Source of the DNA: Planktotalea frisia
GTDB taxonomy: Bacteria; Pseudomonadota; Alphaproteobacteria; Rhodobacterales; Rhodobacteraceae
DNA: 64,000 nucleotides
NCBI RefSeq assembly: GCF_001890925.1
Contig: NZ_MLCB01000143.1
Location: 1-64,000, forward strand
Reading direction: 5' to 3'
A program made the position numbers and the translations under genes. The notes below the pieces were generated by a model. That model was not told the origin of the DNA, did no database searches, and saw only the letters and a program-made list of their open reading frames with translations. Below are positions 1 through 64,000 of this stretch, in pieces (the stretch's first letter is position 1; every line of letters begins with the position of its first letter).

Positions 1-225
1 ACCAGATACGCCGCCAACCTTCAAACCGCCCAAACACCAGATTCAGTCATAGCTCTTTTTAAGAGTTCGGTTAATATTGGTGTCGCTCCCAGGACTTAAC
101 ATTGCGTTAACAGCGGTGCCATCTCAACAAATTCTTCATAAATTCGTTTAGAAAACCTTGCAGATTGGGCGTGTTTCCGCTTGAACCAGCGCGCAAGGCC
201 CTCAGACCAAAAAGGCACAACGCTC

Positions 226-600
226 ATGACCACTTGGATTACCGTTTGCGACACCTGCAAGCACGACGACTGGAATGCGGAAACGCAGCCACAGACAGAC
301 GGTGAACTTCTCGCCGAAGCCGTCGAAAAAGCGGCCATTGGTGCCGAAGGCATCAAAACCCGTCGCGTGTCATGCTTGATGGGCTGCTCACACAGCTGCA
401 ACATCGCAATCCAAGCACCGGGCAAATTGGCCTACACGCTTGGTAAATTCGACAGCTCAGAAGAATCTGCGATGGGCATCGTTGAATACGCGAGCAAACA
501 CGCAGCCTCAGAGACTGGCCAAGTCCCGTTTCGCGAATGGCCTAAAGCCATCAAAGGGCACTTCATCACACGCCACCCCCCTGTGCCTGATAACGAATGA
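226..600 (+). CDS. DUF1636 family metal-binding protein
   Basis: The 124-residue product resembles the DUF1636 family, small cysteine-rich proteins often encoded among cobalamin genes in alphaproteobacteria. Five cysteines are placed like a thioredoxin-fold 2Fe-2S or metal-binding site: C8 and C11 (CDTC) near the start, and C50, C54 and C58 in CLMGCSHSC. I chose the ATG at 226 because an upstream in-frame TTG at 181 adds 15 residues of unconvincing sequence. The stop overlaps the next gene's ATG (ATGA), so the protein is translationally coupled to the cobalamin genes downstream. A role in cobalt or cobalamin handling is inferred from this context; the biochemical function is not established. 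Confidence 0.8.
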   Translation: MTTWITVCDTCKHDDWNAETQPQTDGELLAEAVEKAAIGAEGIKTRRVSCLMGCSHSCNIAIQAPGKLAYTLGKFDSSEESAMGIVEYASKHAASETGQVPFREWPKAIKGHFITRHPPVPDNE

Positions 601-1544
601 GCAACGCTCCGCGCGATCACGGTGGCGGGCTTGATGGCGCGGCCATGCTCTATGGCGGTGCGCGCAATGATTGGATTGACCTCTCTACCGGGATCAATCC
701 TGTGCCTTACCCGATCGGTGAATTTACCCAAAATGATTGGACAGCGCTTCCTGACGCTGCCGCGTTTAACGCTTTAACACAAGCGGCGCGCAGCTTTTGG
801 AATGTTCCTGATGGCGCTGCAATTCTACCTGCTCCGGGCGCGTCAGCCCTGATTGCTCGCATCCCAGCGCTCGCCACAGCTGCGCGCGTCGATATTCCTA
901 AACCGACCTACAACGAGCACGCCGCCGCGTTTCAAGCGCAAGGTTGGACCCTTTCGCAAGACAACCCGAGCGCGCGCGTTTTGGTACACCCGAACAACCC
1001 TGATGGCCGCTTTTGGTCAGACAGCGATGCAAGTGCGCCGCTCACCGTCCTTGACGAGAGCTTTTGTGACATCGCGCCAGACGCGAGCCTCATTCATCTC
1101 GCGGAACGTGACGGCGTGATCGTTCTCAAGAGCTTTGGCAAATTCTGGGGACTCGCGGGGCTTCGACTTGGTTTCGCGATTGGTGATCCGACTCTCATTG
1201 CGCGCCTCAATGATTTCATCGGTCCTTGGGCCATCAGCGGGCCTGCTTTACGCACGGGTGCGCTGGCTCTGAACGACCATACTTGGGCAGATCAAACCCG
1301 CGCGCGCCTCGGCGCTGATGCAGCGCGGCTTGATGTTTTGATGCGCACGCATGGGGCAGATGTCGTCGGTGGCACCTCTTTGTTTCGCCTCTACGACGTA
1401 GGCGATGCTGCTGCATGGCGAGCCAAACTCGCGCGCGCACACATCTGGTCACGTGTTTTTCCCTACTCCGACAAGTGGCTCCGCCTTGGCCTGCCTGCAC
1501 CTGATCAATGGGCCCGCTTTAGCGCCGCACTTTCAGCGAAATGA
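597..1544 (+). CDS. cobD: Threonine-phosphate decarboxylase (cobalamin synthesis)
   Basis: This is a fold-type I PLP enzyme expected to decarboxylate L-threonine O-3-phosphate to (R)-1-amino-2-propanol phosphate, the linker of the cobalamin nucleotide loop. Visible features are HPNNPDG (about 131-137) for the phosphate/aspartate region, LDESF (about 152-156), and SFGKFWGLAGLR (179-190) with the likely PLP lysine K182. The length of 315 residues is on the short side but normal for alphaproteobacterial members. It overlaps both neighbours by ATGA, with CbiB next, which uses the product. In Pseudomonas denitrificans nomenclature this gene is called cobC; cobD here follows Salmonella naming. Confidence 0.9.
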   Translation: MSNAPRDHGGGLDGAAMLYGGARNDWIDLSTGINPVPYPIGEFTQNDWTALPDAAAFNALTQAARSFWNVPDGAAILPAPGASALIARIPALATAARVDIPKPTYNEHAAAFQAQGWTLSQDNPSARVLVHPNNPDGRFWSDSDASAPLTVLDESFCDIAPDASLIHLAERDGVIVLKSFGKFWGLAGLRLGFAIGDPTLIARLNDFIGPWAISGPALRTGALALNDHTWADQTRARLGADAARLDVLMRTHGADVVGGTSLFRLYDVGDAAAWRAKLARAHIWSRVFPYSDKWLRLGLPAPDQWARFSAALSAK

Positions 1545-2455
1545 CCACCGCGGGCGTTCTCTTATGTGCGCTTGTCTTAGATGCGCTTTTGGGCGAGCCT
1601 CGTTGGCTATGGTCGCGCGCGCCGCATCCAGCTGTCTTGATGGGCAACCTGATTAGTTGGTGCGATAAACGGTTTAATTCTGACGGTTTGCTGCGTCTCA
1701 AAGGGTCGCTGGTGATGCTCTCGCTTGGTGTTTTTGCCATTCTTTTGGGAGCCCTCATTTCAAAATTCGGATGGGCGCTTGAAATCATCATCGTCGCTAT
1801 CCTCATCGCGCAGAAATCGCTGGTTGAACATGTCGCCGCTGTCGCCACCGCCTTGCGCCAATCGACCGAAAATGGTCGTGCATCTGTTGCCATGATCGTT
1901 GGGCGCGACACGGCAGATATGGACGATCCCGCCATCGCGCGCAGTGCTATTGAAAGCGCGGCAGAGAACCTCTCCGACGGAGTAATCGCCCCCGCGTTCT
2001 GGTTCTTGATCGGTGGGTTACCACTCCTCTTGCTCTATAAAATCACCAACACCGCTGACAGCATGATCGGCTACCGCACCCCGCGCCATGAAGCGTTCGG
2101 TTGGGCCGCTGCACGCTTTGATGATCTGTTAAACTTGATCCCTGCGCGCCTGACGGCGCTGTTGATCGCTTTGCCCTATGGCTTGCTCTCAAAGCTCCCC
2201 GAAATCCGCAAAGAGGCGCTAAAACACCGCTCGCCGAATGCAGGCTGGCCCGAGGCGGCAATGGCCCGCGCGTTGGGTGTCGCCGTTTCTGGCCCGCGCA
2301 GCTACGAGGGCGCACTGCGCGACTTTCCGTTCGTCAACGAGACCGGCCGCAAAAGCCTGAGCGCAAATGACATTGAGGCTGCCTGCCGTGCGCTCTGGGT
2401 CACATGGGGTGTTTTTGCAGCTTTGGTGTTTGCGCTCTGGCTGTTCAGTTTCTAA
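1541..2455 (+). CDS. cbiB: Adenosylcobinamide-phosphate synthase CbiB
   Basis: This integral membrane enzyme attaches aminopropanol phosphate to adenosylcobyric acid to give adenosylcobinamide phosphate. The 304-residue sequence has the family's N-terminal EPRWLWSRAPHPAVLMG signature, the segment GRDTADMDD, the conserved SAAENLSDGVIAPAFWF and the MIGYRTPRHEAFGWAAARFDD loop, plus several hydrophobic segments including the C-terminal one. It is coupled to the threonine-phosphate decarboxylase gene by an ATGA overlap. The alternative name in alphaproteobacteria is cobD. The next gene is unrelated and starts 35 bases further on, so the cobalamin operon appears to end here. Confidence 0.93.
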   Translation: MTTAGVLLCALVLDALLGEPRWLWSRAPHPAVLMGNLISWCDKRFNSDGLLRLKGSLVMLSLGVFAILLGALISKFGWALEIIIVAILIAQKSLVEHVAAVATALRQSTENGRASVAMIVGRDTADMDDPAIARSAIESAAENLSDGVIAPAFWFLIGGLPLLLLYKITNTADSMIGYRTPRHEAFGWAAARFDDLLNLIPARLTALLIALPYGLLSKLPEIRKEALKHRSPNAGWPEAAMARALGVAVSGPRSYEGALRDFPFVNETGRKSLSANDIEAACRALWVTWGVFAALVFALWLFSF

Positions 2456-2490
2456 GCTGCGTTCAACCTATTCAAAGGACTTTCATTAAC

Positions 2491-3666
2491 ATGTTTTCAC
2501 GCTTTTCTACAGTTGCGCTGGTCGCACTTCTGGCTGCGTCTCCTGCTCTGGCTCAATCCTGTGGCGGTGCGTTTGGCAGTTTCGTCAACGGTCTCAAGAC
2601 CGAAGCCGTCCAACGCGGTCATGATCGTGCTTCGGTTGATCGCTTTTTCGCCAGCGTGCGACAAGACCCTGCCGTACTCAAAGCAGATCGCGCACAAGGC
2701 GTGTTTCAGATGCCATTCGTGGATTTCTCACGCCGTTTGATCAGCCAAGGCCGGATCAACAAAGGCCGTGCCATGGGACAGCAATTCAATTCGGTGTTCA
2801 GTCGGATCGAGCGGGACTACGGAATTTCGCGCGGCGTGCTTTTGGCCTTTTGGGCGTTCGAGACCGACTATGGCGCGGTACAGGGCAACTTCAACACAGC
2901 AAATGCTTTGATCACATTGGCACATGATTGCCGTCGTCCAGAGCTCTTTCGACCACAAATTTTCGCGGCGCTAGAACTGTTCGAGAAGGGCAACTTCGAT
3001 CCAGCCCGCACGACAGGCGCATGGGCCGGAGAGATCGGGATGGTCCAAATGCTTCCAGCGGATATCCTCGAGAACGGTATGGACGGTGATGGCGACGGGC
3101 GCGTGTCACTGAAAACCTCTGCGCCAGATGCGCTTGTTTCGGGCGGTAAAATGCTTAGCGCGCTCGGGTGGCGCAAGGGTGAGCCGTGGTTACAGGAAGT
3201 CACAATACCAAACGATTTTGATTGGTCTAAGACAGGGCTCAACCATTCAGCAGATGCAGCCGAATGGCAAAAGTTGGGTGTGCGTGCACGCGGTGGTAAA
3301 TTAACCGGTGGCTTGAGCAGTTCGATCATCATACCGCAAGGACGCAAAGGGCCTGCGTTCATCGCATATCCGAATTTTCGCGTTTATTTTGAATGGAACC
3401 AGAGTTTTACCTATGTGCTTACGGCTGCGTATTTCGCCAATCGTCTTGAGGGCGCGCAGGTCTATAACGCAGGTACGCCAGATGTCGGCCTAAGCGGCGC
3501 ACAGATGAAAAGCTTGCAGCAAAAACTGGCTGCGCGTGGCTATAACGTGGGTAAGATTGACGGGATTTTAGGTGCCAATACACGCGCTGCCGTGCAGGAT
3601 GTGCAAAAGAAAATGGGGCTGCCTGCGGACGCTTGGCCAACGCCAGCATTGCTCAACAAGCTCTAG
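2491..3666 (+). CDS. Lytic murein transglycosylase (MltB-like) with peptidoglycan-binding tail
   Basis: This periplasmic enzyme cleaves the MurNAc-GlcNAc bond of peptidoglycan to form 1,6-anhydro ends. The ATG at 2491 is followed by a clear signal peptide (hydrophobic VALVALLAASPALA, cleavage after ALA-Q). Residues about 25-320 match the SLT_2/MltB-type domain, with RDYGISRGVLLAFWAFETDYG containing the catalytic glutamate and GEIGMVQMLPAD downstream. The last 60 residues (LSGAQMKSLQQKLAARGY...IDGILGANTRAAVQ) form a PG_binding_1 repeat. The 391-residue length is normal. Longer upstream frames run back into cbiB and lack a signal peptide at the start. It is convergent with the lipoprotein gene that follows. 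Confidence 0.92.
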   Translation: MFSRFSTVALVALLAASPALAQSCGGAFGSFVNGLKTEAVQRGHDRASVDRFFASVRQDPAVLKADRAQGVFQMPFVDFSRRLISQGRINKGRAMGQQFNSVFSRIERDYGISRGVLLAFWAFETDYGAVQGNFNTANALITLAHDCRRPELFRPQIFAALELFEKGNFDPARTTGAWAGEIGMVQMLPADILENGMDGDGDGRVSLKTSAPDALVSGGKMLSALGWRKGEPWLQEVTIPNDFDWSKTGLNHSADAAEWQKLGVRARGGKLTGGLSSSIIIPQGRKGPAFIAYPNFRVYFEWNQSFTYVLTAAYFANRLEGAQVYNAGTPDVGLSGAQMKSLQQKLAARGYNVGKIDGILGANTRAAVQDVQKKMGLPADAWPTPALLNKL

Positions 3667-3688
3667 CTTCATCTTGCTAAATAAACTC
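3667..3688 (+). repeat. Copy 1 of a dispersed intergenic motif
   Basis: The sequence CTTCATCTTGC followed by TAAATAAACTC begins at the base after the stop codon of the lytic transglycosylase gene. Three further copies occur in this window, at 18191-18212 (other strand), 23553-23574 and 49578-49599. They agree at about 18 or more of 22 positions. The function is unknown; see the finding on this motif. Confidence 0.7.
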
Positions 3689-3689
3689 T

Positions 3690-3711
3690 CGTCCCCTTCT
3701 TGGAGGGGACG
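3690..3711. terminator. Hairpin between convergent genes
   Basis: CGTCCCCT and AGGGGACG pair as an 8-base stem with a 6-base loop, between the stop codons of the lytic transglycosylase (+) and the lipoprotein gene (-). There is no long T-run on either side, so it is a plausible but weak bidirectional terminator. Confidence 0.5.
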
Positions 3712-3719
3712 AAACAGCC

Positions 3720-4337
3720 TTAGTTCACCGTTTTAAGCTCAACATTCTTCGCAGCACCAAACGCCGTCGCTTTGTCGCCTGCGTCGTCTTCGAACAAACT
3801 GCCCTCTTTAACGCCGGGCAGTTTCGCAAACTCTTCCATCAGTTTTTTGGGGAACAGATGGCTACCGATATTTTCAAAGCCCTCTAATTGAGATAGCAAG
3901 TTAGACGTGGACATCGTACATTGCGAAGACCCGACCGGCCCTAAAGTACGTGCAAGTGCAAAGGCTTTCTCAGCAACTTCGGGCGAAACGACGATTTCTT
4001 GCGTTACAACATGGAAAGTCTCGCGGGCGTGCGCGCCTTTATAGGTCTGATAAACCTCAGGGTTCACACCATAGATCACGTCATTACGCTCAGGGATTTG
4101 CGAATGCGCAAAGGAACCGGCAGGATCCCAGATCACGCGTTGCGACGCGTTGATCATCAAGGATGTATGCGCCCCCCCGCCGGAGCGGTTAGAAATCATT
4201 GTCATAAGGGTCAAAGTTGAGGGACCAGGTTCGCGATACGCCATGCGCGCGACCATTTCATCGGGGGCCCAGACCTGTTTGCCAGCACAGCCCATCAAGG
4301 CCAATGGCAATAAGATGCAAATCAGAAACTTACGCAT
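3720..4337 (-). CDS. Lipoprotein, possibly permuted NlpC/P60-like
   Basis: The 205-residue protein starts with a lipoprotein signal peptide (MRKFLICILLPLALMGC, lipobox LMGC, acylated Cys17). I do not recognise a named family with certainty. The order of potential catalytic residues, a histidine in GGGAHTSLMIN (H57) followed by a hydrophobic strand and VIWDPAGSF, then a cysteine in SSQCTMSTSNLL (C140), resembles circularly permuted papain-like (YiiX/DUF830, LRAT-like) hydrolases, where His precedes Cys. That assignment is inference. It would sit at the inner face of the outer membrane or on the inner membrane; nothing flanking it gives a pathway. The coding start is well defined by the signal peptide. 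Confidence 0.75.
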   Translation of the reverse strand: MRKFLICILLPLALMGCAGKQVWAPDEMVARMAYREPGPSTLTLMTMISNRSGGGAHTSLMINASQRVIWDPAGSFAHSQIPERNDVIYGVNPEVYQTYKGAHARETFHVVTQEIVVSPEVAEKAFALARTLGPVGSSQCTMSTSNLLSQLEGFENIGSHLFPKKLMEEFAKLPGVKEGSLFEDDAGDKATAFGAAKNVELKTVN

Positions 4338-4395
4338 AACAACCGCCCCCCAGCGAACAAAAGCGCGCGTCTGTCAAAGCGCGCCTTCGTAGAAA

Positions 4396-4530
4396 TCAGC
4401 CGTTAACGAGAGCAGCGAAAATCAAAATGCCGATAGAGGCAACAGCGCCCCATGTGACGTACTTTAGAAAGCCGTCAAACGTCTTTTCCTGCACAGATGT
4501 GTCCATGCTACCGTGTTTATGTTCAGCCAT
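4396..4530 (-). CDS. aa3-type cytochrome c oxidase subunit IV
   Basis: This 44-residue protein is below usual ORF cut-offs. Translation of the minus strand from 4530 gives MAEHKHGSMDTSVQEK, then TFDGFLKYVTWGAVAS and a single membrane helix IGILIFAALVNG. This matches the bacterial aa3-type oxidase subunit IV family (COX4_pro_2), where a short polar N-terminus with histidines precedes one transmembrane helix. The subunit lies at the edge of the aa3 oxidase in the cytoplasmic membrane and is not needed for catalysis in known examples. It stands alone here, with the other oxidase genes outside this window, which is normal for alphaproteobacteria. Confidence 0.85.
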   Translation of the reverse strand: MAEHKHGSMDTSVQEKTFDGFLKYVTWGAVASIGILIFAALVNG

Positions 4531-4626
4531 TGTTATGCTCCTGCTAAAAGGTTTGGCGCTGGTTAGCCGATTCCGATGCGCCTGTCACCTAGGACGAAGT
4601 CGCGCACCCTTAAATTCTGTGTAAAA

Positions 4627-5070
4627 TTACGTCGTATCGTTGGCGAGCTTGAAACCGATGCGATTTGGTTCCTCTGCCTCTACCTCTTTTGGCAAAACGC
4701 GCAGCATCACATTCAACTGGCTTACATGCTGAACAAGCTGTGTCTTGCCACCCGCAGGATCAGAGCCGTAAAATGTCACGATATCTGGATCGAAAAAGCC
4801 CATCCCTTCGATCTTGAGCACACCAGCATCGCCGCCCGTAAAGCCCATCGCGACTTCGTGCTCGTTGTCGAGCTGCTCTTCAAAGTTCTGGATATAGAGG
4901 ATCAAGCGCTCATAGGCCCACTCTGCTGGGCTTTTCGCTTTGGCAGGTTTTCCCTTGAGCCCATCTGTGCGCTCATCTCGGCACTTGCCACCATCCGTAT
5001 GCTTTTCAAAGCGGCGCGGCATCGCATCGGCTTCGGCCACTTCTGCAGCGGTTTTGATTTGATCGTTCAT
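4627..5070 (-). CDS. Conserved protein, DUF6173-like
   Basis: The 147-residue product starts MNDQIKTAAEVAEADAMPRR and has a charged, disordered-looking N-terminal third followed by a compact, probably mixed alpha/beta region from about residue 50 (SPAEWAYERLILYIQNFEEQL...GFFDPDIVTFYGSDPAGGKTQLVQHVSQLNVML). I associate this pattern with the alphaproteobacterial DUF6173 family, but no activity is known. No signal peptide or membrane segment is visible. It lies 25 bases downstream of the MBL-fold gene and probably shares its transcript. An upstream in-frame start at 5256 would overlap the MBL gene deeply and is unlikely. Confidence 0.7.
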   Translation of the reverse strand: MNDQIKTAAEVAEADAMPRRFEKHTDGGKCRDERTDGLKGKPAKAKSPAEWAYERLILYIQNFEEQLDNEHEVAMGFTGGDAGVLKIEGMGFFDPDIVTFYGSDPAGGKTQLVQHVSQLNVMLRVLPKEVEAEEPNRIGFKLANDTT

Positions 5071-5095
5071 GTCACTCTCCCCAAGACATCGCCGC

Positions 5096-6139
5096 TTAGG
5101 TTTTGCGACGATAGACCCATGCACCGTCTTCACGTTTTTCACGCGTCGCGCGGCCTTCCAGCCAAAGGTGCTGCACATGGGCGATAGATTCAACCAGCGC
5201 GAGGCCATATTCCGCAGGCCCAATCTTGCGTTTGAACAAAACAGAGAAACATTCACCCGCCGTGCAAGGCGTTTCCAGATGCGCTTCGAGTCGTGTCAGC
5301 GCAGAGTGATGGTTGTCGATCAATTGGCGCATACGGATCGGCAAACCCGTAAACGGCAGCTTATGCCCGCCCAAAACAAGGTGATCAGCCCGCGCAAAGC
5401 TGTTCAATCGCTCACACGCCTCAAGCCAGTCACCGACCGGATCGGCGTCGGGTTCCGTCGCATAAACACCAATATTGGAGCTGATCGAAGACAGTATTTG
5501 ATCCCCTGCGATCACCAGATTGTCATCGCGCGACCACAGCGTTGCGTGCTCAGGCGCATGTCCATTGCCCATATGCACATCCCAGTCGCGCCCACCGACG
5601 CGAATCGTATCGCCCTGTTTGATACGTCGATAGCCAAGCGGCATGGGTGCCACGACATCTGAGAAATTGAACGGGCGCTCACTTGCGCGCTGTTTGATGA
5701 TCTCTTCGTCCATGCCCGCGCTACGCCAAAAGGCAACGGTTTCCGAGGTTGCGACTTCTTGCGTATCAAGCTGTAGCATACGCCCCATCAACCAAGCCGT
5801 ACGCGTCGTCCAAAGCTCTGCGCCATGCTCGGACTGGAACCATCCTGCAAGACCAATGTGATCAGGATGATGATGCGTAACGATCACACGTGAAATCGGC
5901 TTGCCCTGCAACGGGCCGTCCATGATCTCCGCCCAAATCCCGCGGGTTTTGCGGCTGTCGAACCCTGTGTCCACAATCGTCCAACTGTCGCCCTCATCAA
6001 GCGCGTAGACGTTCACGTGATCGAGCTTCATTGGCAAAGGTAGACGCATCCAAAGCACGCCCTCTGCAACTTCTATTGCTTCGGAACCACTTGGCGGTGT
6101 TTCCCAAGGGTAGCGCAATGCGAGCGTTTGTTCGTTCAT
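5096..6139 (-). CDS. MBL-fold metallo-hydrolase
   Basis: The 347-residue protein has a metallo-beta-lactamase fold: VTHHHPDHIG carries the HxHxDH zinc ligands, NGHAPEHATLW the next histidine, and VIAGDQILSSIS the bridging aspartate. A C-terminal helical extension (LIDNHHSALTRLEAHLETP...) is of the type seen in Rhodobacterales hydrolases grouped with LACTB2/glyoxalase II-like enzymes. The substrate is probably a thioester or similar ester, suggested by its ATGA overlap with the upstream acyl-CoA dehydrogenase gene. No signal peptide is present, so it acts in the cytoplasm. Confidence 0.85.
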   Translation of the reverse strand: MNEQTLALRYPWETPPSGSEAIEVAEGVLWMRLPLPMKLDHVNVYALDEGDSWTIVDTGFDSRKTRGIWAEIMDGPLQGKPISRVIVTHHHPDHIGLAGWFQSEHGAELWTTRTAWLMGRMLQLDTQEVATSETVAFWRSAGMDEEIIKQRASERPFNFSDVVAPMPLGYRRIKQGDTIRVGGRDWDVHMGNGHAPEHATLWSRDDNLVIAGDQILSSISSNIGVYATEPDADPVGDWLEACERLNSFARADHLVLGGHKLPFTGLPIRMRQLIDNHHSALTRLEAHLETPCTAGECFSVLFKRKIGPAEYGLALVESIAHVQHLWLEGRATREKREDGAWVYRRKT

Positions 6140-7857
6140 AATCCTGCCAATTCATCAACGCTGAGCGCATAGAGGTCTTTGTCGCCGACCTGTGCTTCTG
6201 CGAGCAGACTGATATGTTCGGGCAGTAGCCGCGACATATAGATGTTGGCGAGCTTGGTGCGTGGGCCGATGCCCTTTTCCGCGCTGGCCGCTTTCAGGTG
6301 CGCATAACCGCCAATCACGCGCGCAAAGGCTGTCAAATAGGCATGTGCTCCGGCGAAACGCGCGTTCAACTCGCTTTGCTCAAGCATCCATTCCGTGGCT
6401 TCGCGCAAGGCCTCAACCGCTTCCCACAAAGGTGAACCAAGTGTCGGGCATGCCTCTCGCGCGCTTTCAGTGAACTCTGCAATTTCATCAAGCAGGGCAA
6501 ACGCCGCTTCGCCACCGTCCATGAGTTTACGCGCGACAAGGTCCATTCCTTGGATACCATTGGTGCCCTCGTAGATCGCCGTCACGCGCACATCGCGGTA
6601 GAACTGCGCAGCACCAGTTTCTTCGATGAAACCCATGCCACCGTGCACCTGAACGCCCATTTCAGCGACGCGCATGCCTGTTTCTGTGCCGAATGCTTTT
6701 GCGATAGGCGTCAGGAATGCAGCGCGCGCGCCCCAAGCGTCTTCTGCCGTCGCTTTTTGCAGATCAATCGCAACGGCGCACATCAAGGCAATAGAACGTG
6801 CGGCAAAAACATCCGCCTTCATGACAGACAGCATACGACGCACATCCGCATGATCTATGATTGTGCCGCGCCCGACTTCGGACAGGCTGCGCCCTTGTTT
6901 ACGCTCAGACGCGTAGGTCATCGCCTGTTGCATGGCCGCCTCGGCAATGCCGATCCCCTGCCCGCCGACACCAAGGCGCGCATTGTTCATCATGGTGAAC
7001 ATCGCGCGCATACCGCCGCCCGCTTCACCGACAAGCCAACCCTTTGCGCCCTCATATTGCATCACAGCAGTCGGACTTCCGTGCAGGCCGAGCTTGTGCT
7101 CAAGACTGACAACTTTCAGAGTATTACCAACGCCGATCTTGCCTTGCTCATTCGGGATAAACTTGGGCACCAGAAACAGGCTGATGCCCTTTGTTCCAGC
7201 AGCGCCATCGGGCAATCGCGCAAGGACCAAATGGCAAATGTTGTCGGCAACATCGTGATCACCCCATGTGATGTAGATCTTTTGCCCAGACACGCTGTAA
7301 GTGCCATCGCCGTTTGGCTCTGCCTTGGAGGTCAAAGCACCCACATCACTACCCGCCTGTGGTTCTGTCAGGTTCATCGTGCCTGTCCATTCGCCGGAAA
7401 TCAGCTTGGGGAGGTAGAGCTCTTTTATCGCGTCCGAGGCGTGATGTTCCAACGCTTCAATCTGGCCTTGCGACATGAGCGGCGCAAGTTGCAGCGACAA
7501 ACATGCACCCGACATCATCTCGTTGACTGCTGTCGTCATGGTCATTGGCAGACCCATGCCACCATGCTCAGGACTTGCAGACATCCCGACCCAACCGCCC
7601 TCAGCGATGGCTTTGTAGCCTTCGGCAAACCCGGGCGATGTGCGCACAACACCGTTTTCAAGACTTGCAGGTGTGAGATCGCCTGCGCGATTGAGGGGCG
7701 CGATTTTTTCCTCGCATAAATGCGCGGCCTCACCAAGGATGGCCGCCGTCATATCTGCCCCTGCATCCTCAAAGCGAGGATGCGCCGTAACGGCATCAAA
7801 CCCGACCACGTGATCGAACAAAAACTGATATTCAGCGAGAGGAGCACGATAGGACAT
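6136..7857 (-). CDS. Acyl-CoA dehydrogenase (long form)
   Basis: This FAD enzyme is expected to form a trans-2 double bond in an acyl-CoA. In order: N-terminal helical domain, mid-domain MNLTEPQAGSDVGALTSKAEP (FAD/substrate-binding motif), YYITWGDHDV-like KIYITWGDHDVADN, C-terminal helical domain with ARLGVGGQGIGIAEAAMQQA and QVHGGMGFIEETGAAQFYRDVRVTAIYEGTNGIQGMDLVARKL, where the E of YEGTNGIQ is the likely catalytic base. At 573 residues it is the long AcdB/DmdC-like form with an extra C-terminal domain. Methylthioacryloyl production by DmdC in DMSP catabolism is possible but no dmd neighbours are present. It leads an operon with the MBL-fold gene. Confidence 0.88.
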   Translation of the reverse strand: MSYRAPLAEYQFLFDHVVGFDAVTAHPRFEDAGADMTAAILGEAAHLCEEKIAPLNRAGDLTPASLENGVVRTSPGFAEGYKAIAEGGWVGMSASPEHGGMGLPMTMTTAVNEMMSGACLSLQLAPLMSQGQIEALEHHASDAIKELYLPKLISGEWTGTMNLTEPQAGSDVGALTSKAEPNGDGTYSVSGQKIYITWGDHDVADNICHLVLARLPDGAAGTKGISLFLVPKFIPNEQGKIGVGNTLKVVSLEHKLGLHGSPTAVMQYEGAKGWLVGEAGGGMRAMFTMMNNARLGVGGQGIGIAEAAMQQAMTYASERKQGRSLSEVGRGTIIDHADVRRMLSVMKADVFAARSIALMCAVAIDLQKATAEDAWGARAAFLTPIAKAFGTETGMRVAEMGVQVHGGMGFIEETGAAQFYRDVRVTAIYEGTNGIQGMDLVARKLMDGGEAAFALLDEIAEFTESAREACPTLGSPLWEAVEALREATEWMLEQSELNARFAGAHAYLTAFARVIGGYAHLKAASAEKGIGPRTKLANIYMSRLLPEHISLLAEAQVGDKDLYALSVDELAGL

Positions 7858-7990
7858 TTAGGCCAACTTTCTTCTTATCAATTTACAAGCGCGTGCATGA
7901 AACGTATGCCAGCGCAGGCTTGAGCGAGTTTACAAATCACGCTGCAAGGCCCGCAATCGAAACGCAACGTCAAAGCAAGGAACGCACATC

Positions 7991-8923
7991 GTGACTGAGC
8001 GGCTTACGCCCACTTCTGCTCATATGCAACGCGCCGCCGATCTTTTGGCAAACGGTGCGCTGGTCGCGTTCCCAACTGAAACGGTCTACGGATTGGGTGC
8101 AGATGCGCGCAACGGACGCGCGGTGGCAGAGATTTATGCGGCTAAAGGGCGGCCAAGTTTCAACCCATTGATCGTGCATGTCCCCAGCAGTGAGGCCGCG
8201 CAATCCTATGGCGTTTGGAGCGAGACTGCGCAGCGTTTTGCAGATGCGTTCTGGCCCGGTCCATTGTCGATGGTGCTGCCATTGCGCCGCGATGCCGGCC
8301 TGAGCGAGCTTGTCACCGCTGGTCTCGAGAGCGTCGCAATTCGCGTTCCTGCTGGCGATTTAGCGCAAGAGTTGTTGCAACGTTTCAATGGACCAGTCGC
8401 CGCCCCATCTGCGAACCCGTCTGGGCGCATCAGCCCTACCACGGCCGCGCATGTTCTTGCCGGGTTGGATGGCAAGATCGGTGCAGTCTTGGATGGTGGC
8501 GCGTGTTCCGTCGGACTAGAATCGAGCATCATCGGTTTGACGGGTGAACCCACCTTGCTGCGCGCAGGCGGCGTGCCGCGCGAAGCGATCGAAGAGGTCT
8601 TGGGCGCGTCTTTGCGCATGGCTGTCGAAGGCGAGATCACTGCCCCTGGTCAAATCGCATCACATTACGCACCGAACGCGCGTGTGCGGTTGAATGCAAT
8701 TGCTTGGGAAGTAGGTGAAAAGACACTCGGGTTTGGCCCGATGGCGTGTGATTTGAACCTCTCGGAAACTGGCGATCTTGTAGAGGCGGCAGCTAATCTG
8801 TTCGGACATTTGCATAGGCTCGACGCAATGGATGGCATAGGAATCGCTGTCGCGCCTATCCCGCGGTTGGGGCTAGGTGCAGCGATCAATGATCGTCTGC
8901 AGCGCGCTGCAGCACCGCGTTAA
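7991..8923 (+). CDS. tsaC: L-threonylcarbamoyladenylate synthase (Sua5/TsaC)
   Basis: It makes threonylcarbamoyl-AMP from threonine, bicarbonate and ATP for the t6A37 modification of ANN-decoding tRNAs. The YrdC domain (about 10-195) shows VAFPTETVYGLGADARN, KGRPSFNPLIVHV, VAIRVPAG and APSANPSGRISPTTAAHV. The C-terminal region (SHYAPNARVRL onwards) is the Sua5 domain, so this is the long Sua5 type (310 residues). The start is a GTG at 7991. The partner genes tsaB and rimI are also in this window at about 41.6-42.6 kb. Its stop overlaps the stop of the convergent phnM by a shared TTAA. Confidence 0.95.
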   Translation: MTERLTPTSAHMQRAADLLANGALVAFPTETVYGLGADARNGRAVAEIYAAKGRPSFNPLIVHVPSSEAAQSYGVWSETAQRFADAFWPGPLSMVLPLRRDAGLSELVTAGLESVAIRVPAGDLAQELLQRFNGPVAAPSANPSGRISPTTAAHVLAGLDGKIGAVLDGGACSVGLESSIIGLTGEPTLLRAGGVPREAIEEVLGASLRMAVEGEITAPGQIASHYAPNARVRLNAIAWEVGEKTLGFGPMACDLNLSETGDLVEAAANLFGHLHRLDAMDGIGIAVAPIPRLGLGAAINDRLQRAAAPR

Positions 8924-10071
8924 GACGCAAACAATCGCTCCGCGAAAGTACCTTGCAAGTAGGTGATCCGACCGGCGCTGATCGTGGCTGCAATGCGACC
9001 TGTGGCACTCTCTTCCACCAAAATATCCGCGCGCTTGCCTGTATCCAAGGTGCCGCGATCATCCAGCCCCAGAATACGCGCGGGGCCTTCCGACAAAAGC
9101 GCCCAACCACTCGCAAAGCAGCATGCGTTCTGCTCAACCAATTTAGCGATCGACTGACGTAAAGCGGGATAATGATAATCCGAAGCCAACGCGTCGCACA
9201 GTCCATCGCGGATCAAATCAACGGCAGAGACATTGCCAGCATGGCTGCCGCCACGCATCACGTTTGGCGCACCAAGGATGATTGACCCGCCCGTGTCGCG
9301 CGCCGCTTGCGCGGCGTCTTGCGTTTCTGGAAACTCGGAAATTTGCGCACCCATCGCGTGGAACTCCGCGCGCTCGGCAGCAGTGTGATCATCATGACTG
9401 CCAATCAGGCGACCTTGCGCGATCAATTGCGCAGCGAACGCGGCTAGGGCCGCTGGCACATCATCGCGCCGATCATGTAAACCCTTCATCATGGCGAGAT
9501 GCGCTTCAGGACTACGACCGCTTTTCAAGGCCGTCCCTGTCAAACGAGGTGGTTTGCGACCTTCATCCAAACGCTTGTGCGGGATGTGATCGTTGAAGAC
9601 CACGTAACCGATGTTATGCTCAGCGATAAGCGCCAGCATGTCAGTGTAGTCGTCCATCATATGTGTTTCGATGCGCAATTGTGGACGCATATCGGTGAGG
9701 TGTTCATCGCGCGTTACGCTCAATGCATTCAGGAACTTGCGGGCAAATTCGGGCGAGCGTAGTCCCCCTTCCCAGCTGTAAAATTGCGCCATGATAGCCG
9801 TCGTGATGCCATTGCTCGCCAAGTCCGCCTCAGCCGATGCAATCCCAGCGCGCATATCTGTCATTGCACCGCGACGGGGGGCCAAATGGCGTTCAAATCC
9901 GTCGCCATGGATGTCCACGATACCCGGCAAAATGCGAAATCCACGTGCGTCGATCCGACGTTTGCGCGGCTCATCCGACACATGACCCTCGCTAATTGAG
10001 AGCGTGCCCTGCTCCAGCACACCGCCGCGCAGCACGTCGCCGCCCACTAGCGTAAATTCAAAGGTTTTCAT
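8920..10071 (-). CDS. phnM: Alpha-D-ribose 1-methylphosphonate 5-triphosphate diphosphatase PhnM
   Basis: PhnM removes pyrophosphate from ribose-1-methylphosphonate triphosphate in the C-P lyase pathway. The 383-residue amidohydrolase has [16 protein letters not shown] (metal site), [31 protein letters not shown] and [14 protein letters not shown], all typical of PhnM. I took the ATG at 10071 ([12 protein letters not shown]); the longer frame to 10149 runs into the coding sequence of the upstream hydrolase. No other phn gene is near it. It overlaps the upstream alpha/beta hydrolase gene by 14 bases, suggesting co-translation with an unrelated gene. Confidence 0.9.
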
Positions 10072-10804
10072 CGCTATCTGCCAATTCCTGAATGGCCGTC
10101 GACACCACGTCGCGCCAATCCAGATCAGGATCAAACGCACCGTTTTCAAGAAAGAGAACTGTCTCTCCGATCACGCGGAAATTGTTCATCATAAAAGTGT
10201 GGGTCACAGGCAGGGTCATATGCGCATTCATACCCTTTAGCTTCGTCGATTCAACCGAGACTTTGCCATCGTCCGGCCCTTCCAACATTGCCGAAAAGAA
10301 CGGATTTAGCGATTGATTGCCCGCGATGATACCAAGCTCGAAATCCGCGGGCGGAAGACGCTGAGGCAAGCTATCCTGACCCGTGCCAAGCTGCATGCCC
10401 GCAGGGCCATTGAACCAGCCAAAGGATTCAAAATCACCAAGCACGTCGACGACTTCACTGCCTTTGTTAGGCGGCGCAAGCATGACAACGCGGCCCAAGT
10501 TTTCTGGATGCCCGTCTTTGAGCCACTCGCGCAGCAAAATGCCACCCATCGAGTGCGTGACGAAATGCACCGTTTGATCACCGCATTGCGCGACCGCCTC
10601 TGGCAATGTGATATCCACCAACACTTGCACGCGTGCTTTGGTCGAGGGGTATCCGGGGCGCACCACGTCAAAGCCACGTTCGCGCAGCACTTCTTCCATG
10701 ATCGCAAAAGAGGATTCCGTACGCGCTAGGCCGTACAACAGGACGACGCAATCCGCAGCAGCGGAGATCGGGCAAAGCGCAAAGGCAAGAGCATATCTGA
10801 ACAT
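10058..10804 (-). CDS. Secreted alpha/beta hydrolase (lipase-like)
   Basis: This 248-residue protein has a signal peptide ([18 protein letters not shown]) and an alpha/beta hydrolase fold with the strand-turn-helix [21 protein letters not shown] and the nucleophile elbow [15 protein letters not shown], where S is the nucleophile in H-S-M-G-G. The family is triacylglycerol lipase/esterase-like (EstA/DUF676-like), often 240-260 residues in Rhodobacterales. A late histidine in [13 protein letters not shown] is a candidate catalytic base. The protein probably acts in the periplasm on an ester or lipid. It is upstream of and overlaps phnM, with no obvious functional relation. Confidence 0.83.
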
Positions 10805-10847
10805 GCGCTATAGATAGGAGCTTTGGCGGTTTGGCAAAAGGGGTTTG

Positions 10848-11693
10848 TCACAATGCGCGACCTTGCGCCTGCCCGTAGATCGTCAGCCCAACACCGCAAA
10901 GCACCAGCCCCGTCGCCAGAACGAAGCGCAGCGAGAGCAGCTCACCTAACAAAAGCGCCCCTCCAAGAGCCGCGATAACTGGCACCGTCAACTGTGCGAC
11001 AGCCGCAGTGGGCATGCTGAGCGAAGGCAGAACTTTGTACCAAAGCGCGTATCCCATCCCCGATGTCACAGCGCCAGAAAGCATCGCAAGCAAAACGCCC
11101 CGCGTGCTAATCGTGTCGGGCAGAATGAACCAAGCGATGATCCCAACAGGTGCCGCCAAAACAAAAGCCAGCGTCGTCGCGCCCAAAGGATCCGAGCTGC
11201 GCGCACCTGCCATCGTGTAAAGCGTCCAACCCAGTGCAGACAGAACCATCAAAGCACTGCCAAACGGATCAATGTCTGAGGCCTGATCGGGCCAAAGCAG
11301 GTAGCACAACCCACCAAAGGCGAGGCTTGCGCCGAGCCAACTAAACAGGCCAATTTTCTGCCCTCTCATCAGCGTGATAGAAAAGGCGATAACTTGCACA
11401 CCACCAAACAGGATGAGCGCCCCAGCGCCTGTTGGCAAAGTGATGTAAGCATATGAAAACGCAATCGCATAAAGCGTCAATGTGCCCGCGCTCCAGAACG
11501 AATGAGAGGTTATTTTTGGCCAAGCTTGCGTGCGCAGCGTGACCAGAAGCGCAAGCAAAACCGCCCCCGAGAAGAGCCGAACAGCCGCATAGCTCGCAGG
11601 TCCTGTATCCCCCGGCGAGAGGGCTAGGCGATTAAGGATCGAGTTGAACGCAAAGGCCGTCATGGTCAGCGCGACCAACCCGAAAAGTTTCAT
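10848..11693 (-). CDS. EamA/DMT-family transporter
   Basis: The 281-residue product has ten hydrophobic segments arranged as two EamA repeats, with the family's PTAAVAQLTVPVIAALGGALLLGE near the C-terminus. It is a drug/metabolite-type permease of unknown substrate in the inner membrane. The ATG at 11693 (MKLFGLVALTMTAF) overlaps the chrA stop as ATGA, so it is translated with the chromate genes. Longer upstream readings lie inside chrA in another frame and lack membrane character. Whether it exports oxyanions, chromate-related metabolites or something unrelated cannot be told from sequence. Confidence 0.85.
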   Translation of the reverse strand: MKLFGLVALTMTAFAFNSILNRLALSPGDTGPASYAAVRLFSGAVLLALLVTLRTQAWPKITSHSFWSAGTLTLYAIAFSYAYITLPTGAGALILFGGVQVIAFSITLMRGQKIGLFSWLGASLAFGGLCYLLWPDQASDIDPFGSALMVLSALGWTLYTMAGARSSDPLGATTLAFVLAAPVGIIAWFILPDTISTRGVLLAMLSGAVTSGMGYALWYKVLPSLSMPTAAVAQLTVPVIAALGGALLLGELLSLRFVLATGLVLCGVGLTIYGQAQGRAL

Positions 11694-12925
11694 ACCAGTG
11701 ACACTCCAACGGCCAATAGTGCCGAGATAAACAAGACTTTCAACAAGCCCACATGCAGGCGCAAAAGCAAGATCGCTGCGATGAGACTGAGCACCAATGC
11801 GCGCCAATCAAGGCTCGCCACGTCAGGCAACCAGCCAAAGCGTGCACGATCAACCTGCGCAAATATGACATTCATCGCAAACCAAATCGAGAGGTTGGCA
11901 ATCACACCTACGACAGCCGCCGTGATCGCGCTTAACGCGCCGTTCAAACGCGGTTGCGCCGACATCCAAGCGATGTAGGGCGCACCCGCGAAGATCCATA
12001 AGAAACACGGCACGAACGTCACCCAAAGGGTAACGAGCGCTGCAAGAACCGCCAAGCTTGCACCACCTGCGTTATAGCCTGCAAGAAAGCCTACGAACTC
12101 CGTCACAAGGATCAATGGACCCGGCGTAGTTTCCGCGAGACCCAATCCGTCGATCATGTCCGCAGCGCTGATCCAACCAAGGTTTTGCACCACTTCCTGC
12201 CCCATGAAGGCAAGCACAGCATAAGCGCCACCAAAGGTCACAGTGGCGAGTTTGGAAAAGAACAGCGCGAGTTGGAACAAGAAGTCATGGCCAATAACGA
12301 AGCCAAGCGTGAGAATTGGAAGCCACCAGATCGCGAGCCAAATCGCGATTGTAAGGAGCGTTTGCATCATTGGAACACTTGGCGTCGCAACATGCGCAGC
12401 CGCTGGCGTAGTTAGATACCCGATGAGTGCTGCAACCCCAATCAAAGCGGGAAATGGCAACGCAAAGACAAAGATTGCAATGAAACTCGCGATAGCAAGC
12501 GCCCAGTGAAGCGGCAGTTTAAACGCGCGTTTAGCAACTTTGATCAAAGCCTCCAGCACGATGGCAAGGACCGCAGCCTTCACGCCCAAGAACAGCGTTT
12601 GCACAATCGGCACGTCGCCATAGCTGACGTAGATTGCACCAAGCGCGAGGATCACAAGCGCCCCCGGCACCACGAACAAAAGCCCGGCGATCAAACCGCC
12701 AAGTGTGCCGCGCAACCGCCAACCAGAGTATGTCGCCAGTTGCATCGCCTCTGGACCCGGTAAGAGCATGCAAAATGACAGTCCCGACAGAAACTCCTGC
12801 TCACTCAGCCATTTGCGACCTTCGACCAGTTCTTTGTGCATCAACGCGATTTGAGCGGCTGGCCCCCCAAAGGAAAGACATCCGATCTTGCCGAATGTGA
12901 CAAACAATTCTCGTAAAGAGGTCAT
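11690..12925 (-). CDS. chrA: Chromate transporter ChrA
   Basis: This inner-membrane protein of the CHR superfamily is expected to export chromate. The 411-residue long-chain form carries two homologous halves: the first begins LFVTFGKIGCLSFGGPAAQIALMHKELVEGRKWLSEQEFL and LPGPEAMQLATYSGWR, and the second includes FSKLATVTFGGAYAVLAFM and GLAETTPGPLILVTEFVGFLAGY. The start at 12925 overlaps the ChrB-like stop by ATGA. The order ChrB-like, ChrA, EamA with two ATGA overlaps forms one operon read to the left. Confidence 0.93.
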   Translation of the reverse strand: MTSLRELFVTFGKIGCLSFGGPAAQIALMHKELVEGRKWLSEQEFLSGLSFCMLLPGPEAMQLATYSGWRLRGTLGGLIAGLLFVVPGALVILALGAIYVSYGDVPIVQTLFLGVKAAVLAIVLEALIKVAKRAFKLPLHWALAIASFIAIFVFALPFPALIGVAALIGYLTTPAAAHVATPSVPMMQTLLTIAIWLAIWWLPILTLGFVIGHDFLFQLALFFSKLATVTFGGAYAVLAFMGQEVVQNLGWISAADMIDGLGLAETTPGPLILVTEFVGFLAGYNAGGASLAVLAALVTLWVTFVPCFLWIFAGAPYIAWMSAQPRLNGALSAITAAVVGVIANLSIWFAMNVIFAQVDRARFGWLPDVASLDWRALVLSLIAAILLLRLHVGLLKVLFISALLAVGVSLV

Positions 12926-13728
12926 CGCGTGCCTCCATGCGCATCCCACTCGTGAGTTTCGCCCTGAGCATCGCGCGCCCAGCGATAAAGCGCATCATAG
13001 AGCGGCATCGCTGCCGCAAGTTGCTCAAGATCATCGCGATACATGCGAGAAAGTCCCAGCGAAATTGCCAACAAGCCCGCAGCTTCTGGCTCTAAAGCAT
13101 TTGGCGTCCCATCCGCTGCACGGATCACGTTCGCCATTGCCGCCAAAGCAGGTGTCGAAATATCGAAGTGCGCAAGGAGCGCGTCGAAACTGCAAAGGCC
13201 GTCGCTATGGCTTAGCTCTGCACCCTCTACATCAAACGGGATCGCGTCGAATTTTTCGGCAACCGCTAAAACTTCGCTGGGCGCTACGAACAAAAAGCGC
13301 GCATCAGGATCGATAAAACGTCGGATGAGCCATGGACAAGCGATGCGATCAATCTTGGGCCTGTGTCGCGTCACCCATAGCCCACCGCGCTTGGGCAAAG
13401 AAGTCGCGCGTATCAACGGCCCACCCACATCGCGCCATGCAACGATTCCACCGTCCAACGCTTCAGCATCCACCCCGTGCGAGCGCAGCAAGGCCATCGC
13501 GCCTTGGGAAAGTTTTTTGCCCTTGTGACAAATGATCCCCACTTTGCGATCTCGCAAAGCAGGCACCAGCGTTTCTATCGTGCGGAATGGATGGCGAAAC
13601 GAGGTAGGGATTAATCGAGGATCTTCTGCAAAATCCTCATCGATACAAATATCAATCAGAACGGGTGCATTTGGCGTTCCGATTAAGCGCAGTAACTGCG
13701 CAGAAGTCAGTGTGTTTGGAGCGGTCAT
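12922..13728 (-). CDS. Rhodanese-ChrB fusion, chromate resistance
   Basis: The 268-residue protein fuses a rhodanese-like domain (about 1-110, active-site loop GIICHKGKKLSQGAM with a cysteine) to a ChrB C-terminal-type domain (about 120-265, beginning LWVTRHRPKIDRIACPWLIRRFIDPDARFLFV). ChrB proteins act in chromate resistance as regulators or accessory proteins. The ATG at 13728 is favoured by a GGGAGGACGCGAC ribosome binding site just upstream; an in-frame upstream ATG at 13743 lacks this. It is the first gene of the chrA operon, coupled to chrA by ATGA. No DNA-binding domain is obvious, so a direct regulatory role is uncertain. Confidence 0.87.
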   Translation of the reverse strand: MTAPNTLTSAQLLRLIGTPNAPVLIDICIDEDFAEDPRLIPTSFRHPFRTIETLVPALRDRKVGIICHKGKKLSQGAMALLRSHGVDAEALDGGIVAWRDVGGPLIRATSLPKRGGLWVTRHRPKIDRIACPWLIRRFIDPDARFLFVAPSEVLAVAEKFDAIPFDVEGAELSHSDGLCSFDALLAHFDISTPALAAMANVIRAADGTPNALEPEAAGLLAISLGLSRMYRDDLEQLAAAMPLYDALYRWARDAQGETHEWDAHGGTR

Positions 13729-13838
13729 GTCGCGTCCTCCCATGTTGGGGGTTAACTAGGACGCGAAACTTGGGCCGAAGCCTCACGGGGCGTTCGCAGA
13801 CCCCTTGGACCTCAAAATGTAAGAAACAAGCCGCAGAG

Positions 13839-14855
13839 TCAATTCCGTGCTTCTTTGAACGACACCAGCTTGTTCTGCGCACTGTCCCACAGATCCAGAC
13901 GCGCGCAGCGAAAGCTCTCGCGCAGGGTCATGCGGCCACGATGCACCAATTCTTCATTATCGCGCAGCACATCCGTGAGGCGATAAAACGGGATGCGGCT
14001 ATAGAGATGATGCACATGATGAATACCGATATTGGCTGTGAACCAACGCAATACCACTGGCAGATCATAGTGCGAGCTGCCTTCGAGCGCTGCTTCATGA
14101 AGTTGCCAGTTTTCGCTGGTTTTCCAATGCGTTTCTTCAAACTGGTGCTGCACATAAAACAGCCAGACACCAACCGACGCTGCGAGTAAAACCGTTGGAA
14201 GCGTGACGAACACAAGCGCCTGCCACCCGCCAAAGAAAACGATCAGAAAGCCAATCAAGGCCATGGCCGCATTCGTGCCCATTGCTGAGATCCAGTATTT
14301 CTTGCCGTGGTTCATAAGACCCAAAGGCAGGCGATTTTGCAGCATGAACAGATAGCTAGGCCCCAGACCGAACATCACCAAAGGGTGGCGATACATGCGG
14401 TATTTGAGACGTCCCATCTTGGTACGTGCATTATATTCCTCGACCGTCAGCGTCATCACATCGCCGATCCCGCGATGATCAAGATCACCTGCGTGGCTGT
14501 GATGGATTGAATGTGTGCGACGCCAAACGTCATACGGCGTGAAGGTGAAAACGCCCAAAACGCGCCCGACCCAATCACTGAGCGTGCGGTTGTCAAAGAA
14601 GGAACCATGCCCGCAATCGTGTTGAATGCAGAACATTCGAAGCAAGAAAGCCCCGTTCAAAAGAGCAACGCCAAAGGCAGCAATATAGCTAAAATTTGCG
14701 ATCCAAAGCGCCATCGCCCAAAGCGCGATAAAGGGAATAACACTTACGCCCAGCTCGAAACTGCTGCGGAGCGCATCTGGTTGGCGATACTTGGCGAGGA
14801 CTGGCACCCATTCGCGGGCATCTTTTTGATTGTGGGTTCGAAAATCTGACGACAT
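13839..14855 (-). CDS. Fatty acid desaturase
   Basis: This membrane di-iron enzyme introduces a double bond into acyl chains of membrane lipids. The three histidine boxes are HDCGH (with FCIQHDCGHGSFF), HSIHHSH (RRTHSIHHSHAGDLDH) and HHVHH (IGIHHVHHLYSRIPFY), which is the acyl-lipid delta-12/omega-3-like arrangement. Hydrophobic pairs surround the boxes. The 338-residue length is typical. It stands alone between the chromate operon and a divergent VTT gene. The region 13729-13838 upstream of the ChrB-like gene shows no gene. Confidence 0.92.
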   Translation of the reverse strand: MSSDFRTHNQKDAREWVPVLAKYRQPDALRSSFELGVSVIPFIALWAMALWIANFSYIAAFGVALLNGAFLLRMFCIQHDCGHGSFFDNRTLSDWVGRVLGVFTFTPYDVWRRTHSIHHSHAGDLDHRGIGDVMTLTVEEYNARTKMGRLKYRMYRHPLVMFGLGPSYLFMLQNRLPLGLMNHGKKYWISAMGTNAAMALIGFLIVFFGGWQALVFVTLPTVLLAASVGVWLFYVQHQFEETHWKTSENWQLHEAALEGSSHYDLPVVLRWFTANIGIHHVHHLYSRIPFYRLTDVLRDNEELVHRGRMTLRESFRCARLDLWDSAQNKLVSFKEARN

Positions 14856-15036
14856 AGACTACTCTTCTGTTGGCTAGGCTTCCGATACGGCAACCTGCCG
14901 AATTTAGCAAACCCTAAGAGAAAAACGTCGTCAAAATGCTGTGACTTGCCGAGAAGATCATGGTCTTGCACCGCGTTTGGAAAGAAACTGTTCACATAGC
15001 TTTGCTTGCCAGTCGTCAACAAATGGCGCAGGTTTG

Positions 15037-15759
15037 ATGAGCAAGGTTGAGCTAGATGCGGTTCAATGGAAACGCGCCTTGGAGGCCGATGTGTCGATTG
15101 ACCCTAACCCGCAAATTTCGCGCTACACTCTTGTCCTGCGGATCATTGCGCTTTGCCTTTTATATGGTGCTTTGATCATTGGCGGCGCTTATTTCGGAAG
15201 CGTTGTAAAAGACCTTGCCAGCATCGAATTCTCAACAATACATATGCCAAACCTGCGTTTGATAGTCGCTATTACAGCTTTTATATTTGCGCTGGCCTCT
15301 GCATTGCCCTTCGTGCCTGGGGCTGAAATCGGGTTTGGAATGCTCGTCTTGCTTGGCGGAAACTATGCACCACTGGTCTATGCCTGCATGCTCTGCGCGC
15401 TTATGCTGGCATTCATGATGGGGCGCCTCATCCCGATGAGTGCGCTCGCCAGAGGCTTCGCATGGCTCAATTTCACGCGCGCGTCCCACCTTATCGAAGC
15501 GATGGCAGTGCAAGCACCTGAACAACGGCTTCAGTTTTTGTTAAGCAATGCGCCAAACCGGTTTGCACCATTTTTACTGCGTTATCGTTATCTCGCCTTG
15601 GTCGTTTTACTCAACACGCCCGGAAACTCATTGATCGGCGGCGGTGGCGGCATTGCCTTGATCGCGGGCTTGTCTGGCGTTTTCAAATGGTACTATTTCG
15701 CCATAACAATGGCGTTAGCTATCGCACCGATCCCAATTGCCTTTTATCTAATGTCGTAA
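15037..15759 (+). CDS. VTT/DedA-like (TMEM64) membrane protein
   Basis: The 240-residue product has a polar N-terminus of about 28 residues, then five or six hydrophobic segments. The central pattern ASALPFVPGAEIGFGMLVLLGGNYAPLVY and the late segment LVVLLNTPGNSLIGGGGGIALIAGLSG resemble the VTT/TVP38/TMEM64 fold, in which a PG-containing re-entrant loop lies between helices. Related proteins are lipid scramblases or transporters. I chose the ATG at 15037 because upstream codons encode non-conserved sequence. It is divergent from the desaturase. Confidence in the family is moderate. Confidence 0.7.
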   Translation: MSKVELDAVQWKRALEADVSIDPNPQISRYTLVLRIIALCLLYGALIIGGAYFGSVVKDLASIEFSTIHMPNLRLIVAITAFIFALASALPFVPGAEIGFGMLVLLGGNYAPLVYACMLCALMLAFMMGRLIPMSALARGFAWLNFTRASHLIEAMAVQAPEQRLQFLLSNAPNRFAPFLLRYRYLALVVLLNTPGNSLIGGGGGIALIAGLSGVFKWYYFAITMALAIAPIPIAFYLMS

Positions 15760-15893
15760 GAAATTCGACTGATTTCACTTTTCAAGGCGACCATTGGCGG
15801 GCCTTTTTCAAACAGTGTTTGCGAGCGCAGCGCGATCCACTCATCCCAATGGCGGTTGTAACTGTCGATAACTTGATCATTTTTCGTGGTCAT
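15744..15893 (-). CDS. Possible small protein downstream of groEL
   Basis: A 49-residue frame starts at ATG 15893 (MTTKNDQVIDSYNRHWDEW...) and ends KSEISRISYDIR. It overlaps the end of the VTT gene by 16 bases on the other strand. Codon use and amino-acid make-up look protein-like and the frame contains an amphipathic WDEWIALRSQ segment. There is no strong ribosome binding site and I do not know a matching family, so it may be a chance frame. Confidence 0.4.
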   Translation of the reverse strand: MTTKNDQVIDSYNRHWDEWIALRSQTLFEKGPPMVALKSEISRISYDIR

Positions 15894-15927
15894 GTTCCGA
15901 ACTTACCCAGCCATGATGCAAACGAAA

Positions 15928-15952
15928 AGAGGCCGCCCGAAGGCGACCTCTT
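15928..15952 (-). terminator. Rho-independent terminator of groESL
   Basis: On the minus strand AGAGGTCGCC pairs with GGCGGCCTCT (one mismatch) around a TTCG loop, followed by TTTTCGTTT. It lies 52 bases downstream of the groEL stop and fits a terminator for the groES-groEL transcript. Confidence 0.75.
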
Positions 15953-16004
15953 ATTAGTCTCCGGTATGGAGGCTGATCTAGCAATTCAACAAAGTTGAAT
16001 ATGC

Positions 16005-17666
<1,662 letters not shown>

Positions 17667-17702
17667 TTAAAGTGGTATGAAAAGCGAAAGAGGGTCTGTC
17701 GA

Positions 17703-17990
17703 TTAAGACAGGATGCCCAAGATGTCGCTTTCTTTCATCATCAACAGCTCTTCGCCGTCGACGGAAACTTCTGTGCCGGACCATTTGCCGAACAACACGC
17801 GATCGCCGTCTTTTACAGCCATCTCGATCAGCTCGCCGCTGTCTTTACGTGCACCTTCGCCGCAAGCGACGATGACGCCCTCGGCAGGCTTTTCTTTTGC
17901 GCTATCGGGGATGATCAATCCGCCAGCAGTTTTTTCTTCGCCTTCTGTACGGCGAACCAACACGCGGTCGTGAAGCGGTTTCAATGCCAT
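17703..17990 (-). CDS. groES: Co-chaperonin GroES
   Basis: GroES caps the GroEL ring. The 95 residues include [33 protein letters not shown] (mobile loop GGLIIPDSA) and the C-terminal [26 protein letters not shown] upstream of the ATG is a strong ribosome binding site. It is the first gene of the groESL operon. Confidence 0.99.
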
Positions 17991-18046
17991 CTTTGCAGCT
18001 CCTTAAGCTCAAAGGGTTTCAATTCTCGCCTCTCACTCGAGAGGCG

Positions 18047-18073
18047 TTAGCACTCGACATGTGTGAGTGCTAA
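18047..18073 (-). promoter_or_regulatory. CIRCE element (HrcA operator)
   Basis: A perfect TTAGCACTC-N9-GAGTGCTAA inverted repeat lies between the groES promoter and gene. This is the canonical CIRCE sequence bound by the heat-shock repressor HrcA. The groES start codon is 57 bases further downstream. HrcA itself is not in the window. Confidence 0.97.
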
Positions 18074-18080
18074 CGAGGCA

Positions 18081-18109
18081 TAAGTAGGAATGCTTTCGAA
18101 GTGAGTCAA
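18081..18109 (-). promoter_or_regulatory. Predicted groES promoter
   Basis: On the minus strand TTGACT (18109-18104) and TACTTA (18086-18081) are 17 bases apart. The transcription start would fall at the left edge of this region, overlapping the CIRCE element just downstream, as expected for HrcA repression. A vegetative-sigma promoter is inferred by consensus only. Confidence 0.6.
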
Positions 18110-18190
18110 CAGGCAGAATTGAAAGAATTTTGCTGTTTCTAAGATCCGCTATCTTTTTCGCAGGTTTATCTAGATTGATACGTCGAAAAT

Positions 18191-18212
18191 AAGTTTATTT
18201 TGAAAGATGAAG
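18191..18212 (-). repeat. Copy 2 of the dispersed intergenic motif
   Basis: On the minus strand the sequence reads CTTCATCTTTC then AAAATAAACTT, the same motif as at 3667, 23553 and 49578. It lies between the M3 peptidase stop and the groES promoter, in the direction of the peptidase gene. No hairpin follows it directly. Confidence 0.7.
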
Positions 18213-18238
18213 AGTGTGGTGCCCAGCGTGGATGAGGG

Positions 18239-18268
18239 CGTTAACCTTAATTGACATTAGGGTTAACG
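18239..18268. terminator. 13-bp inverted repeat after M3 peptidase gene
   Basis: CGTTAACCTTAAT pairs with ATTAGGGTTAACG (one G-T pair) around a TGAC loop, ending 8 bases from the peptidase stop codon. There is no T-run on either strand. It could be a 3-prime stem-loop of the peptidase mRNA or an operator. Confidence 0.45.
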
Positions 18269-18276
18269 CATCTTGC

Positions 18277-20298
18277 TTAGGCCGCGAGGCCACGCCCTTT
18301 GAGAAGGGCTTCAACGCCGGGCATGCGACCTCGAAATGCCAAATAGAGCTCTTTGGCATCTTTGGAGCCACCGGAACTCAGGACCGTTTCAGCAAGCCGC
18401 TTGGCTGTATTCGCATCGAACGGATTGCCGATTTCCTCGAACGCTTCAAACGCGTCAGCATCCATAACTTCGGACCACATATAGCTGTAATAACCGCTGG
18501 AATAGCCATCCCCCGCAAAAACATGCGCGAATTGCGGTGTCGCGTGGCGCATCCCGATTGCGTGCGGCATGCCAATGCTGCTCAGAACTTCCACTTGCTT
18601 TTGCATAGGATCCGCCGGGGCATCACCCTCGTGGAACGCCAGATCAACCAAGGCAGAGGCGACGTATTCCACCGTGGAAAAGCCCATGTCATAGTTTGAA
18701 GCAACGAGAACTTTGTCGAGCAAATCTTGCGGCATTGGTTCGCCTGTTTCAGCGTGTGTCGCAAATTCAGACAGGACCTCGGGCACCTCTAACCAGTGTT
18801 CATAAAGCTGGCTGGGCAGTTCCACAAAATCACGCGCGACAGATGTGCCAGAAACGCTTTCATAATCCACATCAGAGAGCATTTGATGCAGAGCGTGGCC
18901 GAATTCATGAAACAAAGTGCGTGCATCGTCGTAGCTGAGCAGCGCAGGTTTGCCCTCAGACGGCTTTGCGAAATTGCATACATTTATGACGATAGGTGTT
19001 TGCGCTTTAGGTTTACGCGCCTGCGCGCGCATCGCAGAACACCATGCGCCCGAGCGTTTAGAGCCGCGCGCGAAGTAATCACCAATGAAAAGCGCGATGT
19101 GCACACCGTCTTTCGTAACTTCCCAGACGCGGCAATCGTCGTGATAGAGCGGCAAGTCGAGCTCTTTGAAATCCAACCCGAACAGGCGTGTTGCGCAAGA
19201 GAAACTCGCTTCGATCATCCGCTCGAGTTGCAAGTATGGCTTGAGGATTGCTTCGTCCAAATCATGCTCAACCTTGCGGCGCGCCTCGGAGTAATAACGC
19301 CAATCCCAAGGCTCTAGCGGACCTTCAAAGCCGTCCGCGTGTAGCATTGCCTCAAGCGTTTTCGCGTCCTTGTTCGCTTGCGCCTTTGCAGGTTCCCAAA
19401 CTTGCATCAGTAAATCTCGGACAGCATCGGGGGTGCCAGCCATTTCGGTTTCCAACTTGTAGTGTGCGAAATCTGGATAACCGAGCAACTTGGCGCGTTC
19501 TTCGCGTAATTTTAGCGTCTCGCCTGCGATACCACGATTGTCAGTTTCGCCAACATTTGCACCGCGCGCAGCCCATGCGTTGTAAGCTTTCTTACGTAGT
19601 TCGCGACGTGGGCTGAATTGCAAGAAAGGCACGATCAAGGAACGCGAGAGAGTAACCACAGCGCCATCCGCATTCTTGTCGTTGCCAGCCGCTTGCGCGG
19701 CGTCTTGGACAAAATCAGGCAGTTCGGCCAAAGCGTCACTCGACAAGGGCATAAACCAATCTGCTTCGTCCTTGAGCAAATTCTGCACGAACTGCGTCCC
19801 AAGCACAGCAAGGCGCGATTTCACCTCTTTCATTTTTGCTTCGTCATCGCCCGTAAGCGCCGCCCCTGCCCGAACGAAACCACGATGGGTAAGCATCAAA
19901 ACGCGCGCTTGTTCATCATTTAGATCAAGCGTGTCGCGCGCATTCCAGAGCGTTTCCACACGTGCAAACAGAGCAGTATTGCTGTTTATTGCGGAACTAT
20001 GCGCAGAGAGTTTAGGTGAGAAGTCACGCTGCAATTCTTGCCGTTTCGGATTGCTGTCCGCGCCTGCGATTGAGTAGAAAACCGACAACACATTGCCGAG
20101 CGTCTCGCCCGCGCCCTCCATCGCCTCAATGGTATTCTCGAACGTGGGTGGTTCAGCATTTTCTGCTATTGCGTCGATTTCCGCCAGGTGTGCTGTAAGC
20201 GCCTCCCCCAAGGCAGGCGCGAAATCGTCGTCGCTGATCTCTGCGAAAGGTGCGATTTGAAACGGGGTTGTCCAAGTTTGGAGCAAGGGGTTGGTCAT
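18277..20298 (-). CDS. M3 family oligopeptidase (Dcp/PrlC type)
   Basis: This zinc oligopeptidase degrades short peptides in the cytoplasm. The 673-residue protein has the HEXXH motif in LFHEFGHALHQMLSDVDYESVSGTSVARDFVELPSQ, where the later E of DFVELPSQ belongs to the third zinc ligand region, and the typical C-terminal GYSSGYYSYMWSEVMDADAFEAF. No signal peptide is seen. The ribosome binding site AAGGAG precedes the ATG. It is read in the same direction as the amino-acid permease gene 52 bases upstream. Confidence 0.93.
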   Translation of the reverse strand: MTNPLLQTWTTPFQIAPFAEISDDDFAPALGEALTAHLAEIDAIAENAEPPTFENTIEAMEGAGETLGNVLSVFYSIAGADSNPKRQELQRDFSPKLSAHSSAINSNTALFARVETLWNARDTLDLNDEQARVLMLTHRGFVRAGAALTGDDEAKMKEVKSRLAVLGTQFVQNLLKDEADWFMPLSSDALAELPDFVQDAAQAAGNDKNADGAVVTLSRSLIVPFLQFSPRRELRKKAYNAWAARGANVGETDNRGIAGETLKLREERAKLLGYPDFAHYKLETEMAGTPDAVRDLLMQVWEPAKAQANKDAKTLEAMLHADGFEGPLEPWDWRYYSEARRKVEHDLDEAILKPYLQLERMIEASFSCATRLFGLDFKELDLPLYHDDCRVWEVTKDGVHIALFIGDYFARGSKRSGAWCSAMRAQARKPKAQTPIVINVCNFAKPSEGKPALLSYDDARTLFHEFGHALHQMLSDVDYESVSGTSVARDFVELPSQLYEHWLEVPEVLSEFATHAETGEPMPQDLLDKVLVASNYDMGFSTVEYVASALVDLAFHEGDAPADPMQKQVEVLSSIGMPHAIGMRHATPQFAHVFAGDGYSSGYYSYMWSEVMDADAFEAFEEIGNPFDANTAKRLAETVLSSGGSKDAKELYLAFRGRMPGVEALLKGRGLAA

Positions 20299-20350
20299 GA
20301 TGCTCTCCTTTGCGTTGAACCTAGGTCGCGCTTCGGTGAGTTTCTAGGGC

Positions 20351-21145
20351 TTAACCGTGTTTGTTGCGCAAGTGCGCCTCAAGACGACGCAGCAAAAGCG
20401 ACAGGGTGACGGTCATAAAAAGGTAAACGAGAGCCACGACATTGTAGGTCTCGAAGTAGCGAAAATTGCCGGCCGCAGTGACTTTGCCTAGCTGCGTGAC
20501 GTCTAGCACGCCGAGCACAGACACCAGCGAACTGTCCTTGATCATCGCGATGAAATCATTCCCAAGCGGCGGCAAAATCATTCGAATTGCTTGCGGGAAA
20601 ACGATAAATCGAAAGCGTTGCCAACGGCTTAGTCCCAGCGAGTTGGCAGCTTCGATCTGACCGGGGTCGACGGCCAAGAGGCCTGCACGAAACACCTCTG
20701 CGATGAACGCAGAATAGCCGATCATCAGCGCAATCGTCGCGCGCCAAAGCAGAGAAAAGTCACGCATTCTGATCGGATCGAGTCCAACCGCATCACCGAG
20801 ATAATTGCGCAGAGCCACAAGAGCGGGCGCAAGCACAAAGGCTACGTAGAGCAGCAAAACCATCATCGGAATACCGCGCACGATTTCCACATAGAATCGC
20901 GTGACTTGGCGTACGACCAGATACTTTGACATGGATCCAAGCGCGAGCAAGAGCCCTAAGACCGACGCCAAAGCAAAGCCAACAAGCGTGACGAAAATCG
21001 TGATTTTCACCCCTTTGCTCAACGTGCCAAGGATTTGCGAATGCAGATCATCCGTGACGATCCGATAAAGGAAAAACGCCCCAATCGTGCCAGCGGCCAG
21101 TAGCCACCAGGGAAAGTCCTTGTCCTGCTCTGGGGTTGGAATCAT
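20351..21145 (-). CDS. Amino-acid ABC transporter permease (HisM/GlnP type)
   Basis: This 264-residue inner-membrane permease has the polar amino-acid transporter pattern: FYVEIVRGIPMMVLLLYVAF, the EAA loop EVFRAGLLAVDPGQIEAANSLGLSRWQRFRFIVFPQAIRMILPPLGNDFIAMIKDSSLVSVLG, and about five membrane segments. It follows the binding-protein gene after an internal hairpin. No ATP-binding subunit gene is adjacent, so the ATPase must be encoded elsewhere or shared. Confidence 0.9.
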   Translation of the reverse strand: MIPTPEQDKDFPWWLLAAGTIGAFFLYRIVTDDLHSQILGTLSKGVKITIFVTLVGFALASVLGLLLALGSMSKYLVVRQVTRFYVEIVRGIPMMVLLLYVAFVLAPALVALRNYLGDAVGLDPIRMRDFSLLWRATIALMIGYSAFIAEVFRAGLLAVDPGQIEAANSLGLSRWQRFRFIVFPQAIRMILPPLGNDFIAMIKDSSLVSVLGVLDVTQLGKVTAAGNFRYFETYNVVALVYLFMTVTLSLLLRRLEAHLRNKHG

Positions 21146-21166
21146 CTAAAGGATATCGCCTGTAAA

Positions 21167-21193
21167 AAGGGCGCTCCTGATAAGAGCGCCCTT
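21167..21193 (-). terminator. Intra-operon terminator between binding protein and permease
   Basis: On the minus strand AAGGGCGCTC and GAGCGCCCTT form a perfect 10-base stem with a 7-base loop, followed by a T-run (CCCTTTTTAC). It lies 12 bases past the binding-protein stop and 21 bases before the permease ATG. It probably stops most transcripts, giving more binding protein than permease. Confidence 0.75.
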
Positions 21194-21205
21194 AGTCGGT
21201 GTGAT

Positions 21206-22000
21206 TTAACCACCAAGTTTATAATCGAGGAACCACTTCTTATTGAGCGCCTCAATGGTGCCATCCGCAGTCATATCGGCAATCGCCGCGTTCATCGCTT
21301 CAACCAGATCGCTGCCTTTGGGAAAGATGAAACCGAAGTCTTCTGTGCCCAACTTTTCACCAATTATCTTGAGACCGCCATCAGACGCATCCACATAGCC
21401 GTTACCCGCTGTGCCGTCGGTCAAAACCAGATCAACATCACCTGTGCGCAGCGCTTGAACTGTCGCACCAAATGTTTCCATCAACTGGATGCGCGGGTTG
21501 GCTTCATTACCGTCAAGCACGTCATAAACGCCGACATAGAACGGCGTCGTGCCGGGTTGCGCTGCCATCAACAGATCATCATTGGCCGCGAAACTCTTGG
21601 CGTCACTGAACCGCTCTTCATCACCGCGCACCATCATGACCATCTCTGACGTCATGTATTTATCAGAGAAATCGACCTTCTCTTTGCGGTCCTCGCGGAT
21701 CGTAATCCCTGTCATTCCCATATCGAATTGCCCGCTCGACACAGCGGGGATCATCGCATCCCAAGAGATATTCTCGTAAGTTATGGTGGCATTGATCCGC
21801 TTGGCGATCTCGGCCACTGCATCATATTCCCAACCAATTGCGTTGCCCGTTCCGGGCTCTACAAATTGTAGCGGCGGATAAGCGTTTTCCGTGACGACGA
21901 CGACTTCGCGCCCTTCCAGATTTGGCAAATGGCCGCCTGCTGACGCGATATTTGCAAGCGCTGCGAAGCCGAATGCAGCGAGGGTTATTGCGCGTTTCAT
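21206..22000 (-). CDS. Amino-acid ABC transporter substrate-binding protein
   Basis: This periplasmic binding protein (264 residues) starts at the ATG at 22000, preceded by GGAGATCACT, with signal peptide MKRAITLAAFGFAALANIASA. It is an SBP_bac_3-type protein: VVTENAYPPLQFVEPGTGNAIGWEYDAVAEIAKRI, NISWDAMIPAVSSGQFDMGMTGITIREDRKEKVDFSDKYM, VDLVLTDGTAGNGYV and FGFIFPKGSDLVEAMNAAI. It delivers a polar or charged amino acid to the permease; the ligand is not predictable here. Longer upstream frames overlap the moeB region and lack a signal peptide. Confidence 0.92.
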   Translation of the reverse strand: MKRAITLAAFGFAALANIASAGGHLPNLEGREVVVVTENAYPPLQFVEPGTGNAIGWEYDAVAEIAKRINATITYENISWDAMIPAVSSGQFDMGMTGITIREDRKEKVDFSDKYMTSEMVMMVRGDEERFSDAKSFAANDDLLMAAQPGTTPFYVGVYDVLDGNEANPRIQLMETFGATVQALRTGDVDLVLTDGTAGNGYVDASDGGLKIIGEKLGTEDFGFIFPKGSDLVEAMNAAIADMTADGTIEALNKKWFLDYKLGG

Positions 22001-22052
22001 AGTGATCTCCTTGCTTGGGTTACTGATACTATGGCGCGTGCCACAGATTCCT

Positions 22053-23090
22053 TCAATGGCTACAAATCGGGCAATCTGCACGCGGCTTCAGCGTCATTTT
22101 GCGCGTCTCGCCATAAAGCCCATCATAGATCAGCATTTCACTTCTTAACACACTTCCTGCGCCCGTGATCAGCTTGATCGCTTCTTGCGCCATCATCGCA
22201 CCGATCACACCTGGCAATGGTCCAATGACCCCTGCTTCCGCGCAAGAGGGCGCAAGTTCAGGTGCAGGCGCGCCTGGAAAAATGCACTGATAACAAGGCG
22301 TTCCGCTCTTAGGGTCAAACACACTAAGTTGCCCTTCCCATTGGCTCAAGGCCCCCGAAATCAGTGGCCTGCCTACGCGCGCCGCTGTTTCGTTCACCAA
22401 ATATCTCGTCTCGAAATTATCGGTACCATCAAGGATCACATCATATTCCTCGAACAACTCAGATGCGATCTGCTCCGTCAAACGACGATGATACGGTCGC
22501 ACTTCAATATGCGGATTTTGAGCGAGCATTGCATTTTGCGCAGAAAATACCTTGGGCAGGCCAATATCCTCATCACGGTGGATCACCTGCCGTTGCAGAT
22601 TGGCATTCTCGACAGTGTCATCGTCAATGACCCCGATCAAGCCAACGCCTGCCGCCGCCAGATACTGCAACGCCGGCGCACCAAGCCCTCCGGCTCCGAT
22701 CACCAGAACTTTCGCATTTTTCAGCTTTTTTTGGCCCGGCCCACCAATTTCTCGCAACACAATGTGACGTGCATAGCGGTCAAGTTCAGTCGCCGAGAAA
22801 CTACCCTTTTGCGGCTCTTGCGTCTGTGAACCTGTATCAACGCGCGCGCGTAGCCGAAGCAAGATGGCGCGGTAAATCAAGACCAACGCCGCGAATCCGC
22901 CAAGCAGTAAATATGGCTCTGCATTGCCTCCAAAAGCTGAGCGCAGCGCATGATCCTCTGGGAAGACCAACAAAATCCCGACCACGGCGACAAACAGAAC
23001 GAATATCAACGCCCAGCGCTGCGCCTTTGGTGCGCCCATCGCGGCACCTAGCCCATACATTCCACCCGAAATCGTCAGAAACAAAAGCAT
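22053..23090 (-). CDS. moeB: MoeB/ThiF-family adenylyltransferase with membrane N-terminus
   Basis: The enzyme adenylates the C-terminal glycine of a sulfur-carrier protein (MoaD/ThiS type). Residues from about 95 have RYARHIVLREIGGPGQKKLKNAKVLVIGAGGLGAPALQYL (nucleotide-binding GAGGLG), DDDTVENANLQRQVIH and DGTDNFETRYLVN, plus zinc cysteines CYQC and CPIC. The first 90 residues are unusual: two or three hydrophobic helices (WALIFVLFVAVVGILLVF; EPYLLLGGFAALVLIYRAILL). Start is ATG 23090, sharing a base with the dut stop (TGATG); a TTG at 23093 is also possible. The membrane anchor is noted as a finding. Confidence 0.9.
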   Translation of the reverse strand: MLLFLTISGGMYGLGAAMGAPKAQRWALIFVLFVAVVGILLVFPEDHALRSAFGGNAEPYLLLGGFAALVLIYRAILLRLRARVDTGSQTQEPQKGSFSATELDRYARHIVLREIGGPGQKKLKNAKVLVIGAGGLGAPALQYLAAAGVGLIGVIDDDTVENANLQRQVIHRDEDIGLPKVFSAQNAMLAQNPHIEVRPYHRRLTEQIASELFEEYDVILDGTDNFETRYLVNETAARVGRPLISGALSQWEGQLSVFDPKSGTPCYQCIFPGAPAPELAPSCAEAGVIGPLPGVIGAMMAQEAIKLITGAGSVLRSEMLIYDGLYGETRKMTLKPRADCPICSH

Positions 23091-23542
23091 CAATCGCGCC
23101 CCGTCGAGCCAAATCCGCCTGCGCCGCGCGCCGTCGTGCCCAACGCATCAACCAGTTCAAACTCTGCTTGAACCACAGGTGCCAAGACCATCTGCGCGAT
23201 GCGCGCTCCATGCTCAATCTCAAAGGGTTCTGTTCCCGCGTTCATCACGATTACACCCAGTGGACCGCGATAATCACTATCAATCGTCCCCGGCGTATTT
23301 GGCAACGTGATCCCATGTTTCAGCGCCAACCCTGAGCGCGGTCTGATCTGAACTTCAAACCCTGCAGGAACGGCCAGCCTTAAACCTGTCGGCACCAGCA
23401 CACGCGCACGCGGCTCCAAAACGACAGAGCCACGATCCACAAAATTCGCACGCAAATCCGCCCCTGCGGCACCTGTGCTCGCATAAAACGGCAAACCCAA
23501 AGACGTGTCTGCCGCCTCGTCCCACATGGCTTCAATGCGCAT
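23090..23542 (-). CDS. dut: dUTP diphosphatase
   Basis: It hydrolyses dUTP to dUMP and pyrophosphate in the cytosol. The 150-residue protein shows the trimeric dUTPase motifs: [13 protein letters not shown] (motif 1), [13 protein letters not shown] (motif 2), [17 protein letters not shown] (motif 3), [12 protein letters not shown] (motif 4) and [10 protein letters not shown] (motif 5). It sits between coaBC and moeB on the same strand, as in many Rhodobacterales. No clear ribosome binding site is visible. Confidence 0.97.
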
Positions 23543-23552
23543 CGGGTCGACC

Positions 23553-23574
23553 CTTCATCTTTCTAAATAAACTT
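23553..23574 (+). repeat. Copy 3 of the dispersed intergenic motif
   Basis: CTTCATCTTTC then TAAATAAACTT lies in the 45-base gap between dut and coaBC, both on the minus strand; the motif reads on the plus strand. No hairpin follows. Confidence 0.7.
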
Positions 23575-23587
23575 AAATCCAACGGGC

Positions 23588-24784
23588 TCAATCCGACAAA
23601 GCCTTTGCAATCTTAAGTGCCAAACGCTCAGCCACAGCTTGCTTGCCCATGCGCGGCCAATCCTCAGATCCGTCTTTAGAAATCAGGGTCACATCATTCT
23701 CGCTGCCTCCCATAATCCCGGTCGCAGGCGACACATCATTGGCCACGATCCAATCGCATCCTTTACGCAGGCGTTTCGCTGTCGCGTTCGCAATCACGTC
23801 ATCAGTTTCCGCCGCAAAGCCAACAATCAAAGTAGGTCGTCCCGTTTTCATCTGACTGACCTGCGCAAGAATATCCGGGTTTTCCGCAAACTCTAGAACC
23901 GGCATCTTGCCATTCTTCTTCTTGATCTTGGACTCGCTTGAGGATGCAACACGCCAATCCGCTACCGCCGCTGCAAACACTCCAGCGTCTACCGGCAAGG
24001 CAGCCTCAACCGCGCTCAACATCTCTGCTGCGCTTTGTACTTTTACGACTTCAACACCTGAGGGCGGCGCAACATCCGCAGGACCCGTAACAAAAACAAC
24101 CTCAGCGCCAAGCTTGGCCAAGGCCGCTCCAATCGCTGTCCCTTGCGCACCTGACGAGCGGTTCGCGATGTAGCGCACAGGATCAATCGGCTCATGCGTT
24201 GGACCTGACGTCACCAAAATACGCTTGCCCTTCAAAGGACCATCGCCAAACGCCGCCTCAATCGCCGCAACTATTTCCAAAGGTTCGGCCATGCGTCCGG
24301 GGCCATACTCACCGCAGGCCATGTCACCCTCGTTCGGGCCAACAAACGAAACCCCGTCAGACCTTAACGTCGCGACGTTGCGCTGCGTCGCAGGGTGATC
24401 CCACATCCGCACGTTCATAGATGGCGCGAGGAGCATCGGAGTATCCGTAGCGAGGAGCAGCGTAGACGCTAGATCATCCGCCTGCCCTTGTGCCATTTTC
24501 GCCATCAAATCCGCTGTTCCAGGTGCAACAACCAACAGATCAGCAGAGCGCGACAGCTGGATATGACCCATCTCCGCTTCTTTTGTGAGATCGAACAAGT
24601 CGCGGTGCACTTCCGTTCCCGCCAAAGCCGATACCGACAAAGGTGTGACAAACTCACCGCCTGCGCGCGTCAAAACAGGCGTCACAGTCGCGCCGCTCTC
24701 ACGCAGCTTTCTTATCAGATCGAGCGATTTGTAGGCGGCAATCCCGCCGCCTATGATCAATAGGATATGTTTGGAATCGAGCAT
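23588..24784 (-). CDS. coaBC: CoaBC: phosphopantothenoylcysteine synthetase/decarboxylase
   Basis: This bifunctional enzyme joins cysteine to 4-phosphopantothenate and then decarboxylates the product in CoA synthesis. The N-terminal flavin decarboxylase (CoaC) half has IGGGIAAYKSLDLIRKL, LLAPSMNVRMW and the substrate loop GDMACGEYGPGRM with its catalytic cysteine. The C-terminal CoaB half has GKRILVTSGPTHEPIDPVRYIANRSSGAQG and FAAETDDVIANATAKRLRKGCDWIVANDVS. The 398-residue length is full. It probably heads the dut-moeB cluster. Confidence 0.97.
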   Translation of the reverse strand: MLDSKHILLIIGGGIAAYKSLDLIRKLRESGATVTPVLTRAGGEFVTPLSVSALAGTEVHRDLFDLTKEAEMGHIQLSRSADLLVVAPGTADLMAKMAQGQADDLASTLLLATDTPMLLAPSMNVRMWDHPATQRNVATLRSDGVSFVGPNEGDMACGEYGPGRMAEPLEIVAAIEAAFGDGPLKGKRILVTSGPTHEPIDPVRYIANRSSGAQGTAIGAALAKLGAEVVFVTGPADVAPPSGVEVVKVQSAAEMLSAVEAALPVDAGVFAAAVADWRVASSSESKIKKKNGKMPVLEFAENPDILAQVSQMKTGRPTLIVGFAAETDDVIANATAKRLRKGCDWIVANDVSPATGIMGGSENDVTLISKDGSEDWPRMGKQAVAERLALKIAKALSD

Positions 24785-24848
24785 ACGCGCGCCTTCAAAT
24801 GAGTTGGCACCAAGCTAAGCGTCGCGCGCAGGCTCTACAAGTCCGCTC

Positions 24849-25727
24849 TTACGCGAGGAACGCTTGGACTTCTCCACTCGCCGCTTCCAAAGACTTGCGC
24901 ATTTTCTGAAATGCGGCCGCTTCAAGCTGACGAATTCGCTCTTTCGAGAGACCCAATTCATTACCCAAGCTCTCTAACGTACGCGGCTCATCAAGCAACT
25001 TACGCTCGCGCACAATAAAGCGCTCGCGCTCGTTCAAAGCGTTCATCGCACCGAGCAACCACTCACGTAACTGCGCCGTATCCAATTCGTTCTCAACGAT
25101 TTCTTCCGCCTGAGCGCCATCATCCTCAAGTGCATCAATCCACTCGCGGCCTTCGTCTTCGACCGACTGCGTAGCATTCAAAGAGAAGTCAGAGCCGGAC
25201 AAGCGACCGTGCATCATCTCAACATCGTTCATGGGCACACCGATCTCTGTCGAGATCATCTGGTGCAACTGGTGACGATCCAGCTCTTCACCGCGCTGCA
25301 TGGCTTCACGTTCAAGACGTGCTTGCACGCGGCGCATGTTGAAAAACAAGGATTTTTGCGAAGATGTGGACCCTGTGCGCACCAGCGACCAGTTGCGCAT
25401 CACGTGGTCTTGGATCGACGCTTTGATCCACCATACTGCGTAGGTCGAGAAACGCACACCGCGATCAGGGTCAAACTTGTCTGCGGCTTTCATCAAGCCC
25501 AAACCCGCCTCTTGGATCAGGTCATTCATCGGTGCGCCATAGCGGCGGAACTTGGACGCCATTGAAATCGCCAGACGCATATATGCGTTAATCAAGCGGT
25601 GAAGCGATGCCTCGCAGCGTTCATCGCGCCATGCGTATGCGAGTTTCAACTCAGTTTCGGCGTCCAGCATCTCTGCCTTCATTGCTTTACGTGAAAACCG
25701 TGCGTCGCCTGCGTTATCCAGTGCCAT
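24849..25727 (-). CDS. rpoH: RNA polymerase sigma-32 factor, RpoHII type
   Basis: The 292-residue sigma factor has region 2 (MRLAISMASKFRRYGAPMNDLIQEAGLGLMKAADKFDPDRGVRFSTYAVWWIKASIQDHVMRNWSLVRTGS), the RpoH-box-like SSQKSLFFNMRR (about 122-133) and region 4 (RTLESLGNELGLSKERIRQLEAAAFQKM). It lacks the YMxEI-type N-terminal region of RpoHI and instead starts SRKAMKAEMLDAETELKLAYAWRDE, so I place it with the RpoHII paralogue known from Rhodobacter. In that genus RpoHII acts in the singlet-oxygen and heat responses, under RpoE. A candidate RpoE-type promoter lies upstream (25784-25813). The GGGGG before ATG is a strong ribosome binding site. Confidence 0.92.
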   Translation of the reverse strand: MALDNAGDARFSRKAMKAEMLDAETELKLAYAWRDERCEASLHRLINAYMRLAISMASKFRRYGAPMNDLIQEAGLGLMKAADKFDPDRGVRFSTYAVWWIKASIQDHVMRNWSLVRTGSTSSQKSLFFNMRRVQARLEREAMQRGEELDRHQLHQMISTEIGVPMNDVEMMHGRLSGSDFSLNATQSVEDEGREWIDALEDDGAQAEEIVENELDTAQLREWLLGAMNALNERERFIVRERKLLDEPRTLESLGNELGLSKERIRQLEAAAFQKMRKSLEAASGEVQAFLA

Positions 25728-25783
25728 CTTGTTCCCCCTTAAACCGTGTTTGCATCGCCATTGGTTTCAATCGCGAGATATTT

Positions 25784-25813
25784 AAGTTACGCGTCGGAAC
25801 CGGAACCGGATCA
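25784..25813 (-). promoter_or_regulatory. Candidate RpoE-type promoter for rpoH
   Basis: On the minus strand TGATCC (25813-25808) and TAACTT (25789-25784) are 18 bases apart, resembling the TGATCC-N18-TAAG-type promoters reported for Rhodobacter RpoE. The spacer holds a doubled GGTTCC. The -10 match is partial, so this is only a candidate. Confidence 0.4.
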
Positions 25814-25829
25814 CATGGAGTGTTAAAAA

Positions 25830-26348
25830 ATGTCTAACAAACTCACTTTAGTGATTGGCGGCGCGGCCTCTGGTAAATCTGCGTTCGCGGAAAATATTGT
25901 CATCAATACTGGCAAAACGCGTATTTACCTTGCCACGGCCCGCGTGCTCGATGGTGAAATGGAGCAAAAAGTTACGCGCCACAAAAACATGCGCGGCGCG
26001 GGTTGGGCGACTTTTGAAACGCCGCTCGCTCCCGAAGATGTTTTGCGCGAGCGCACTGCATCTGAAACAATTCTCCTTGATTGCGCGACCATGTGGCTGA
26101 TGAACCATCTGATGGATGAAACAGATCTAGAAAGCGCAGAAACTGCTTTGATGAACGGGCTCAAGGGAAGCAAAGCTGATTGCGTGATCGTAACCAATGA
26201 ACTTGGGCTGGGCATCGTCCCTGCTGACGCTCTTTCGCGCCGTTTTCGCCAAAAGCAAGGTGAGTTGAACCAGCGCTTAGCGGCCCAAGCAAATACCGTC
26301 GTTCATGTCGTCGCGGGCTTGCCCAATATTTTGAAAGGGACACTTTGA
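25830..26348 (+). CDS. cobU: Adenosylcobinamide kinase / guanylyltransferase CobU
   Basis: CobU (CobP) phosphorylates adenosylcobinamide and adds GMP, activating it for nucleotide-loop assembly. The 172-residue protein has a P-loop LVIGGAASGKSAFAE (about 7-21), RIYLATARVLDGEM and HKNMRGAGWATFETP with the likely guanylylated histidine, and VTNELGLGIVPADALSRRFRQKQGELNQRLA. It is followed without a gap by the phosphatase gene and diverges from rpoH. It complements the CobD/CbiB genes at the left end, though it lies 23 kb away. Confidence 0.95.
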   Translation: MSNKLTLVIGGAASGKSAFAENIVINTGKTRIYLATARVLDGEMEQKVTRHKNMRGAGWATFETPLAPEDVLRERTASETILLDCATMWLMNHLMDETDLESAETALMNGLKGSKADCVIVTNELGLGIVPADALSRRFRQKQGELNQRLAAQANTVVHVVAGLPNILKGTL

Positions 26349-26924
26349 ATGCAACGTCTTTTTCTTGTTCGACATGGGCCGACCCACGCCAAAGGCATGA
26401 TTGGCTGGACGGACCTGCCTGCTGATTTATCCGACACGGGTGCTCTGAAGAGGCTGGATCGCTTCTTACCCGATGACGCACGCGTCGTTTCTTCTGATCT
26501 GATAAGAACAGTTGAGACAGCAAATGCGATTGAGCGTGCCCGCAAGCGTTTGCCTCATCACCCAAAGCTACGCGAGATGCATTTCGGTGACTGGGAAAAT
26601 CTCGGATTCGAGGATGTCTCTGCCACATCGCCCGACCACGTTCGCGCCTTTTACGAACAACCTGGCGATATCGCCCCACCGAACGGCGAGAGCTGGAACC
26701 AAGTCCGCGCGCGCGTTTCTGCTACAGTCGATGCGCTCCTCGCTGAGGATCCCAATGACCTAATCGTTGTTTGTCATTTTGGCGTCGTGCTCAGTCTATT
26801 GCAGCGCGCAACCGGATTGCAAAGCTATGAAACATTCGCGCAGAAAATCGACAACCTTTCTGTGACAGAAGTGATCATAAAAGATGGGAACTGGAACACT
26901 GGTGTCATTAATCACTGTCCGTGA
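26349..26924 (+). CDS. Histidine phosphatase family protein, probable alpha-ribazole phosphatase
   Basis: The 191-residue protein begins RLFLVRHGPTHAKGMIGWTDLPADLSDTG with the RHG phosphohistidine motif, has EMHFGDWENL and CHFGVVLSLLQRATG with the second catalytic histidine. Length and motifs suit the branch that dephosphorylates alpha-ribazole phosphate in cobalamin synthesis (Salmonella CobC). The assignment rests mainly on being directly joined to cobU, because this superfamily includes many other phosphatases. Stop of cobU and ATG are adjacent, so it is translated right after cobU. Confidence 0.83.
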   Translation: MQRLFLVRHGPTHAKGMIGWTDLPADLSDTGALKRLDRFLPDDARVVSSDLIRTVETANAIERARKRLPHHPKLREMHFGDWENLGFEDVSATSPDHVRAFYEQPGDIAPPNGESWNQVRARVSATVDALLAEDPNDLIVVCHFGVVLSLLQRATGLQSYETFAQKIDNLSVTEVIIKDGNWNTGVINHCP

Positions 26925-26984
26925 TGCCCTACGCCACAAATTCTCGTTTGCTCTGACGTTGGCCGTGCACTTACGATCACGCAC

Positions 26985-27851
26985 ATGAGCTATGATCTTT
27001 ATATCGGCGATTACGCCTATTCGAGCTGGTCCCTTCGCGGGTGGCTGCTTGTTCACCGTTTCGGGCTAAACGCGCGAAACATCATGATCCCTTTTTCCAA
27101 GCAAGACGTTGCAGAACAGATGGCCGATATCGGCACGGCGCGCACCGTGCCAACACTGGTCTGCAACGATGGGGCTGTCGTGTCCGAGTCCGCTGCAATT
27201 GCAGAAGAACTCGCGGTACGTCATCCTGATGCTGGCATCTGGCCCAGTGATCCAAAAGCGCGCGCAACAGCACGCACTTTACTAGCTGAGATGGCTAGCG
27301 GGTTCACAGCACTTCGCGGCGATTGCCCGATGAGCTTGCGCGTGTGCTACTCAGATGCCGCGCCGTCTGGCGCTGTCCTTGCTGACCTTGCACGCCTCGA
27401 AGAAATTTGGAGCAACGCACGTGCCCAGCGCACTTCTGATGGGCCTTGGTTGCTCGGCGAATACTCGGCAGCGGATGCATTTTTTGCACCTGTTGCAGGT
27501 CGCATCGCTGGATACTCTCTTCCTGTTGGGGCCGATGCCGCCGCTTACGTTGCAGCGCATCTGGCCGATCCAGCGTTCCGGCGTTGGCGCGCAATGGGTC
27601 TTGTACATGGCCCCGATCTTCCTTGGTATCGCAAGGACTATCCACAATCTGATTGGCCCGGTCCCACGCCGCGCGCTGCCAAAGCGGTTGAGGCTGAAAC
27701 ATCTGAGAACGACAAATGCCCCTACTCTGGCAAAACACCGACACAATTCATGGAAATGGACGGTCGCACATTCGGTTTTTGCAATCCTTTCTGCCGCGAT
27801 AAAACCGTCGCTGACCCAGAGGCTTGGCCAGCATTCATGGCTCTTGTCTAG
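26985..27851 (+). CDS. Glutathione S-transferase with C-terminal cysteine domain
   Basis: The 288-residue protein has a GST fold: thioredoxin-like N-terminal part (MSYDLYIGDYAYSSWSLRGWLLVHRFGL, then VPTLVCNDGAVVSESAAIAEELA with the glutathione-binding VPTL and ES motif) and an alpha-helical C-terminal domain. From about residue 240 a tail not part of a GST follows: CPYSGK (C245), then about 20 residues later GFCNPFCRDK (C266, C270) and DPEAWPAFMALV. This looks like a YHS/TRASH-type metal-binding unit with one of four ligands changed to serine. It may coordinate a metal or form a disulfide. It stands alone upstream of comM. Confidence 0.85.
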   Translation: MSYDLYIGDYAYSSWSLRGWLLVHRFGLNARNIMIPFSKQDVAEQMADIGTARTVPTLVCNDGAVVSESAAIAEELAVRHPDAGIWPSDPKARATARTLLAEMASGFTALRGDCPMSLRVCYSDAAPSGAVLADLARLEEIWSNARAQRTSDGPWLLGEYSAADAFFAPVAGRIAGYSLPVGADAAAYVAAHLADPAFRRWRAMGLVHGPDLPWYRKDYPQSDWPGPTPRAAKAVEAETSENDKCPYSGKTPTQFMEMDGRTFGFCNPFCRDKTVADPEAWPAFMALV

Positions 27852-27872
27852 AATTCGTTTACCTTTCTTAAA

Positions 27873-27913
27873 GGGTTTCTCCGTTACGCCACTATGGTTA
27901 ACCGGAGAAACCC
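27873..27913 (+). promoter_or_regulatory. Hairpin masking the comM ribosome binding site
   Basis: GGGTTTCTCCG (27873-27883) and CGGAGAAACCC (27903-27913) are perfect 11-base inverted repeats with a 19-base loop. The second arm contains the ribosome binding site GGAG of comM, nine bases before the ATG at 27917. If it forms in RNA it would block translation. It has no T-run, so a terminator for the GST gene is unlikely. Confidence 0.6.
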
Positions 27914-27916
27914 AAC

Positions 27917-29431
27917 ATGGTCGCACACGCCTACACAGTCGCATTCGAAGGCGTCAGCGCGCGCTCTGTTGAAGTGCAATGCGCCGTGACGCCGGGCTTG
28001 CCGGCATTCTCTATCGTTGGATTGCCTGACAAAGCCGTTTCCGAAGCCCGCGACCGCGTCCGTGCTGCTCTTTCGTCAATGTCCATCGCGCTGCCGTCCA
28101 AGCGGATCACCATTAACCTTTCTCCTGCGGATTTGCCCAAAGAAGGGTCGCATTTCGATCTGCCTATCGCCTTGGCGCTCCTCGCCGCGCTTGATATTTT
28201 GCCAGCCGACGAGATTGAGCGCACGATTTCTTTGGGCGAGCTTTCCCTTGACGGAGCATTGGTTCCCGTCGTCGGAGCACTCCCTGCCGCGATGACCGCT
28301 GCCCGCGAAGAACGCACTCTTTTATGTCCAGCTGCCTCTGGCGCTGAAGCGGCCTGGGTCGGTGCTGCGCAAGTGATTGCCGCCAAAACACTGGCCGATG
28401 TAATCCGGCATTTCACAGGTCAAAGCCCCCTCTCACCCGCAGAGCCAGGGACGGTTTCGGACATTGGAACAGGCAAAGATTTACGAGATGTTAAAGGACA
28501 AGAGCGCGCCAAACGTGCGCTCGAAATCGCAGCCGCCGGGCGTCATCACATCCTGTTGGTCGGAACACCCGGTTCTGGAAAATCCATGCTTGCTGCGCGT
28601 TTGCCGGGGCTTTTGCCACCGCTCAGCCCTATGGAGGCGTTGGAGACATCCATGATCCATTCGCTTTCTGGCTTGCTTGATGAAGGGGGTATTTCCCGCG
28701 TACGCCCTTTTCGCGAACCGCATCACACAGCGTCGATGCCAGCAATAATTGGGGGCGGCCGCAGTGCAAAACCGGGCGAAGTGTCCCTCGCGCATAACGG
28801 TGTTTTGTTCATGGATGAGTTTCCAGAATTCCCGCGCCAAGTTTTGGAAACCTTGCGCCAACCCATAGAAACTGGCGAGGTCATGATCGCGCGCGCGAAT
28901 GCGCATATCAAATACCCTTGCCGCTTCATGCTCGTTGCCGCTGCCAATCCGTGTCGCTGCGGCTATGCCTTTGATCCAGCAAGGGCGTGTTCGAAAATGC
29001 CGCTTTGCGCGCAAGATTATATGGGTCGCATCTCTGGTCCGCTCATGGACCGTTTTGATTTGCGCGTTGAAGTGCCGCCAGTCCATTTTACCGATCTTGA
29101 TCTTCCCAACTCGGGCGAGCGTAGCGAAGATATCGCCAAACGCGTCAGCGCCGCACGCGCGGTGCAAGATACACGATACGAAAAACATAACTGGATACGC
29201 ACGAACGCCGATGCAGACGGCGAAGTGCTGAAAAGCGCCACCCAGCTTTGCACTGAAGGAAAAGCGTTTTTGACCAAAGGCGCCGAGCGTTTTGGGCTTA
29301 GTGCACGCGGGTATCATCGCATTCTTAGGGTGGCGCGCACGATTGCGGATCTTGATCAACACGAATGCATTGCCCCTGCACATATTGCAGAGGCGTTAAG
29401 TTTTCGGCTTTCCAGCTTTGAAACTGTGTGA
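27917..29431 (+). CDS. comM: ComM/YifB-type Mg chelatase-like AAA+ ATPase
   Basis: The 504-residue protein is full-length. Residues about 1-170 form the N-terminal Lon-protease-like subunit (VQCAVTPGLPAFSIVGLPDKAVSEARDRVRAAL), then AAA+ with Walker A LLVGTPGSGKSMLAARLPGLLPPL, Walker B GVLFMDEFPEF, and RFMLVAAANPCRCGYAFDPARAC. The C-terminal region carries LSARGYHRILRVARTIADLD. In Vibrio, ComM promotes branch migration during natural transformation; the family is broadly conserved in bacteria. Its translation may be controlled by the hairpin at 27873-27913. It abuts gshB tail to tail. Confidence 0.93.
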   Translation: MVAHAYTVAFEGVSARSVEVQCAVTPGLPAFSIVGLPDKAVSEARDRVRAALSSMSIALPSKRITINLSPADLPKEGSHFDLPIALALLAALDILPADEIERTISLGELSLDGALVPVVGALPAAMTAAREERTLLCPAASGAEAAWVGAAQVIAAKTLADVIRHFTGQSPLSPAEPGTVSDIGTGKDLRDVKGQERAKRALEIAAAGRHHILLVGTPGSGKSMLAARLPGLLPPLSPMEALETSMIHSLSGLLDEGGISRVRPFREPHHTASMPAIIGGGRSAKPGEVSLAHNGVLFMDEFPEFPRQVLETLRQPIETGEVMIARANAHIKYPCRFMLVAAANPCRCGYAFDPARACSKMPLCAQDYMGRISGPLMDRFDLRVEVPPVHFTDLDLPNSGERSEDIAKRVSAARAVQDTRYEKHNWIRTNADADGEVLKSATQLCTEGKAFLTKGAERFGLSARGYHRILRVARTIADLDQHECIAPAHIAEALSFRLSSFETV

Positions 29432-30367
29432 CTAGGCGCGTTTTGCCTCAATCGCCTGCCAAATTTTTTCGGCAATGTTGACCCCGTCAAAGCGCTCAAG
29501 CTCTTGGATACCCGTAGGGGACGTTACATTGATTTCAGTCAAATAGTCGCCAATCACATCAATCCCGACAAAGACCTGTCCCTTTGCACGCAAAAGCGGA
29601 CCGATGCGCGCACAAATTTCGAGATCACGCTCAGTCAGCCCAACTTTCTCAGGGCGCCCGCCCACATGCATGTTTGAACGCGTTTCGCCTTTGGCGGGGA
29701 CACGGTTGATCGCGCCCACGGGTTCCCCATCTACAAGGATCACACGTTTGTCGCCGTTGGACACATCGGGGAGGAATTTCTGCACGATCAGAGGCTCTCG
29801 GCTGAACCCCGTGAACAACTCGTGCAGCGACGTGAGATTGCGATCATTCGCATCGAGCCTGAATACGCCCGCACCCCCATTACCGTATAGCGGCTTGAGG
29901 ATGACATCTTGATGTTTGGCTTTGAACGCCTTGATCGTCTCCAAATCGCGCGCAATTGTCGTGGGTGGCGTTAGGTCAGGAAAATCAAGGACCAACAGTT
30001 TTTCAGGATAGTTGCGCACCCAAAACGGGTCATTCACCACAAGCGTCTCAGGATGCACCCGATCCAAAATATGCGTCGTTGTGATGTAGTTCATATCAAA
30101 AGGCGGATCTTGGCGCAGCCAAATGACATCCATTTCAGAAAGATCAATTTCGCGTTCTTGTCCTAGATGAACATGATCCCCTTGGATGCGTTGAACGGTG
30201 AAATCATGCCCACGCGCGGTGACGCGGCCCTCTTCATAAGCAAGCTTATCGGGGGCATAGTAGAACAACTCATGCCCACGCGATTGCGCCTCTTCAGCCA
30301 AGCGAAATGAGCTATCAGCGTCAATGTTGACGTCTGTGATCGGGTCCATTTGAAATGCGATTTTCAT
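29432..30367 (-). CDS. gshB: Glutathione synthetase
   Basis: It makes glutathione from gamma-glutamylcysteine and glycine with ATP. The 311-residue ATP-grasp enzyme shows [104 protein letters not shown] and the final [24 protein letters not shown] took the ATG at 30367, the usual GshB start. It lies downstream of yraN-rsmI on the same strand and converges with comM. Confidence 0.97.
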
Positions 30368-30433
30368 GTGCGCGCCTTTGGTCAGTTCCACATCTACATG
30401 GAGCAGCGCATCAGCCTGTGCAATGGCAAGCCC

Positions 30434-30802
30434 TCAGAAATCCCCAATGGCGTTTTCCAAAATATGCACTTCGCCAAAACAATTTACAAATGCAGCGTCA
30501 ACACGCATGGGAGTGAGAGAGCCCTTTGGCTGCGTCCCTAAATATTCTTCAGCCGCGAGACATATGCGATGCTGCTGGCGGGATGAAATACGTCGTGCTG
30601 CATCAGAGAAATTACGCGCCTTTTTGACCTCAACAAAGACAACTTGGTCGCCGTCCTTAAAAATAAGATCAATCTCGCCCGCTTTTCCACGCCAACGCTG
30701 AGCAGCAAGGCTATGACCGCGGTGCGCATAGTCTGCTGCAACCTGAAATTCTGCGTTAGCCCCTGCAAGATTTGCAGTTTTACCCATCAGTTTCTTGTTC
30801 AT
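30434..30802 (-). CDS. YraN (UPF0102) family nuclease-like protein
   Basis: The 122-residue protein has the PD-(D/E)XK-like core of the UPF0102 family: GHSLAAQRWRGKAGEIDLIFKDGDQVVFVEVKKARNF, with E and K residues of the metal site. Function is unknown; it may act on Holliday junctions or other DNA structures, as inferred from the fold. The start is either ATG 30802 (MNKKLMG) or ATG 30787 (MGKTANLAG); both overlap the end of rsmI, so translation is coupled. The rsmI-yraN-gshB order matches many Proteobacteria. Confidence 0.9.
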   Translation of the reverse strand: MNKKLMGKTANLAGANAEFQVAADYAHRGHSLAAQRWRGKAGEIDLIFKDGDQVVFVEVKKARNFSDAARRISSRQQHRICLAAEEYLGTQPKGSLTPMRVDAAFVNCFGEVHILENAIGDF

Positions 30803-31655
30803 TATCGCGATCCAACCCTAGCGCCAATTGATAAACCTTGCGGCGCGGCAGCCCATGTGCCCCCGCCACCATTTCTGAAGCATCGCGAACCGTCATACGA
30901 GCAAGCGCATCCCTCAGGTCCGCTTCTAGATCAGAGGCGTTAACAGTTGATTGACCTGCACGGTCAATAATCACGACAATTTCGCCTTTCACCGGTTTTT
31001 CTTTCAAAGATTGTGCCAGTTCACTCAAAGATCCCCGCCGGACTTCTTCAAATTTCTTGGTCAATTCACGACACACAGCAGCCGCGCGATCCCCTAAAAC
31101 TGTCTCGCAATCGACGAGCATTGCAGCGACTCGCTTGGGCGATTCGTAGAAAACGAGCGTGGCTGGAACCTCGCGCAGGGCTTCAATCGCGGAAATCCGC
31201 GCAGATTTAGAGTTGGGTAAGAACCCGGCAAACAAAAATTTATCAGTCGGCAATCCGGCAAGAGTTAACGCAGTTGCAATCGCCGTAGGCCCCGGAGCCG
31301 AGGTAACAAGATACCCCTCTTCGGATGCCTGCTTGGAAAGATCGTATCCAGGGTCCGCAATCAGCGGCGTTCCAGCTTCGCTCGCATAAGCAACAGATCG
31401 CCCTTGCGCCAAGAATTGCATGAGTTTGGGCCGTGCGCGTGCGCCATTGTGATCGTGATAAGACAACATCGGGCGATCCCCTAAAGCTATGCCGTGGATG
31501 TCCATCAAGCGGCGCATGGTGCGTGTGTCCTCAGCCGCCAAAACATCTGCAGACGCAAGGATATCAAGGGCACGCAAAGTGATGTCTCGCGCTGTCCCGA
31601 TAGGCGTTGCAACGAAGTACAAACCTGCGGCCAAATTCACTGTCTTTGCATTCAC
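30780..31655 (-). CDS. rsmI: 16S rRNA (cytidine(1402)-2'-O)-methyltransferase
   Basis: It methylates the 2'-hydroxyl of C1402 in 16S rRNA using S-adenosylmethionine. The 291-residue tetrapyrrole-methyltransferase-fold protein has LYFVATPIGTARDITLRALDILASADVLAAEDTRTMRRL, LSYHDHNG, VAYASEAGTPLIADPGYDLSKQA and APGPTAIATALTLAGLPTDKFLFAGFLP. The start is GTG at 31655 in this frame; an ATG four bases further is out of frame. It diverges from the LpoA-like gene 85 bases away. Confidence 0.96.
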   Translation of the reverse strand: MNAKTVNLAAGLYFVATPIGTARDITLRALDILASADVLAAEDTRTMRRLMDIHGIALGDRPMLSYHDHNGARARPKLMQFLAQGRSVAYASEAGTPLIADPGYDLSKQASEEGYLVTSAPGPTAIATALTLAGLPTDKFLFAGFLPNSKSARISAIEALREVPATLVFYESPKRVAAMLVDCETVLGDRAAAVCRELTKKFEEVRRGSLSELAQSLKEKPVKGEIVVIIDRAGQSTVNASDLEADLRDALARMTVRDASEMVAGAHGLPRRKVYQLALGLDRDNEQETDG

Positions 31656-31740
31656 CTCTGGACCCGCCTTTCATGACGTTTATTATACCGCCAAAGTGAC
31701 GGCGCAGCTCAGCAGCCGGTCTTCAGGGGGTTACTTAACT

Positions 31741-32931
31741 ATGTTTGCTTTTTTGGGCTCTGCCCGCAAGGCGCTGACGCGCGGTGTTATTTTGTCTGGT
31801 GCATTGGCTCTAGCAGCCTGCCAACCGCTTGCACAAGTGGGCGGCGCATTAACAGGTGGTGGCGCAGGCCCAACGATTGACACGTCTGCGCCAGTTCGCG
31901 TCGCACTATTGGTTCCCAAATCGAGCAGCGGAGCGGCGCCTGTTGGCAAATCTCTCGAAAACTCAGCACGCTTGGCGATAGCTGACCTGACGAGCGTGAA
32001 GATTGATTTGCGTGTTTATGACACAGCGGGTTCCACAGAACAGGCAGCAGCGCTTGCACAAAAGGCTGTCGCAGATGGTGCACAGATCATTCTAGGGCCC
32101 TTGTTCGCCGACGCGGCAAATGCCGCGGGCGTAGCGGTTGCTGAGGCAAATGTGAATATTCTCAGCTTCTCTAACAACACGTCCATCGCAGGCGGCAACG
32201 TCTTTGTGCTGGGGCCAACGTTCGAGAATACAGCAAATCGCATCATGGGTTTTGCCAAACGTCAGGGTAAATCCAAGGTCGTCATCGCGCATCCGAACAA
32301 CATTGAAGGTCAGTTCGGCCGCAACGCAGTCCAGCAAGCCGCCGCGCGCCATGGCATCGAAGTGGCTTCTGTAAACGGGTTCGAGTTCAGCCAGCCGGGC
32401 GTTGTCGCGGTCGTGCCCCAGATCAAGGCAGCCTTGGCCAGCACGGGCGCGGATACGTTGATGCTTACATCCAATTCCGCAGGCGCATTACCTTTGCTTG
32501 CGCAAATGTTGCCGGAAGCAGGCGTGAACCCAAGCAGCATTCAATATACAGGCTTAGGTCGCTGGGACGTTCCAGCCCAAACGCGCGAATTGCCGGGCTT
32601 GCAAAATGGCTGGTTCACAATGCCAGATCAAGCACAGATCCAGAACTTTGAAGCACGCTACACGCAGGCTTACGGCACAGCACCACACCAGTTGGCAGGA
32701 CTTGCGTATGATGGCATTGCGGCAATCGGCGCGCTTGTCGAAGCAGGCAATCGTAAAGCATTGACTGCAGACGCATTAACGCAAGGGGCAGGCTTCCAAG
32801 GGGTTGCGGGTGCCTTCCGTTTGCGCCCCAATGGAACAAACGAGCGCGCGCTTTCTGTTGCGATGGTGCGAGACAAACAGGTGGTAATCATTGACCCGGC
32901 CCCAACCAAATTCGCAGGCCCAGGATTCTGA
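31741..32931 (+). CDS. LpoA-like penicillin-binding protein activator lipoprotein
   Basis: The 396-residue protein is an outer-membrane-type lipoprotein (lipobox LALAAC, Cys at about 27) followed by a periplasmic type-1 binding-protein fold: VRVALLVPKSSSGAAPVGKSLENSARLAIADL, AQIILGPLFADAANAAGVAVAEANVNILSFSNNTSIAGGNVFVLGPT and DTLMLTSNSAGALPLLAQMLPEAG. Its neighbour rsmI and this lipoprotein are paired in many Proteobacteria, where LpoA activates the peptidoglycan synthase PBP1a. Activator function is inferred by context. Ribosome binding site GGGGG precedes the ATG at 31741; longer upstream frames overlap rsmI. Confidence 0.9.
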   Translation: MFAFLGSARKALTRGVILSGALALAACQPLAQVGGALTGGGAGPTIDTSAPVRVALLVPKSSSGAAPVGKSLENSARLAIADLTSVKIDLRVYDTAGSTEQAAALAQKAVADGAQIILGPLFADAANAAGVAVAEANVNILSFSNNTSIAGGNVFVLGPTFENTANRIMGFAKRQGKSKVVIAHPNNIEGQFGRNAVQQAAARHGIEVASVNGFEFSQPGVVAVVPQIKAALASTGADTLMLTSNSAGALPLLAQMLPEAGVNPSSIQYTGLGRWDVPAQTRELPGLQNGWFTMPDQAQIQNFEARYTQAYGTAPHQLAGLAYDGIAAIGALVEAGNRKALTADALTQGAGFQGVAGAFRLRPNGTNERALSVAMVRDKQVVIIDPAPTKFAGPGF

Positions 32932-32938
32932 GCCTAAG

Positions 32939-35707
32939 GTGAAAGTAACACTCTCTGCGCCGGACGATCTGATCTGTCCGGCGCAAGACATCTTTGATCA
33001 GACTGTTATTGTGGCAGCGATCAATCATGACATTGCACAGAGCACATCTGCGATGGACACGCGTAAAGCAGTGGTCAAACATTTGAACGCCGCGCGCGAT
33101 ATCGGGATGAAAGTCATTGCGGATCGTTTTGGGGCCGAGCCGTTTCTTGCACGGCGCATGACGCGCTCTTATACCTATCTGACTGATTGCCTTGTCAAAA
33201 TCGCGTTTGAAGTCGCAACACAAGTGCTGCATCCATTGCCCAACCCGACCGAGCAGGAACGCATAGCAGTTATTGCTGTTGGTGGTTACGGTCGCGGCGA
33301 GATGGCTCCGCAATCCGACGTAGATTTGTTGTTTATCACGCCTTACAAGATAACGCCTTGGGCGGAGAGCGTGATCGAATCCATGCTCTACATCCTATGG
33401 GACTTGCGCCTGAAAGTTGGACACTCAAGCCGCACAATTCCCGACTGTATCCGGCTTGGTGGTGAAGATTTCACCATTCGCACAGCAATGCTGGAGCACC
33501 GTTATTTGACCGGTGATACCCCTTTGGCGGAAAAACTCGAAACGCGGCTCTGGGAGGATCTTTTCTCAGGCTCTTCACGTGAGTTCATCGAAGCAAAGCT
33601 AGAAGAGCGCGAGATACGCCACAATAAACAAGGCGGGCAGCGCTACGTTGTCGAGCCCAATGTCAAAGAGGGCAAGGGCGGTCTGCGCGACCTGCAATCG
33701 CTATTTTGGATCGCAAAGTATGTGCATGGCGTGCAAGATGTTGCCGACCTTGTCGCCGTTGGTGTCTTTACGGATGACGATTTCAAAACCTTTGAAGACG
33801 CGGAGACCTTTTTGTGGGCTGTGCGTGGGCATCTTCATCTTATCGCGCGTCGTCCAATGGAGCAGCTTACCTTCGATCTGCAGGTCGAAGTGGCTGCAAA
33901 GATGGGCTACAAAGACGCACGCGGGCGGCGTGATGTAGAAATCTTTATGCAAGATTTCTTCCGGCATGCCACAGCTGTCGGCGATCTTACCCGCATATTC
34001 CTAACAAAACTCGAAGCGATGCACGCCAAAAGCGAGCCTTTGCTGGAACGTATTTTCCGTCGTCGCCCAAAGATGAAAGCAGGATATATTGTCGTGCACG
34101 GGCGTCTTGCTATTGCCGATCCTGACGCGTTCATGAGCGACAAACTCAACATTCTGCGTCTGTTCGAAGAAGCATTGCGCACGGGAATGTTGATCCATCC
34201 GGATGCTATGCTTTTGCTCAAAGCCAATCTGCCTTTGATCGACGATGCGATGCGCAATGACCCTGAAGCGCGGCGCATTTTCCTTGATTTGATGCTCAAA
34301 CACGGAAATCCAGAACGCGCTTTGCGGCGCATGAATGAGTTGGGCGTACTGGGCGCATTTATCCCCGAGTTCGAAGTCATCGTCGCGATGATGCAATTCA
34401 ATATGTATCACCACTACACAGTGGATGAGCATACGATCCAATGCATCCGCAACTTGTTCGAAATCGAAAGCGGTGATCTCGAAGAAGAGCTGCCAATCTC
34501 TACCGAAATTCTGACCAAAGATATCAATCGCAAGGTTCTTTATGTCGCCATGCTTTTGCACGATATCGGCAAAGGACGCCAAGAAGATCACTCGATCCTC
34601 GGGGCGCAGATCGCGCGCAAAGTTGCGCCGCGACTTGGGCTGAACAAAGCTGACTCTGAAACTGTGGAATGGCTGGTACGCTACCACTTGCTCATGTCTG
34701 ACATGGCGCAGAAACGCGATATTGCTGATCCACGTACCGTTCGAGGTTTTGCAAAGGCCGTTAAGGACGTTAAAAGGCTCGATCTGCTAACGGTTCTCAC
34801 TGTCTGTGATATTCGCGGCGTTGGGCCTGATACGTGGAACAATTGGAAAGCGGTTCTGATCCGCGCGCTTTACCGTCAGACGCGCCATGCGCTTGAAAAT
34901 GGGCTTGAAGATCTCAACCGCGAACAACGTGGTACAGATGCGAAACGCGCGCTGCGCGAAGCGCTTGTGGATTGGCCCAAAAAGGACCTCAAGATCGAGA
35001 CCGCCCGCCACTACGCCCCGTATTGGCAAGGTTTTCACATCACAGCTCATGTCATTTTCGCGCGGCTTTTACGCGATATCGAAACAGGCAAGATCGCTAT
35101 TGATATCCACCCCGATGAAGATCGGGACGCAACCCGTGTTTGCTTTGCACTGGAAGATCACCCGGGTATTTTCTCTCGCTTGGCAGGTGCACTTGCGCTG
35201 GTTGGCGCGAATGTTGTGGATGCGCGCACGTTTACATCAAACGATGGCTACGCCACTGCCGCGTTCTGGATCCAAGACGGCGATGATGGCCCCTACGAGA
35301 AAGCGCGCATTCCTCGTCTGAGAAAAATGATCGAAAGGACCTTGAGCGGCGAAGTCGTCGCAAAGGATGCTATTGTAGATCGCGACAAAATTAAAAAGCG
35401 CGAACGCGCGTTTAAAGTCCCGACGCATATCATTTTTGATAATGACGGCTCAGAGATTTATACAATCATCGAAGTCGACACGCGGGATCGGCCCGGTCTG
35501 CTCTATGATTTGACCCGCTGCCTTGCCAGTATGAACGTCTATATTTCCTCTGCTGTGATTGCGACTTACGGTGAACAAGTCGTGGATACGTTCTATGTAA
35601 AGGATATGTTCGGTTTGAAATACCACGCCGCAAGCAAGCAACGCTCACTTGAGAAAAAGCTGCGCGAAGCAATTTCGCAAGGTGCTGAGAGGGCCAAGAA
35701 CGCATGA
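32939..35707 (+). CDS. glnD: [Protein-PII] uridylyltransferase GlnD
   Basis: This bifunctional sensor of glutamine uridylylates and deuridylylates PII proteins to control nitrogen metabolism. Domains in order: nucleotidyltransferase (about 100-220; VGGYGRGEMAPQSDVDLLFI), GlnD linker domain, HD domain (KVLYVAMLLHDIGKGRQEDH, about 525-555) and two C-terminal ACT repeats (CFALEDHPGIFSRLAGALA and IIEVDTRDRPGLLYDLTRCLA). I favour the GTG at 32939, seven bases after the upstream stop; an in-frame TTG at 32891 would overlap the lipoprotein gene. The product is 922 residues. It is coupled to murJ by ATGA. Confidence 0.95.
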   Translation: MKVTLSAPDDLICPAQDIFDQTVIVAAINHDIAQSTSAMDTRKAVVKHLNAARDIGMKVIADRFGAEPFLARRMTRSYTYLTDCLVKIAFEVATQVLHPLPNPTEQERIAVIAVGGYGRGEMAPQSDVDLLFITPYKITPWAESVIESMLYILWDLRLKVGHSSRTIPDCIRLGGEDFTIRTAMLEHRYLTGDTPLAEKLETRLWEDLFSGSSREFIEAKLEEREIRHNKQGGQRYVVEPNVKEGKGGLRDLQSLFWIAKYVHGVQDVADLVAVGVFTDDDFKTFEDAETFLWAVRGHLHLIARRPMEQLTFDLQVEVAAKMGYKDARGRRDVEIFMQDFFRHATAVGDLTRIFLTKLEAMHAKSEPLLERIFRRRPKMKAGYIVVHGRLAIADPDAFMSDKLNILRLFEEALRTGMLIHPDAMLLLKANLPLIDDAMRNDPEARRIFLDLMLKHGNPERALRRMNELGVLGAFIPEFEVIVAMMQFNMYHHYTVDEHTIQCIRNLFEIESGDLEEELPISTEILTKDINRKVLYVAMLLHDIGKGRQEDHSILGAQIARKVAPRLGLNKADSETVEWLVRYHLLMSDMAQKRDIADPRTVRGFAKAVKDVKRLDLLTVLTVCDIRGVGPDTWNNWKAVLIRALYRQTRHALENGLEDLNREQRGTDAKRALREALVDWPKKDLKIETARHYAPYWQGFHITAHVIFARLLRDIETGKIAIDIHPDEDRDATRVCFALEDHPGIFSRLAGALALVGANVVDARTFTSNDGYATAAFWIQDGDDGPYEKARIPRLRKMIERTLSGEVVAKDAIVDRDKIKKRERAFKVPTHIIFDNDGSEIYTIIEVDTRDRPGLLYDLTRCLASMNVYISSAVIATYGEQVVDTFYVKDMFGLKYHAASKQRSLEKKLREAISQGAERAKNA

Positions 35708-37248
35708 GCGCCGGGAAAATGATGTCGGGAATTTTTACAGTTGGCATCTGGACCTTGCTCAGCCGCGTGCTTGGCTTTTTGCGCGATGCTTTGATCTTGT
35801 CCTACCTGGGTACAGGTCCCGCCTATCAAGCGTTCGTTGTCGCGTTTCGCTTGCCCAATATGTTCCGCCGCTTTTTTGCAGAAGGGGCGTTCAACCTAGC
35901 GTTTGTGCCGATGTTCTCAAAACGGCTCGAGTCTGATGATCAGCCTAACGCCTTCGCCAATGAAGCCTTTTCTGGCCTTGCGACGATCCTCATCGGGCTA
36001 ACGGTTATCGCGCAGATTTTTATGCCTTGGCTGGTCTATGCCCTCGCCAGCGGCTTTGTCGGCACGGAAACCTTTGATCTTTCCGTCATCTTTGGGCGCA
36101 TCGCCTTTCCTTATATTCTGTTTATCTCTCTTGCTGCTTTGGCCTCTGGTGTATTGAACGCATCGGGTCGCTTTGCTGCCGCGGCCGCTGCGCCTGTGCT
36201 TTTGAACGTGCTACTGGTCAGTGCAATCATTTTCGCGGCTACCGCTGGTTTTGACGTCGCTTATGCACTCATATGGATGATCCCGTTTGCGGGCTTTGCG
36301 CAACTCGTCCTCGTCTGGATCGCCGCCAAGCGCGCGGGGATCACTTTGCGTCTACAACGCCCACGGTTCACGCCTGATATGAAGCACCTTACCAAGATCG
36401 CTATTCCAGCGGCGATGGCAGGTGGTGTGATGCAAATTAACTTGCTCGTCGGGCAGCAAGTGGCGAGCTATTTTGATCGCGCGGTCGGCTGGCTCTTTGC
36501 GGCGGATCGTCTCTATCAACTGCCCCTCGGCGTCGTAGGCATTGCTGTTGGTATCGTTCTTTTGCCGGACCTTGCGCGCCGCCTTCAATCTGGTGACGAC
36601 GCAGGTGCCAAGGATGCGTTTTCGCGCGCGACTGAAATCTCACTTGCCCTTACAATCCCGGCTTCCGTTGCTTTGATGGTCATCCCGTTGCCGCTTGTTC
36701 GGGTGTTGTTCGAGCGCGGGGCGATGACGACAGACGACAGTGCCGCAATCGCGGTCGCGGTGGCAATCTATGGCCTCGGGCTCCCGGCATTCGTTTTGCA
36801 AAAGACTTTGCAACCTCTGTTCTATGCCCGCGAAGATACGAAATCCCCGTTCCGTTTTGCCATTGTCGCGATGTTCGTGAACGCAGTCCTTGCTTTTGGC
36901 CTTGCGCCCTATATCGGCTGGATTGCGCCTGCAATTGCGACAACGTTTGCGGGTTGGATCATGGTGCTGTGCCTTGCACTCGGCACGCGCCCGATGGGCG
37001 ATGTTGCGCGGTTTGATGCGCAGCTGAGACGTCGTATTTGGCGGATTTGTGTGGCTTCAGGTGCCATGGGCACAATTCTTTGGAGCGCGAGTGCCTCGAT
37101 GTCTACGTTCCTTGGTATGGCCGGTTGGCGCTACCTCGCGCTGGCCATTCTGGTTGGGATCGGGATTGGCAGTTACTTTCTGATCGCGCATCTCATTGGT
37201 GCGATCCGTTTGTCAGAACTCAAAGGGGCGATGCGCAGGGGCCGTTAA
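35704..37248 (+). CDS. murJ: Lipid II flippase MurJ
   Basis: MurJ flips lipid II across the inner membrane for peptidoglycan synthesis. The 514-residue protein is almost all hydrophobic (about 14 helices) with the MurJ signature near the start: SRVLGFLRDALILSYLGTGPAYQAFVVAFRLPNMFRRFFAEGAFNLAFVPMFSKR, and RLYQLPLGVVGIAVGIVLLPDLARRLQSGDDAGA in the middle. The glnD-murJ order is common in alphaproteobacteria. It converges with the rhomboid-like gene; their stops overlap by four bases. Confidence 0.97.
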   Translation: MSAGKMMSGIFTVGIWTLLSRVLGFLRDALILSYLGTGPAYQAFVVAFRLPNMFRRFFAEGAFNLAFVPMFSKRLESDDQPNAFANEAFSGLATILIGLTVIAQIFMPWLVYALASGFVGTETFDLSVIFGRIAFPYILFISLAALASGVLNASGRFAAAAAAPVLLNVLLVSAIIFAATAGFDVAYALIWMIPFAGFAQLVLVWIAAKRAGITLRLQRPRFTPDMKHLTKIAIPAAMAGGVMQINLLVGQQVASYFDRAVGWLFAADRLYQLPLGVVGIAVGIVLLPDLARRLQSGDDAGAKDAFSRATEISLALTIPASVALMVIPLPLVRVLFERGAMTTDDSAAIAVAVAIYGLGLPAFVLQKTLQPLFYAREDTKSPFRFAIVAMFVNAVLAFGLAPYIGWIAPAIATTFAGWIMVLCLALGTRPMGDVARFDAQLRRRIWRICVASGAMGTILWSASASMSTFLGMAGWRYLALAILVGIGIGSYFLIAHLIGAIRLSELKGAMRRGR

Positions 37249-37946
37249 TCGCGCCGCATCTTTTCGCGCAGGCGTGTGAACCCACCGGGGCTAACGATGA
37301 AAGACAGTGCAAATCCTGTGATGAAGCCGACGACGTCCGCAAGCCAATCATTCTGCACCCCAAAGAGCAGACCAAAGATCAGCTGAATGCCCATCAAGAA
37401 CCCGATGAGCGTAAAGGCCTGTACCTGCTGCGCACCCATTTGCCCGAGCCTGAGCCAAAGCAAATATGTGAACGCACCGATCAAGCCATAGACACCGGGG
37501 AACCCACCAATCAGCGGCGCTTGATCATCGAGCAGAAGCGCATAGGCAAGCGCGCCGAAGGTGCCCGAGACAATAAAGACCGCGAGCGTTGCGAACCCCG
37601 TGAAGACCTCGCCCACCATTTTGCCGAGCGCCAAGAGCATCACGCAGACGAAAAGCGCGTGCATGAAGCTGCCGTGCACGAACATATAGCTGACAAAGCG
37701 GATCAGATGTTCTGTCGGCCACTGGCTGTTGTTCCACATCCAATCGAAAATCGGACCCGAGAACGCGTAAGTTTGCAGCGCCTCTAAACGCCAACCAATG
37801 CCGCCTGCCCCGCCAATCAAACCACGCGAAGCGAGCGAAAAAATTGCTTCAATCCCGATAATCATCAGGAAAAGCGCGACCACAACGGGCGGCAAAGGGT
37901 TCACCGGAGAGATGAGCTCTGGTTCATGATCGTGATCTTCGGACAT
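37245..37946 (-). CDS. Rhomboid-family membrane protein, catalytic residues lost
   Basis: The 233-residue protein has a rhomboid-type six-helix core: RFVSYMFVHGSFMHALF (H91, H96 at L1-helix 2), EVFTGFATLAVFIVSGTFGALAYALLL, GGFPGVYGLIGAFTYLLWLRLG and NDWLADVVGFITGFALSFIV. In active rhomboids the nucleophile is the serine of GxSG and the base a histidine in AHxGG of helix 6; here these are GFPG (P150) and ADVVG (D204). The helix-2 asparagine also reads valine. It should be an inactive pseudo-rhomboid. The ATG at 37946 has no clear ribosome binding site. It sits between murJ and trpS. Confidence 0.83.
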   Translation of the reverse strand: MSEDHDHEPELISPVNPLPPVVVALFLMIIGIEAIFSLASRGLIGGAGGIGWRLEALQTYAFSGPIFDWMWNNSQWPTEHLIRFVSYMFVHGSFMHALFVCVMLLALGKMVGEVFTGFATLAVFIVSGTFGALAYALLLDDQAPLIGGFPGVYGLIGAFTYLLWLRLGQMGAQQVQAFTLIGFLMGIQLIFGLLFGVQNDWLADVVGFITGFALSFIVSPGGFTRLREKMRRD

Positions 37947-38027
37947 ATGGAGGAACCTGCTTAACTTGACGATACTGCCCCTCCTAGGTAGATCAGCCAG
38001 ACCCTTAATTCCAGATGGAGAATTATC

Positions 38028-39047
38028 ATGACAGAGGTGGTCCACACACCCCGTGTCTTTTCAGGCATTCAGCCTTCCGGCGGCCTGACCCTTGGCAACT
38101 ATCTTGGCGCGATCAAGCGCTTTGTCGATATGCAGGAAAGCGGCATTGAAACGCTGTACTGCATGGTCGATTTACATGCCATCACCGTCTGGCAAGACCC
38201 TGCTGATCTGCGCCACAACACCCGCGAATTGGCTGCTGGCTATATTGCGGCTGGGCTTGATCCAAGCAAATCCATCCTGTTCAACCAAAGCCAAGTCAGT
38301 GCACACGCAGAGCTTGGCTGGCTCTTTAGCTGCATCGCCCGCATGGGCTGGATGAAGCGTATGACCCAGTTCAAGGACAAGGCGGGCAAGAATGCTGAGA
38401 ACGCATCCCTTGGATTGTTCGGCTATCCTGCGCTGATGGCTGCGGATATTTTGATCTATCACTCTACGCATGTTCCAGTCGGAGAGGATCAAAAGCAGCA
38501 CTTGGAATTAACCCGCGACGTCGCGGCAAAGTTCAATCATGATTTCGGCGTGGATTTTTTCCCGATGACCGAGCCTGTGATTGAGGGTGCTGCGACGCGT
38601 GTAATGTCGCTTCGCGATGGGTCTAAGAAGATGTCAAAGTCTGATCCCTCTGATGCATCACGGATCAATATGACCGACGACGCGGACACGATTGCCAAGA
38701 AGATCCGCAAGGCGAAGACCGATCCGGATGCCTTGCCTTCCGAAGTAGAGGGTTTGAGCGAGCGTCCCGAAGCGCGCAATCTGGTAAACATCTTTGCCGC
38801 TTTGTCGGACATGGATGTGGATGCGGTTTTGAGCGACGTTGGCGGCAAGCAGTTCTCTGAATTCAAGCCGATGCTGGTTGACTTGGCAGTTGAGAAGCTG
38901 TCCCCGATCAGCACCGAAATGGCGCGTTTGATGAATGATCCGGCTGAGATTGATCGTATTTTGGGTGAAGGTTCTGGCCGCGCGCGCGCGATTGCGACTC
39001 CGATTCTGGAAAAAACTTATGATATCGTTGGCATGATCCGCTCTTGA
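38028..39047 (+). CDS. trpS: Tryptophan--tRNA ligase
   Basis: It charges tRNA-Trp. The 339-residue class I synthetase has [17 protein letters not shown] (HIGH-equivalent), [36 protein letters not shown] and the KMSKS motif in [12 protein letters not shown]. Ribosome binding site GGAG precedes ATG at 38028. The terminator hairpins at 39057-39108 follow its stop. Confidence 0.98.
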
Positions 39048-39056
39048 TCTCATAGT

Positions 39057-39070
39057 GCGCCCAAGGGCGC
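39057..39070 (+). terminator. GC hairpin after trpS
   Basis: GCGCCC and GGGCGC abut around AA, realistically a 5-base stem with a CAAG-type loop, ten bases beyond the trpS stop and followed by GCTTTATAAG. It is the first of two tandem hairpins. Confidence 0.4.
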
Positions 39071-39079
39071 GCTTTATAA

Positions 39080-39108
39080 GCTCTGCCTGAAGGGGCAGAG
39101 CGGTTTTT
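39080..39108 (+). terminator. Rho-independent terminator downstream of trpS
   Basis: GCTCTGCC (39080-39087) pairs with GGCAGAGC (39094-39101) around TGAAGG, followed by GGTTTTT. It separates trpS from the aminotransferase gene. Confidence 0.75.
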
Positions 39109-39133
39109 GGATATTTTTGAAGAGAGGAAGATC

Positions 39134-40000
39134 ATGGCAACGGGAACGAAAATTCGGACGTTTTACGAAGGCGCTTGGCATGATGAAGACCTCAAGATTA
39201 TGCGCGCCGCGGATCACGGGTCGTGGCTTGGAACGACCGTATTCGACGGTGCGCGCTATGTGAATGGCCGCGCTCCTGATCTGGAACCGCATCTTGCTCG
39301 TGTGAACCAGTCTGCCAGTGCTTTGATGATCACACCGACGGTCACCACTGAGGATATGCTGGAAATTGTGCGCGACGGGCTCAAAGCCTATTCCCCGGAA
39401 GAGGCGGTTTATATTCGTCCCATGTATTGGGCCTTGGACGGCGATGAAATGGGCATTGTGCCGCGTGAAAACCGGACAGGTTTTGCCATCTGTCTGGAGG
39501 CCATTCCGATGGCTCCTGAGAGTGCCGCTACTACGCTTTGTACGACAAGGTTCCGACGTCCTGTGCAAGAGGACAATGTCGTGAATGCAAAGGCGGGCTG
39601 TCTTTATCCCAACAATGCCCGCATGTTGGCAGAGGCGCGCAGCAAGGGGTTTGGCAATGCTTTGGTTGCGGATGTGATGGGCAATGTCGCAGAGACCGCG
39701 ACTGCGAATGTGTTTATGGTTAAAGACGGCGAAGTCTTTACCCCGATTGCCAATGGCACATTTTTGTCAGGCATAACCCGTGCGCGTCATATCGCGAATT
39801 TTGCACAGGATGGTGTTAAAGTGCACGAAAAAGTCCTGACATTCGCGGATTTCAGCGCAGCAGATGAAGTGTTCCTGAGCGGCAATATGAGCAAGATCAC
39901 CCCCGTGACTGCCTTTGAAGATCGCCAGTATCAAGTTGGTCCCATGACCAAACGCGCACGCGAGATGTATTGGGATTGGGCCGCGTCCCAACCGCTTTAA
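39134..40000 (+). CDS. ilvE: Branched-chain amino acid aminotransferase
   Basis: This fold-type IV PLP transaminase acts on leucine, isoleucine and valine. The 288-residue sequence contains TKIRTFYEGAWHDEDLKIMRAADHGSWLGTTVFDGARYV, EAVYIRPMYWALDGDEMG, the lysine-bearing DNVVNAKAGCLYPNNARMLAEARSKGF and GTFLSGITRARHIANFAQDG. GAGAGGAAG precedes the ATG at 39134. I assign it to the BCAT/D-amino-acid transaminase family with BCAT as the most probable activity; related aminotransferases with the same fold exist. Confidence 0.88.
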   Translation: MATGTKIRTFYEGAWHDEDLKIMRAADHGSWLGTTVFDGARYVNGRAPDLEPHLARVNQSASALMITPTVTTEDMLEIVRDGLKAYSPEEAVYIRPMYWALDGDEMGIVPRENRTGFAICLEAIPMAPESAATTLCTTRFRRPVQEDNVVNAKAGCLYPNNARMLAEARSKGFGNALVADVMGNVAETATANVFMVKDGEVFTPIANGTFLSGITRARHIANFAQDGVKVHEKVLTFADFSAADEVFLSGNMSKITPVTAFEDRQYQVGPMTKRAREMYWDWAASQPL

Positions 40001-40075
40001 TTGCTGTGACGAAAAGCCGTTGCGCAGACATATGCCTTGCGTCATGATCCTGAGCAGCGTGCAAGGAGCAACGAT

Positions 40076-40531
40076 ATGCGGAAATTTCTGGTAGTCCTCG
40101 ACGATAGCCGTGAATGCTTGAATGCAATGCGGTTTGCAGCGATGCGCGCGGCTCATACGGGTGGTGGCGTAGAGATCCTGTCGGTGATCCCGCCGGACGA
40201 GTTTAACCACTGGATTGGCATTGGTGACATCATGCGCGAAGAAGCGCGGGAGCGTATTCATGCGCATTTCGAGGTCTTCGCGAAGTGGATGCGCGATAAG
40301 CAAGGGGTCGACCCCGAACTGGTCATTCGTGAGGGCGATCCGGTCGAGCAAATTTTAGCACAATGCAGAGATGACGACGAAGTTGGGGTTCTGGTGCTTG
40401 GCGCGAGTTCCGACAAAAAGGGCCCCGGCCCTTTGGTGACGCAATTGACCAAGAATTCAGGTACGCTCGATATTCCGATCACGATTGTTCCAGGCGAGTT
40501 GAGTAAAGAGCGCCTCGAAGCGATCACATAA
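40076..40531 (+). CDS. Universal stress protein family
   Basis: The 151-residue cytosolic protein is a USP: MRKFLVVLDDSRECLNAMRFAAMRAAHTGGGVEILSVIPPDE, then IREGDPVEQILAQCRDDDEVGVLVLGASSDKKGPGPLVTQLTKNSGTLDIPITIVPG. The ATP-binding GxxG-9x-GS/T signature appears only loosely at LVLGASSDKKGPGPL. The ATG at 40076 has AAGGAG upstream. It is followed at once by the VOC gene; functional role beyond stress is not evident. Confidence 0.9.
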   Translation: MRKFLVVLDDSRECLNAMRFAAMRAAHTGGGVEILSVIPPDEFNHWIGIGDIMREEARERIHAHFEVFAKWMRDKQGVDPELVIREGDPVEQILAQCRDDDEVGVLVLGASSDKKGPGPLVTQLTKNSGTLDIPITIVPGELSKERLEAIT

Positions 40532-40534
40532 TAG

Positions 40535-40924
40535 ATGGGCCAGCATATTTCTGCCGTGGCTTTGGTCGTGCCCGACTACGATGCTGGCATCGCGTTTTAT
40601 GTCGACACACTTGGCTTTGATCTGATCGAGGACACCCAGCAAAGCGAGACAAAACGTTGGGTGCTGATAGCACCAAAAGGGGCTCAAACGCGGCTTTTGC
40701 TTGCTAGAGCGAACGGTGATACGCAAAGCGCAGCGATTGGCAATCAGACAGGCGGGCGCGTCGGGTTCTTTTTGCACACAGATGATTTTGACGCAGACTT
40801 TGCGCGGATGAGTGCGGCAGGCGTTCTTTTTGAAGAAGAACCACGCCATGAGCCATACGGCAGTGTCGCTGTGTTTCGCGATCCATTTGGCAATCGTTGG
40901 GACTTGCTCCAGCTCACCAGCTAG
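40535..40924 (+). CDS. VOC/glyoxalase-family protein
   Basis: The 129-residue protein has a glyoxalase I/bleomycin-resistance-like fold: HISAVALVVPDYDAGIAFYVDTLGFDLIEDTQQSETKRWVLIAPKGAQTRLLL and YGSVAVFRDPFGNRWDLLQLTS. Candidate metal ligands are H4 and a late glutamate or glutamine, although the exact set is incomplete, so activity is uncertain. The start lies three bases after the universal stress protein stop. It is followed by the ICE-like palindrome and nfu. Confidence 0.85.
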   Translation: MGQHISAVALVVPDYDAGIAFYVDTLGFDLIEDTQQSETKRWVLIAPKGAQTRLLLARANGDTQSAAIGNQTGGRVGFFLHTDDFDADFARMSAAGVLFEEEPRHEPYGSVAVFRDPFGNRWDLLQLTS

Positions 40925-40942
40925 TTTAGAATTATTCTAAAC
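40924..40942 (+). promoter_or_regulatory. ICE-like (Irr-type) palindrome before nfu gene
   Basis: GTTTAGAATTATTCTAAAC is a perfect 19-base palindrome. TTTAGAA...TTCTAAA agrees with the iron-control element bound by the heme-responsive regulator Irr in alphaproteobacteria. It starts on the last base of the VOC stop codon and ends one base before a TTGACA -35 box. Irr is not in the window. Confidence 0.75.
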
Positions 40943-40943
40943 A

Positions 40944-40972
40944 TTGACAAAGTGCTGTGCGCTTCACATATC
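40944..40972 (+). promoter_or_regulatory. Predicted promoter of nfu
   Basis: TTGACA (40944-40949) is followed after 17 bases by CATATC. The -35 box directly adjoins the ICE-like palindrome, so a bound repressor would block RNA polymerase. The -10 match is modest. Confidence 0.55.
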
Positions 40973-40998
40973 TAGCGCAGATTGACGGAGAGATGCCC

Positions 40999-41565
40999 AT
41001 GTTCATTCAGACAGAATCCACGCCCAACCCAGCGACACTGAAATTCCTGCCCGGTCAAACGGTTTTGGAGATGGGCACAGCCGATTTCCCAAGTGCTGTC
41101 GGCGCTGAGGTTTCCCCGCTCGCGGCACGGATTTTCGCAGTGGATGGCGTAAGTGGTGTGTTCTTTGGAACAGACTTCGTTACCGTCACCAAGACAGACG
41201 CTGTTGAGTGGGACCACATTAAGCCTGCACTACTTGGCGCGATCATGGAGCACTTCCAATCCGGCGCGGCTGTAATGGCAGGCGATACCGCTCAGCCGAA
41301 CTCTGGTCATGCGGAACATACCGGCGAAGACGGTGAAATCGTAGGTCAGATCAAAGAGCTGCTGGATAGCCGCGTCCGCCCAGCGGTTGCGCAAGATGGT
41401 GGCGACATCACATTCCACGGTTTTGAGCGCGGCATCGTGTATCTTCACATGCAAGGCGCCTGTGCGGGTTGCCCATCATCTACTTTGACGTTGAAAATGG
41501 GCATCGAAAACCTGTTGCGCCACTACATTCCCGAAGTTACCGAAGTGCGCCCCGTCGCTGTCTAA
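40999..41565 (+). CDS. NifU-family iron-sulfur scaffold/carrier (NfuA-like)
   Basis: The 188-residue protein joins an Nfu N-terminal domain (FIQTESTPNPATLKFLPGQTVL...) to a C-terminal NifU-like domain holding CAGCPSS, the cluster-binding CxxC. It carries and delivers Fe-S clusters in the cytosol. The ATG at 40999 is eight bases after GGAGAG; an ATG at 40993 is too close to it. The gene is preceded by an ICE-like palindrome and TTGACA. It is followed by tsaB and rimI, a common alphaproteobacterial order. Confidence 0.95.
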   Translation: MFIQTESTPNPATLKFLPGQTVLEMGTADFPSAVGAEVSPLAARIFAVDGVSGVFFGTDFVTVTKTDAVEWDHIKPALLGAIMEHFQSGAAVMAGDTAQPNSGHAEHTGEDGEIVGQIKELLDSRVRPAVAQDGGDITFHGFERGIVYLHMQGACAGCPSSTLTLKMGIENLLRHYIPEVTEVRPVAV

Positions 41566-41575
41566 GTGATTGGGA

Positions 41576-42154
41576 ATGATTGTTCTCGGCTTTGATACGA
41601 GTGCAGCGCACGTAGCGGCAGCGCTTTTGCGAGACGGCGAAATTATTGCAACCGCGCGGGAAGAGATGTCGCGCGGACAAGCGGAGCGCCTGATGGTGTT
41701 GCTTGAAGAACTCTTGGCACAAAACACTCATGTATGGAGCGATCTTGACGCCATTGGCGTCGGCGTGGGCCCTGGAAATTTCACAGGCATCCGTGTGTCT
41801 GTCAGTGCCGCGCGCGGTCTTGCGCTGGGGCTGGGGATCCCTGCAATTGGGGTGAACCGGTTTGATGTGATTAAGTCAGCGTTTGGTGAGGCTGGCGTGC
41901 CTTGCGTTTCTGCTCCGCAAGACAAGGTTTATGTCAAAGAGACCGATAAAGAGCCGCGCTTGATTGCGCTTGATCACGCGCAAATGCTCGGCCAGCCGCT
42001 TGTGTTTGAGCCCGAAGACTTCAACCCTGCAGCAACAATCGCAAGACTTGCGGCGATGCAGATTGGTGAAGCACATCCAAGGCCCGCGCCGCTCTACATC
42101 AAGTCCGCAGATGCGGCCCCAGCGCGCGATGCACCGCCACGGATTGTGCCGTGA
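41576..42154 (+). CDS. tsaB: TsaB, tRNA threonylcarbamoyladenosine biosynthesis
   Basis: TsaB is a non-catalytic partner of TsaD in t6A37 formation. The 192-residue ASKHA-type protein has MIVLGFDTSAAHVAAALL and GVGVGPGNFTGIRVSVSAARGLALGLGIPAIGVNRFDV. The ATG at 41576 fits the TsaB family; a TTG at 41570 lies two codons earlier. It overlaps rimI by GTGA. TsaC is encoded at 8 kb in the window. Confidence 0.93.
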   Translation: MIVLGFDTSAAHVAAALLRDGEIIATAREEMSRGQAERLMVLLEELLAQNTHVWSDLDAIGVGVGPGNFTGIRVSVSAARGLALGLGIPAIGVNRFDVIKSAFGEAGVPCVSAPQDKVYVKETDKEPRLIALDHAQMLGQPLVFEPEDFNPAATIARLAAMQIGEAHPRPAPLYIKSADAAPARDAPPRIVP

Positions 42155-42555
42155 CGCCAATCGAACTGGAAGTTTTGCACGCAAAAGCGAGTGAAAGCCC
42201 TTGGAGCGCGCGCAGTTTTGAACAGCAACTTGCGCAACCCGGTGCAATTTTGGCGACGTATCCGCATGCGTTTGCCCTTGGTTGTGTAACGTTGGACGAA
42301 GCCGAATTGTTGCAAATCGCGACTGATCCTTCATATCAACGTAAGGGATGCGGGCGCATGATGCTGGATCAATTCGAAACTCTTGCACGTGAACGCGACT
42401 GCACGCGACTGCTGCTTGAGGTGGCCGCGCACAACGCTCCGGCAATTGCGCTCTACACTAAAGCGGGTTGGCAACTCGACGGGGTGCGTGCGAAATATTA
42501 CCGCCTTAAAAACGGGCAACGTGCTGATGCTTTGCTCATGTCGAAAAGCATCTGA
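42151..42555 (+). CDS. rimI: Ribosomal S18 alanine N-acetyltransferase RimI-like
   Basis: The 134-residue GNAT has LLQIATDPSYQRKGCGRMMLDQF (acetyl-CoA loop with QRKGCG) and LLEVAAHNAPAIALYTKAGWQLDG, typical of RimI, which acetylates the N-terminus of ribosomal protein S18. It starts with GTG, overlapping the tsaB stop as GTGA. A hairpin (AAGCATC/GATGCTT) overlaps its stop codon, with no T-run. Confidence 0.9.
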   Translation: MTPIELEVLHAKASESPWSARSFEQQLAQPGAILATYPHAFALGCVTLDEAELLQIATDPSYQRKGCGRMMLDQFETLARERDCTRLLLEVAAHNAPAIALYTKAGWQLDGVRAKYYRLKNGQRADALLMSKSI

Positions 42556-42639
42556 AAAAAGATGCTTCGGCCCTGCATCCACTGACGTTAAGTCAAGACC
42601 AACAGACGCTCTCTGCCAATCAAAAACATTAAGAATCGG

Positions 42640-42668
42640 TTGACCCCGTCCGCTCTGTGCGCCCTAAT
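42640..42668 (+). promoter_or_regulatory. Predicted promoter of the nucleoside ABC operon
   Basis: TTGACC (42640-42645) and CCTAAT (42663-42668) are 17 bases apart, about 90 bases upstream of the binding-protein start. The -10 match is four of six bases. Confidence 0.5.
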
Positions 42669-42702
42669 CCCGCAATGAGCGCGCGACCTCTCGCGCACGG
42701 TG

Positions 42703-42725
42703 TGAATTGGCCTGTTACCAATTCA
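42703..42725 (+). promoter_or_regulatory. Inverted repeat in bmp leader
   Basis: TGAATTGG and CCAATTCA form a perfect 8-base inverted repeat with a 7-base spacer, between the predicted promoter and the binding-protein ATG at 42759. It may be an operator for a dimeric repressor or a 5-prime leader hairpin. Confidence 0.5.
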
Positions 42726-42758
42726 ACGCCCTCACACAAAAACAACTGGGAGACTTCA

Positions 42759-43754
42759 ATGTCTGTAATGCACAAAATTCTAGGCGGCGCTGCTGCTCTG
42801 GCACTTTCAGCCGGAACGCTCGTCGCTGAGCCTGCGATGATCTTCGATCTTGGTGGCAAGTTCGACAAATCCTTTAACGAATCCGCGTTTGCTGGCGCGC
42901 AGCGTTGGGCAGAAGAAACAGGCGGCACATTCCGCGAGATCGAGCTTCAGTCTGAAGCTCAGCGTGAGCAAGCACTGCGTCGTTTCGCAGAAGCAGGTTC
43001 TAACCCGATCGTCATGACCGGTTTCGCCTTTGGCAACGTTTTGGCTGAAGTTGCGCCTGACTATCCTGACACTAAGTTCGCGATCATCGACATGGTTGTT
43101 GATCAGCCAAACGTGCGCTCTGTTGTTTTCAACGAGCATGAGGGTTCCTACCTCGTCGGCATGATGGCTGCGATGGCGTCCAAGTCCAACACAGTTGGCT
43201 TCATTGGCGGCATGGACATCCCACTGATCCGCAAGTTCGCTTGTGGCTACGCACAGGGTGTCATGGCGGCAAACGCAGACGCGACAGTTGTTGCAAACAT
43301 GACAGGCACGACACCTGCAGCTTGGAATGATCCGGTAAAGGGTTCCGAGTTGACGAAAGCACAGATCAGCCAAGGCGCGGACGTTGTGTATGCAGCGGCA
43401 GGCGGCACAGGCGTTGGTGTTCTTCAAACAGCAGCGGATGAGGGCATCTTGTCCATTGGCGTCGATTCCAACCAGAACTACCTGCACCCGGGCAAAGTTC
43501 TGACATCCATGATGAAGCGTGTTGATAACGCTGTGTATCAGGCAATGACAGACGGTCCTGACATGGAAACAGGCTTTAACGTCATGGGTATCGCCAATGG
43601 CGGCATCGGTTACGCGATGGATGAGAACAACGCGTCCCTCGTGTCTGCTGACATGCAGAAAATGGTTGATGATGCGGCTGCGAAGATCTCTTCCGGCGAG
43701 CTGATGGTCCACGACTACATGTCCGACGACAGCTGCCCAGCGCTAAGCTTCTAA
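42759..43754 (+). CDS. BMP-family ABC transporter substrate-binding protein
   Basis: The 331-residue protein has a signal peptide (MSVMHKILGGAAALALSAGTLVA) and a BMP/PnrA-like binding fold: FDLGGKFDKSFNESAFAGAQRWAEETGG, PIVMTGFAFGNVLAEVAPDYPDTKFAIIDMVV, SKSNTVGFIGGMDIPLIRKFACGYAQGVMAANADATVVANMTGTTPAAWNDPVKG and DVVYAAAGGTGVGVLQTAADEG. Related proteins bind purine nucleosides, so that is the probable ligand. The ATG at 42759 matches the signal peptide start. It heads the ABC operon; a terminator follows it, so it is probably made in excess over the membrane parts. Confidence 0.92.
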   Translation: MSVMHKILGGAAALALSAGTLVAEPAMIFDLGGKFDKSFNESAFAGAQRWAEETGGTFREIELQSEAQREQALRRFAEAGSNPIVMTGFAFGNVLAEVAPDYPDTKFAIIDMVVDQPNVRSVVFNEHEGSYLVGMMAAMASKSNTVGFIGGMDIPLIRKFACGYAQGVMAANADATVVANMTGTTPAAWNDPVKGSELTKAQISQGADVVYAAAGGTGVGVLQTAADEGILSIGVDSNQNYLHPGKVLTSMMKRVDNAVYQAMTDGPDMETGFNVMGIANGGIGYAMDENNASLVSADMQKMVDDAAAKISSGELMVHDYMSDDSCPALSF

Positions 43755-43777
43755 GCTTAACTGGTACGCAAGACTAG

Positions 43778-43811
43778 AAAGGCCGCGCACAAAAGTGGCG
43801 CGGCCTTTTTG
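43778..43811 (+). terminator. Terminator between binding protein and downstream operon
   Basis: AAAGGCCGCGC pairs with GCGCGGCCTTT around a nine-base loop and is followed by TTTTTGATTT. It lies about 23 bases after the binding-protein stop and is the strongest intrinsic terminator in the window. Genes beyond it are probably read by leak-through or have their own promoter. Confidence 0.8.
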
Positions 43812-43837
43812 ATTTATACGATTTTGGGAGAGATCAG

Positions 43838-44203
43838 ATGAGCGACAGCATAACCACATTTTTCGAGGCTTGGGGCATGAGCGATGACGCGCCACGTGCC
43901 GAGGCAATTGCCGCTGCATTCACTGCGGATGGTACATATGCTGACCCGCGTTCTCCTGAAGCGCTTTCAGGCCCAGCGGCGATAGCGGGCTACGTCAACA
44001 TGTTCAGCGCAGGTGCGCCCGGATGGACAGCTAAGGTCGTAAACCTCAGCACGATCGGGAACAGTCACCGCGCGACAGTCGCGTTTGGCGGTATGGGGCC
44101 GGACGGCAAAGAAATGGTGCAGCACGGCCAGTATTTCGCGGACATGGACGGCGACAAAATCGCGCGCATGATCGGCTTTGTTGGCACTGGAGCACCAGAG
44201 TAA
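43838..44203 (+). CDS. NTF2/SnoaL-like protein
   Basis: The 121-residue protein has the cone-like NTF2 pattern: a helical start FFEAWGMSDDAPRAEAIAAAFTADGTYADPRSPEALSGPAAIAGYVNMF and strands TAKVVNLSTIGNSHRATVAFGGMGPDGKEMVQHGQYFADMDGDKIARMIGFVG. Such domains bind or isomerise small hydrophobic molecules; the ligand is unknown. The stop codon shares a base with the ABC ATPase start (TAATG), so it is translated with the transporter. A GGGAGAGATCAG ribosome binding site precedes it. Confidence 0.82.
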   Translation: MSDSITTFFEAWGMSDDAPRAEAIAAAFTADGTYADPRSPEALSGPAAIAGYVNMFSAGAPGWTAKVVNLSTIGNSHRATVAFGGMGPDGKEMVQHGQYFADMDGDKIARMIGFVGTGAPE

Positions 44204-45750
44204 TGAACACTGCCGCCGACATTTCTCCAGCCATTGAACTCAAAGGGATTTCCAAGGCGTTTGGACCTGTTCAAGCCAACAAAGATATCTCCATCCGCGT
44301 GATGCCCGGTACGATCCACGGGATTATCGGTGAAAATGGCGCGGGCAAATCAACGCTGATGAGCATCCTTTATGGCTTTTACAAAGCGGATAAGGGCGAG
44401 ATTTTTATTAGCGGCAAAAAGACTTTGATCCCTGACAGCCAAGCGGCGATTGCAGCGGGGATCGGAATGGTGTTCCAGCACTTCAAACTGGTCGAAAATT
44501 TCACGGTGCTTGAGAATATCATCTTAGGTGCAGAAGACGGCGCAATGTTGCGGCCATCCCTCGCGAAAGCGCGCCAGTCGTTGACGGACTTGGCGTCTGA
44601 GTACGGCTTGGACGTTGATCCTGACGCGATTGTCGAAAACCTGAGCGTGGGCCATCAGCAGCGTGTCGAAATCCTCAAAGCGCTCTATCGCCAAGCGGAT
44701 ATTTTGATCCTTGATGAACCCACAGGCGTGTTGACCCCTGCCGAAGCGGACCAATTGTTCCGCATCCTGAACCGTTTGCGCGAAGAGGGTAAGACGATCA
44801 TCCTGATCACCCACAAGCTGCGCGAGATCATGGATACGACCGACACAGTGAGCGTCATGCGTCGTGGTGAAATGACGGCAACTGTGAAGACGTCTGAGAC
44901 CTCCCCTGCTGGATTGGCAGAGTTGATGGTGGGCCGTAAGGTGTTGTTGCAAGTGGACAAAGTCCCTGCGACCCCAAAACAGACAGTGCTCGAAGTTGAG
45001 AACTTGCGCGTTGTAGACGAAAAAGGTGTTGAGCGGGTCAAAGGCATTTCGCTCGATGTGAAAGCGGGTGAAATCCTTGGGATCGCGGGTGTTGCGGGCA
45101 ACGGCCAATCTGAGCTGCTCGAAGTGCTCGGCGGGATCACTTCCGGTACAGGCGTTATTCGCGTGAATGGGCAAGACATTGATCTCACTGGCAATTCCTC
45201 TGACGGGCAATCCCGCCGAGCGCGCGGCATTGCGCATGTGCCAGAGGATCGTCAACGCGAAGGTCTGATCATGGATTTCATGGCTTGGGAAAACACCGCT
45301 TTTGGCTATCACCGTGATCCTGCCTATCAATCGGGTATCTTGATGAATAACGCCGCGATTCGCGCAGATACCGAAGGCAAGATGCAGCGCTTTGATGTGC
45401 GGCCACCTAATCCGAAGCTCACCGCCAAGAATTTCTCTGGCGGCAATCAACAAAAGATTGTTTTAGCGCGAGAGATCGAACGCAATCCTGATTTGCTTCT
45501 GATCGGTCAACCCACACGCGGAGTCGATATTGGTGCGATTGAGTTTATCCACCAACAGATCGTCGCTCTGCGCGATCAAGGTAAGGCCATTTTGCTGGTC
45601 TCTGTCGAGCTTGATGAAATTTTCGCTTTGTCCGACCGCATTGCCGTGATGTTCGATGGGCAACTTATGGGCTTTCGTGATCCTGCAAAAACTGATGAAA
45701 AAGAGCTGGGTCTGATGATGGCCGGTGTCGTTGAAGAGGAAGCTGCATAA
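44203..45750 (+). CDS. ABC transporter ATP-binding protein (nucleoside-type, two domains)
   Basis: This 515-residue ATPase powers nucleoside import. Two ABC domains are fused: the first has Walker A GIIGENGAGKSTLMSILYGF, signature NLSVGHQQRVEILKAL and Walker B ILILDEPTGVLTP; the second has GVAGNGQSELLEVLGG, signature NFSGGNQQKIVLAREI and LLIGQPTRGVDIGAIEFI. In the first domain the signature is LSVGH rather than LSGGQ, usual for this sugar/nucleoside-type class. It shares bases with its neighbours on both sides and is the motor of the operon. Confidence 0.95.
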   Translation: MNTAADISPAIELKGISKAFGPVQANKDISIRVMPGTIHGIIGENGAGKSTLMSILYGFYKADKGEIFISGKKTLIPDSQAAIAAGIGMVFQHFKLVENFTVLENIILGAEDGAMLRPSLAKARQSLTDLASEYGLDVDPDAIVENLSVGHQQRVEILKALYRQADILILDEPTGVLTPAEADQLFRILNRLREEGKTIILITHKLREIMDTTDTVSVMRRGEMTATVKTSETSPAGLAELMVGRKVLLQVDKVPATPKQTVLEVENLRVVDEKGVERVKGISLDVKAGEILGIAGVAGNGQSELLEVLGGITSGTGVIRVNGQDIDLTGNSSDGQSRRARGIAHVPEDRQREGLIMDFMAWENTAFGYHRDPAYQSGILMNNAAIRADTEGKMQRFDVRPPNPKLTAKNFSGGNQQKIVLAREIERNPDLLLIGQPTRGVDIGAIEFIHQQIVALRDQGKAILLVSVELDEIFALSDRIAVMFDGQLMGFRDPAKTDEKELGLMMAGVVEEEAA

Positions 45751-46844
45751 TGGAAAAAATGCCAGCATGGGCCGACGCGGTCCTCGTTCCGATTATCTCG
45801 CTATTGCTTGCCGCAATTCTCTCTGCGCTTGTGATTGTGGCTATTGGGGAAGATCCTGTCGCAGCTGTCAAATTGATGGTGCAAGGCTCACTCGGGAGCA
45901 CTTACGGCTGGGGCTACACGCTCTATTATGCGACGAACTTTATGTTCACCGGCCTTGCCGTCGCAGTCGCGTTCCATGCGCGCATGTTCAACATCGGCGG
46001 TGAAGGGCAAGCGATGCTCGGCGGACTTGGTGTCGCCGTTGTCTGCCTGTACATGCCGTGGCCGCATTGGTCCTTGGCGCTTATCTTTGCGACCCTTTCG
46101 GCTGCTGCCTTCGGTGCGGCTTGGGCGTTTTTGCCCGCGTATTTACAAGCAAAGCGCGGCAGTCATATCGTGATTACCACGATCATGTTTAACTTCATCG
46201 CCGCCGCTTTGCTTAACTACTTGCTGGTTAATGTCATGCGCCCGAAAGGGTCGATGGACCCCGCGACTGCTAAGTTTCCTGAGACGACGCATCTGCCAAC
46301 GCTGCACGATATCTTGGAACCTTTCGGTATCGCGTTTTCCAAAGCGGCCCCTGCGAATGTTTCGCTCATTGTAGCAATTATCGCCTGCGTTGCGGTCTAC
46401 TTCCTGATCTGGCGCACCCGTCTTGGCTATGAAATCCGCGCATTCGGGCACTCTGAATCTGGTGCGAAGTATGCAGGTATCAGCCCAGTCAAAATCACAG
46501 TTGTCGCGATGCTCATTTCAGGCGGACTAGCTGGCATGATGGCAATCAACAATGTCATGGGGGAAGGCGAACGACTGATCATGAACTCGACTGAAGGGGC
46601 GGGTTTCATCGGAATCGCTGTGGCACTCATGGGACGTTCACATCCCTTTGGCGTGTTCCTAGCCGCGATTTTGTTCGGTTTTCTGTACCAAGGTGGCGCA
46701 GAACTGGCGCTTTGGACATCCATTCCGCGCGAGTTGATCGTCGTGATCCAAGCGCTGGTCATCCTGTTTACCGGCGCGCTTGATAATATGGTGCGCATGC
46801 CGCTCGAGAAGCTCTTTCTGATGTTTAGAAAGGGAGATGCATGA
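45750..46844 (+). CDS. Nucleoside-type ABC transporter permease 1
   Basis: The 364-residue permease has about ten hydrophobic helices and the BPD_transp_2 pattern: TGLAVAVAFHARMFNIGGEGQAMLGGLGVAVV, GSHIVITTIMFNFIAAALLNYLL, RLGYEIRAFGHSESGAKYAGISPVKITVVAMLISGGLAGMMAINNVMGEGERLI. It belongs to the YufP/NupP-like class for purine nucleosides. It shares a base (TAATG) with the ATPase stop and overlaps the second permease by ATGA. Confidence 0.93.
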   Translation: MEKMPAWADAVLVPIISLLLAAILSALVIVAIGEDPVAAVKLMVQGSLGSTYGWGYTLYYATNFMFTGLAVAVAFHARMFNIGGEGQAMLGGLGVAVVCLYMPWPHWSLALIFATLSAAAFGAAWAFLPAYLQAKRGSHIVITTIMFNFIAAALLNYLLVNVMRPKGSMDPATAKFPETTHLPTLHDILEPFGIAFSKAAPANVSLIVAIIACVAVYFLIWRTRLGYEIRAFGHSESGAKYAGISPVKITVVAMLISGGLAGMMAINNVMGEGERLIMNSTEGAGFIGIAVALMGRSHPFGVFLAAILFGFLYQGGAELALWTSIPRELIVVIQALVILFTGALDNMVRMPLEKLFLMFRKGDA

Positions 46845-47809
46845 TGGATTTTCTCACCATTATCCAAGTGCTCGATAGCACTGTTCGTCTTGCGACCCCT
46901 CTTTTGCTCGCTTGTCTCGCAGGGCTATTTTCTGAGCGCGCAGGCATCTTCGACATTGGCTTAGAGGGTAAAATGCTCGCAGCCGCGTTCTTCTCTGCTG
47001 CGATTGCGGCAATGACAGGCTCTGTCTGGCTTGGCTTGCTCGCAGGTATCGCGGCGTCGCTTTTCCTGTCTGGTATTCACGGCCTCGCTTCGATCACGTT
47101 TCGCGGCAACCAACTGATTTCCGGCGTTGCGATCAACTTCCTTGCCGCTGGTATGACCGTTTTGATTGCACAAAGCTGGTTCAAACAGGGCGGGCGCACG
47201 CCGTCGCTGATGAGTGAAGGCCGTTTCAATCCAATCGAGCTGCCATTTGCAGAAGCGCTCAGCGATGTTCCATTCCTTGGCCCGATCTATTCAGAACTGA
47301 TTTCCGGTCATTCCATCCTCGTCTACGTTGCTCTCGCTGCTGTGCCTGCAACATGGTGGATCCTGTTTCGCACGCGTTTTGGCCTGCGTCTGCGCGCGGT
47401 TGGTGAAAACCCCGCGGCGGTTGATACCGCTGGTGTGTCGGTAGTTGGCCTGCGTTTTGCTGCGGTGGCGATCTGTGGTGTACTTTGTGGCATCGCAGGA
47501 GCCTATCTGGCCACTGGACTGCAAGCGGGTTTTGTCAAAGACATGACGGCAGGTCGTGGCTTCATCGCGCTTGCGGCGCTGATCTTCGCAAAATGGCGTC
47601 CTTGGTATGCGCTGAGCGCCTGCCTGCTCTTTGGCTTCTTGCAGGCCATCGCCTTGCGCTATCAAAATATTGATCTCGGTGCATTTACAGTGCCTGTTCA
47701 AGTCATGGATGCCCTGCCCTACATCTTAACAGTGGTGATCCTTGCGGGTTTCGTGGGCAAGGCGGTTCCCCCCCGTGCAGGCGGAGAGCCCTATGTAAAA
47801 GAGCGCTAA
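46841..47809 (+). CDS. Nucleoside-type ABC transporter permease 2
   Basis: The 322-residue permease is the partner of the preceding one: RLATPLLLACLAGLFSERAGIFDIGLEGKMLAAAFFSAAIAAM, NQLISGVAINFLAAGMTVLI, RTRFGLRLRAVGENPAAVDTAGVSVVGLRFAAVAICGVLCGIAGAYLATG and KDMTAGRGFIALAALIFAKWRP. It resembles the YufQ/NupQ-like half. The gene completes the BMP-ATPase-permease set. The start may be ATG 46841 or 46844 (ATGATG). Confidence 0.93.
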   Translation: MMDFLTIIQVLDSTVRLATPLLLACLAGLFSERAGIFDIGLEGKMLAAAFFSAAIAAMTGSVWLGLLAGIAASLFLSGIHGLASITFRGNQLISGVAINFLAAGMTVLIAQSWFKQGGRTPSLMSEGRFNPIELPFAEALSDVPFLGPIYSELISGHSILVYVALAAVPATWWILFRTRFGLRLRAVGENPAAVDTAGVSVVGLRFAAVAICGVLCGIAGAYLATGLQAGFVKDMTAGRGFIALAALIFAKWRPWYALSACLLFGFLQAIALRYQNIDLGAFTVPVQVMDALPYILTVVILAGFVGKAVPPRAGGEPYVKER

Positions 47810-47900
47810 TAGGTCCAGTTCAACGAGAAACATCAGTCCTAAAGCGAGTGAACCTTTGAGCTGACTTGCCAAGGGCTGGTTCATGGGTTTAAGGAGCCTC

Positions 47901-48818
47901 ATGCAAATATACCTTCCCATCGCCGAAGTTTCGGTAAACGCGTTTCTCCTTTTGGGTCTCGGCGGGATTGTGGGCATTCTGTCAGGTATGTTTGGCGTCG
48001 GTGGCGGCTTTTTAATGACGCCGCTGTTGTTTTTTATTGGCATCCCGCCTGCGGTTGCTGTTGCGACAGAAGCCAACCAGATCGTTGCATCCTCATTCTC
48101 TGGCGTGCTCGCGCATGTGAAACGCAAGACCGTTGATTTCAGGATGGGAACTGTCCTTTTGATAGGCGGCCTTGTGGGCGCTGCTTTGGGCGTTCTGGTC
48201 TTCAACTATTTGAAAGCACAGGGCCAAGTCGATCTGCTTGTCAAACTCTGCTATGTGCTTTTTTTAGGCATTATTGGCGCTTTGATGTTCGTCGAGAGCC
48301 TGAATGCGATCCGCAAATCCAAAAAACCGGGCAAAGCGCCAAAGCGCAAGCAGCGCGGCTGGATTCATGCACTGCCTTTCAAGATGCGCTTTCGCACCTC
48401 CGGACTCTACATCTCCGTCATTCCACCCCTAATCGTGGGTGTCGCTGTTGGTGTTTTGGCAGCGATCATGGGTGTCGGCGGTGGTTTCATTATGGTTCCC
48501 GCGATGATCTATCTGCTTGGCATGCCGACGAAAGTTGTCGTTGGAACCTCGCTTTTTCAGATCATCTTTGTCACCGCATTTACCACGCTCTTGCACGCGA
48601 CAACCAACTTCACCGTTGATATGGTGCTCGCGGTTCTTTTGCTCGTTGGCGGTGTTTTTGGCGCGCAAGTCGGTACGCGTATCGGCACCAAGCTTAAAGC
48701 TGAACAACTCCGCATCCTGCTCGCCATCATGGTGCTTGCGGTCTGTGGCAAGCTTGCATTCGACCTCCTTGTGATGCCGTCTGAGCTTTACTCGCTCGGC
48801 GCGGCGGGGGGCCACTGA
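47901..48818 (+). CDS. TauE/SafE-family sulfite/organosulfonate exporter-like protein
   Basis: The 305-residue membrane protein has two TauE/SafE halves: LGLGGIVGILSGMFGVGGGFLMTPLLFFIGIPPAVAVATEANQIVASSF and VGVAVGVLAAIMGVGGGFIMVPAMIYLLGMPTKVVVGTSLFQIIFVTAF, with the family GVGGG motifs. It probably exports a sulfur-containing anion. AAGGAG at 47891 points to the ATG at 47901 as start. The next gene shares its stop base and belongs to TIGR02186, a partnership seen across alphaproteobacteria. Confidence 0.92.
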   Translation: MQIYLPIAEVSVNAFLLLGLGGIVGILSGMFGVGGGFLMTPLLFFIGIPPAVAVATEANQIVASSFSGVLAHVKRKTVDFRMGTVLLIGGLVGAALGVLVFNYLKAQGQVDLLVKLCYVLFLGIIGALMFVESLNAIRKSKKPGKAPKRKQRGWIHALPFKMRFRTSGLYISVIPPLIVGVAVGVLAAIMGVGGGFIMVPAMIYLLGMPTKVVVGTSLFQIIFVTAFTTLLHATTNFTVDMVLAVLLLVGGVFGAQVGTRIGTKLKAEQLRILLAIMVLAVCGKLAFDLLVMPSELYSLGAAGGH

Positions 48819-49576
48819 TGCTGCGTTTCATGGTCCTGTTTCTTGCGCTCGCTTTACCCGCAAAAGCGGAAGAAGTTGTGCTTGGCATGTCCCAAACCGA
48901 AGTCGCGATCACCGCGAATTTCGATGGCTCGGAAATCTTCATCTTCGGGGCTGTTAAACGCGAAGAAGCGATCCCAGCAGGCGATCCGCTACAAGTAATC
49001 GTGGCGATCCAAGGCCCCTCCGAGCCACTCACGGTGCGCCGCAAAGAAAAACGTTTTGGCATTTGGATCAACACGGATTCCGTCGAAGTCGATGCTGCCC
49101 CCAGCTTTTATGCTGTCGCAACCAGCGCTCCTTTTGATGAAGTGCTTAGCTCGACTGAGGATTTGCGCTATAAAATCTCAATCCCCAGTGCGATCCGTTC
49201 TGTTGGTGCGCCAATGACGGTCGCTGATTCACAGAGCTTTACCGAAGCCGTGATCCGCGTGCGCAAAGCCAACAAGCTGTTTCAATTGCTGGAAGGCGAT
49301 GTCGAGTTCTCCGAAGAAACACTCTTTAAGACGTCCATCGCGATGCCAGCAAACCTGACCGAAGGCGAATATCGCACGCGCATCTACCTCACACGTTCAG
49401 GCAAAGTCGTCTCTGAGTATGAAACACTGATCGATGTGCGCAAAGTCGGGCTAGAACGTTGGCTCTACACACTTTCACGTCAGCAACCGCTTATCTACGG
49501 ATTGCTCTCGCTTGCCATCGCAATCTTCTCCGGCTGGGCAGCTTCTGCGATCTTCACAGGTCTGCGCCGCAATTAG
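48818..49576 (+). CDS. TIGR02186 family membrane-anchored protein
   Basis: The 252-residue protein has a signal peptide (MLRFMVLFLALALPAKA), a beta-rich periplasmic region (VVLGMSQTEVAITANFDGSEIFIFGAVKREEAI...) and one C-terminal membrane helix (QPLIYGLLSLAIAIFSGWAASAIFTGL). It matches what I know as the TIGR02186 family, always near TauE/SafE-like exporters. A role as an accessory part of the exporter is inferred from this pairing. The start shares one base with the TauE stop (TGATG). Confidence 0.88.
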   Translation: MLRFMVLFLALALPAKAEEVVLGMSQTEVAITANFDGSEIFIFGAVKREEAIPAGDPLQVIVAIQGPSEPLTVRRKEKRFGIWINTDSVEVDAAPSFYAVATSAPFDEVLSSTEDLRYKISIPSAIRSVGAPMTVADSQSFTEAVIRVRKANKLFQLLEGDVEFSEETLFKTSIAMPANLTEGEYRTRIYLTRSGKVVSEYETLIDVRKVGLERWLYTLSRQQPLIYGLLSLAIAIFSGWAASAIFTGLRRN

Positions 49577-49577
49577 G

Positions 49578-49599
49578 CTTCATCTTTCCGAATAAACTT
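49578..49599 (+). repeat. Copy 4 of the dispersed intergenic motif
   Basis: CTTCATCTTTC then CGAATAAACTT begins one base after the TIGR02186 stop codon. It is followed by two hairpins, GTCGGC/GCCGAC and GGGGGC/GCCCCC, up to about 49635, forming a composite element between convergent genes. Confidence 0.7.
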
Positions 49600-49606
49600 C
49601 GGGGGA

Positions 49607-49635
49607 GTCGGCAAGGCCGACGGGGGCTGGCCCCC
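49607..49635. terminator. Tandem hairpins after TIGR02186 gene
   Basis: GTCGGC pairs with GCCGAC around AAG, then GGGGGC pairs with GCCCCC around TG (realistically a 5-base stem with CTGG loop). No T-run follows. Part of the composite repeat between two convergent genes, whose stops lie on either side. Confidence 0.5.
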
Positions 49636-50363
49636 TACCCACGCCCGATAAAGGGCATCTTGCTCGCCATAATCGTCATAAACTGCACATTCGCTTCAGG
49701 CGGCAAATTCGCCATATGCAAAACCGCACGCGCCGCTTCACCAACATCCATCGACGGCAATGGCTCAAAACCATTCATCGCACGGCGCTCATCCAACTCG
49801 GTCACCAAAGCTGTGCGTGCGTTGCCAATATCAATCTGTCCACAAGCGATATCATGCGCGCGTCCATCCAAAGACAACGTCTTTGTCATTCCCGTAATCG
49901 CGTGCTTTGTTGCTGTATAAGAAATCGAGTTTTCACGCGGGCTATGTGCTGAAATGGACCCGTTGTTGATGATCCGCCCACCCTTCGGGTCTTGTTTCTT
50001 CATTTGCCCGTAAGCCGCCTGCGCCGCCAAAAACATGCCATGCAAATTCACATCAACCACTGCGCGCCAATCCGCATAGCTGATTTCATCAATTTCTGCC
50101 TGTTTGCCAAACATGCCCGCATTGTTGAACAAAACATCTAAACGACCTGCGACATCCGCAAAGCCTGCAACGGCCTCTTGTACCGCCAGTTCATCCGTCA
50201 CATCCGCAGGCAGTGCGACTGCCGTGTCATAACGGGACGCGACATCCTCGAGCAGTTCTTCACGCCGCGCCAACAATCCAACGCACCAGCCCTCGTTCAG
50301 GAACAACTCAGCGGTCGCAAGACCAATGCCAGAACTCGCTCCAGTGATCAAAATACTCTTCAT
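49635..50363 (-). CDS. SDR-family oxidoreductase
   Basis: The 242-residue protein has the classical short-chain dehydrogenase motifs: ILITGASSGIGLATAELF (TGxxxGxG), LFNNAGMFG (NNAG), NNGSISAHSPRENSISYTATKHAITGMTKTLSLD (Ser-Tyr-Lys catalytic triad with YTATK). A pocket arginine-rich LARREELLEDV after strand 2 suggests NADP preference. The substrate is unknown. Its start overlaps the stop of the helicase gene (ATGA), so the two share an mRNA. Confidence 0.92.
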   Translation of the reverse strand: MKSILITGASSGIGLATAELFLNEGWCVGLLARREELLEDVASRYDTAVALPADVTDELAVQEAVAGFADVAGRLDVLFNNAGMFGKQAEIDEISYADWRAVVDVNLHGMFLAAQAAYGQMKKQDPKGGRIINNGSISAHSPRENSISYTATKHAITGMTKTLSLDGRAHDIACGQIDIGNARTALVTELDERRAMNGFEPLPSMDVGEAARAVLHMANLPPEANVQFMTIMASKMPFIGRG

Positions 50364-51889
50364 ATCTCTTCCGTCTCCAAAGTCAGTGGTGCCGCAGGCG
50401 CTGCACGCAAATCATCCACACGCAAAGCACCGCTCGGGCGCGATAAACGATTGCGTGTCACCCAAATCAGCCGTTCCTGCGCACGTGTTATCGCGACGTA
50501 GGCCAAGCGCTTCCACAATGGTTGCCCAGCTTCAACGCGCCCCATACGCGCAGCTACAAACAAATCAGGCGAAAACACTTGAACGGTGTCCCATTGACTG
50601 CCCTGCGCTTTGTGAATTGTCACCGCTGCACCATGCAAAAACGTCGCGCCCATGCGGGCTGCAAAGGGAATGAACGGTTCTTCTTCGTCCGGCATCTCGA
50701 TCTTAACGATCGAAGCCGCAGACACCTGGGGATCTTCTGCGCCAATCACGTGAAGTCGCGAAAACCCGGGCTTTCGTCCGGGTCCGAGATAAATGACCTG
50801 CGCCCCTTTGATAAGTCCGCGCGCTTCCAGATCAAGCCGCTTTTTGCGATGCTTGAGCGGCAACTCGATTCCATCACAGATCAGCGGTTCACCCTCCAGC
50901 AAGGCGTCATCTGGCGCGCCATGAACAGAGCGGAATGCATTGATCAACCTGATCCTCGTCGCGTTGCGCCACACCAATACAGGAGAGCGCGCCATCAGAT
51001 CGACCTCGACCCGCTGCCCCCAAACCACGCGATCATCTTTGCGCGACGCCTCTTCTACCATTTTCTCGAAACTCTGAAAATCGAGCTGTGGATCGGCCAG
51101 CGCATGGGCCAGATCAAGGATAGGATTGTCGGCATCTTGACGGTGAATACGGCTCAGTTCCAGTTTGCGTGGGCCTGTTAAGCTATCAAACACCATCCCG
51201 CCAGACTGGTTCACTGGCGCAAGTTGCGCAGGGTCACCAAACAACACTAAAGTCGGGAAAATCTCTTTAAGATCATTGAATTGCTTTTCATCCAACATCG
51301 AGGATTCATCGACAAACCCAATATCGAGCGGATCTTCGCGACGCTTCCAGCCTGTGATGAAATCCGAGCCACGCAAGCCCGCTGTCGCCAAAGCACCGGG
51401 AACCGATTTGTTGGTTTGATAAAAGGCCATCGCACGATCCAGCGCTTCGTCGGTTAGCCCTTCGATGCTCGGGCGTTCACCATTTCCAGCAAGCCATTCC
51501 GCAACTTTCTCATACTCTGGATCATACACGGGCGTGTATAAAATGCGGTGGATCGTCGTGGCAGGAACGCCGCGCATACGCAGAACAAAAGCCGCCTTAT
51601 TGGTCGGTGCCAAAATCGCGAGCGTGCGTTTGTCTTTCTTTTTTCGGCTCTCGTATTCGCCTGAGACAATGCCCACGCCAGCCGCTTCCAGCGCTTTATA
51701 AAGCTCGGCCAACAGCAGCGTTTTGCCTGACCCTGCTTTGCCAATCAATGCCATCACGCTTTGCTCTGGTCCTTGTGGCGGCATGAGCAAGGAATCTTCC
51801 AAGTCGATCCCCGCAGAGCGCAGCATATCGGTCACCGCATCAAAGGCGGCCGCTTGGTCTTCGGAGAGCGTGAGAGCGGGTAAAGTCAT
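50360..51889 (-). CDS. RecD-like ATP-dependent DNA helicase
   Basis: The 509-residue superfamily I helicase has Walker A ALIGKAGSGKTLLLAELYKAL, LAILAPTNKAAFVLRMRG (motif Ia), IGFVDESSMLDEKQFNDLKEIFPTLVLFGDPAQLAPVNQSGG (motifs II and III), and a C-terminal HGAAVTIHKAQGSQWDTVQVF and RLAYVAITRAQERLIWVTR (motifs V and VI). It acts as a DNA-dependent ATPase/helicase; a specific role is not known. The ATG at 51889 gives the shorter N-terminus; a TTG lies three codons upstream. It is read to the left ahead of SDR and behind luxI. Confidence 0.9.
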   Translation of the reverse strand: MTLPALTLSEDQAAAFDAVTDMLRSAGIDLEDSLLMPPQGPEQSVMALIGKAGSGKTLLLAELYKALEAAGVGIVSGEYESRKKKDKRTLAILAPTNKAAFVLRMRGVPATTIHRILYTPVYDPEYEKVAEWLAGNGERPSIEGLTDEALDRAMAFYQTNKSVPGALATAGLRGSDFITGWKRREDPLDIGFVDESSMLDEKQFNDLKEIFPTLVLFGDPAQLAPVNQSGGMVFDSLTGPRKLELSRIHRQDADNPILDLAHALADPQLDFQSFEKMVEEASRKDDRVVWGQRVEVDLMARSPVLVWRNATRIRLINAFRSVHGAPDDALLEGEPLICDGIELPLKHRKKRLDLEARGLIKGAQVIYLGPGRKPGFSRLHVIGAEDPQVSAASIVKIEMPDEEEPFIPFAARMGATFLHGAAVTIHKAQGSQWDTVQVFSPDLFVAARMGRVEAGQPLWKRLAYVAITRAQERLIWVTRNRLSRPSGALRVDDLRAAPAAPLTLETEEI

Positions 51890-51942
51890 GGGGCTCAAGG
51901 TATCTGCGCCCCTGACAAATCACCAGCGTTGGTTTGCGCGGT

Positions 51943-52578
51943 TCATGCGATTTGTGCGAGTGCAAGCTGCTCGGAACCAAAGGTCCGCTCGAACCAAAGT
52001 CGCGAAAGAGCTGGCGAAATCCCTGCCTTTTGAGAAACGCGCATCCGCGCTTCGGCCGTAAACGACCATAGCCCAACGCTGATCTTTGCGCGCCCTTCAC
52101 CCGTGCTGCCAAAGACCTCTGGACTTGCACCAATGATGCGATAGATGCGTACCATGCGTGCATCAAACACACCCACGAAATGGCGCACATTGAAGTTCTC
52201 CATAATCTCGCCGCCCGCAAGCATCAGCGCCGCAGCCGTGCGTGGCTGTGCCGTTCGAGACAGACAAAAACGCGTGCATTCCCAAATTTCAGGGCTTCGC
52301 ACATCACCGCCGCCCAAAATGTCCGAAAAATGTTCATTCACCATTGTGCGTCCGGTGCTTGGCAACATGCGCATTGATCCACCATGCGAGCCGTCAGCTT
52401 GCTGATAGATCACATAAAGCGGGTTAAAATCGTCATATTCATCACGTTCAAAACCATCCTCATTAACTGTAACGTCCCAACCAAGGCGTGTTTTGAATTG
52501 GTCAGCGCGATCCTGAAACATGGATTTTTTCAGCTCTGGCAATGCCTCTAGCTCGTCTGCATATAGATATCTGATCAT
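51943..52578 (-). CDS. luxI: Acyl-homoserine-lactone synthase (LuxI family)
   Basis: It makes an N-acyl-homoserine lactone signal from acyl-ACP (or acyl-CoA) and S-adenosylmethionine. The conserved residues are present: FQDRADQFKTRLGWDV (R, F, W), DEYDDFNPLYVI (E/D-x-D), GGSMRMLPSTG (R) and IWECTRFCLS (E, R). The 211-residue protein starts at ATG 52578 (MIRYLYADELEAL). The cognate luxR is encoded 84 bases upstream on the same strand. The signal chain length cannot be told from the sequence. Confidence 0.95.
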   Translation of the reverse strand: MIRYLYADELEALPELKKSMFQDRADQFKTRLGWDVTVNEDGFERDEYDDFNPLYVIYQQADGSHGGSMRMLPSTGRTMVNEHFSDILGGGDVRSPEIWECTRFCLSRTAQPRTAAALMLAGGEIMENFNVRHFVGVFDARMVRIYRIIGASPEVFGSTGEGRAKISVGLWSFTAEARMRVSQKAGISPALSRLWFERTFGSEQLALAQIA

Positions 52579-52662
52579 TTTTGTCGTCCCCATCTGTGTA
52601 ACGATGGACGATGACGACCTTGGCTTTAACGGATGTGAACAGAGCGCGCGGTGTCTTTGGGT

Positions 52663-53391
52663 TTAAACAACAATCAACCCTCGGCTCATAGCGCGGGCAA
52701 CTGCGTGGGTGGTGTTTACTGCACCCAATTTGAAGCGCGCAGACTCAATATAAACGCGCAAAGTGTGCTCGGAAATTTCCATCGTATCTGCCGCTTTGGC
52801 ACGATTGTAACCCATAGCGAGGAACGTCATCGCGTCCACTTCACGAGGTGAAAGTGTGCGCGACGCTTCTGGAACGCGTTCAGGTTCAAATTCCAATGCC
52901 TTTTGATTGAAGAAATGCGCGAGCAATATCAATGGTCTGCGATGCTGGTTCTTGAACACTTGCCACTCGTCATCCGAGCAAGAATGCGACGCAGTAAAGA
53001 GGGCGTATTGCCCATTTGGCCCGCGCATAGGAATCGAAAAACCCTGATTTCCTACGCCGTATTCAATTGCCTCACTGCGAAACAAGCGTGCCGCTTTTGA
53101 GGACCAATCTAGCCGCTTCCAGTCAACGGGGTGAAATCGCTGGTTACAGCCTAGAATCACAGGATCGACCCGCAAATACTCTTTCTCGATGTAGCGTGCG
53201 ACCCAGGCGGGGGAATAGGTGCCACAGCCGTATTGGTCCCCTTGGCTGTTCACCCAATGATAAACCATATGGTTAATACGGTAGGCTTCACATAGATCAA
53301 CAATGACTGCTTGAAGGTCTTCAAGCCCTGCTGCGCGTTCGAGCGCTGCCAGGTTGCGGTCCACGTCCACTTGGTGCCAATTTTGAGCCAA
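52663..53391 (-). CDS. luxR: LuxR-family autoinducer-binding transcription regulator
   Basis: The 242-residue regulator has an N-terminal autoinducer-binding domain with the conserved W46 (YHWVN), Y54 (DQY), D76-P77, W91 and G117 (GNQGFSIP), and a GerE helix-turn-helix at about 175-240 (LSPREVDAMTFLAMGYNRAKAADTMEISEHTLRVYIESARFKLG). It should bind an acyl-homoserine lactone and control target genes, probably including luxI next to it. The coding start overlaps the upstream 71-residue ORF. No clear lux-box palindrome is visible before luxI. Confidence 0.95.
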   Translation of the reverse strand: MAQNWHQVDVDRNLAALERAAGLEDLQAVIVDLCEAYRINHMVYHWVNSQGDQYGCGTYSPAWVARYIEKEYLRVDPVILGCNQRFHPVDWKRLDWSSKAARLFRSEAIEYGVGNQGFSIPMRGPNGQYALFTASHSCSDDEWQVFKNQHRRPLILLAHFFNQKALEFEPERVPEASRTLSPREVDAMTFLAMGYNRAKAADTMEISEHTLRVYIESARFKLGAVNTTHAVARAMSRGLIVV

Positions 53392-53536
53392 GGATTGGCC
53401 TTTCCATCATCGTGTCCAATTCCGCAGATGCAACGCTATGCGTGCTATCGAGTTCCCGCTCCAAGGCTGAGAGGCCATTGAGAGACGCGAATTTCTTTAG
53501 ATCTGTCAGAACGTCCAATATCCAATTATTATTCAT
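53321..53536 (-). CDS. Small ORF overlapping luxR start
   Basis: The 71-residue frame starts MNNNWILDVLTDLKKFASLNGLSALERELDSTHSVASAEL, which reads like a genuine helical protein, and ends in a Gly/Ser/Arg-rich stretch where it overlaps the first 71 bases of luxR in another frame. AGGCGAG lies 7 bases before the ATG. I recall similar WILDVL-DL-FA-NGL proteins upstream of roseobacter luxR genes but cannot confirm it here. It may be a leader protein coupled to luxR translation, or its tail may reflect a frameshift. Confidence 0.6.
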   Translation of the reverse strand: MNNNWILDVLTDLKKFASLNGLSALERELDSTHSVASAELDTMMERPILGSKLAPSGRGPQPGSARTRSRA

Positions 53537-53556
53537 GATGACACTCGCCTTTAGGG

Positions 53557-53573
53557 GTTAATGAAAGATTAAC
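53557..53573. promoter_or_regulatory. Inverted repeat upstream of the luxR-leader ORF
   Basis: GTTAA-TGAAAGA-TTAAC lies about 20 bases upstream of the small ORF's ATG, flanked by AGGG and CCCT. It is a candidate operator or part of a promoter; evidence is weak. Confidence 0.35.
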
Positions 53574-53689
53574 ACAACCCTAACATGAGTGGATTAATAT
53601 TCGGTATTCGCGGAAAACAACTCCCCAGAAATAGCGAGGCCGCTAAATTTAATACATTGGAAGCGTTAGAAGTGCTGCTCAAAAGCAAA

Positions 53690-53722
53690 GCACCCGCGAA
53701 CACAAATGTGATTCGCGGGTGC
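53690..53722 (-). terminator. Terminator of ccrA
   Basis: GCACCCGCGAA pairs with TTCGCGGGTGC as a long stem. On the minus strand it is followed by TTTGCTTTTGAG. It lies 30 bases downstream of the ccrA stop and fits an intrinsic terminator. Confidence 0.8.
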
Positions 53723-53752
53723 TGTTGTTTCCATTGTGGAAACAGTTGGGGA

Positions 53753-55036
53753 TTATTTCGCGGTTAATGCATCTTCAAATGTCCGCAAACCTGTCTTTGG
53801 CGACTGCACAAGCACAGCCATATTGCCTGGCTTATGCTCATTGCGCAGCATCTTCATATGCGCCGCGGGCAACGCGTCCCACTCGAAAACTTCTGACATG
53901 CATGGATCAAGACGACGCTCAACCATGAGGTGGTTCGCAGCAGATGCTTGCTTGAGATGAGCGAAGTGGCTACCTTGCAAACGCTTTTGGTGCATCCACA
54001 TGTAACGCACATCAAACGTACAATTAAAGCCGGTGGTGCCCGCACAAATCACGACCATCCCGCCTTTTTTACAAACGAGCGACGATACCGGGAAAGTGCT
54101 TTCGCCAGGGTGTTCAAACACCATATCAACGTTCACGCCTTTGCCTGTTATATCCCAAATTGCTTTTCCGAACTTACGCGCTTCTTTGAACCACGTAGCA
54201 TACTCAGGCGTGTTCACCGTTGGGAGCTGTCCCCAGCAGCTGAAATCTTTGCGGTTGATCGCGCCTTTTGCACCAAGGCCCATAACGAAATCACGTTTGT
54301 CCTCATCAGAGATCACCGCAATGGCATTTGCACCCGCTGTATTGATGAGCTGAATCGCGTAAGAGCCAAGACCACCGGAAGCCCCCCAAACAAGAACGTT
54401 CTGGCCTGGCTTGAGATCATGTGGCTCATGGCCAAACAACATCCGATAAGCAGTGGCAAGTGTCAGCGTATAGCAAGCGCTCTCTTCCCACGTTAGATGC
54501 TTTGGACGCGGCATTAACTGCTGAGCTTGAACATTCGTGAACTGTGCGAACGAGCCATCAGGCGTCTCGTAGCCCCAAATCCGCTGCGACGTGGAAAACA
54601 TTGGATCGCCACCATTACAGTGCTCATCATCGCCATCATCTTGATTGCAATGCACGACAACTTCGTCACCAACTTTCCAGCGCTTCACCTTATCGCCAAC
54701 AGCCCAAACGATGCCCGCAGCATCGGAACCCGCGATGTGGTACGGCTGACCGTGCCCGTCAAACGGGGAGATCGGCTGACCAAGGGCTGCCCAAACACCG
54801 TTGTAATTCACACCTGCTGCCATAACGAGAACGAGCACTTCGTGGCTATCAAGCGTGGGAACATCAACCACCTCTTGCTGCATCGCCGTATCCGGCTCTC
54901 CGTGACGCTCGCGGCGAATGGCCCATGCATACATCGACTTTGGGACAAATCCGAGAGGCGGCATCTCACCCATCTCGTACAGGTCCTTTTCAGGTGCATC
55001 GTAAGCGATAATCCCAGTTTCTGTGTCCAGAGCCAT
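53753..55036 (-). CDS. ccrA: Crotonyl-CoA carboxylase/reductase
   Basis: This NADPH enzyme reductively carboxylates crotonyl-CoA to (2S)-ethylmalonyl-CoA, the key step of the ethylmalonyl-CoA pathway for acetate or C1-unit assimilation. The 427-residue MDR-type protein has MGEMPPLGFVPKSMYAWAIRRERHG, ITGKGVNVDMVFEHPGESTFPVSSLVCKKGGMVVICAGTTGFNCTFDVRYMWMHQKRLQGSHFAHL and NVLVWGASGGLGSYAIQLINTAGANAIAVISDEDKRDFVMGLGAKGAINRKDF. AGGAGG precedes the ATG at 55036. The upstream reading to 55114 is in the leader. meaA is on the other side of plsB-like and GNAT genes. Confidence 0.97.
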   Translation of the reverse strand: MALDTETGIIAYDAPEKDLYEMGEMPPLGFVPKSMYAWAIRRERHGEPDTAMQQEVVDVPTLDSHEVLVLVMAAGVNYNGVWAALGQPISPFDGHGQPYHIAGSDAAGIVWAVGDKVKRWKVGDEVVVHCNQDDGDDEHCNGGDPMFSTSQRIWGYETPDGSFAQFTNVQAQQLMPRPKHLTWEESACYTLTLATAYRMLFGHEPHDLKPGQNVLVWGASGGLGSYAIQLINTAGANAIAVISDEDKRDFVMGLGAKGAINRKDFSCWGQLPTVNTPEYATWFKEARKFGKAIWDITGKGVNVDMVFEHPGESTFPVSSLVCKKGGMVVICAGTTGFNCTFDVRYMWMHQKRLQGSHFAHLKQASAANHLMVERRLDPCMSEVFEWDALPAAHMKMLRNEHKPGNMAVLVQSPKTGLRTFEDALTAK

Positions 55037-55059
55037 GTTGGCCTCCTGTAATTTCAATT

Positions 55060-55072
55060 TGCCGCAACGCAG
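55060..55072. promoter_or_regulatory. Shared 13-base element, ccrA leader copy
   Basis: TGCCGCAACGCAG on the plus strand is identical to 57216-57228 upstream of meaA. Together with the preceding bases it forms TTGC-C-GCAA. It lies 24 bases upstream of the ccrA start codon. Confidence 0.55.
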
Positions 55073-55159
55073 AATCGTCGCTTCTAAGATTGAGTAGAGA
55101 CGCAAAAGCAACAATGCAACTCTAGAAAGTCACTTTTTGTAATTTTATAACCCAGCAGT

Positions 55160-55176
55160 CGCAGCATTATGCTGCG
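55160..55176. promoter_or_regulatory. 17-base palindrome between plsB-like gene and ccrA
   Basis: CGCAGCATTATGCTGCG is a perfect 17-base palindrome, ten bases beyond the stop of the acyltransferase gene and about 124 bases upstream of ccrA. No T-run follows, so it may be an operator or a processing hairpin. Confidence 0.45.
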
Positions 55177-55185
55177 CGCGCATTC

Positions 55186-56541
55186 TTAAGTTTTGAGATG
55201 CGCGATGCTGTTGGCATAGTATCGCAGCGCAAATCGCTGTGCTTCATCGACCACGATGCGCTCGCCTTCGCTTCGCAAAATCTTGCGTTCGCTCAAATGT
55301 TTTAGAGCAATCTCTGCTGTGTAGCTGATTTCACCGCGCGGCATATGCACATGCGCGCTTTTCATGCGGTCGAGCTCTGCTTGCATCAAACCGGCCAAGT
55401 CCGCCTTGGCGATACTCTCGCGGTCTTGCATGACGGAAGCCAGCAAGGGAACAGGCACCACAGGGACAATTTCTGCGATCTGCTCCATCAATTCCTTTGC
55501 AAGGCTTTCGGCATCCGGCGCACCATGCGTCTTAACATGCGCGCGCAAGGACACAGCGGGACCAAAGCTGACTGCTGCATAGCCAAAACGATGAAACCTG
55601 CCGCTCAAACGCAACCAAATTTGTTTCACGAAGAAACCTGCGACAACACTGATCCGCGCCCGAAAGCGACGCGTGCCCGCTGCATCAGCCGCCATCAAAA
55701 TGCGATCCTCAAGCACGCGGTCATAGTTCAACGCGACGGGTACAAAGAGTACTTCTCGGCCTTCTTCCTCGTAACCGTCAGTGATATATTTGAGCAATCC
55801 CAACTTTGGCGGCGCGAGCTTGCCATCCAACGACAAGCCCCCCTCGGGGAACATCGCCTGCGTCACGCCCGCTTGCGTCGCCAAATGAACGTAGCGCGCG
55901 AGGACACGGCGATAGAGATCGCCACGCGATTTGCGGCGGATAAAATAGGCGCCCATTGCTTTGATCAAACGACTAAGCGGCCAAACGCGCGCCCACTCAC
56001 CGACCGCATAGGCCAGCGCTGAACGCTCTGCTGCAAGATAAGTGACCAAGACGTAGTCCATGTTGGAGCGATGGTTCATCACGAACACCACTGTTGCGTC
56101 TTTGTCCAACGCGCTGAGACCTGCATCATCATGATACCCAAGTCGAACACGGTAAAGCGCGTTGCTGAGCCCCCGGGCAATCCGAATTGCGAACCCGAAA
56201 TACGCTGTGGCACTAAACGACGGCACAATCTCGCGCGCATATTTGCGTGCTTGCTCAAACGCCACATTCTCAGGAACGCCATTGCGGCGCGCATGATCTG
56301 CAATCGCTTGGCTCACATCTGGATCATAGATCAAACGCTGAATCATGTCGTAGCGCCGCGCCAGCTTGAATGGTTCAATCGGACGCTCAAGCCGTTCATT
56401 CACACGTTTTACGACACGTTCCATCCGACGACGGAAAAACCAACGCACAGATGGAAATAGGAAATGCGACGCAAAGGTAACGACCGCAAAAAGCAGGATC
56501 AGGCTAAAGAACCAAATGGGCATTTCTACAGTTTGCGTCAT
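55186..56541 (-). CDS. Glycerol-3-phosphate acyltransferase (PlsB-like)
   Basis: The 451-residue protein starts with a membrane helix (IWFFSLILLFAVVTFASHFLF) and contains the acyltransferase motifs VVFVMNHRSNMDYVLVTYL (HX4D) and TQAMFPEGGLSLDG (FPEG). It should transfer an acyl group to glycerol-3-phosphate or lysophosphatidate at the inner membrane. It is shorter than E. coli PlsB (about 800 residues), so it belongs to a distinct family common in Rhodobacterales. It is upstream of ccrA on the same strand, but the ccrA promoter lies between. Confidence 0.83.
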   Translation of the reverse strand: MTQTVEMPIWFFSLILLFAVVTFASHFLFPSVRWFFRRRMERVVKRVNERLERPIEPFKLARRYDMIQRLIYDPDVSQAIADHARRNGVPENVAFEQARKYAREIVPSFSATAYFGFAIRIARGLSNALYRVRLGYHDDAGLSALDKDATVVFVMNHRSNMDYVLVTYLAAERSALAYAVGEWARVWPLSRLIKAMGAYFIRRKSRGDLYRRVLARYVHLATQAGVTQAMFPEGGLSLDGKLAPPKLGLLKYITDGYEEEGREVLFVPVALNYDRVLEDRILMAADAAGTRRFRARISVVAGFFVKQIWLRLSGRFHRFGYAAVSFGPAVSLRAHVKTHGAPDAESLAKELMEQIAEIVPVVPVPLLASVMQDRESIAKADLAGLMQAELDRMKSAHVHMPRGEISYTAEIALKHLSERKILRSEGERIVVDEAQRFALRYYANSIAHLKT

Positions 56542-56612
56542 GGCGCGACCCTTGCAGTAAGGCGGTGGAGGGTAAATATGATTCTTAGGAACGAGTTAAG
56601 GATTGAAGAGAC

Positions 56613-57206
56613 ATGTCTGCCATTCGCATCACATCCGGCTTTGCCGAGACCGAACGCGCAGCAGTCGCCGCGCTCTATTGGGAAGCCTTTGCGCGCAAAC
56701 TCAACTTCGGTCTTGGTCCAATGACGAAAGGCATCGCATTTCTGGCCCGTGTCGCAGATCCGCGTTTCGCCCTTTGTGCACGCAGTGACACAGGCGCACT
56801 CCTAGGCATCGCTGGATACAAAACGTCTGAGGGCGCGCTGATTGGCGGCGGCTTTTCCGACCTCGCTGCAATTTACGGTCTTTTGGGCGCAACGTGGCAC
56901 GCGGCTTTGCTTTCTGTTCTTGAGCGAAATCTCGAAAGCGGCACTTTGTTGATGGATGGCATCTGCGTCACCCGCGAAGCTCAGGGCATGGGGCTAGGCA
57001 CTGCGCTTTTGCGTGCGATCAAAGACGAGGCAAGCGCACAAAACTGCGACGATGTCCGCCTCGATGTGATCGACAGCAATCCCCGTGCTAAGGCGCTTTA
57101 TGAACGCGAAGGCTTTGTTACAGGCAAAACCCAGTCACTTGGCCCGCTCAAACATCTCTTTGGATTTTCCACTGCGACTGAAATGCGTTTCATACTCTCA
57201 CTTTAG
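56613..57206 (+). CDS. GNAT N-acetyltransferase
   Basis: The 197-residue acetyltransferase has LLMDGICVTREAQGMGLGTALLRAIKDEASAQNCDDVRLDVIDSNPRAKALYEREGFVTGKTQSL, with acetyl-CoA loop QGMGLG and C-terminal strand. The N-terminal half is longer than in RimI and includes GNAT-family substrate helices. The substrate is unknown. It diverges from the acyltransferase gene and precedes meaA by 100 bases. Confidence 0.88.
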   Translation: MSAIRITSGFAETERAAVAALYWEAFARKLNFGLGPMTKGIAFLARVADPRFALCARSDTGALLGIAGYKTSEGALIGGGFSDLAAIYGLLGATWHAALLSVLERNLESGTLLMDGICVTREAQGMGLGTALLRAIKDEASAQNCDDVRLDVIDSNPRAKALYEREGFVTGKTQSLGPLKHLFGFSTATEMRFILSL

Positions 57207-57215
57207 CCAATGAAA

Positions 57216-57228
57216 TGCCGCAACGCAG
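57216..57228. promoter_or_regulatory. Shared 13-base element, meaA leader copy
   Basis: TGCCGCAACGCAG lies just upstream of the predicted meaA -35 box, the position expected for an activator site. It matches the ccrA leader element at 55060-55072. Confidence 0.55.
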
Positions 57229-57232
57229 CGAA

Positions 57233-57260
57233 TTGACACTTGCGCAAAATTACATATACA
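57233..57260 (+). promoter_or_regulatory. Predicted promoter of meaA
   Basis: TTGACA (57233-57238) and TATACA (57255-57260) are 16 bases apart. The spacer holds the palindrome TTGCGCAA (57240-57247). This is a strong consensus-like promoter, 48 bases upstream of the ATG at 57308. Confidence 0.65.
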
Positions 57261-57307
57261 TATCTTCAAACGTAATAAAATTACCAAGATGATTCATGAG
57301 GGCCGCT

Positions 57308-59287
57308 ATGACCGACACATCGAATGCTGTGAAAAAAGATCGCCCTTGGCTCATTCGGACCTATGCTGGCCACTCAACAGCGAAAGCGTCAAACGCACTC
57401 TATCGCGGCAATTTGGCGAAGGGTCAGACGGGCCTGTCTGTGGCTTTCGATCTGCCCACGCAAACAGGCTATGACAGTGATCACGTACTCGCGCGCGGCG
57501 AAGTCGGCAAAGTTGGCGTGCCTGTTTGTCATTTGGGCGACATGCGCACATTGTTTGATGACATCCCTCTAGAGGACATGAACACATCCATGACAATCAA
57601 CGCGACGGCCCCTTGGTTGCTGGCGCTTTATGTCGCTGCTGCCGAAGAACAAGGCGCGGATGCCTCCAAGCTGCAAGGCACGGTGCAGAACGATCTGATC
57701 AAGGAATACCTATCGCGTGGCACCTACATTTGCCCCCCGAAGCCCTCGCTCAAAATGATCGCGGACGTGGCTGAATATTGCTACACGAACATCCCAAAGT
57801 GGAACCCAATGAACGTCTGTTCTTACCACTTGCAAGAGGCAGGCGCGACACCGGAACAGGAACTCGCGTTTGCTCTGGCGACTGCTACTGCCGTCCTCGA
57901 TGAACTGCGCCCGCGAGTTCCAGCCGAAGATTTCCCGACGCTTGTGGGTCGTATCTCATTCTTTGTGAATGCAGGTATCCGTTTCGTGACCGAGATGTGC
58001 AAAATGCGCGCGTTTGTTGATCTCTGGGATGAGATTTGTCTAGAGCGGTATGGTGTTGAAGACCCCAAGATGCGTCGTTTCCGATATGGCGTTCAAGTGA
58101 ACTCGCTCGGTCTGACAGAGCAACAGCCAGAAAATAACGTCTACCGCATCCTTCTTGAGATGCTCGCAGTGACTTTGTCGAAAAACGCCCGCGCCCGCGC
58201 TGTACAACTGCCCGCTTGGAACGAAGCCCTTGGTCTGCCGCGCCCTTGGGATCAGCAATGGTCCATGCGCATGCAGCAAATCCTAGCCTATGAAACGGAT
58301 TTGTTGGAGTTCGACGACCTCTTCGATCAAAACCCCGCTGTGGATCGCAAGGTTGAGGAGCTCAAAACGGGCGCGCGCGCAGAGCTTGCCAACCTCGGTT
58401 CCATGGGCGGCGCGATAGACGCAATTGATTATATGAAATCGCGCTTGGTGGATTCCAACGCGGACCGCCTTAACAAGATCGAGCGCAATGAGACCATCGT
58501 TGTTGGCGTGAACAAGTGGCAGCAAGGTGAGCAATCACCGCTTCAAACAGAAGACGGCGGCATCATGGTTGTTGATCCAGCCGTAGAAGATGAACAAATA
58601 GCGCGCCTGGAAGAGTGGCGTTCAAGCCGCGATGACGCCGCGGTTCAAGTCGCCCTAGCCGCGTTGCGCGAAGCGGCGCGCAATGGCGAAAATGTCATGC
58701 ATGCCTCAATCCAAGCCGCGAAAGCTGGCGTCACGACGGGTGAATGGGCCGCACAAATGCGCGCAGTGCATGGCGAATATCGTGGACCGACGGGCGTGTC
58801 TGCGTCTGTGTCCAACAAGACCGAAGGCCTTGATGACATCCGTGATGCGGTAAATGTTGTAAGTGACAAACTGGGTCGTCGCCTGAAGTTCCTCGTCGGC
58901 AAGCCGGGGCTTGATGGTCACTCCAATGGCTCTGAACAGATCGCTTTCCGCGCACGTGATTGCGGCATGGACATTGAATATGACGGCATCAGGCTCACAC
59001 CTGAAGAACTCGTTGCCTCCGCGTTGGAAACCCGCGCGCATGTTGTTGGCCTCTCAATCCTTTCAGGCAGCCATATTCCGCTGGTTGAAGACTTGATGAA
59101 GCGCATGCGAGAGGCAGGTCTTGGTGACACGCCGGTGATTGTTGGCGGGATCATCCCCGATGACGACGCAGATCGCCTTCGTGCAATGGGTGTCGCGCGG
59201 GTCTACACGCCGAAAGATTTCGAACTGAATGCGATCATGAAAGACATTGTCACCCTGGCTGATCCCGCGCCGATTGCCGCTGAGTGA
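57308..59287 (+). CDS. meaA: MeaA-type (ethylmalonyl-CoA) mutase
   Basis: This B12-dependent mutase converts (2R)-ethylmalonyl-CoA to methylsuccinyl-CoA, next in the pathway started by CcrA. The 659-residue protein has an N-terminal TIM-barrel half (FDLPTQTGYDSDHVLARGEVGKVGVPVCHLGDMRTLFDDIPLEDMNTSMTINATA) and a C-terminal cobalamin-binding domain with GKPGLDGHSNGSEQIA (D536, H538, G541 of the DxHxxG motif), then SILSGSH and GGIIPDDD. Naming between meaA and ecm follows usage. The ATG at 57308 is preceded by GAGGGCC. The cobalamin genes in this window would serve it. Confidence 0.95.
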   Translation: MTDTSNAVKKDRPWLIRTYAGHSTAKASNALYRGNLAKGQTGLSVAFDLPTQTGYDSDHVLARGEVGKVGVPVCHLGDMRTLFDDIPLEDMNTSMTINATAPWLLALYVAAAEEQGADASKLQGTVQNDLIKEYLSRGTYICPPKPSLKMIADVAEYCYTNIPKWNPMNVCSYHLQEAGATPEQELAFALATATAVLDELRPRVPAEDFPTLVGRISFFVNAGIRFVTEMCKMRAFVDLWDEICLERYGVEDPKMRRFRYGVQVNSLGLTEQQPENNVYRILLEMLAVTLSKNARARAVQLPAWNEALGLPRPWDQQWSMRMQQILAYETDLLEFDDLFDQNPAVDRKVEELKTGARAELANLGSMGGAIDAIDYMKSRLVDSNADRLNKIERNETIVVGVNKWQQGEQSPLQTEDGGIMVVDPAVEDEQIARLEEWRSSRDDAAVQVALAALREAARNGENVMHASIQAAKAGVTTGEWAAQMRAVHGEYRGPTGVSASVSNKTEGLDDIRDAVNVVSDKLGRRLKFLVGKPGLDGHSNGSEQIAFRARDCGMDIEYDGIRLTPEELVASALETRAHVVGLSILSGSHIPLVEDLMKRMREAGLGDTPVIVGGIIPDDDADRLRAMGVARVYTPKDFELNAIMKDIVTLADPAPIAAE

Positions 59288-59323
59288 TTGACGCTATCGC
59301 GCGGCGGACTTACCGTCGAGCGC

Positions 59324-59770
59324 ATGAACACATCCCTTATCATCCGCCCACTTGAGCAAAGTGATGAAGCCGATTGGCGCCGTCTTTGGACCGCCTATCT
59401 AGAATTTTACGAAAGCTCGGTGAGCGAGGAGGTCTATGCGACCACTTTCGAACGCCTCCTCGATCCTGCGAACACTGCTCAATGCGCGGCCTTGGCGCTC
59501 TTGGACGGTACACCTGTAGGGCTCGTTCATTGGATTTATCATCCGCATAATTGGAAGATTGAGGACGTTATCTACCTGCAAGACCTCTATGCGGATCCAT
59601 CTGTGCGCGGCACAGGTGTCGGGCGTGCGCTGATTGAACATGTCTACGACGTTGCGGATCAAGGCGAAACGCCAACAGTCTATTGGATGACCCAAGAGTT
59701 CAACGCGACAGCGCGACAGCTTTATGATCGCATCGCGAGCAAAACCGTTTTTGTGCAATACAAACGCTAG
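59324..59770 (+). CDS. GNAT N-acetyltransferase
   Basis: The 148-residue GNAT has YLQDLYADPSVRGTGVGRALIEHVYDVADQGETPTVYWMTQEFNATARQLYDRIASKTVFVQYKR, with RGTGVG for acetyl-CoA binding. The ATG at 59324 (MNTSLIIRPLEQSDEADWRRLW) suits the GNAT start; a TTG at 59288 directly after the meaA stop is less likely. The substrate is unknown. It lies 37 bases after meaA and 9 bases before deoD. Confidence 0.88.
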   Translation: MNTSLIIRPLEQSDEADWRRLWTAYLEFYESSVSEEVYATTFERLLDPANTAQCAALALLDGTPVGLVHWIYHPHNWKIEDVIYLQDLYADPSVRGTGVGRALIEHVYDVADQGETPTVYWMTQEFNATARQLYDRIASKTVFVQYKR

Positions 59771-59779
59771 GAAGTTATC

Positions 59780-60484
59780 ATGACCATTCATATCGGTGCA
59801 AAACCTGATCAAATCGCTGAAACAGTCCTGATGCCCGGTGATCCCTACCGTGCCAAATGGGCGGCGGAGACGTTTTTGAAGGATGTCGAACTCGTCAATG
59901 AAGTGCGCGGGATGCTGGGATTTACGGGCACTTGGAACGGCAATCGCGTCACGATCCAAGGCAGCGGAATGGGCATGCCATCTTTGTCGATTTACGCCAA
60001 TGAATTGCTCAAAGACTATGGCGCGAAAACACTGATCCGCATCGGATCATGCGGGGCGATGCAACCTTATGTTGGCATCCGCGACGTGATCATTGCGATG
60101 ACATCTTCGACACTTTCGACACCTTCACTCGGGTTTTTCAAAGAGCTGAATTACGCGCCTTGCGCTGATTGGAGCCTGCTACGAGCGGCTGTGAATGCGG
60201 CTGAAGCAAAGGGCACTAAGACCCACGTTGGTGGCATTTATTCTGCCGATGTTTTCTACGATGAACGCCCTGATCTCAATGAGCAAATGATGCGCCATGG
60301 CATTCTTGGTGTCGAGATGGAGGCAGCCGAGCTCTACACACTTGCCGCGCGTTTCAATGCACGCGCGCTTGCGGTTCTGACAGTCTCCGATCACCTGATC
60401 ACAGGCGAAGCGCTGCCGTCCGAAGATCGCGAGCGAAGCTTTGGCGAGATGGTTGAAATCGCGTTGGAAGCCGCTTTCACTTAA
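59780..60484 (+). CDS. deoD: Purine-nucleoside phosphorylase DeoD
   Basis: It phosphorolyses purine (deoxy)nucleosides to base and (deoxy)ribose-1-phosphate. The 234-residue protein has [52 protein letters not shown] and [49 protein letters not shown], and [23 protein letters not shown], as in hexameric DeoD. The nucleoside-type ABC operon at 42.7-47.8 kb would supply its substrate. Its stop overlaps that of the convergent DUF1989 gene. Confidence 0.96.
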
Positions 60485-61329
60485 CGCCCATGCGTGCCGT
60501 CGTACCCGTTTGGTTGCGGCGGCTCCCACCCGTCCAGCGCACCTACCGCAGGTTTGAACACCTCAACCAAAAGCGGGTGACATTGCGCTTCGTCGCTTGA
60601 ATGCTCGCTTGAACAATCTCCGCCTGGGCAAGCGCTGAGAGCGCCCAGCAGATCAATCTCTGCAAACAGTTCGAGATAATCGCCTTGCCGCACAGGGCTG
60701 GCCTTCATGAAGTACTGCCCTGTATCGCGTGTAAAACCAGTGCACATGAAGACATTGAGAACGTCATGAACATGCGGTTCCGCCTCTTTCAACGCTACAT
60801 CGAGATGATCCGCCAACGCACGCGTCAGGTTGGAATGACAGCAATGATGATAGTGCGTTCCAGAGAGCAAGTTGCCCGTATACGGATCACAGCGCGTACC
60901 AATTACATCGTGCACAGAGCCACCGAAGGGATCGATGCCATACCAACCAAGCGTGTCAGTTGTGACTGTTGCCATGGGGCGAAGCATAGGGAAGGAGCTC
61001 CACAGGCTTTCCCCCGTTGTGACATGCGTGCCGTGCAATGCTCGGGTTTTTCCAGTGTAAAACCGTTCCGTTATGTCATCAGCATTCCACAGATTGAGAT
61101 CGCCAACCTGCGGACCTTCAGGGCAGGACATACGAAAAAAATGTCCCGCAGGAACAGTAAACATGCGCGCATCACGTGCCGGCACGAGCGTTTCACCGAT
61201 TTTCTCTGCTCCTTCAAGCGCTTTGGCATATAGCAGCAAATCGCGTCGCGGCAGACCATCTACAGGATAGCAAATGACAGGTTTAATGTTGCGCCGCTGA
61301 TCCGCGTCGCTGGGTGGGCTTTGCATCAT
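60481..61329 (-). CDS. DUF1989 family protein (urea carboxylase-associated type)
   Basis: The 282-residue protein has the DUF1989 pattern: [88 protein letters not shown] and [56 protein letters not shown]. Family members near urea carboxylase act on guanidine-type or amide compounds; the substrate here is unknown. The start is ATG 61329 or 61326 (ATGATG), with AAGGAG upstream favouring the latter. It lies downstream of sdhB on the same strand, past a terminator. Confidence 0.85.
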
Positions 61330-61366
61330 CTGCTCCTTGAGACCTTAAGAGGACGGATCAAAAGAA

Positions 61367-61394
61367 AACCCGCCGCACCAGAGTACGACGGGTT
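61367..61394 (-). terminator. Terminator of the sdh operon
   Basis: On the minus strand AACCCGTCG pairs with CGGCGGGTT (one G-T pair) and is followed by TTCTTTT. It lies 30 bases beyond the sdhB stop. Confidence 0.7.
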
Positions 61395-61398
61395 GTTT

Positions 61399-61418
61399 CG
61401 ATTTTTCTAGAAAAATCG
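61399..61418. terminator. 20-base palindrome next to sdhB stop
   Basis: CGATTTTTCTAGAAAAATCG is a perfect 20-base palindrome ending six bases before the sdhB stop codon position. As RNA it folds to an A/U-rich stem with a CTAG loop. With the GC hairpin at 61367-61394 it forms a double-hairpin 3-prime end. Confidence 0.5.
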
Positions 61419-61423
61419 TGCGC

Positions 61424-62203
61424 TTAAACAGTGCGCTCGACCATCATTTTCTTGATCTCTGCGATTGCGAGCGCCGGATTCAATCCCTTTGGACAGGTCT
61501 TGGCGCAGTTCATAATCGTGTGGCAACGATAGAGCTTGAACGGATCTTCCAATTCATCCAAACGCTCGCCCGTCGCCTCATCACGGCTATCGATGATCCA
61601 ACGATAGGCATGAAGCAACGCCGCAGGTCCAAGGTAGCGATCACCATTCCACCAGTAAGATGGGCAAGACGTTGAACAGCATGCGCACATCACGCATTCA
61701 TACAGACCATCAAGCTTTTTGCGATCTCCGATAGACTGCTTCCACTCTTTCGCAGGGCGGTTTGTTTTCGTCTCAAGCCACGGCATGATGGATGCATGTT
61801 GCGCATAGAAATGCGTCAAATCGGGGATCAAATCCTTGATTACAGGCATGTGCGGCAGCGGGTAAATCTTAACGTCGCCTTTGACTTCATCCATGCCATA
61901 GATACAGGCAAGCGTGTTGATCCCGTCGATATTCATCGCACAAGACCCGCAAATGCCTTCACGACAAGAACGGCGGAACGTCAGCGTTGGATCAATCTCG
62001 TTCTTGATCTTGATCAGCGCGTCCAGAATCATCGGACCACAGTTGTCCATATCCACCCAATAGGTATCCACAGACGGGTTTTTGCCGTCATCAGGGTTCC
62101 AGCGATATATCTGGAATTTGCGAATGTTGTTCGCACCTTCGGGCTTTGGCCAGGTTTTGCCAGTCGTCATGCGGGAATTCTTGGGGAGGGTCAGTTGTAC
62201 CAT
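61424..62203 (-). CDS. sdhB: Succinate dehydrogenase iron-sulfur subunit
   Basis: SdhB carries electrons from the FAD of SdhA to quinone in the membrane. The 259-residue protein has the 2Fe-2S motif [22 protein letters not shown] and two further clusters in [40 protein letters not shown] and [25 protein letters not shown]. It is the last gene of the operon, twelve bases after the small lipoprotein gene. Confidence 0.98.
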
Positions 62204-62215
62204 CGTCTCACTCCT

Positions 62216-62533
62216 TTACAGAAACAGGCCAAGGCCGTTTTTGGAAATGCATTGCACCGTTTCAGGACGCGATGCGATTGCTGTTACGGTTTCGACGGTC
62301 GCGGGCGTCACACCTGTGGCACCCGCTTTGGCGATGTCGAAAATTTCAAAACGCGAGGCGTTGTCGATCACACAATCCGTCACCGGTGCGGCATTCACAC
62401 CTGGAAACTTTTGCGCGACCACATCGTTCACAACACCTTTGGCAGTATTGCGAGCGACCGTGTCAGCTGCATCATTCGCTTGGACACAGGCACCCAAAGT
62501 CAGCGCGATCGTCAAGATCAAAACCGCGCGCAT
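62216..62533 (-). CDS. Small lipoprotein between sdhA and sdhB
   Basis: The 105-residue protein has a lipobox ([16 protein letters not shown], Cys16) and an exported C-terminal domain with three cysteines counting the lipidated one (C54 in VTDCVIDNASRFEIFDIAKAG, C95 in VQCISKNGLGLFL). The remaining two could form a disulfide. No known family comes to mind. It abuts sdhA (the stop of sdhA is one base from its ATG), so it is expressed with the sdh operon. Similar small exported proteins between sdhA and sdhB occur in Rhodobacterales, as I recall. Confidence 0.8.
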   Translation of the reverse strand: MRAVLILTIALTLGACVQANDAADTVARNTAKGVVNDVVAQKFPGVNAAPVTDCVIDNASRFEIFDIAKAGATGVTPATVETVTAIASRPETVQCISKNGLGLFL

Positions 62534-64000
62534 TAGAACGTCCGCTCTTTCGGAGCAATCCTGTTAAGGTTAATGCCACCTTCCGCTTCCGTCGAAAGCG
62601 GAGCGGTGATCACTGGGCGATGGCTCAACTCAACATCTTTGCCATCAACGCGGCTGATCGTGTGGACACGCCAGTTTTCGTCATCACGCGTTGTGTAATC
62701 CTCATGGGCATGAGCACCACGGCTTTCTTTGCGCGCTTCAGCACCAACAATCGTCGCCAATGCGTTTGGCATCAGGTTTGTCAGCTCGAGTGTTTCCATA
62801 AGATCAGAGTTCCACACGAGCGAGCGATCCGTTACTTTCAGATCATCCACTTTCGCGGCAACATTGGTCATCTTCTCAACGCCCTCTTTCAATGTCTTGT
62901 CGGTGCGGAAGACGGCTGCATCTTCTTGCATGGTCTTTTGCATCTCGAGGCGCAACTCCGCAGTCGGCGTGCCACCATTCGCATTGCGCAGACCATCAAA
63001 ACGATCAAAGGCCGCATCGACAGAAGCTTGGTTCAAAGCCCCATTTGCCGCTTCAGCATCCACAACCTTGCCCGCGCGGATCGCAGCGGCGCGGCCAAAG
63101 ACCACAAGGTCAATCAAGGAGTTTGAGCCCAAACGGTTTGCACCGTGAACCGACGCACAGCCCGCTTCGCCAACAGCCATAAGGCCAGGAACAACTGCGT
63201 TGGGATCTTTCGCAGTGGGGTCGAGAACCTCACCAAAGTAGTTCGTGGGAATGCCGCCCATATTATAGTGAACTGTCGGCAAGACCGGAATTGGCTCTTT
63301 ATTAACGTTCACGCCTGCAAAAACCTTGGCAGATTCGGAGATGCCGGGCAGGCGCTCAGCGAGAGCCTCCGCAGGAAGGTGCGATAGGTTGAGGTGGATG
63401 TGATCCCCACCAGCACCGACACCGCGACCTTCGCGAATTTCCATTGTCATGCAACGCGAGACATAGTCGCGCGGCGCGAGGTCTTTGTAGTTCGGCGCAT
63501 ACCGCTCCATGAAACGCTCGCCTTCGGAGTTGGTGAGATACCCACCTTCCCCACGCGCACCCTCGGTTATAAGACAGCCGGAACCGTAAATACCCGTCGG
63601 GTGGAATTGAACGAACTCCATGTCCTGCAAAGCAAGACCTTGACGTGCAACCATGCCGCCGCCATCGCCTGTGCATGTGTGCGCTGAGGTGGCAGAGAAA
63701 TAGGCACGACCATAGCCACCCGTCGCCAGCACAACCATCTTCGCGTTGAAGACGTGCATCGTGCCGTCGTCGAGCTTCCAGCAGACAACGCCTTGGCAAA
63801 CGCCGTCATCCGACATGATCAGATCAATCGCGAAATACTCAATATAGAATTCCGCATTGTTCTTCAGGGACTGCCCATAAAGTGTGTGCAGGATCGCGTG
63901 ACCCGTGCGATCTGCCGCGGCGCATGTGCGCTGAACGGGAGGACCTTCGCCAAATTCAGTGGTGTGACCACCGAATGGACGCTGGTAAATCTTGCCTTCT
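62533..64000 (-). CDS. sdhA: Succinate dehydrogenase flavoprotein subunit (partial, 5' end outside)
   Basis: SdhA oxidises succinate to fumarate with covalent FAD. The frame stays open to the right window edge: the segment 63817-64000 reads [48 protein letters not shown], typical of SdhA, so the gene continues beyond 64000 and lacks about 110 N-terminal residues. Visible motifs are [42 protein letters not shown] (active site) and the C-terminal [15 protein letters not shown]-like [19 protein letters not shown]. The next gene is the small lipoprotein. Confidence 0.97.

Follow-up and report, generated by a model that had tools for sequence, protein, structure and literature searches.

A predicted PhaR operator shared by the ccrA and meaA promoters of Planktotalea frisia and conserved in Rhodobacteraceae

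Crotonyl-CoA carboxylase/reductase is the key enzyme of the ethylmalonyl-CoA (EMC) pathway, and this pathway competes with PHB synthesis for acetoacetyl-CoA and 3-hydroxybutyryl-CoA. In Methylorubrum extorquens, ccr is reportedly regulated by the TetR-type protein CcrR. In Planktotalea frisia, a member of the Rhodobacteraceae, the EMC genes ccrA and meaA lie near each other on opposite strands, and a preliminary description of this region noticed an identical 13-base element in their two leaders. It considered a common regulator of the RamB/PccR type plausible, with TTGC/GCAA half-sites as the possible recognition unit. What this element is, and which regulator it may serve, is the question addressed here. 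The window is the whole stretch of 64,000 nucleotides that was analysed (positions 1 to 64,000 of contig NZ_MLCB01000143.1), and all coordinates refer to it unless another locus is named.

The 13-mer TGCCGCAACGCAG is found at 55060-55072 and 57216-57228, exactly where it had been described. It is located close upstream of ccrA, but 23 bases rather than the 24 given separate it from the start codon (ATG at 55036, minus strand). At meaA the element does lie just upstream of TTGACA, ending 4 bases ahead of this hexamer. The extension to TTGC-C-GCAA in the ccrA leader (TTGCCGCAA, 55059-55067) and the palindrome in the meaA promoter spacer (TTGCGCAA, 57240-57247) both occur as well. There are only 3 exact copies of the 13-mer in the 4.1-Mb genome, and inspection of the surroundings of the third one, on contig 211 (C211), revealed no obvious regulated gene behind it. 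Matches with up to two mismatches number 6 in the window against 4.8 expected, and an exact 13-base repeat within 64 kb is, taken alone, weak evidence.

Table 1 Features of the ccrA-meaA region (window coordinates)
Feature	Position	Strand	Evidence
ccrA, crotonyl-CoA carboxylase/reductase	53753..55036	-	TIGR01751, 614 bits (cut-off 379)
Predicted PhaR operator of ccrA	55057..55077	.	core 55063-55071; matrix 16.9 bits; 78/81 leaders
ccr leader stem-loop GCGACG-ATTCTG-CGTTGC, overlapping the operator	55064..55081	-	arm pairing versus shuffled arms
ccr double-box, box 2 GTTGCATTGTTGC, over -35-like TTGCAT	55108..55120	-	TTGC[AT] offsets; gap-18 peak
ccr double-box, box 1 GTTATAAAATTAC, 18 bp from box 2	55139..55151	-	gap-18 peak; ccr-trained matrix
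PlsB-like acyltransferase gene upstream of ccrA	55186..56541	-	PF01553, PF19277; synteny
GNAT acetyltransferase gene upstream of meaA	56613..57206	+	PF00583
Predicted PhaR operator of meaA, abutting the -35	57213..57233	.	core 57219-57227; matrix 14.1 bits; 65/68 leaders
meaA -35 hexamer TTGACA, conserved	57233..57238	+	GAATTGACA kept beside the site
meaA double-box, box 1 TGCGCAAAATTAC, good match in the right half only	57241..57253	+	gap-18 peak; ccr-trained matrix
meaA double-box, box 2 GTAATAAAATTAC, perfect palindrome arms	57272..57284	+	ccr-trained matrix
meaA (= ecm, ethylmalonyl-CoA mutase by orthology and synteny)	57308..59287	+	TIGR00641/TIGR00640 acyl-CoA mutase domains

The ccrA element, centred 31 nt ahead of the ATG, probably lies inside the 5' UTR. 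The -10 of meaA is likely to be located at about 57255-57261, as judged from its spacing to the -35. A further in-frame ATG of meaA is present at 57296, and meaA is found near ccr in relatives.

The leaders of orthologous genes reveal which part of the element is conserved. The leader set comprises 80 ccr loci, all of the Rhodobacteraceae type, and the counts also take in the window itself. The core CGCAACGCA, which fits the palindrome YGCRNYGCR, is present at both genes, and this palindrome is found in 78 of 81 ccr and 65 of 68 meaA leaders compared with about 4 in shuffled leaders. The element is thus present in the relatives, and the idea of a cis-element of one regulator joining ccrA and meaA is supported by conservation of the core at both. 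The ccr site takes the form CGATTCTGCRNYGCGGCA, mostly 20-60 nt ahead of the ATG, and the meaA site takes the form TGCCGCRNYGCAGCGAATTGACA, mostly at -73 to -104 and abutting a conserved -35, with place and flank conserved in 60 meaA leaders. The exact 13-mer is kept in just 8 ccr and 17 meaA leaders. Because the core is kept in nearly all leaders and the extensions only in few (TTGCCGCAA in 8 of 81 ccr leaders, TTGCGCAA in 4 of 68 meaA leaders), the recognition unit is predicted to be the YGCR-N-YGCR palindrome and not the TTGC/GCAA half-sites that had been proposed. With so few occurrences, TTGCGCAA in the meaA spacer was also dismissed as a separate motif.

The shared element is very probably an operator of PhaR (AniA), the PHB-responsive repressor that is titrated by PHB granules. 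The PhaR motif of Sinorhizobium meliloti is WNWD2NYGCRNYGCRNH2WNW (PMC12542648), and the PhaR site of Rhodobacter sphaeroides and Paracoccus denitrificans is given as CTGCNNNGCAG, as cited in PMC12542648. A matrix was built from 33 S. meliloti sites, which themselves reach 5 to 25 bits, and with it the ccrA and meaA elements rank first and second among the approximately 64,000 positions of the window. Both also have AT-rich outer arms and fit the matrix of published sites overall. The third-best score in the window (13.6 bits) belongs to AATGTCTGTAATGCACAAAAT at 42758-42778. At the element, CTGCGTTGCGG deviates from the cited R. sphaeroides form CTGCNNNGCAG by one mismatch, a G standing at one position where that consensus has A. 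The relaxed pattern CTGCNNNGCRG is found in 75 of 81 ccr and 50 of 68 meaA leaders, and the site is also present at ccr of P. denitrificans and Methylobacterium aquaticum. The genome encodes PhaR (TIGR01848), and in its own pha locus the motif occurs twice ahead of phaP and once, with one core mismatch, ahead of phaR. In the PhaR loci of relatives the best site has a median of 22.6 bits compared with 8.6 bits for window stretches of equal size, with at least one locus lacking a site.

The presence of the site tracks that of PhaR across genomes. Among the 32 genomes examined first, PhaR is absent from exactly those three that lack the ccr core (G014, G016 and G017), which have no PHB synthase PhaC either. 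Their leaders are nearly identical. Of 299 genomes drawn independently from the family, 7 lack PhaR. One of them, the complete genome G034, which lacks both PhaR and PhaC, has kept ccr with the site broken at the same position (TGATTCTGCGCCACGGC), and the PhaR-less set probably represents two independent losses. An intact ccr site is present in 46 of 47 PhaR-bearing genomes but in 0 of 4 genomes that have an EMC-type ccr and lack PhaR and PhaC. Two genomes deviate from this: G118 encodes PhaR yet lacks the ccr site, and G138, a 590-contig draft that is 92% complete and in which PhaR was not found, keeps the ccr site and two strong phaP sites. Fisher's test gives p = 2e-5, and 9e-5 with G138 taken as a case against the association, for genomes that are not independent of one another. 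The PhaR-less genomes G014 and G017 retain the meaA -35 but have other sequence in place of the operator, and the part of the ccr conservation represented by CGATTCTG stays in genomes without PhaR.

The genome contains 66 matches to the pattern KCYGCRNYGCRGM, compared with 19 for a reversed control pattern. The candidate regulon was drawn from among the matches listed (all but about 8 of the 66), and most matches in coding regions were disregarded as probable chance occurrences. Good-scoring matches include those in the leaders of mcl2, which forms an operon with mch (C143:68696), of mcl1 (C194) and of ppdK, which has been proven to be a target of PhaR in S. meliloti (PMC12542648); the match at mdh is weak. 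The names mcl1, mcl2, mch and mcd are given from family similarity, length and context rather than from a dedicated model. Most relatives have the mcl2 site at -71 to -84, with the core in 10 of 11 leaders, the own genome counted, and about half of the relatives have the core in the mcl1 leader. The mcd leader of this genome has only a weak core of 3.9 bits, and no leader of epi or phaAB was found. The element, for which the preliminary description proposed a search at other genes of the pathway, recurs at mcl1 and mcl2-mch.

Several further sites were observed. A PhaR-type site of 18.4 bits (L151:1556-1576, contig C158) is located between the gene for an ABC substrate-binding protein and a divergent ScfR-like regulator, which suggests cross-talk of PhaR and this regulator. 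Very strong PhaR-type sites of 21.7 bits (L139:1495-1515, C101) and of 15.6 and 23.2 bits (L124:1106-1145, C44) lie directly upstream of genes for small arginine-rich proteins, of DUF1127 type by eye. An Rfam search of two orphan PhaR-type sites gave no match. The mcl1 leaders L204, L207, L212, L213 and L214 carry a TGCTGCANNTGCRAAA-like motif at about -82 to -93, which exceeds the PhaR palindrome in width by one base.

A second element is shared by the EMC promoters. The 13-bp palindrome GYAAY-N3-RTTRC occurs as a pair of boxes with a spacing of exactly 18 bp at ccr, meaA, mcl1 and mcd, spanning 55108-55151 on the minus strand and 57241-57284 on the plus strand in the window, and occurring in leaders L169 (mcl1) and L256 (mcd). 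Measured from the GATTCTG loop of the ccr leader, the positions of TTGC[AT] cluster at -43 to -47, and they fall within -62 to -38 in 63 of 67 ccr leaders. When box pairs are scored at gaps of 5 to 29, the mean score rises at 18 bp to 15.5 at ccr, 15.7 at meaA and 16.5 at mcl1 compared with about 13.5, whereas no rise at this gap is seen over the same range in the mcl2 and mdh leaders. Strong pairs with the 18-bp gap number 51 of 79 at ccr, 40 of 68 at meaA and 22 of 30 at mcl1, versus means of 4.6, 3.4 and 1.5 for the other gaps. One other gap reaches 38 at ccr; it is probably gap 10, for which the mean score is raised as well. A double-box matrix was trained on ccr of relatives, with meaA, mcl1 and mcd serving as independent tests. 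In the window it gives convincing scores only at ccr (29.8) and meaA (17.8), the next score being 4.0; the high ccr score is expected because the training set consists of ccr orthologues. Elsewhere it gives 26.9 for mcl1 and 13.7 for mcd of the same genome, and 18.5 for ccr and 20.0 for ecm of P. denitrificans. The double boxes, which are independent of PhaR, are retained in PhaR-less genomes. The genome encodes two ScfR proteins (PF09856), one PccR-like and located beside pccB and one divergent. Class-2 RamB of P. denitrificans uses a pair of nearly identical boxes separated by an 18-bp spacer, and its deletion affects ccr, ecm, mcd and mcl-1 (PMC10370305). By analogy, the double box suggests that an ScfR-type regulator may act through it on the ccr and meaA promoters. 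The ScfR effect seen in the ΔramB strain would then have a concrete candidate site in the double box.

The PhaR assignment has to be weighed against other explanations of the 13-mer. The window contains 199 repeated 13-mer pairs compared with about 130 expected in order-1 random sequence, so the exact repeat itself is unremarkable in GC-rich DNA of this kind. Nevertheless, the probability of a mere chance repeat is practically negligible and this explanation was ruled out, because the core is kept at ccr and meaA across 80 loci and the two elements rank first and second with an independent PhaR matrix. It is also highly improbable that the 13-mer is a RamB/PccR-type (ScfR) site built of TTGC/GCAA half-sites, even though the genome has ScfR genes, one of them next to pccB, and the ccr and meaA leaders contain the GYAA/TTRC double box. 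PccR of R. sphaeroides, an ScfR protein, reportedly has the motif TTTGCAAA. No such motif with up to one mismatch is present in the ccrA and meaA leaders, whereas it occurs in the leaders of pccR and pccB, the PccR-like gene adjoining pccB. Because the half-sites TTGCCGCAA and TTGCGCAA are poorly conserved and TTTGCAAA is absent here yet present at pccB, RamB/PccR was rejected as the binder of the 13-mer. Moreover, the ScfR-like boxes sit elsewhere and persist where the 13-mer is lost. The proposal of a RamB/PccR-like common regulator thus fails for the 13-mer itself, but it survives in part for the separate double box with its RamB-type layout.

A different regulator with the same palindrome preference as PhaR could produce a similar pattern, since further TGC-type palindromes exist; this is very unlikely, because the motif also marks phaP, phaR and ppdK and because loss of the site tracks loss of phaR and phaC. 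Another reading of the conserved block at ccr is that it forms a hairpin in the 5' UTR of the mRNA and is not a DNA operator. A stem-loop with co-varying arms and a conserved loop around ATTCTG (GATTCTG) overlaps the ccr operator in leaders L004-L083 and L177-L193. Native ccr arms pair better than arms swapped between genomes (z about -6, compared with -2.9 for the antisense and -1 to -2 for meaA), and PhaR-less genomes keep the GATTCTG loop on stems that are different and re-paired. However, the pairing register shifts among genomes with no single register prominent, so one single RNA structure is not established, and an Rfam search of the ccr leader gave no match. Furthermore, the YGCRNYGCR core vanishes together with PhaR, and the same core lies ahead of the -35 of meaA, where the arms do not pair to a similar degree. 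A hairpin in place of an operator is therefore unlikely, but operator and hairpin at ccr may both be true at once.

The PhaR assignment is supported computationally by the identity and conservation of the motif, by the coherence of the gene set and by its loss together with PhaR. Binding, the sign of the regulation and titration by granules are adopted here from the PhaR model of other species. According to this model, PhaR bound to YGCRNYGCR would repress ccrA from a site that lies just 5' of the start codon and probably beyond the transcription start, and would repress meaA/ecm from a site abutting the -35. mcl1, mcl2-mch, phaP and phaR would be repressed together with them. An excess of acetyl-CoA would lead to the formation of PHB granules, which would draw PhaR away from its operators, and its release would open the EMC pathway once storage has begun.

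Conservation of the site at acetate genes across the family points to a hitherto unreported connection of carbon storage with the use of acetate. The predicted operators at ccr, ecm and mcl2-mch would offer a simple answer to the competition between the two routes, in which storage status gates assimilation. We can also imagine, more tentatively and with some doubt, that the EMC promoters of Rhodobacteraceae receive two global inputs, PhaR and an ScfR acyl-CoA sensor acting through the double box, the ccr hairpin being a third layer that survives loss of PhaR. If true, this would answer how the EMC pathway is switched on, its induction being called enigmatic by the authors of the Paracoccus RamB study (PMC10370305). 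PhaR of M. extorquens has been reported to affect acetyl-CoA flux partitioning (PMC6520949). A link of PhaR to EMC genes, including operators at these genes, was not found in the open-access literature, a scope that makes its novelty provisional.

The arrangement can be compared with known systems of both regulator families. As for PccR of R. sphaeroides, a homologue with TTTGCAAA sites is located beside pccB in P. frisia, but ccrA and meaA have none. The double box shares the 18-bp layout and the same four genes with class-2 RamB, to which it is likened by layout; the proven RamB target is the glyoxylate operon (PMC10370305), and the two ScfR proteins found here are PccR-like and divergent. 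The text on the S. meliloti PhaR regulon reports PHB, EPS and central-carbon targets and names no EMC gene, but the YGCRNYGCR palindrome and the phasin and ppdK targets are the same, and S. meliloti sites are often located near the -35 or between the -10 and the transcription start (PMC12542648). The cited PhaR site CTGCNNNGCAG of R. sphaeroides and P. denitrificans is one base off CTGCNNNGCGG of P. frisia. In these bacteria of the same order the palindrome geometry is the same, and PhaR represses phasin genes according to that citation.
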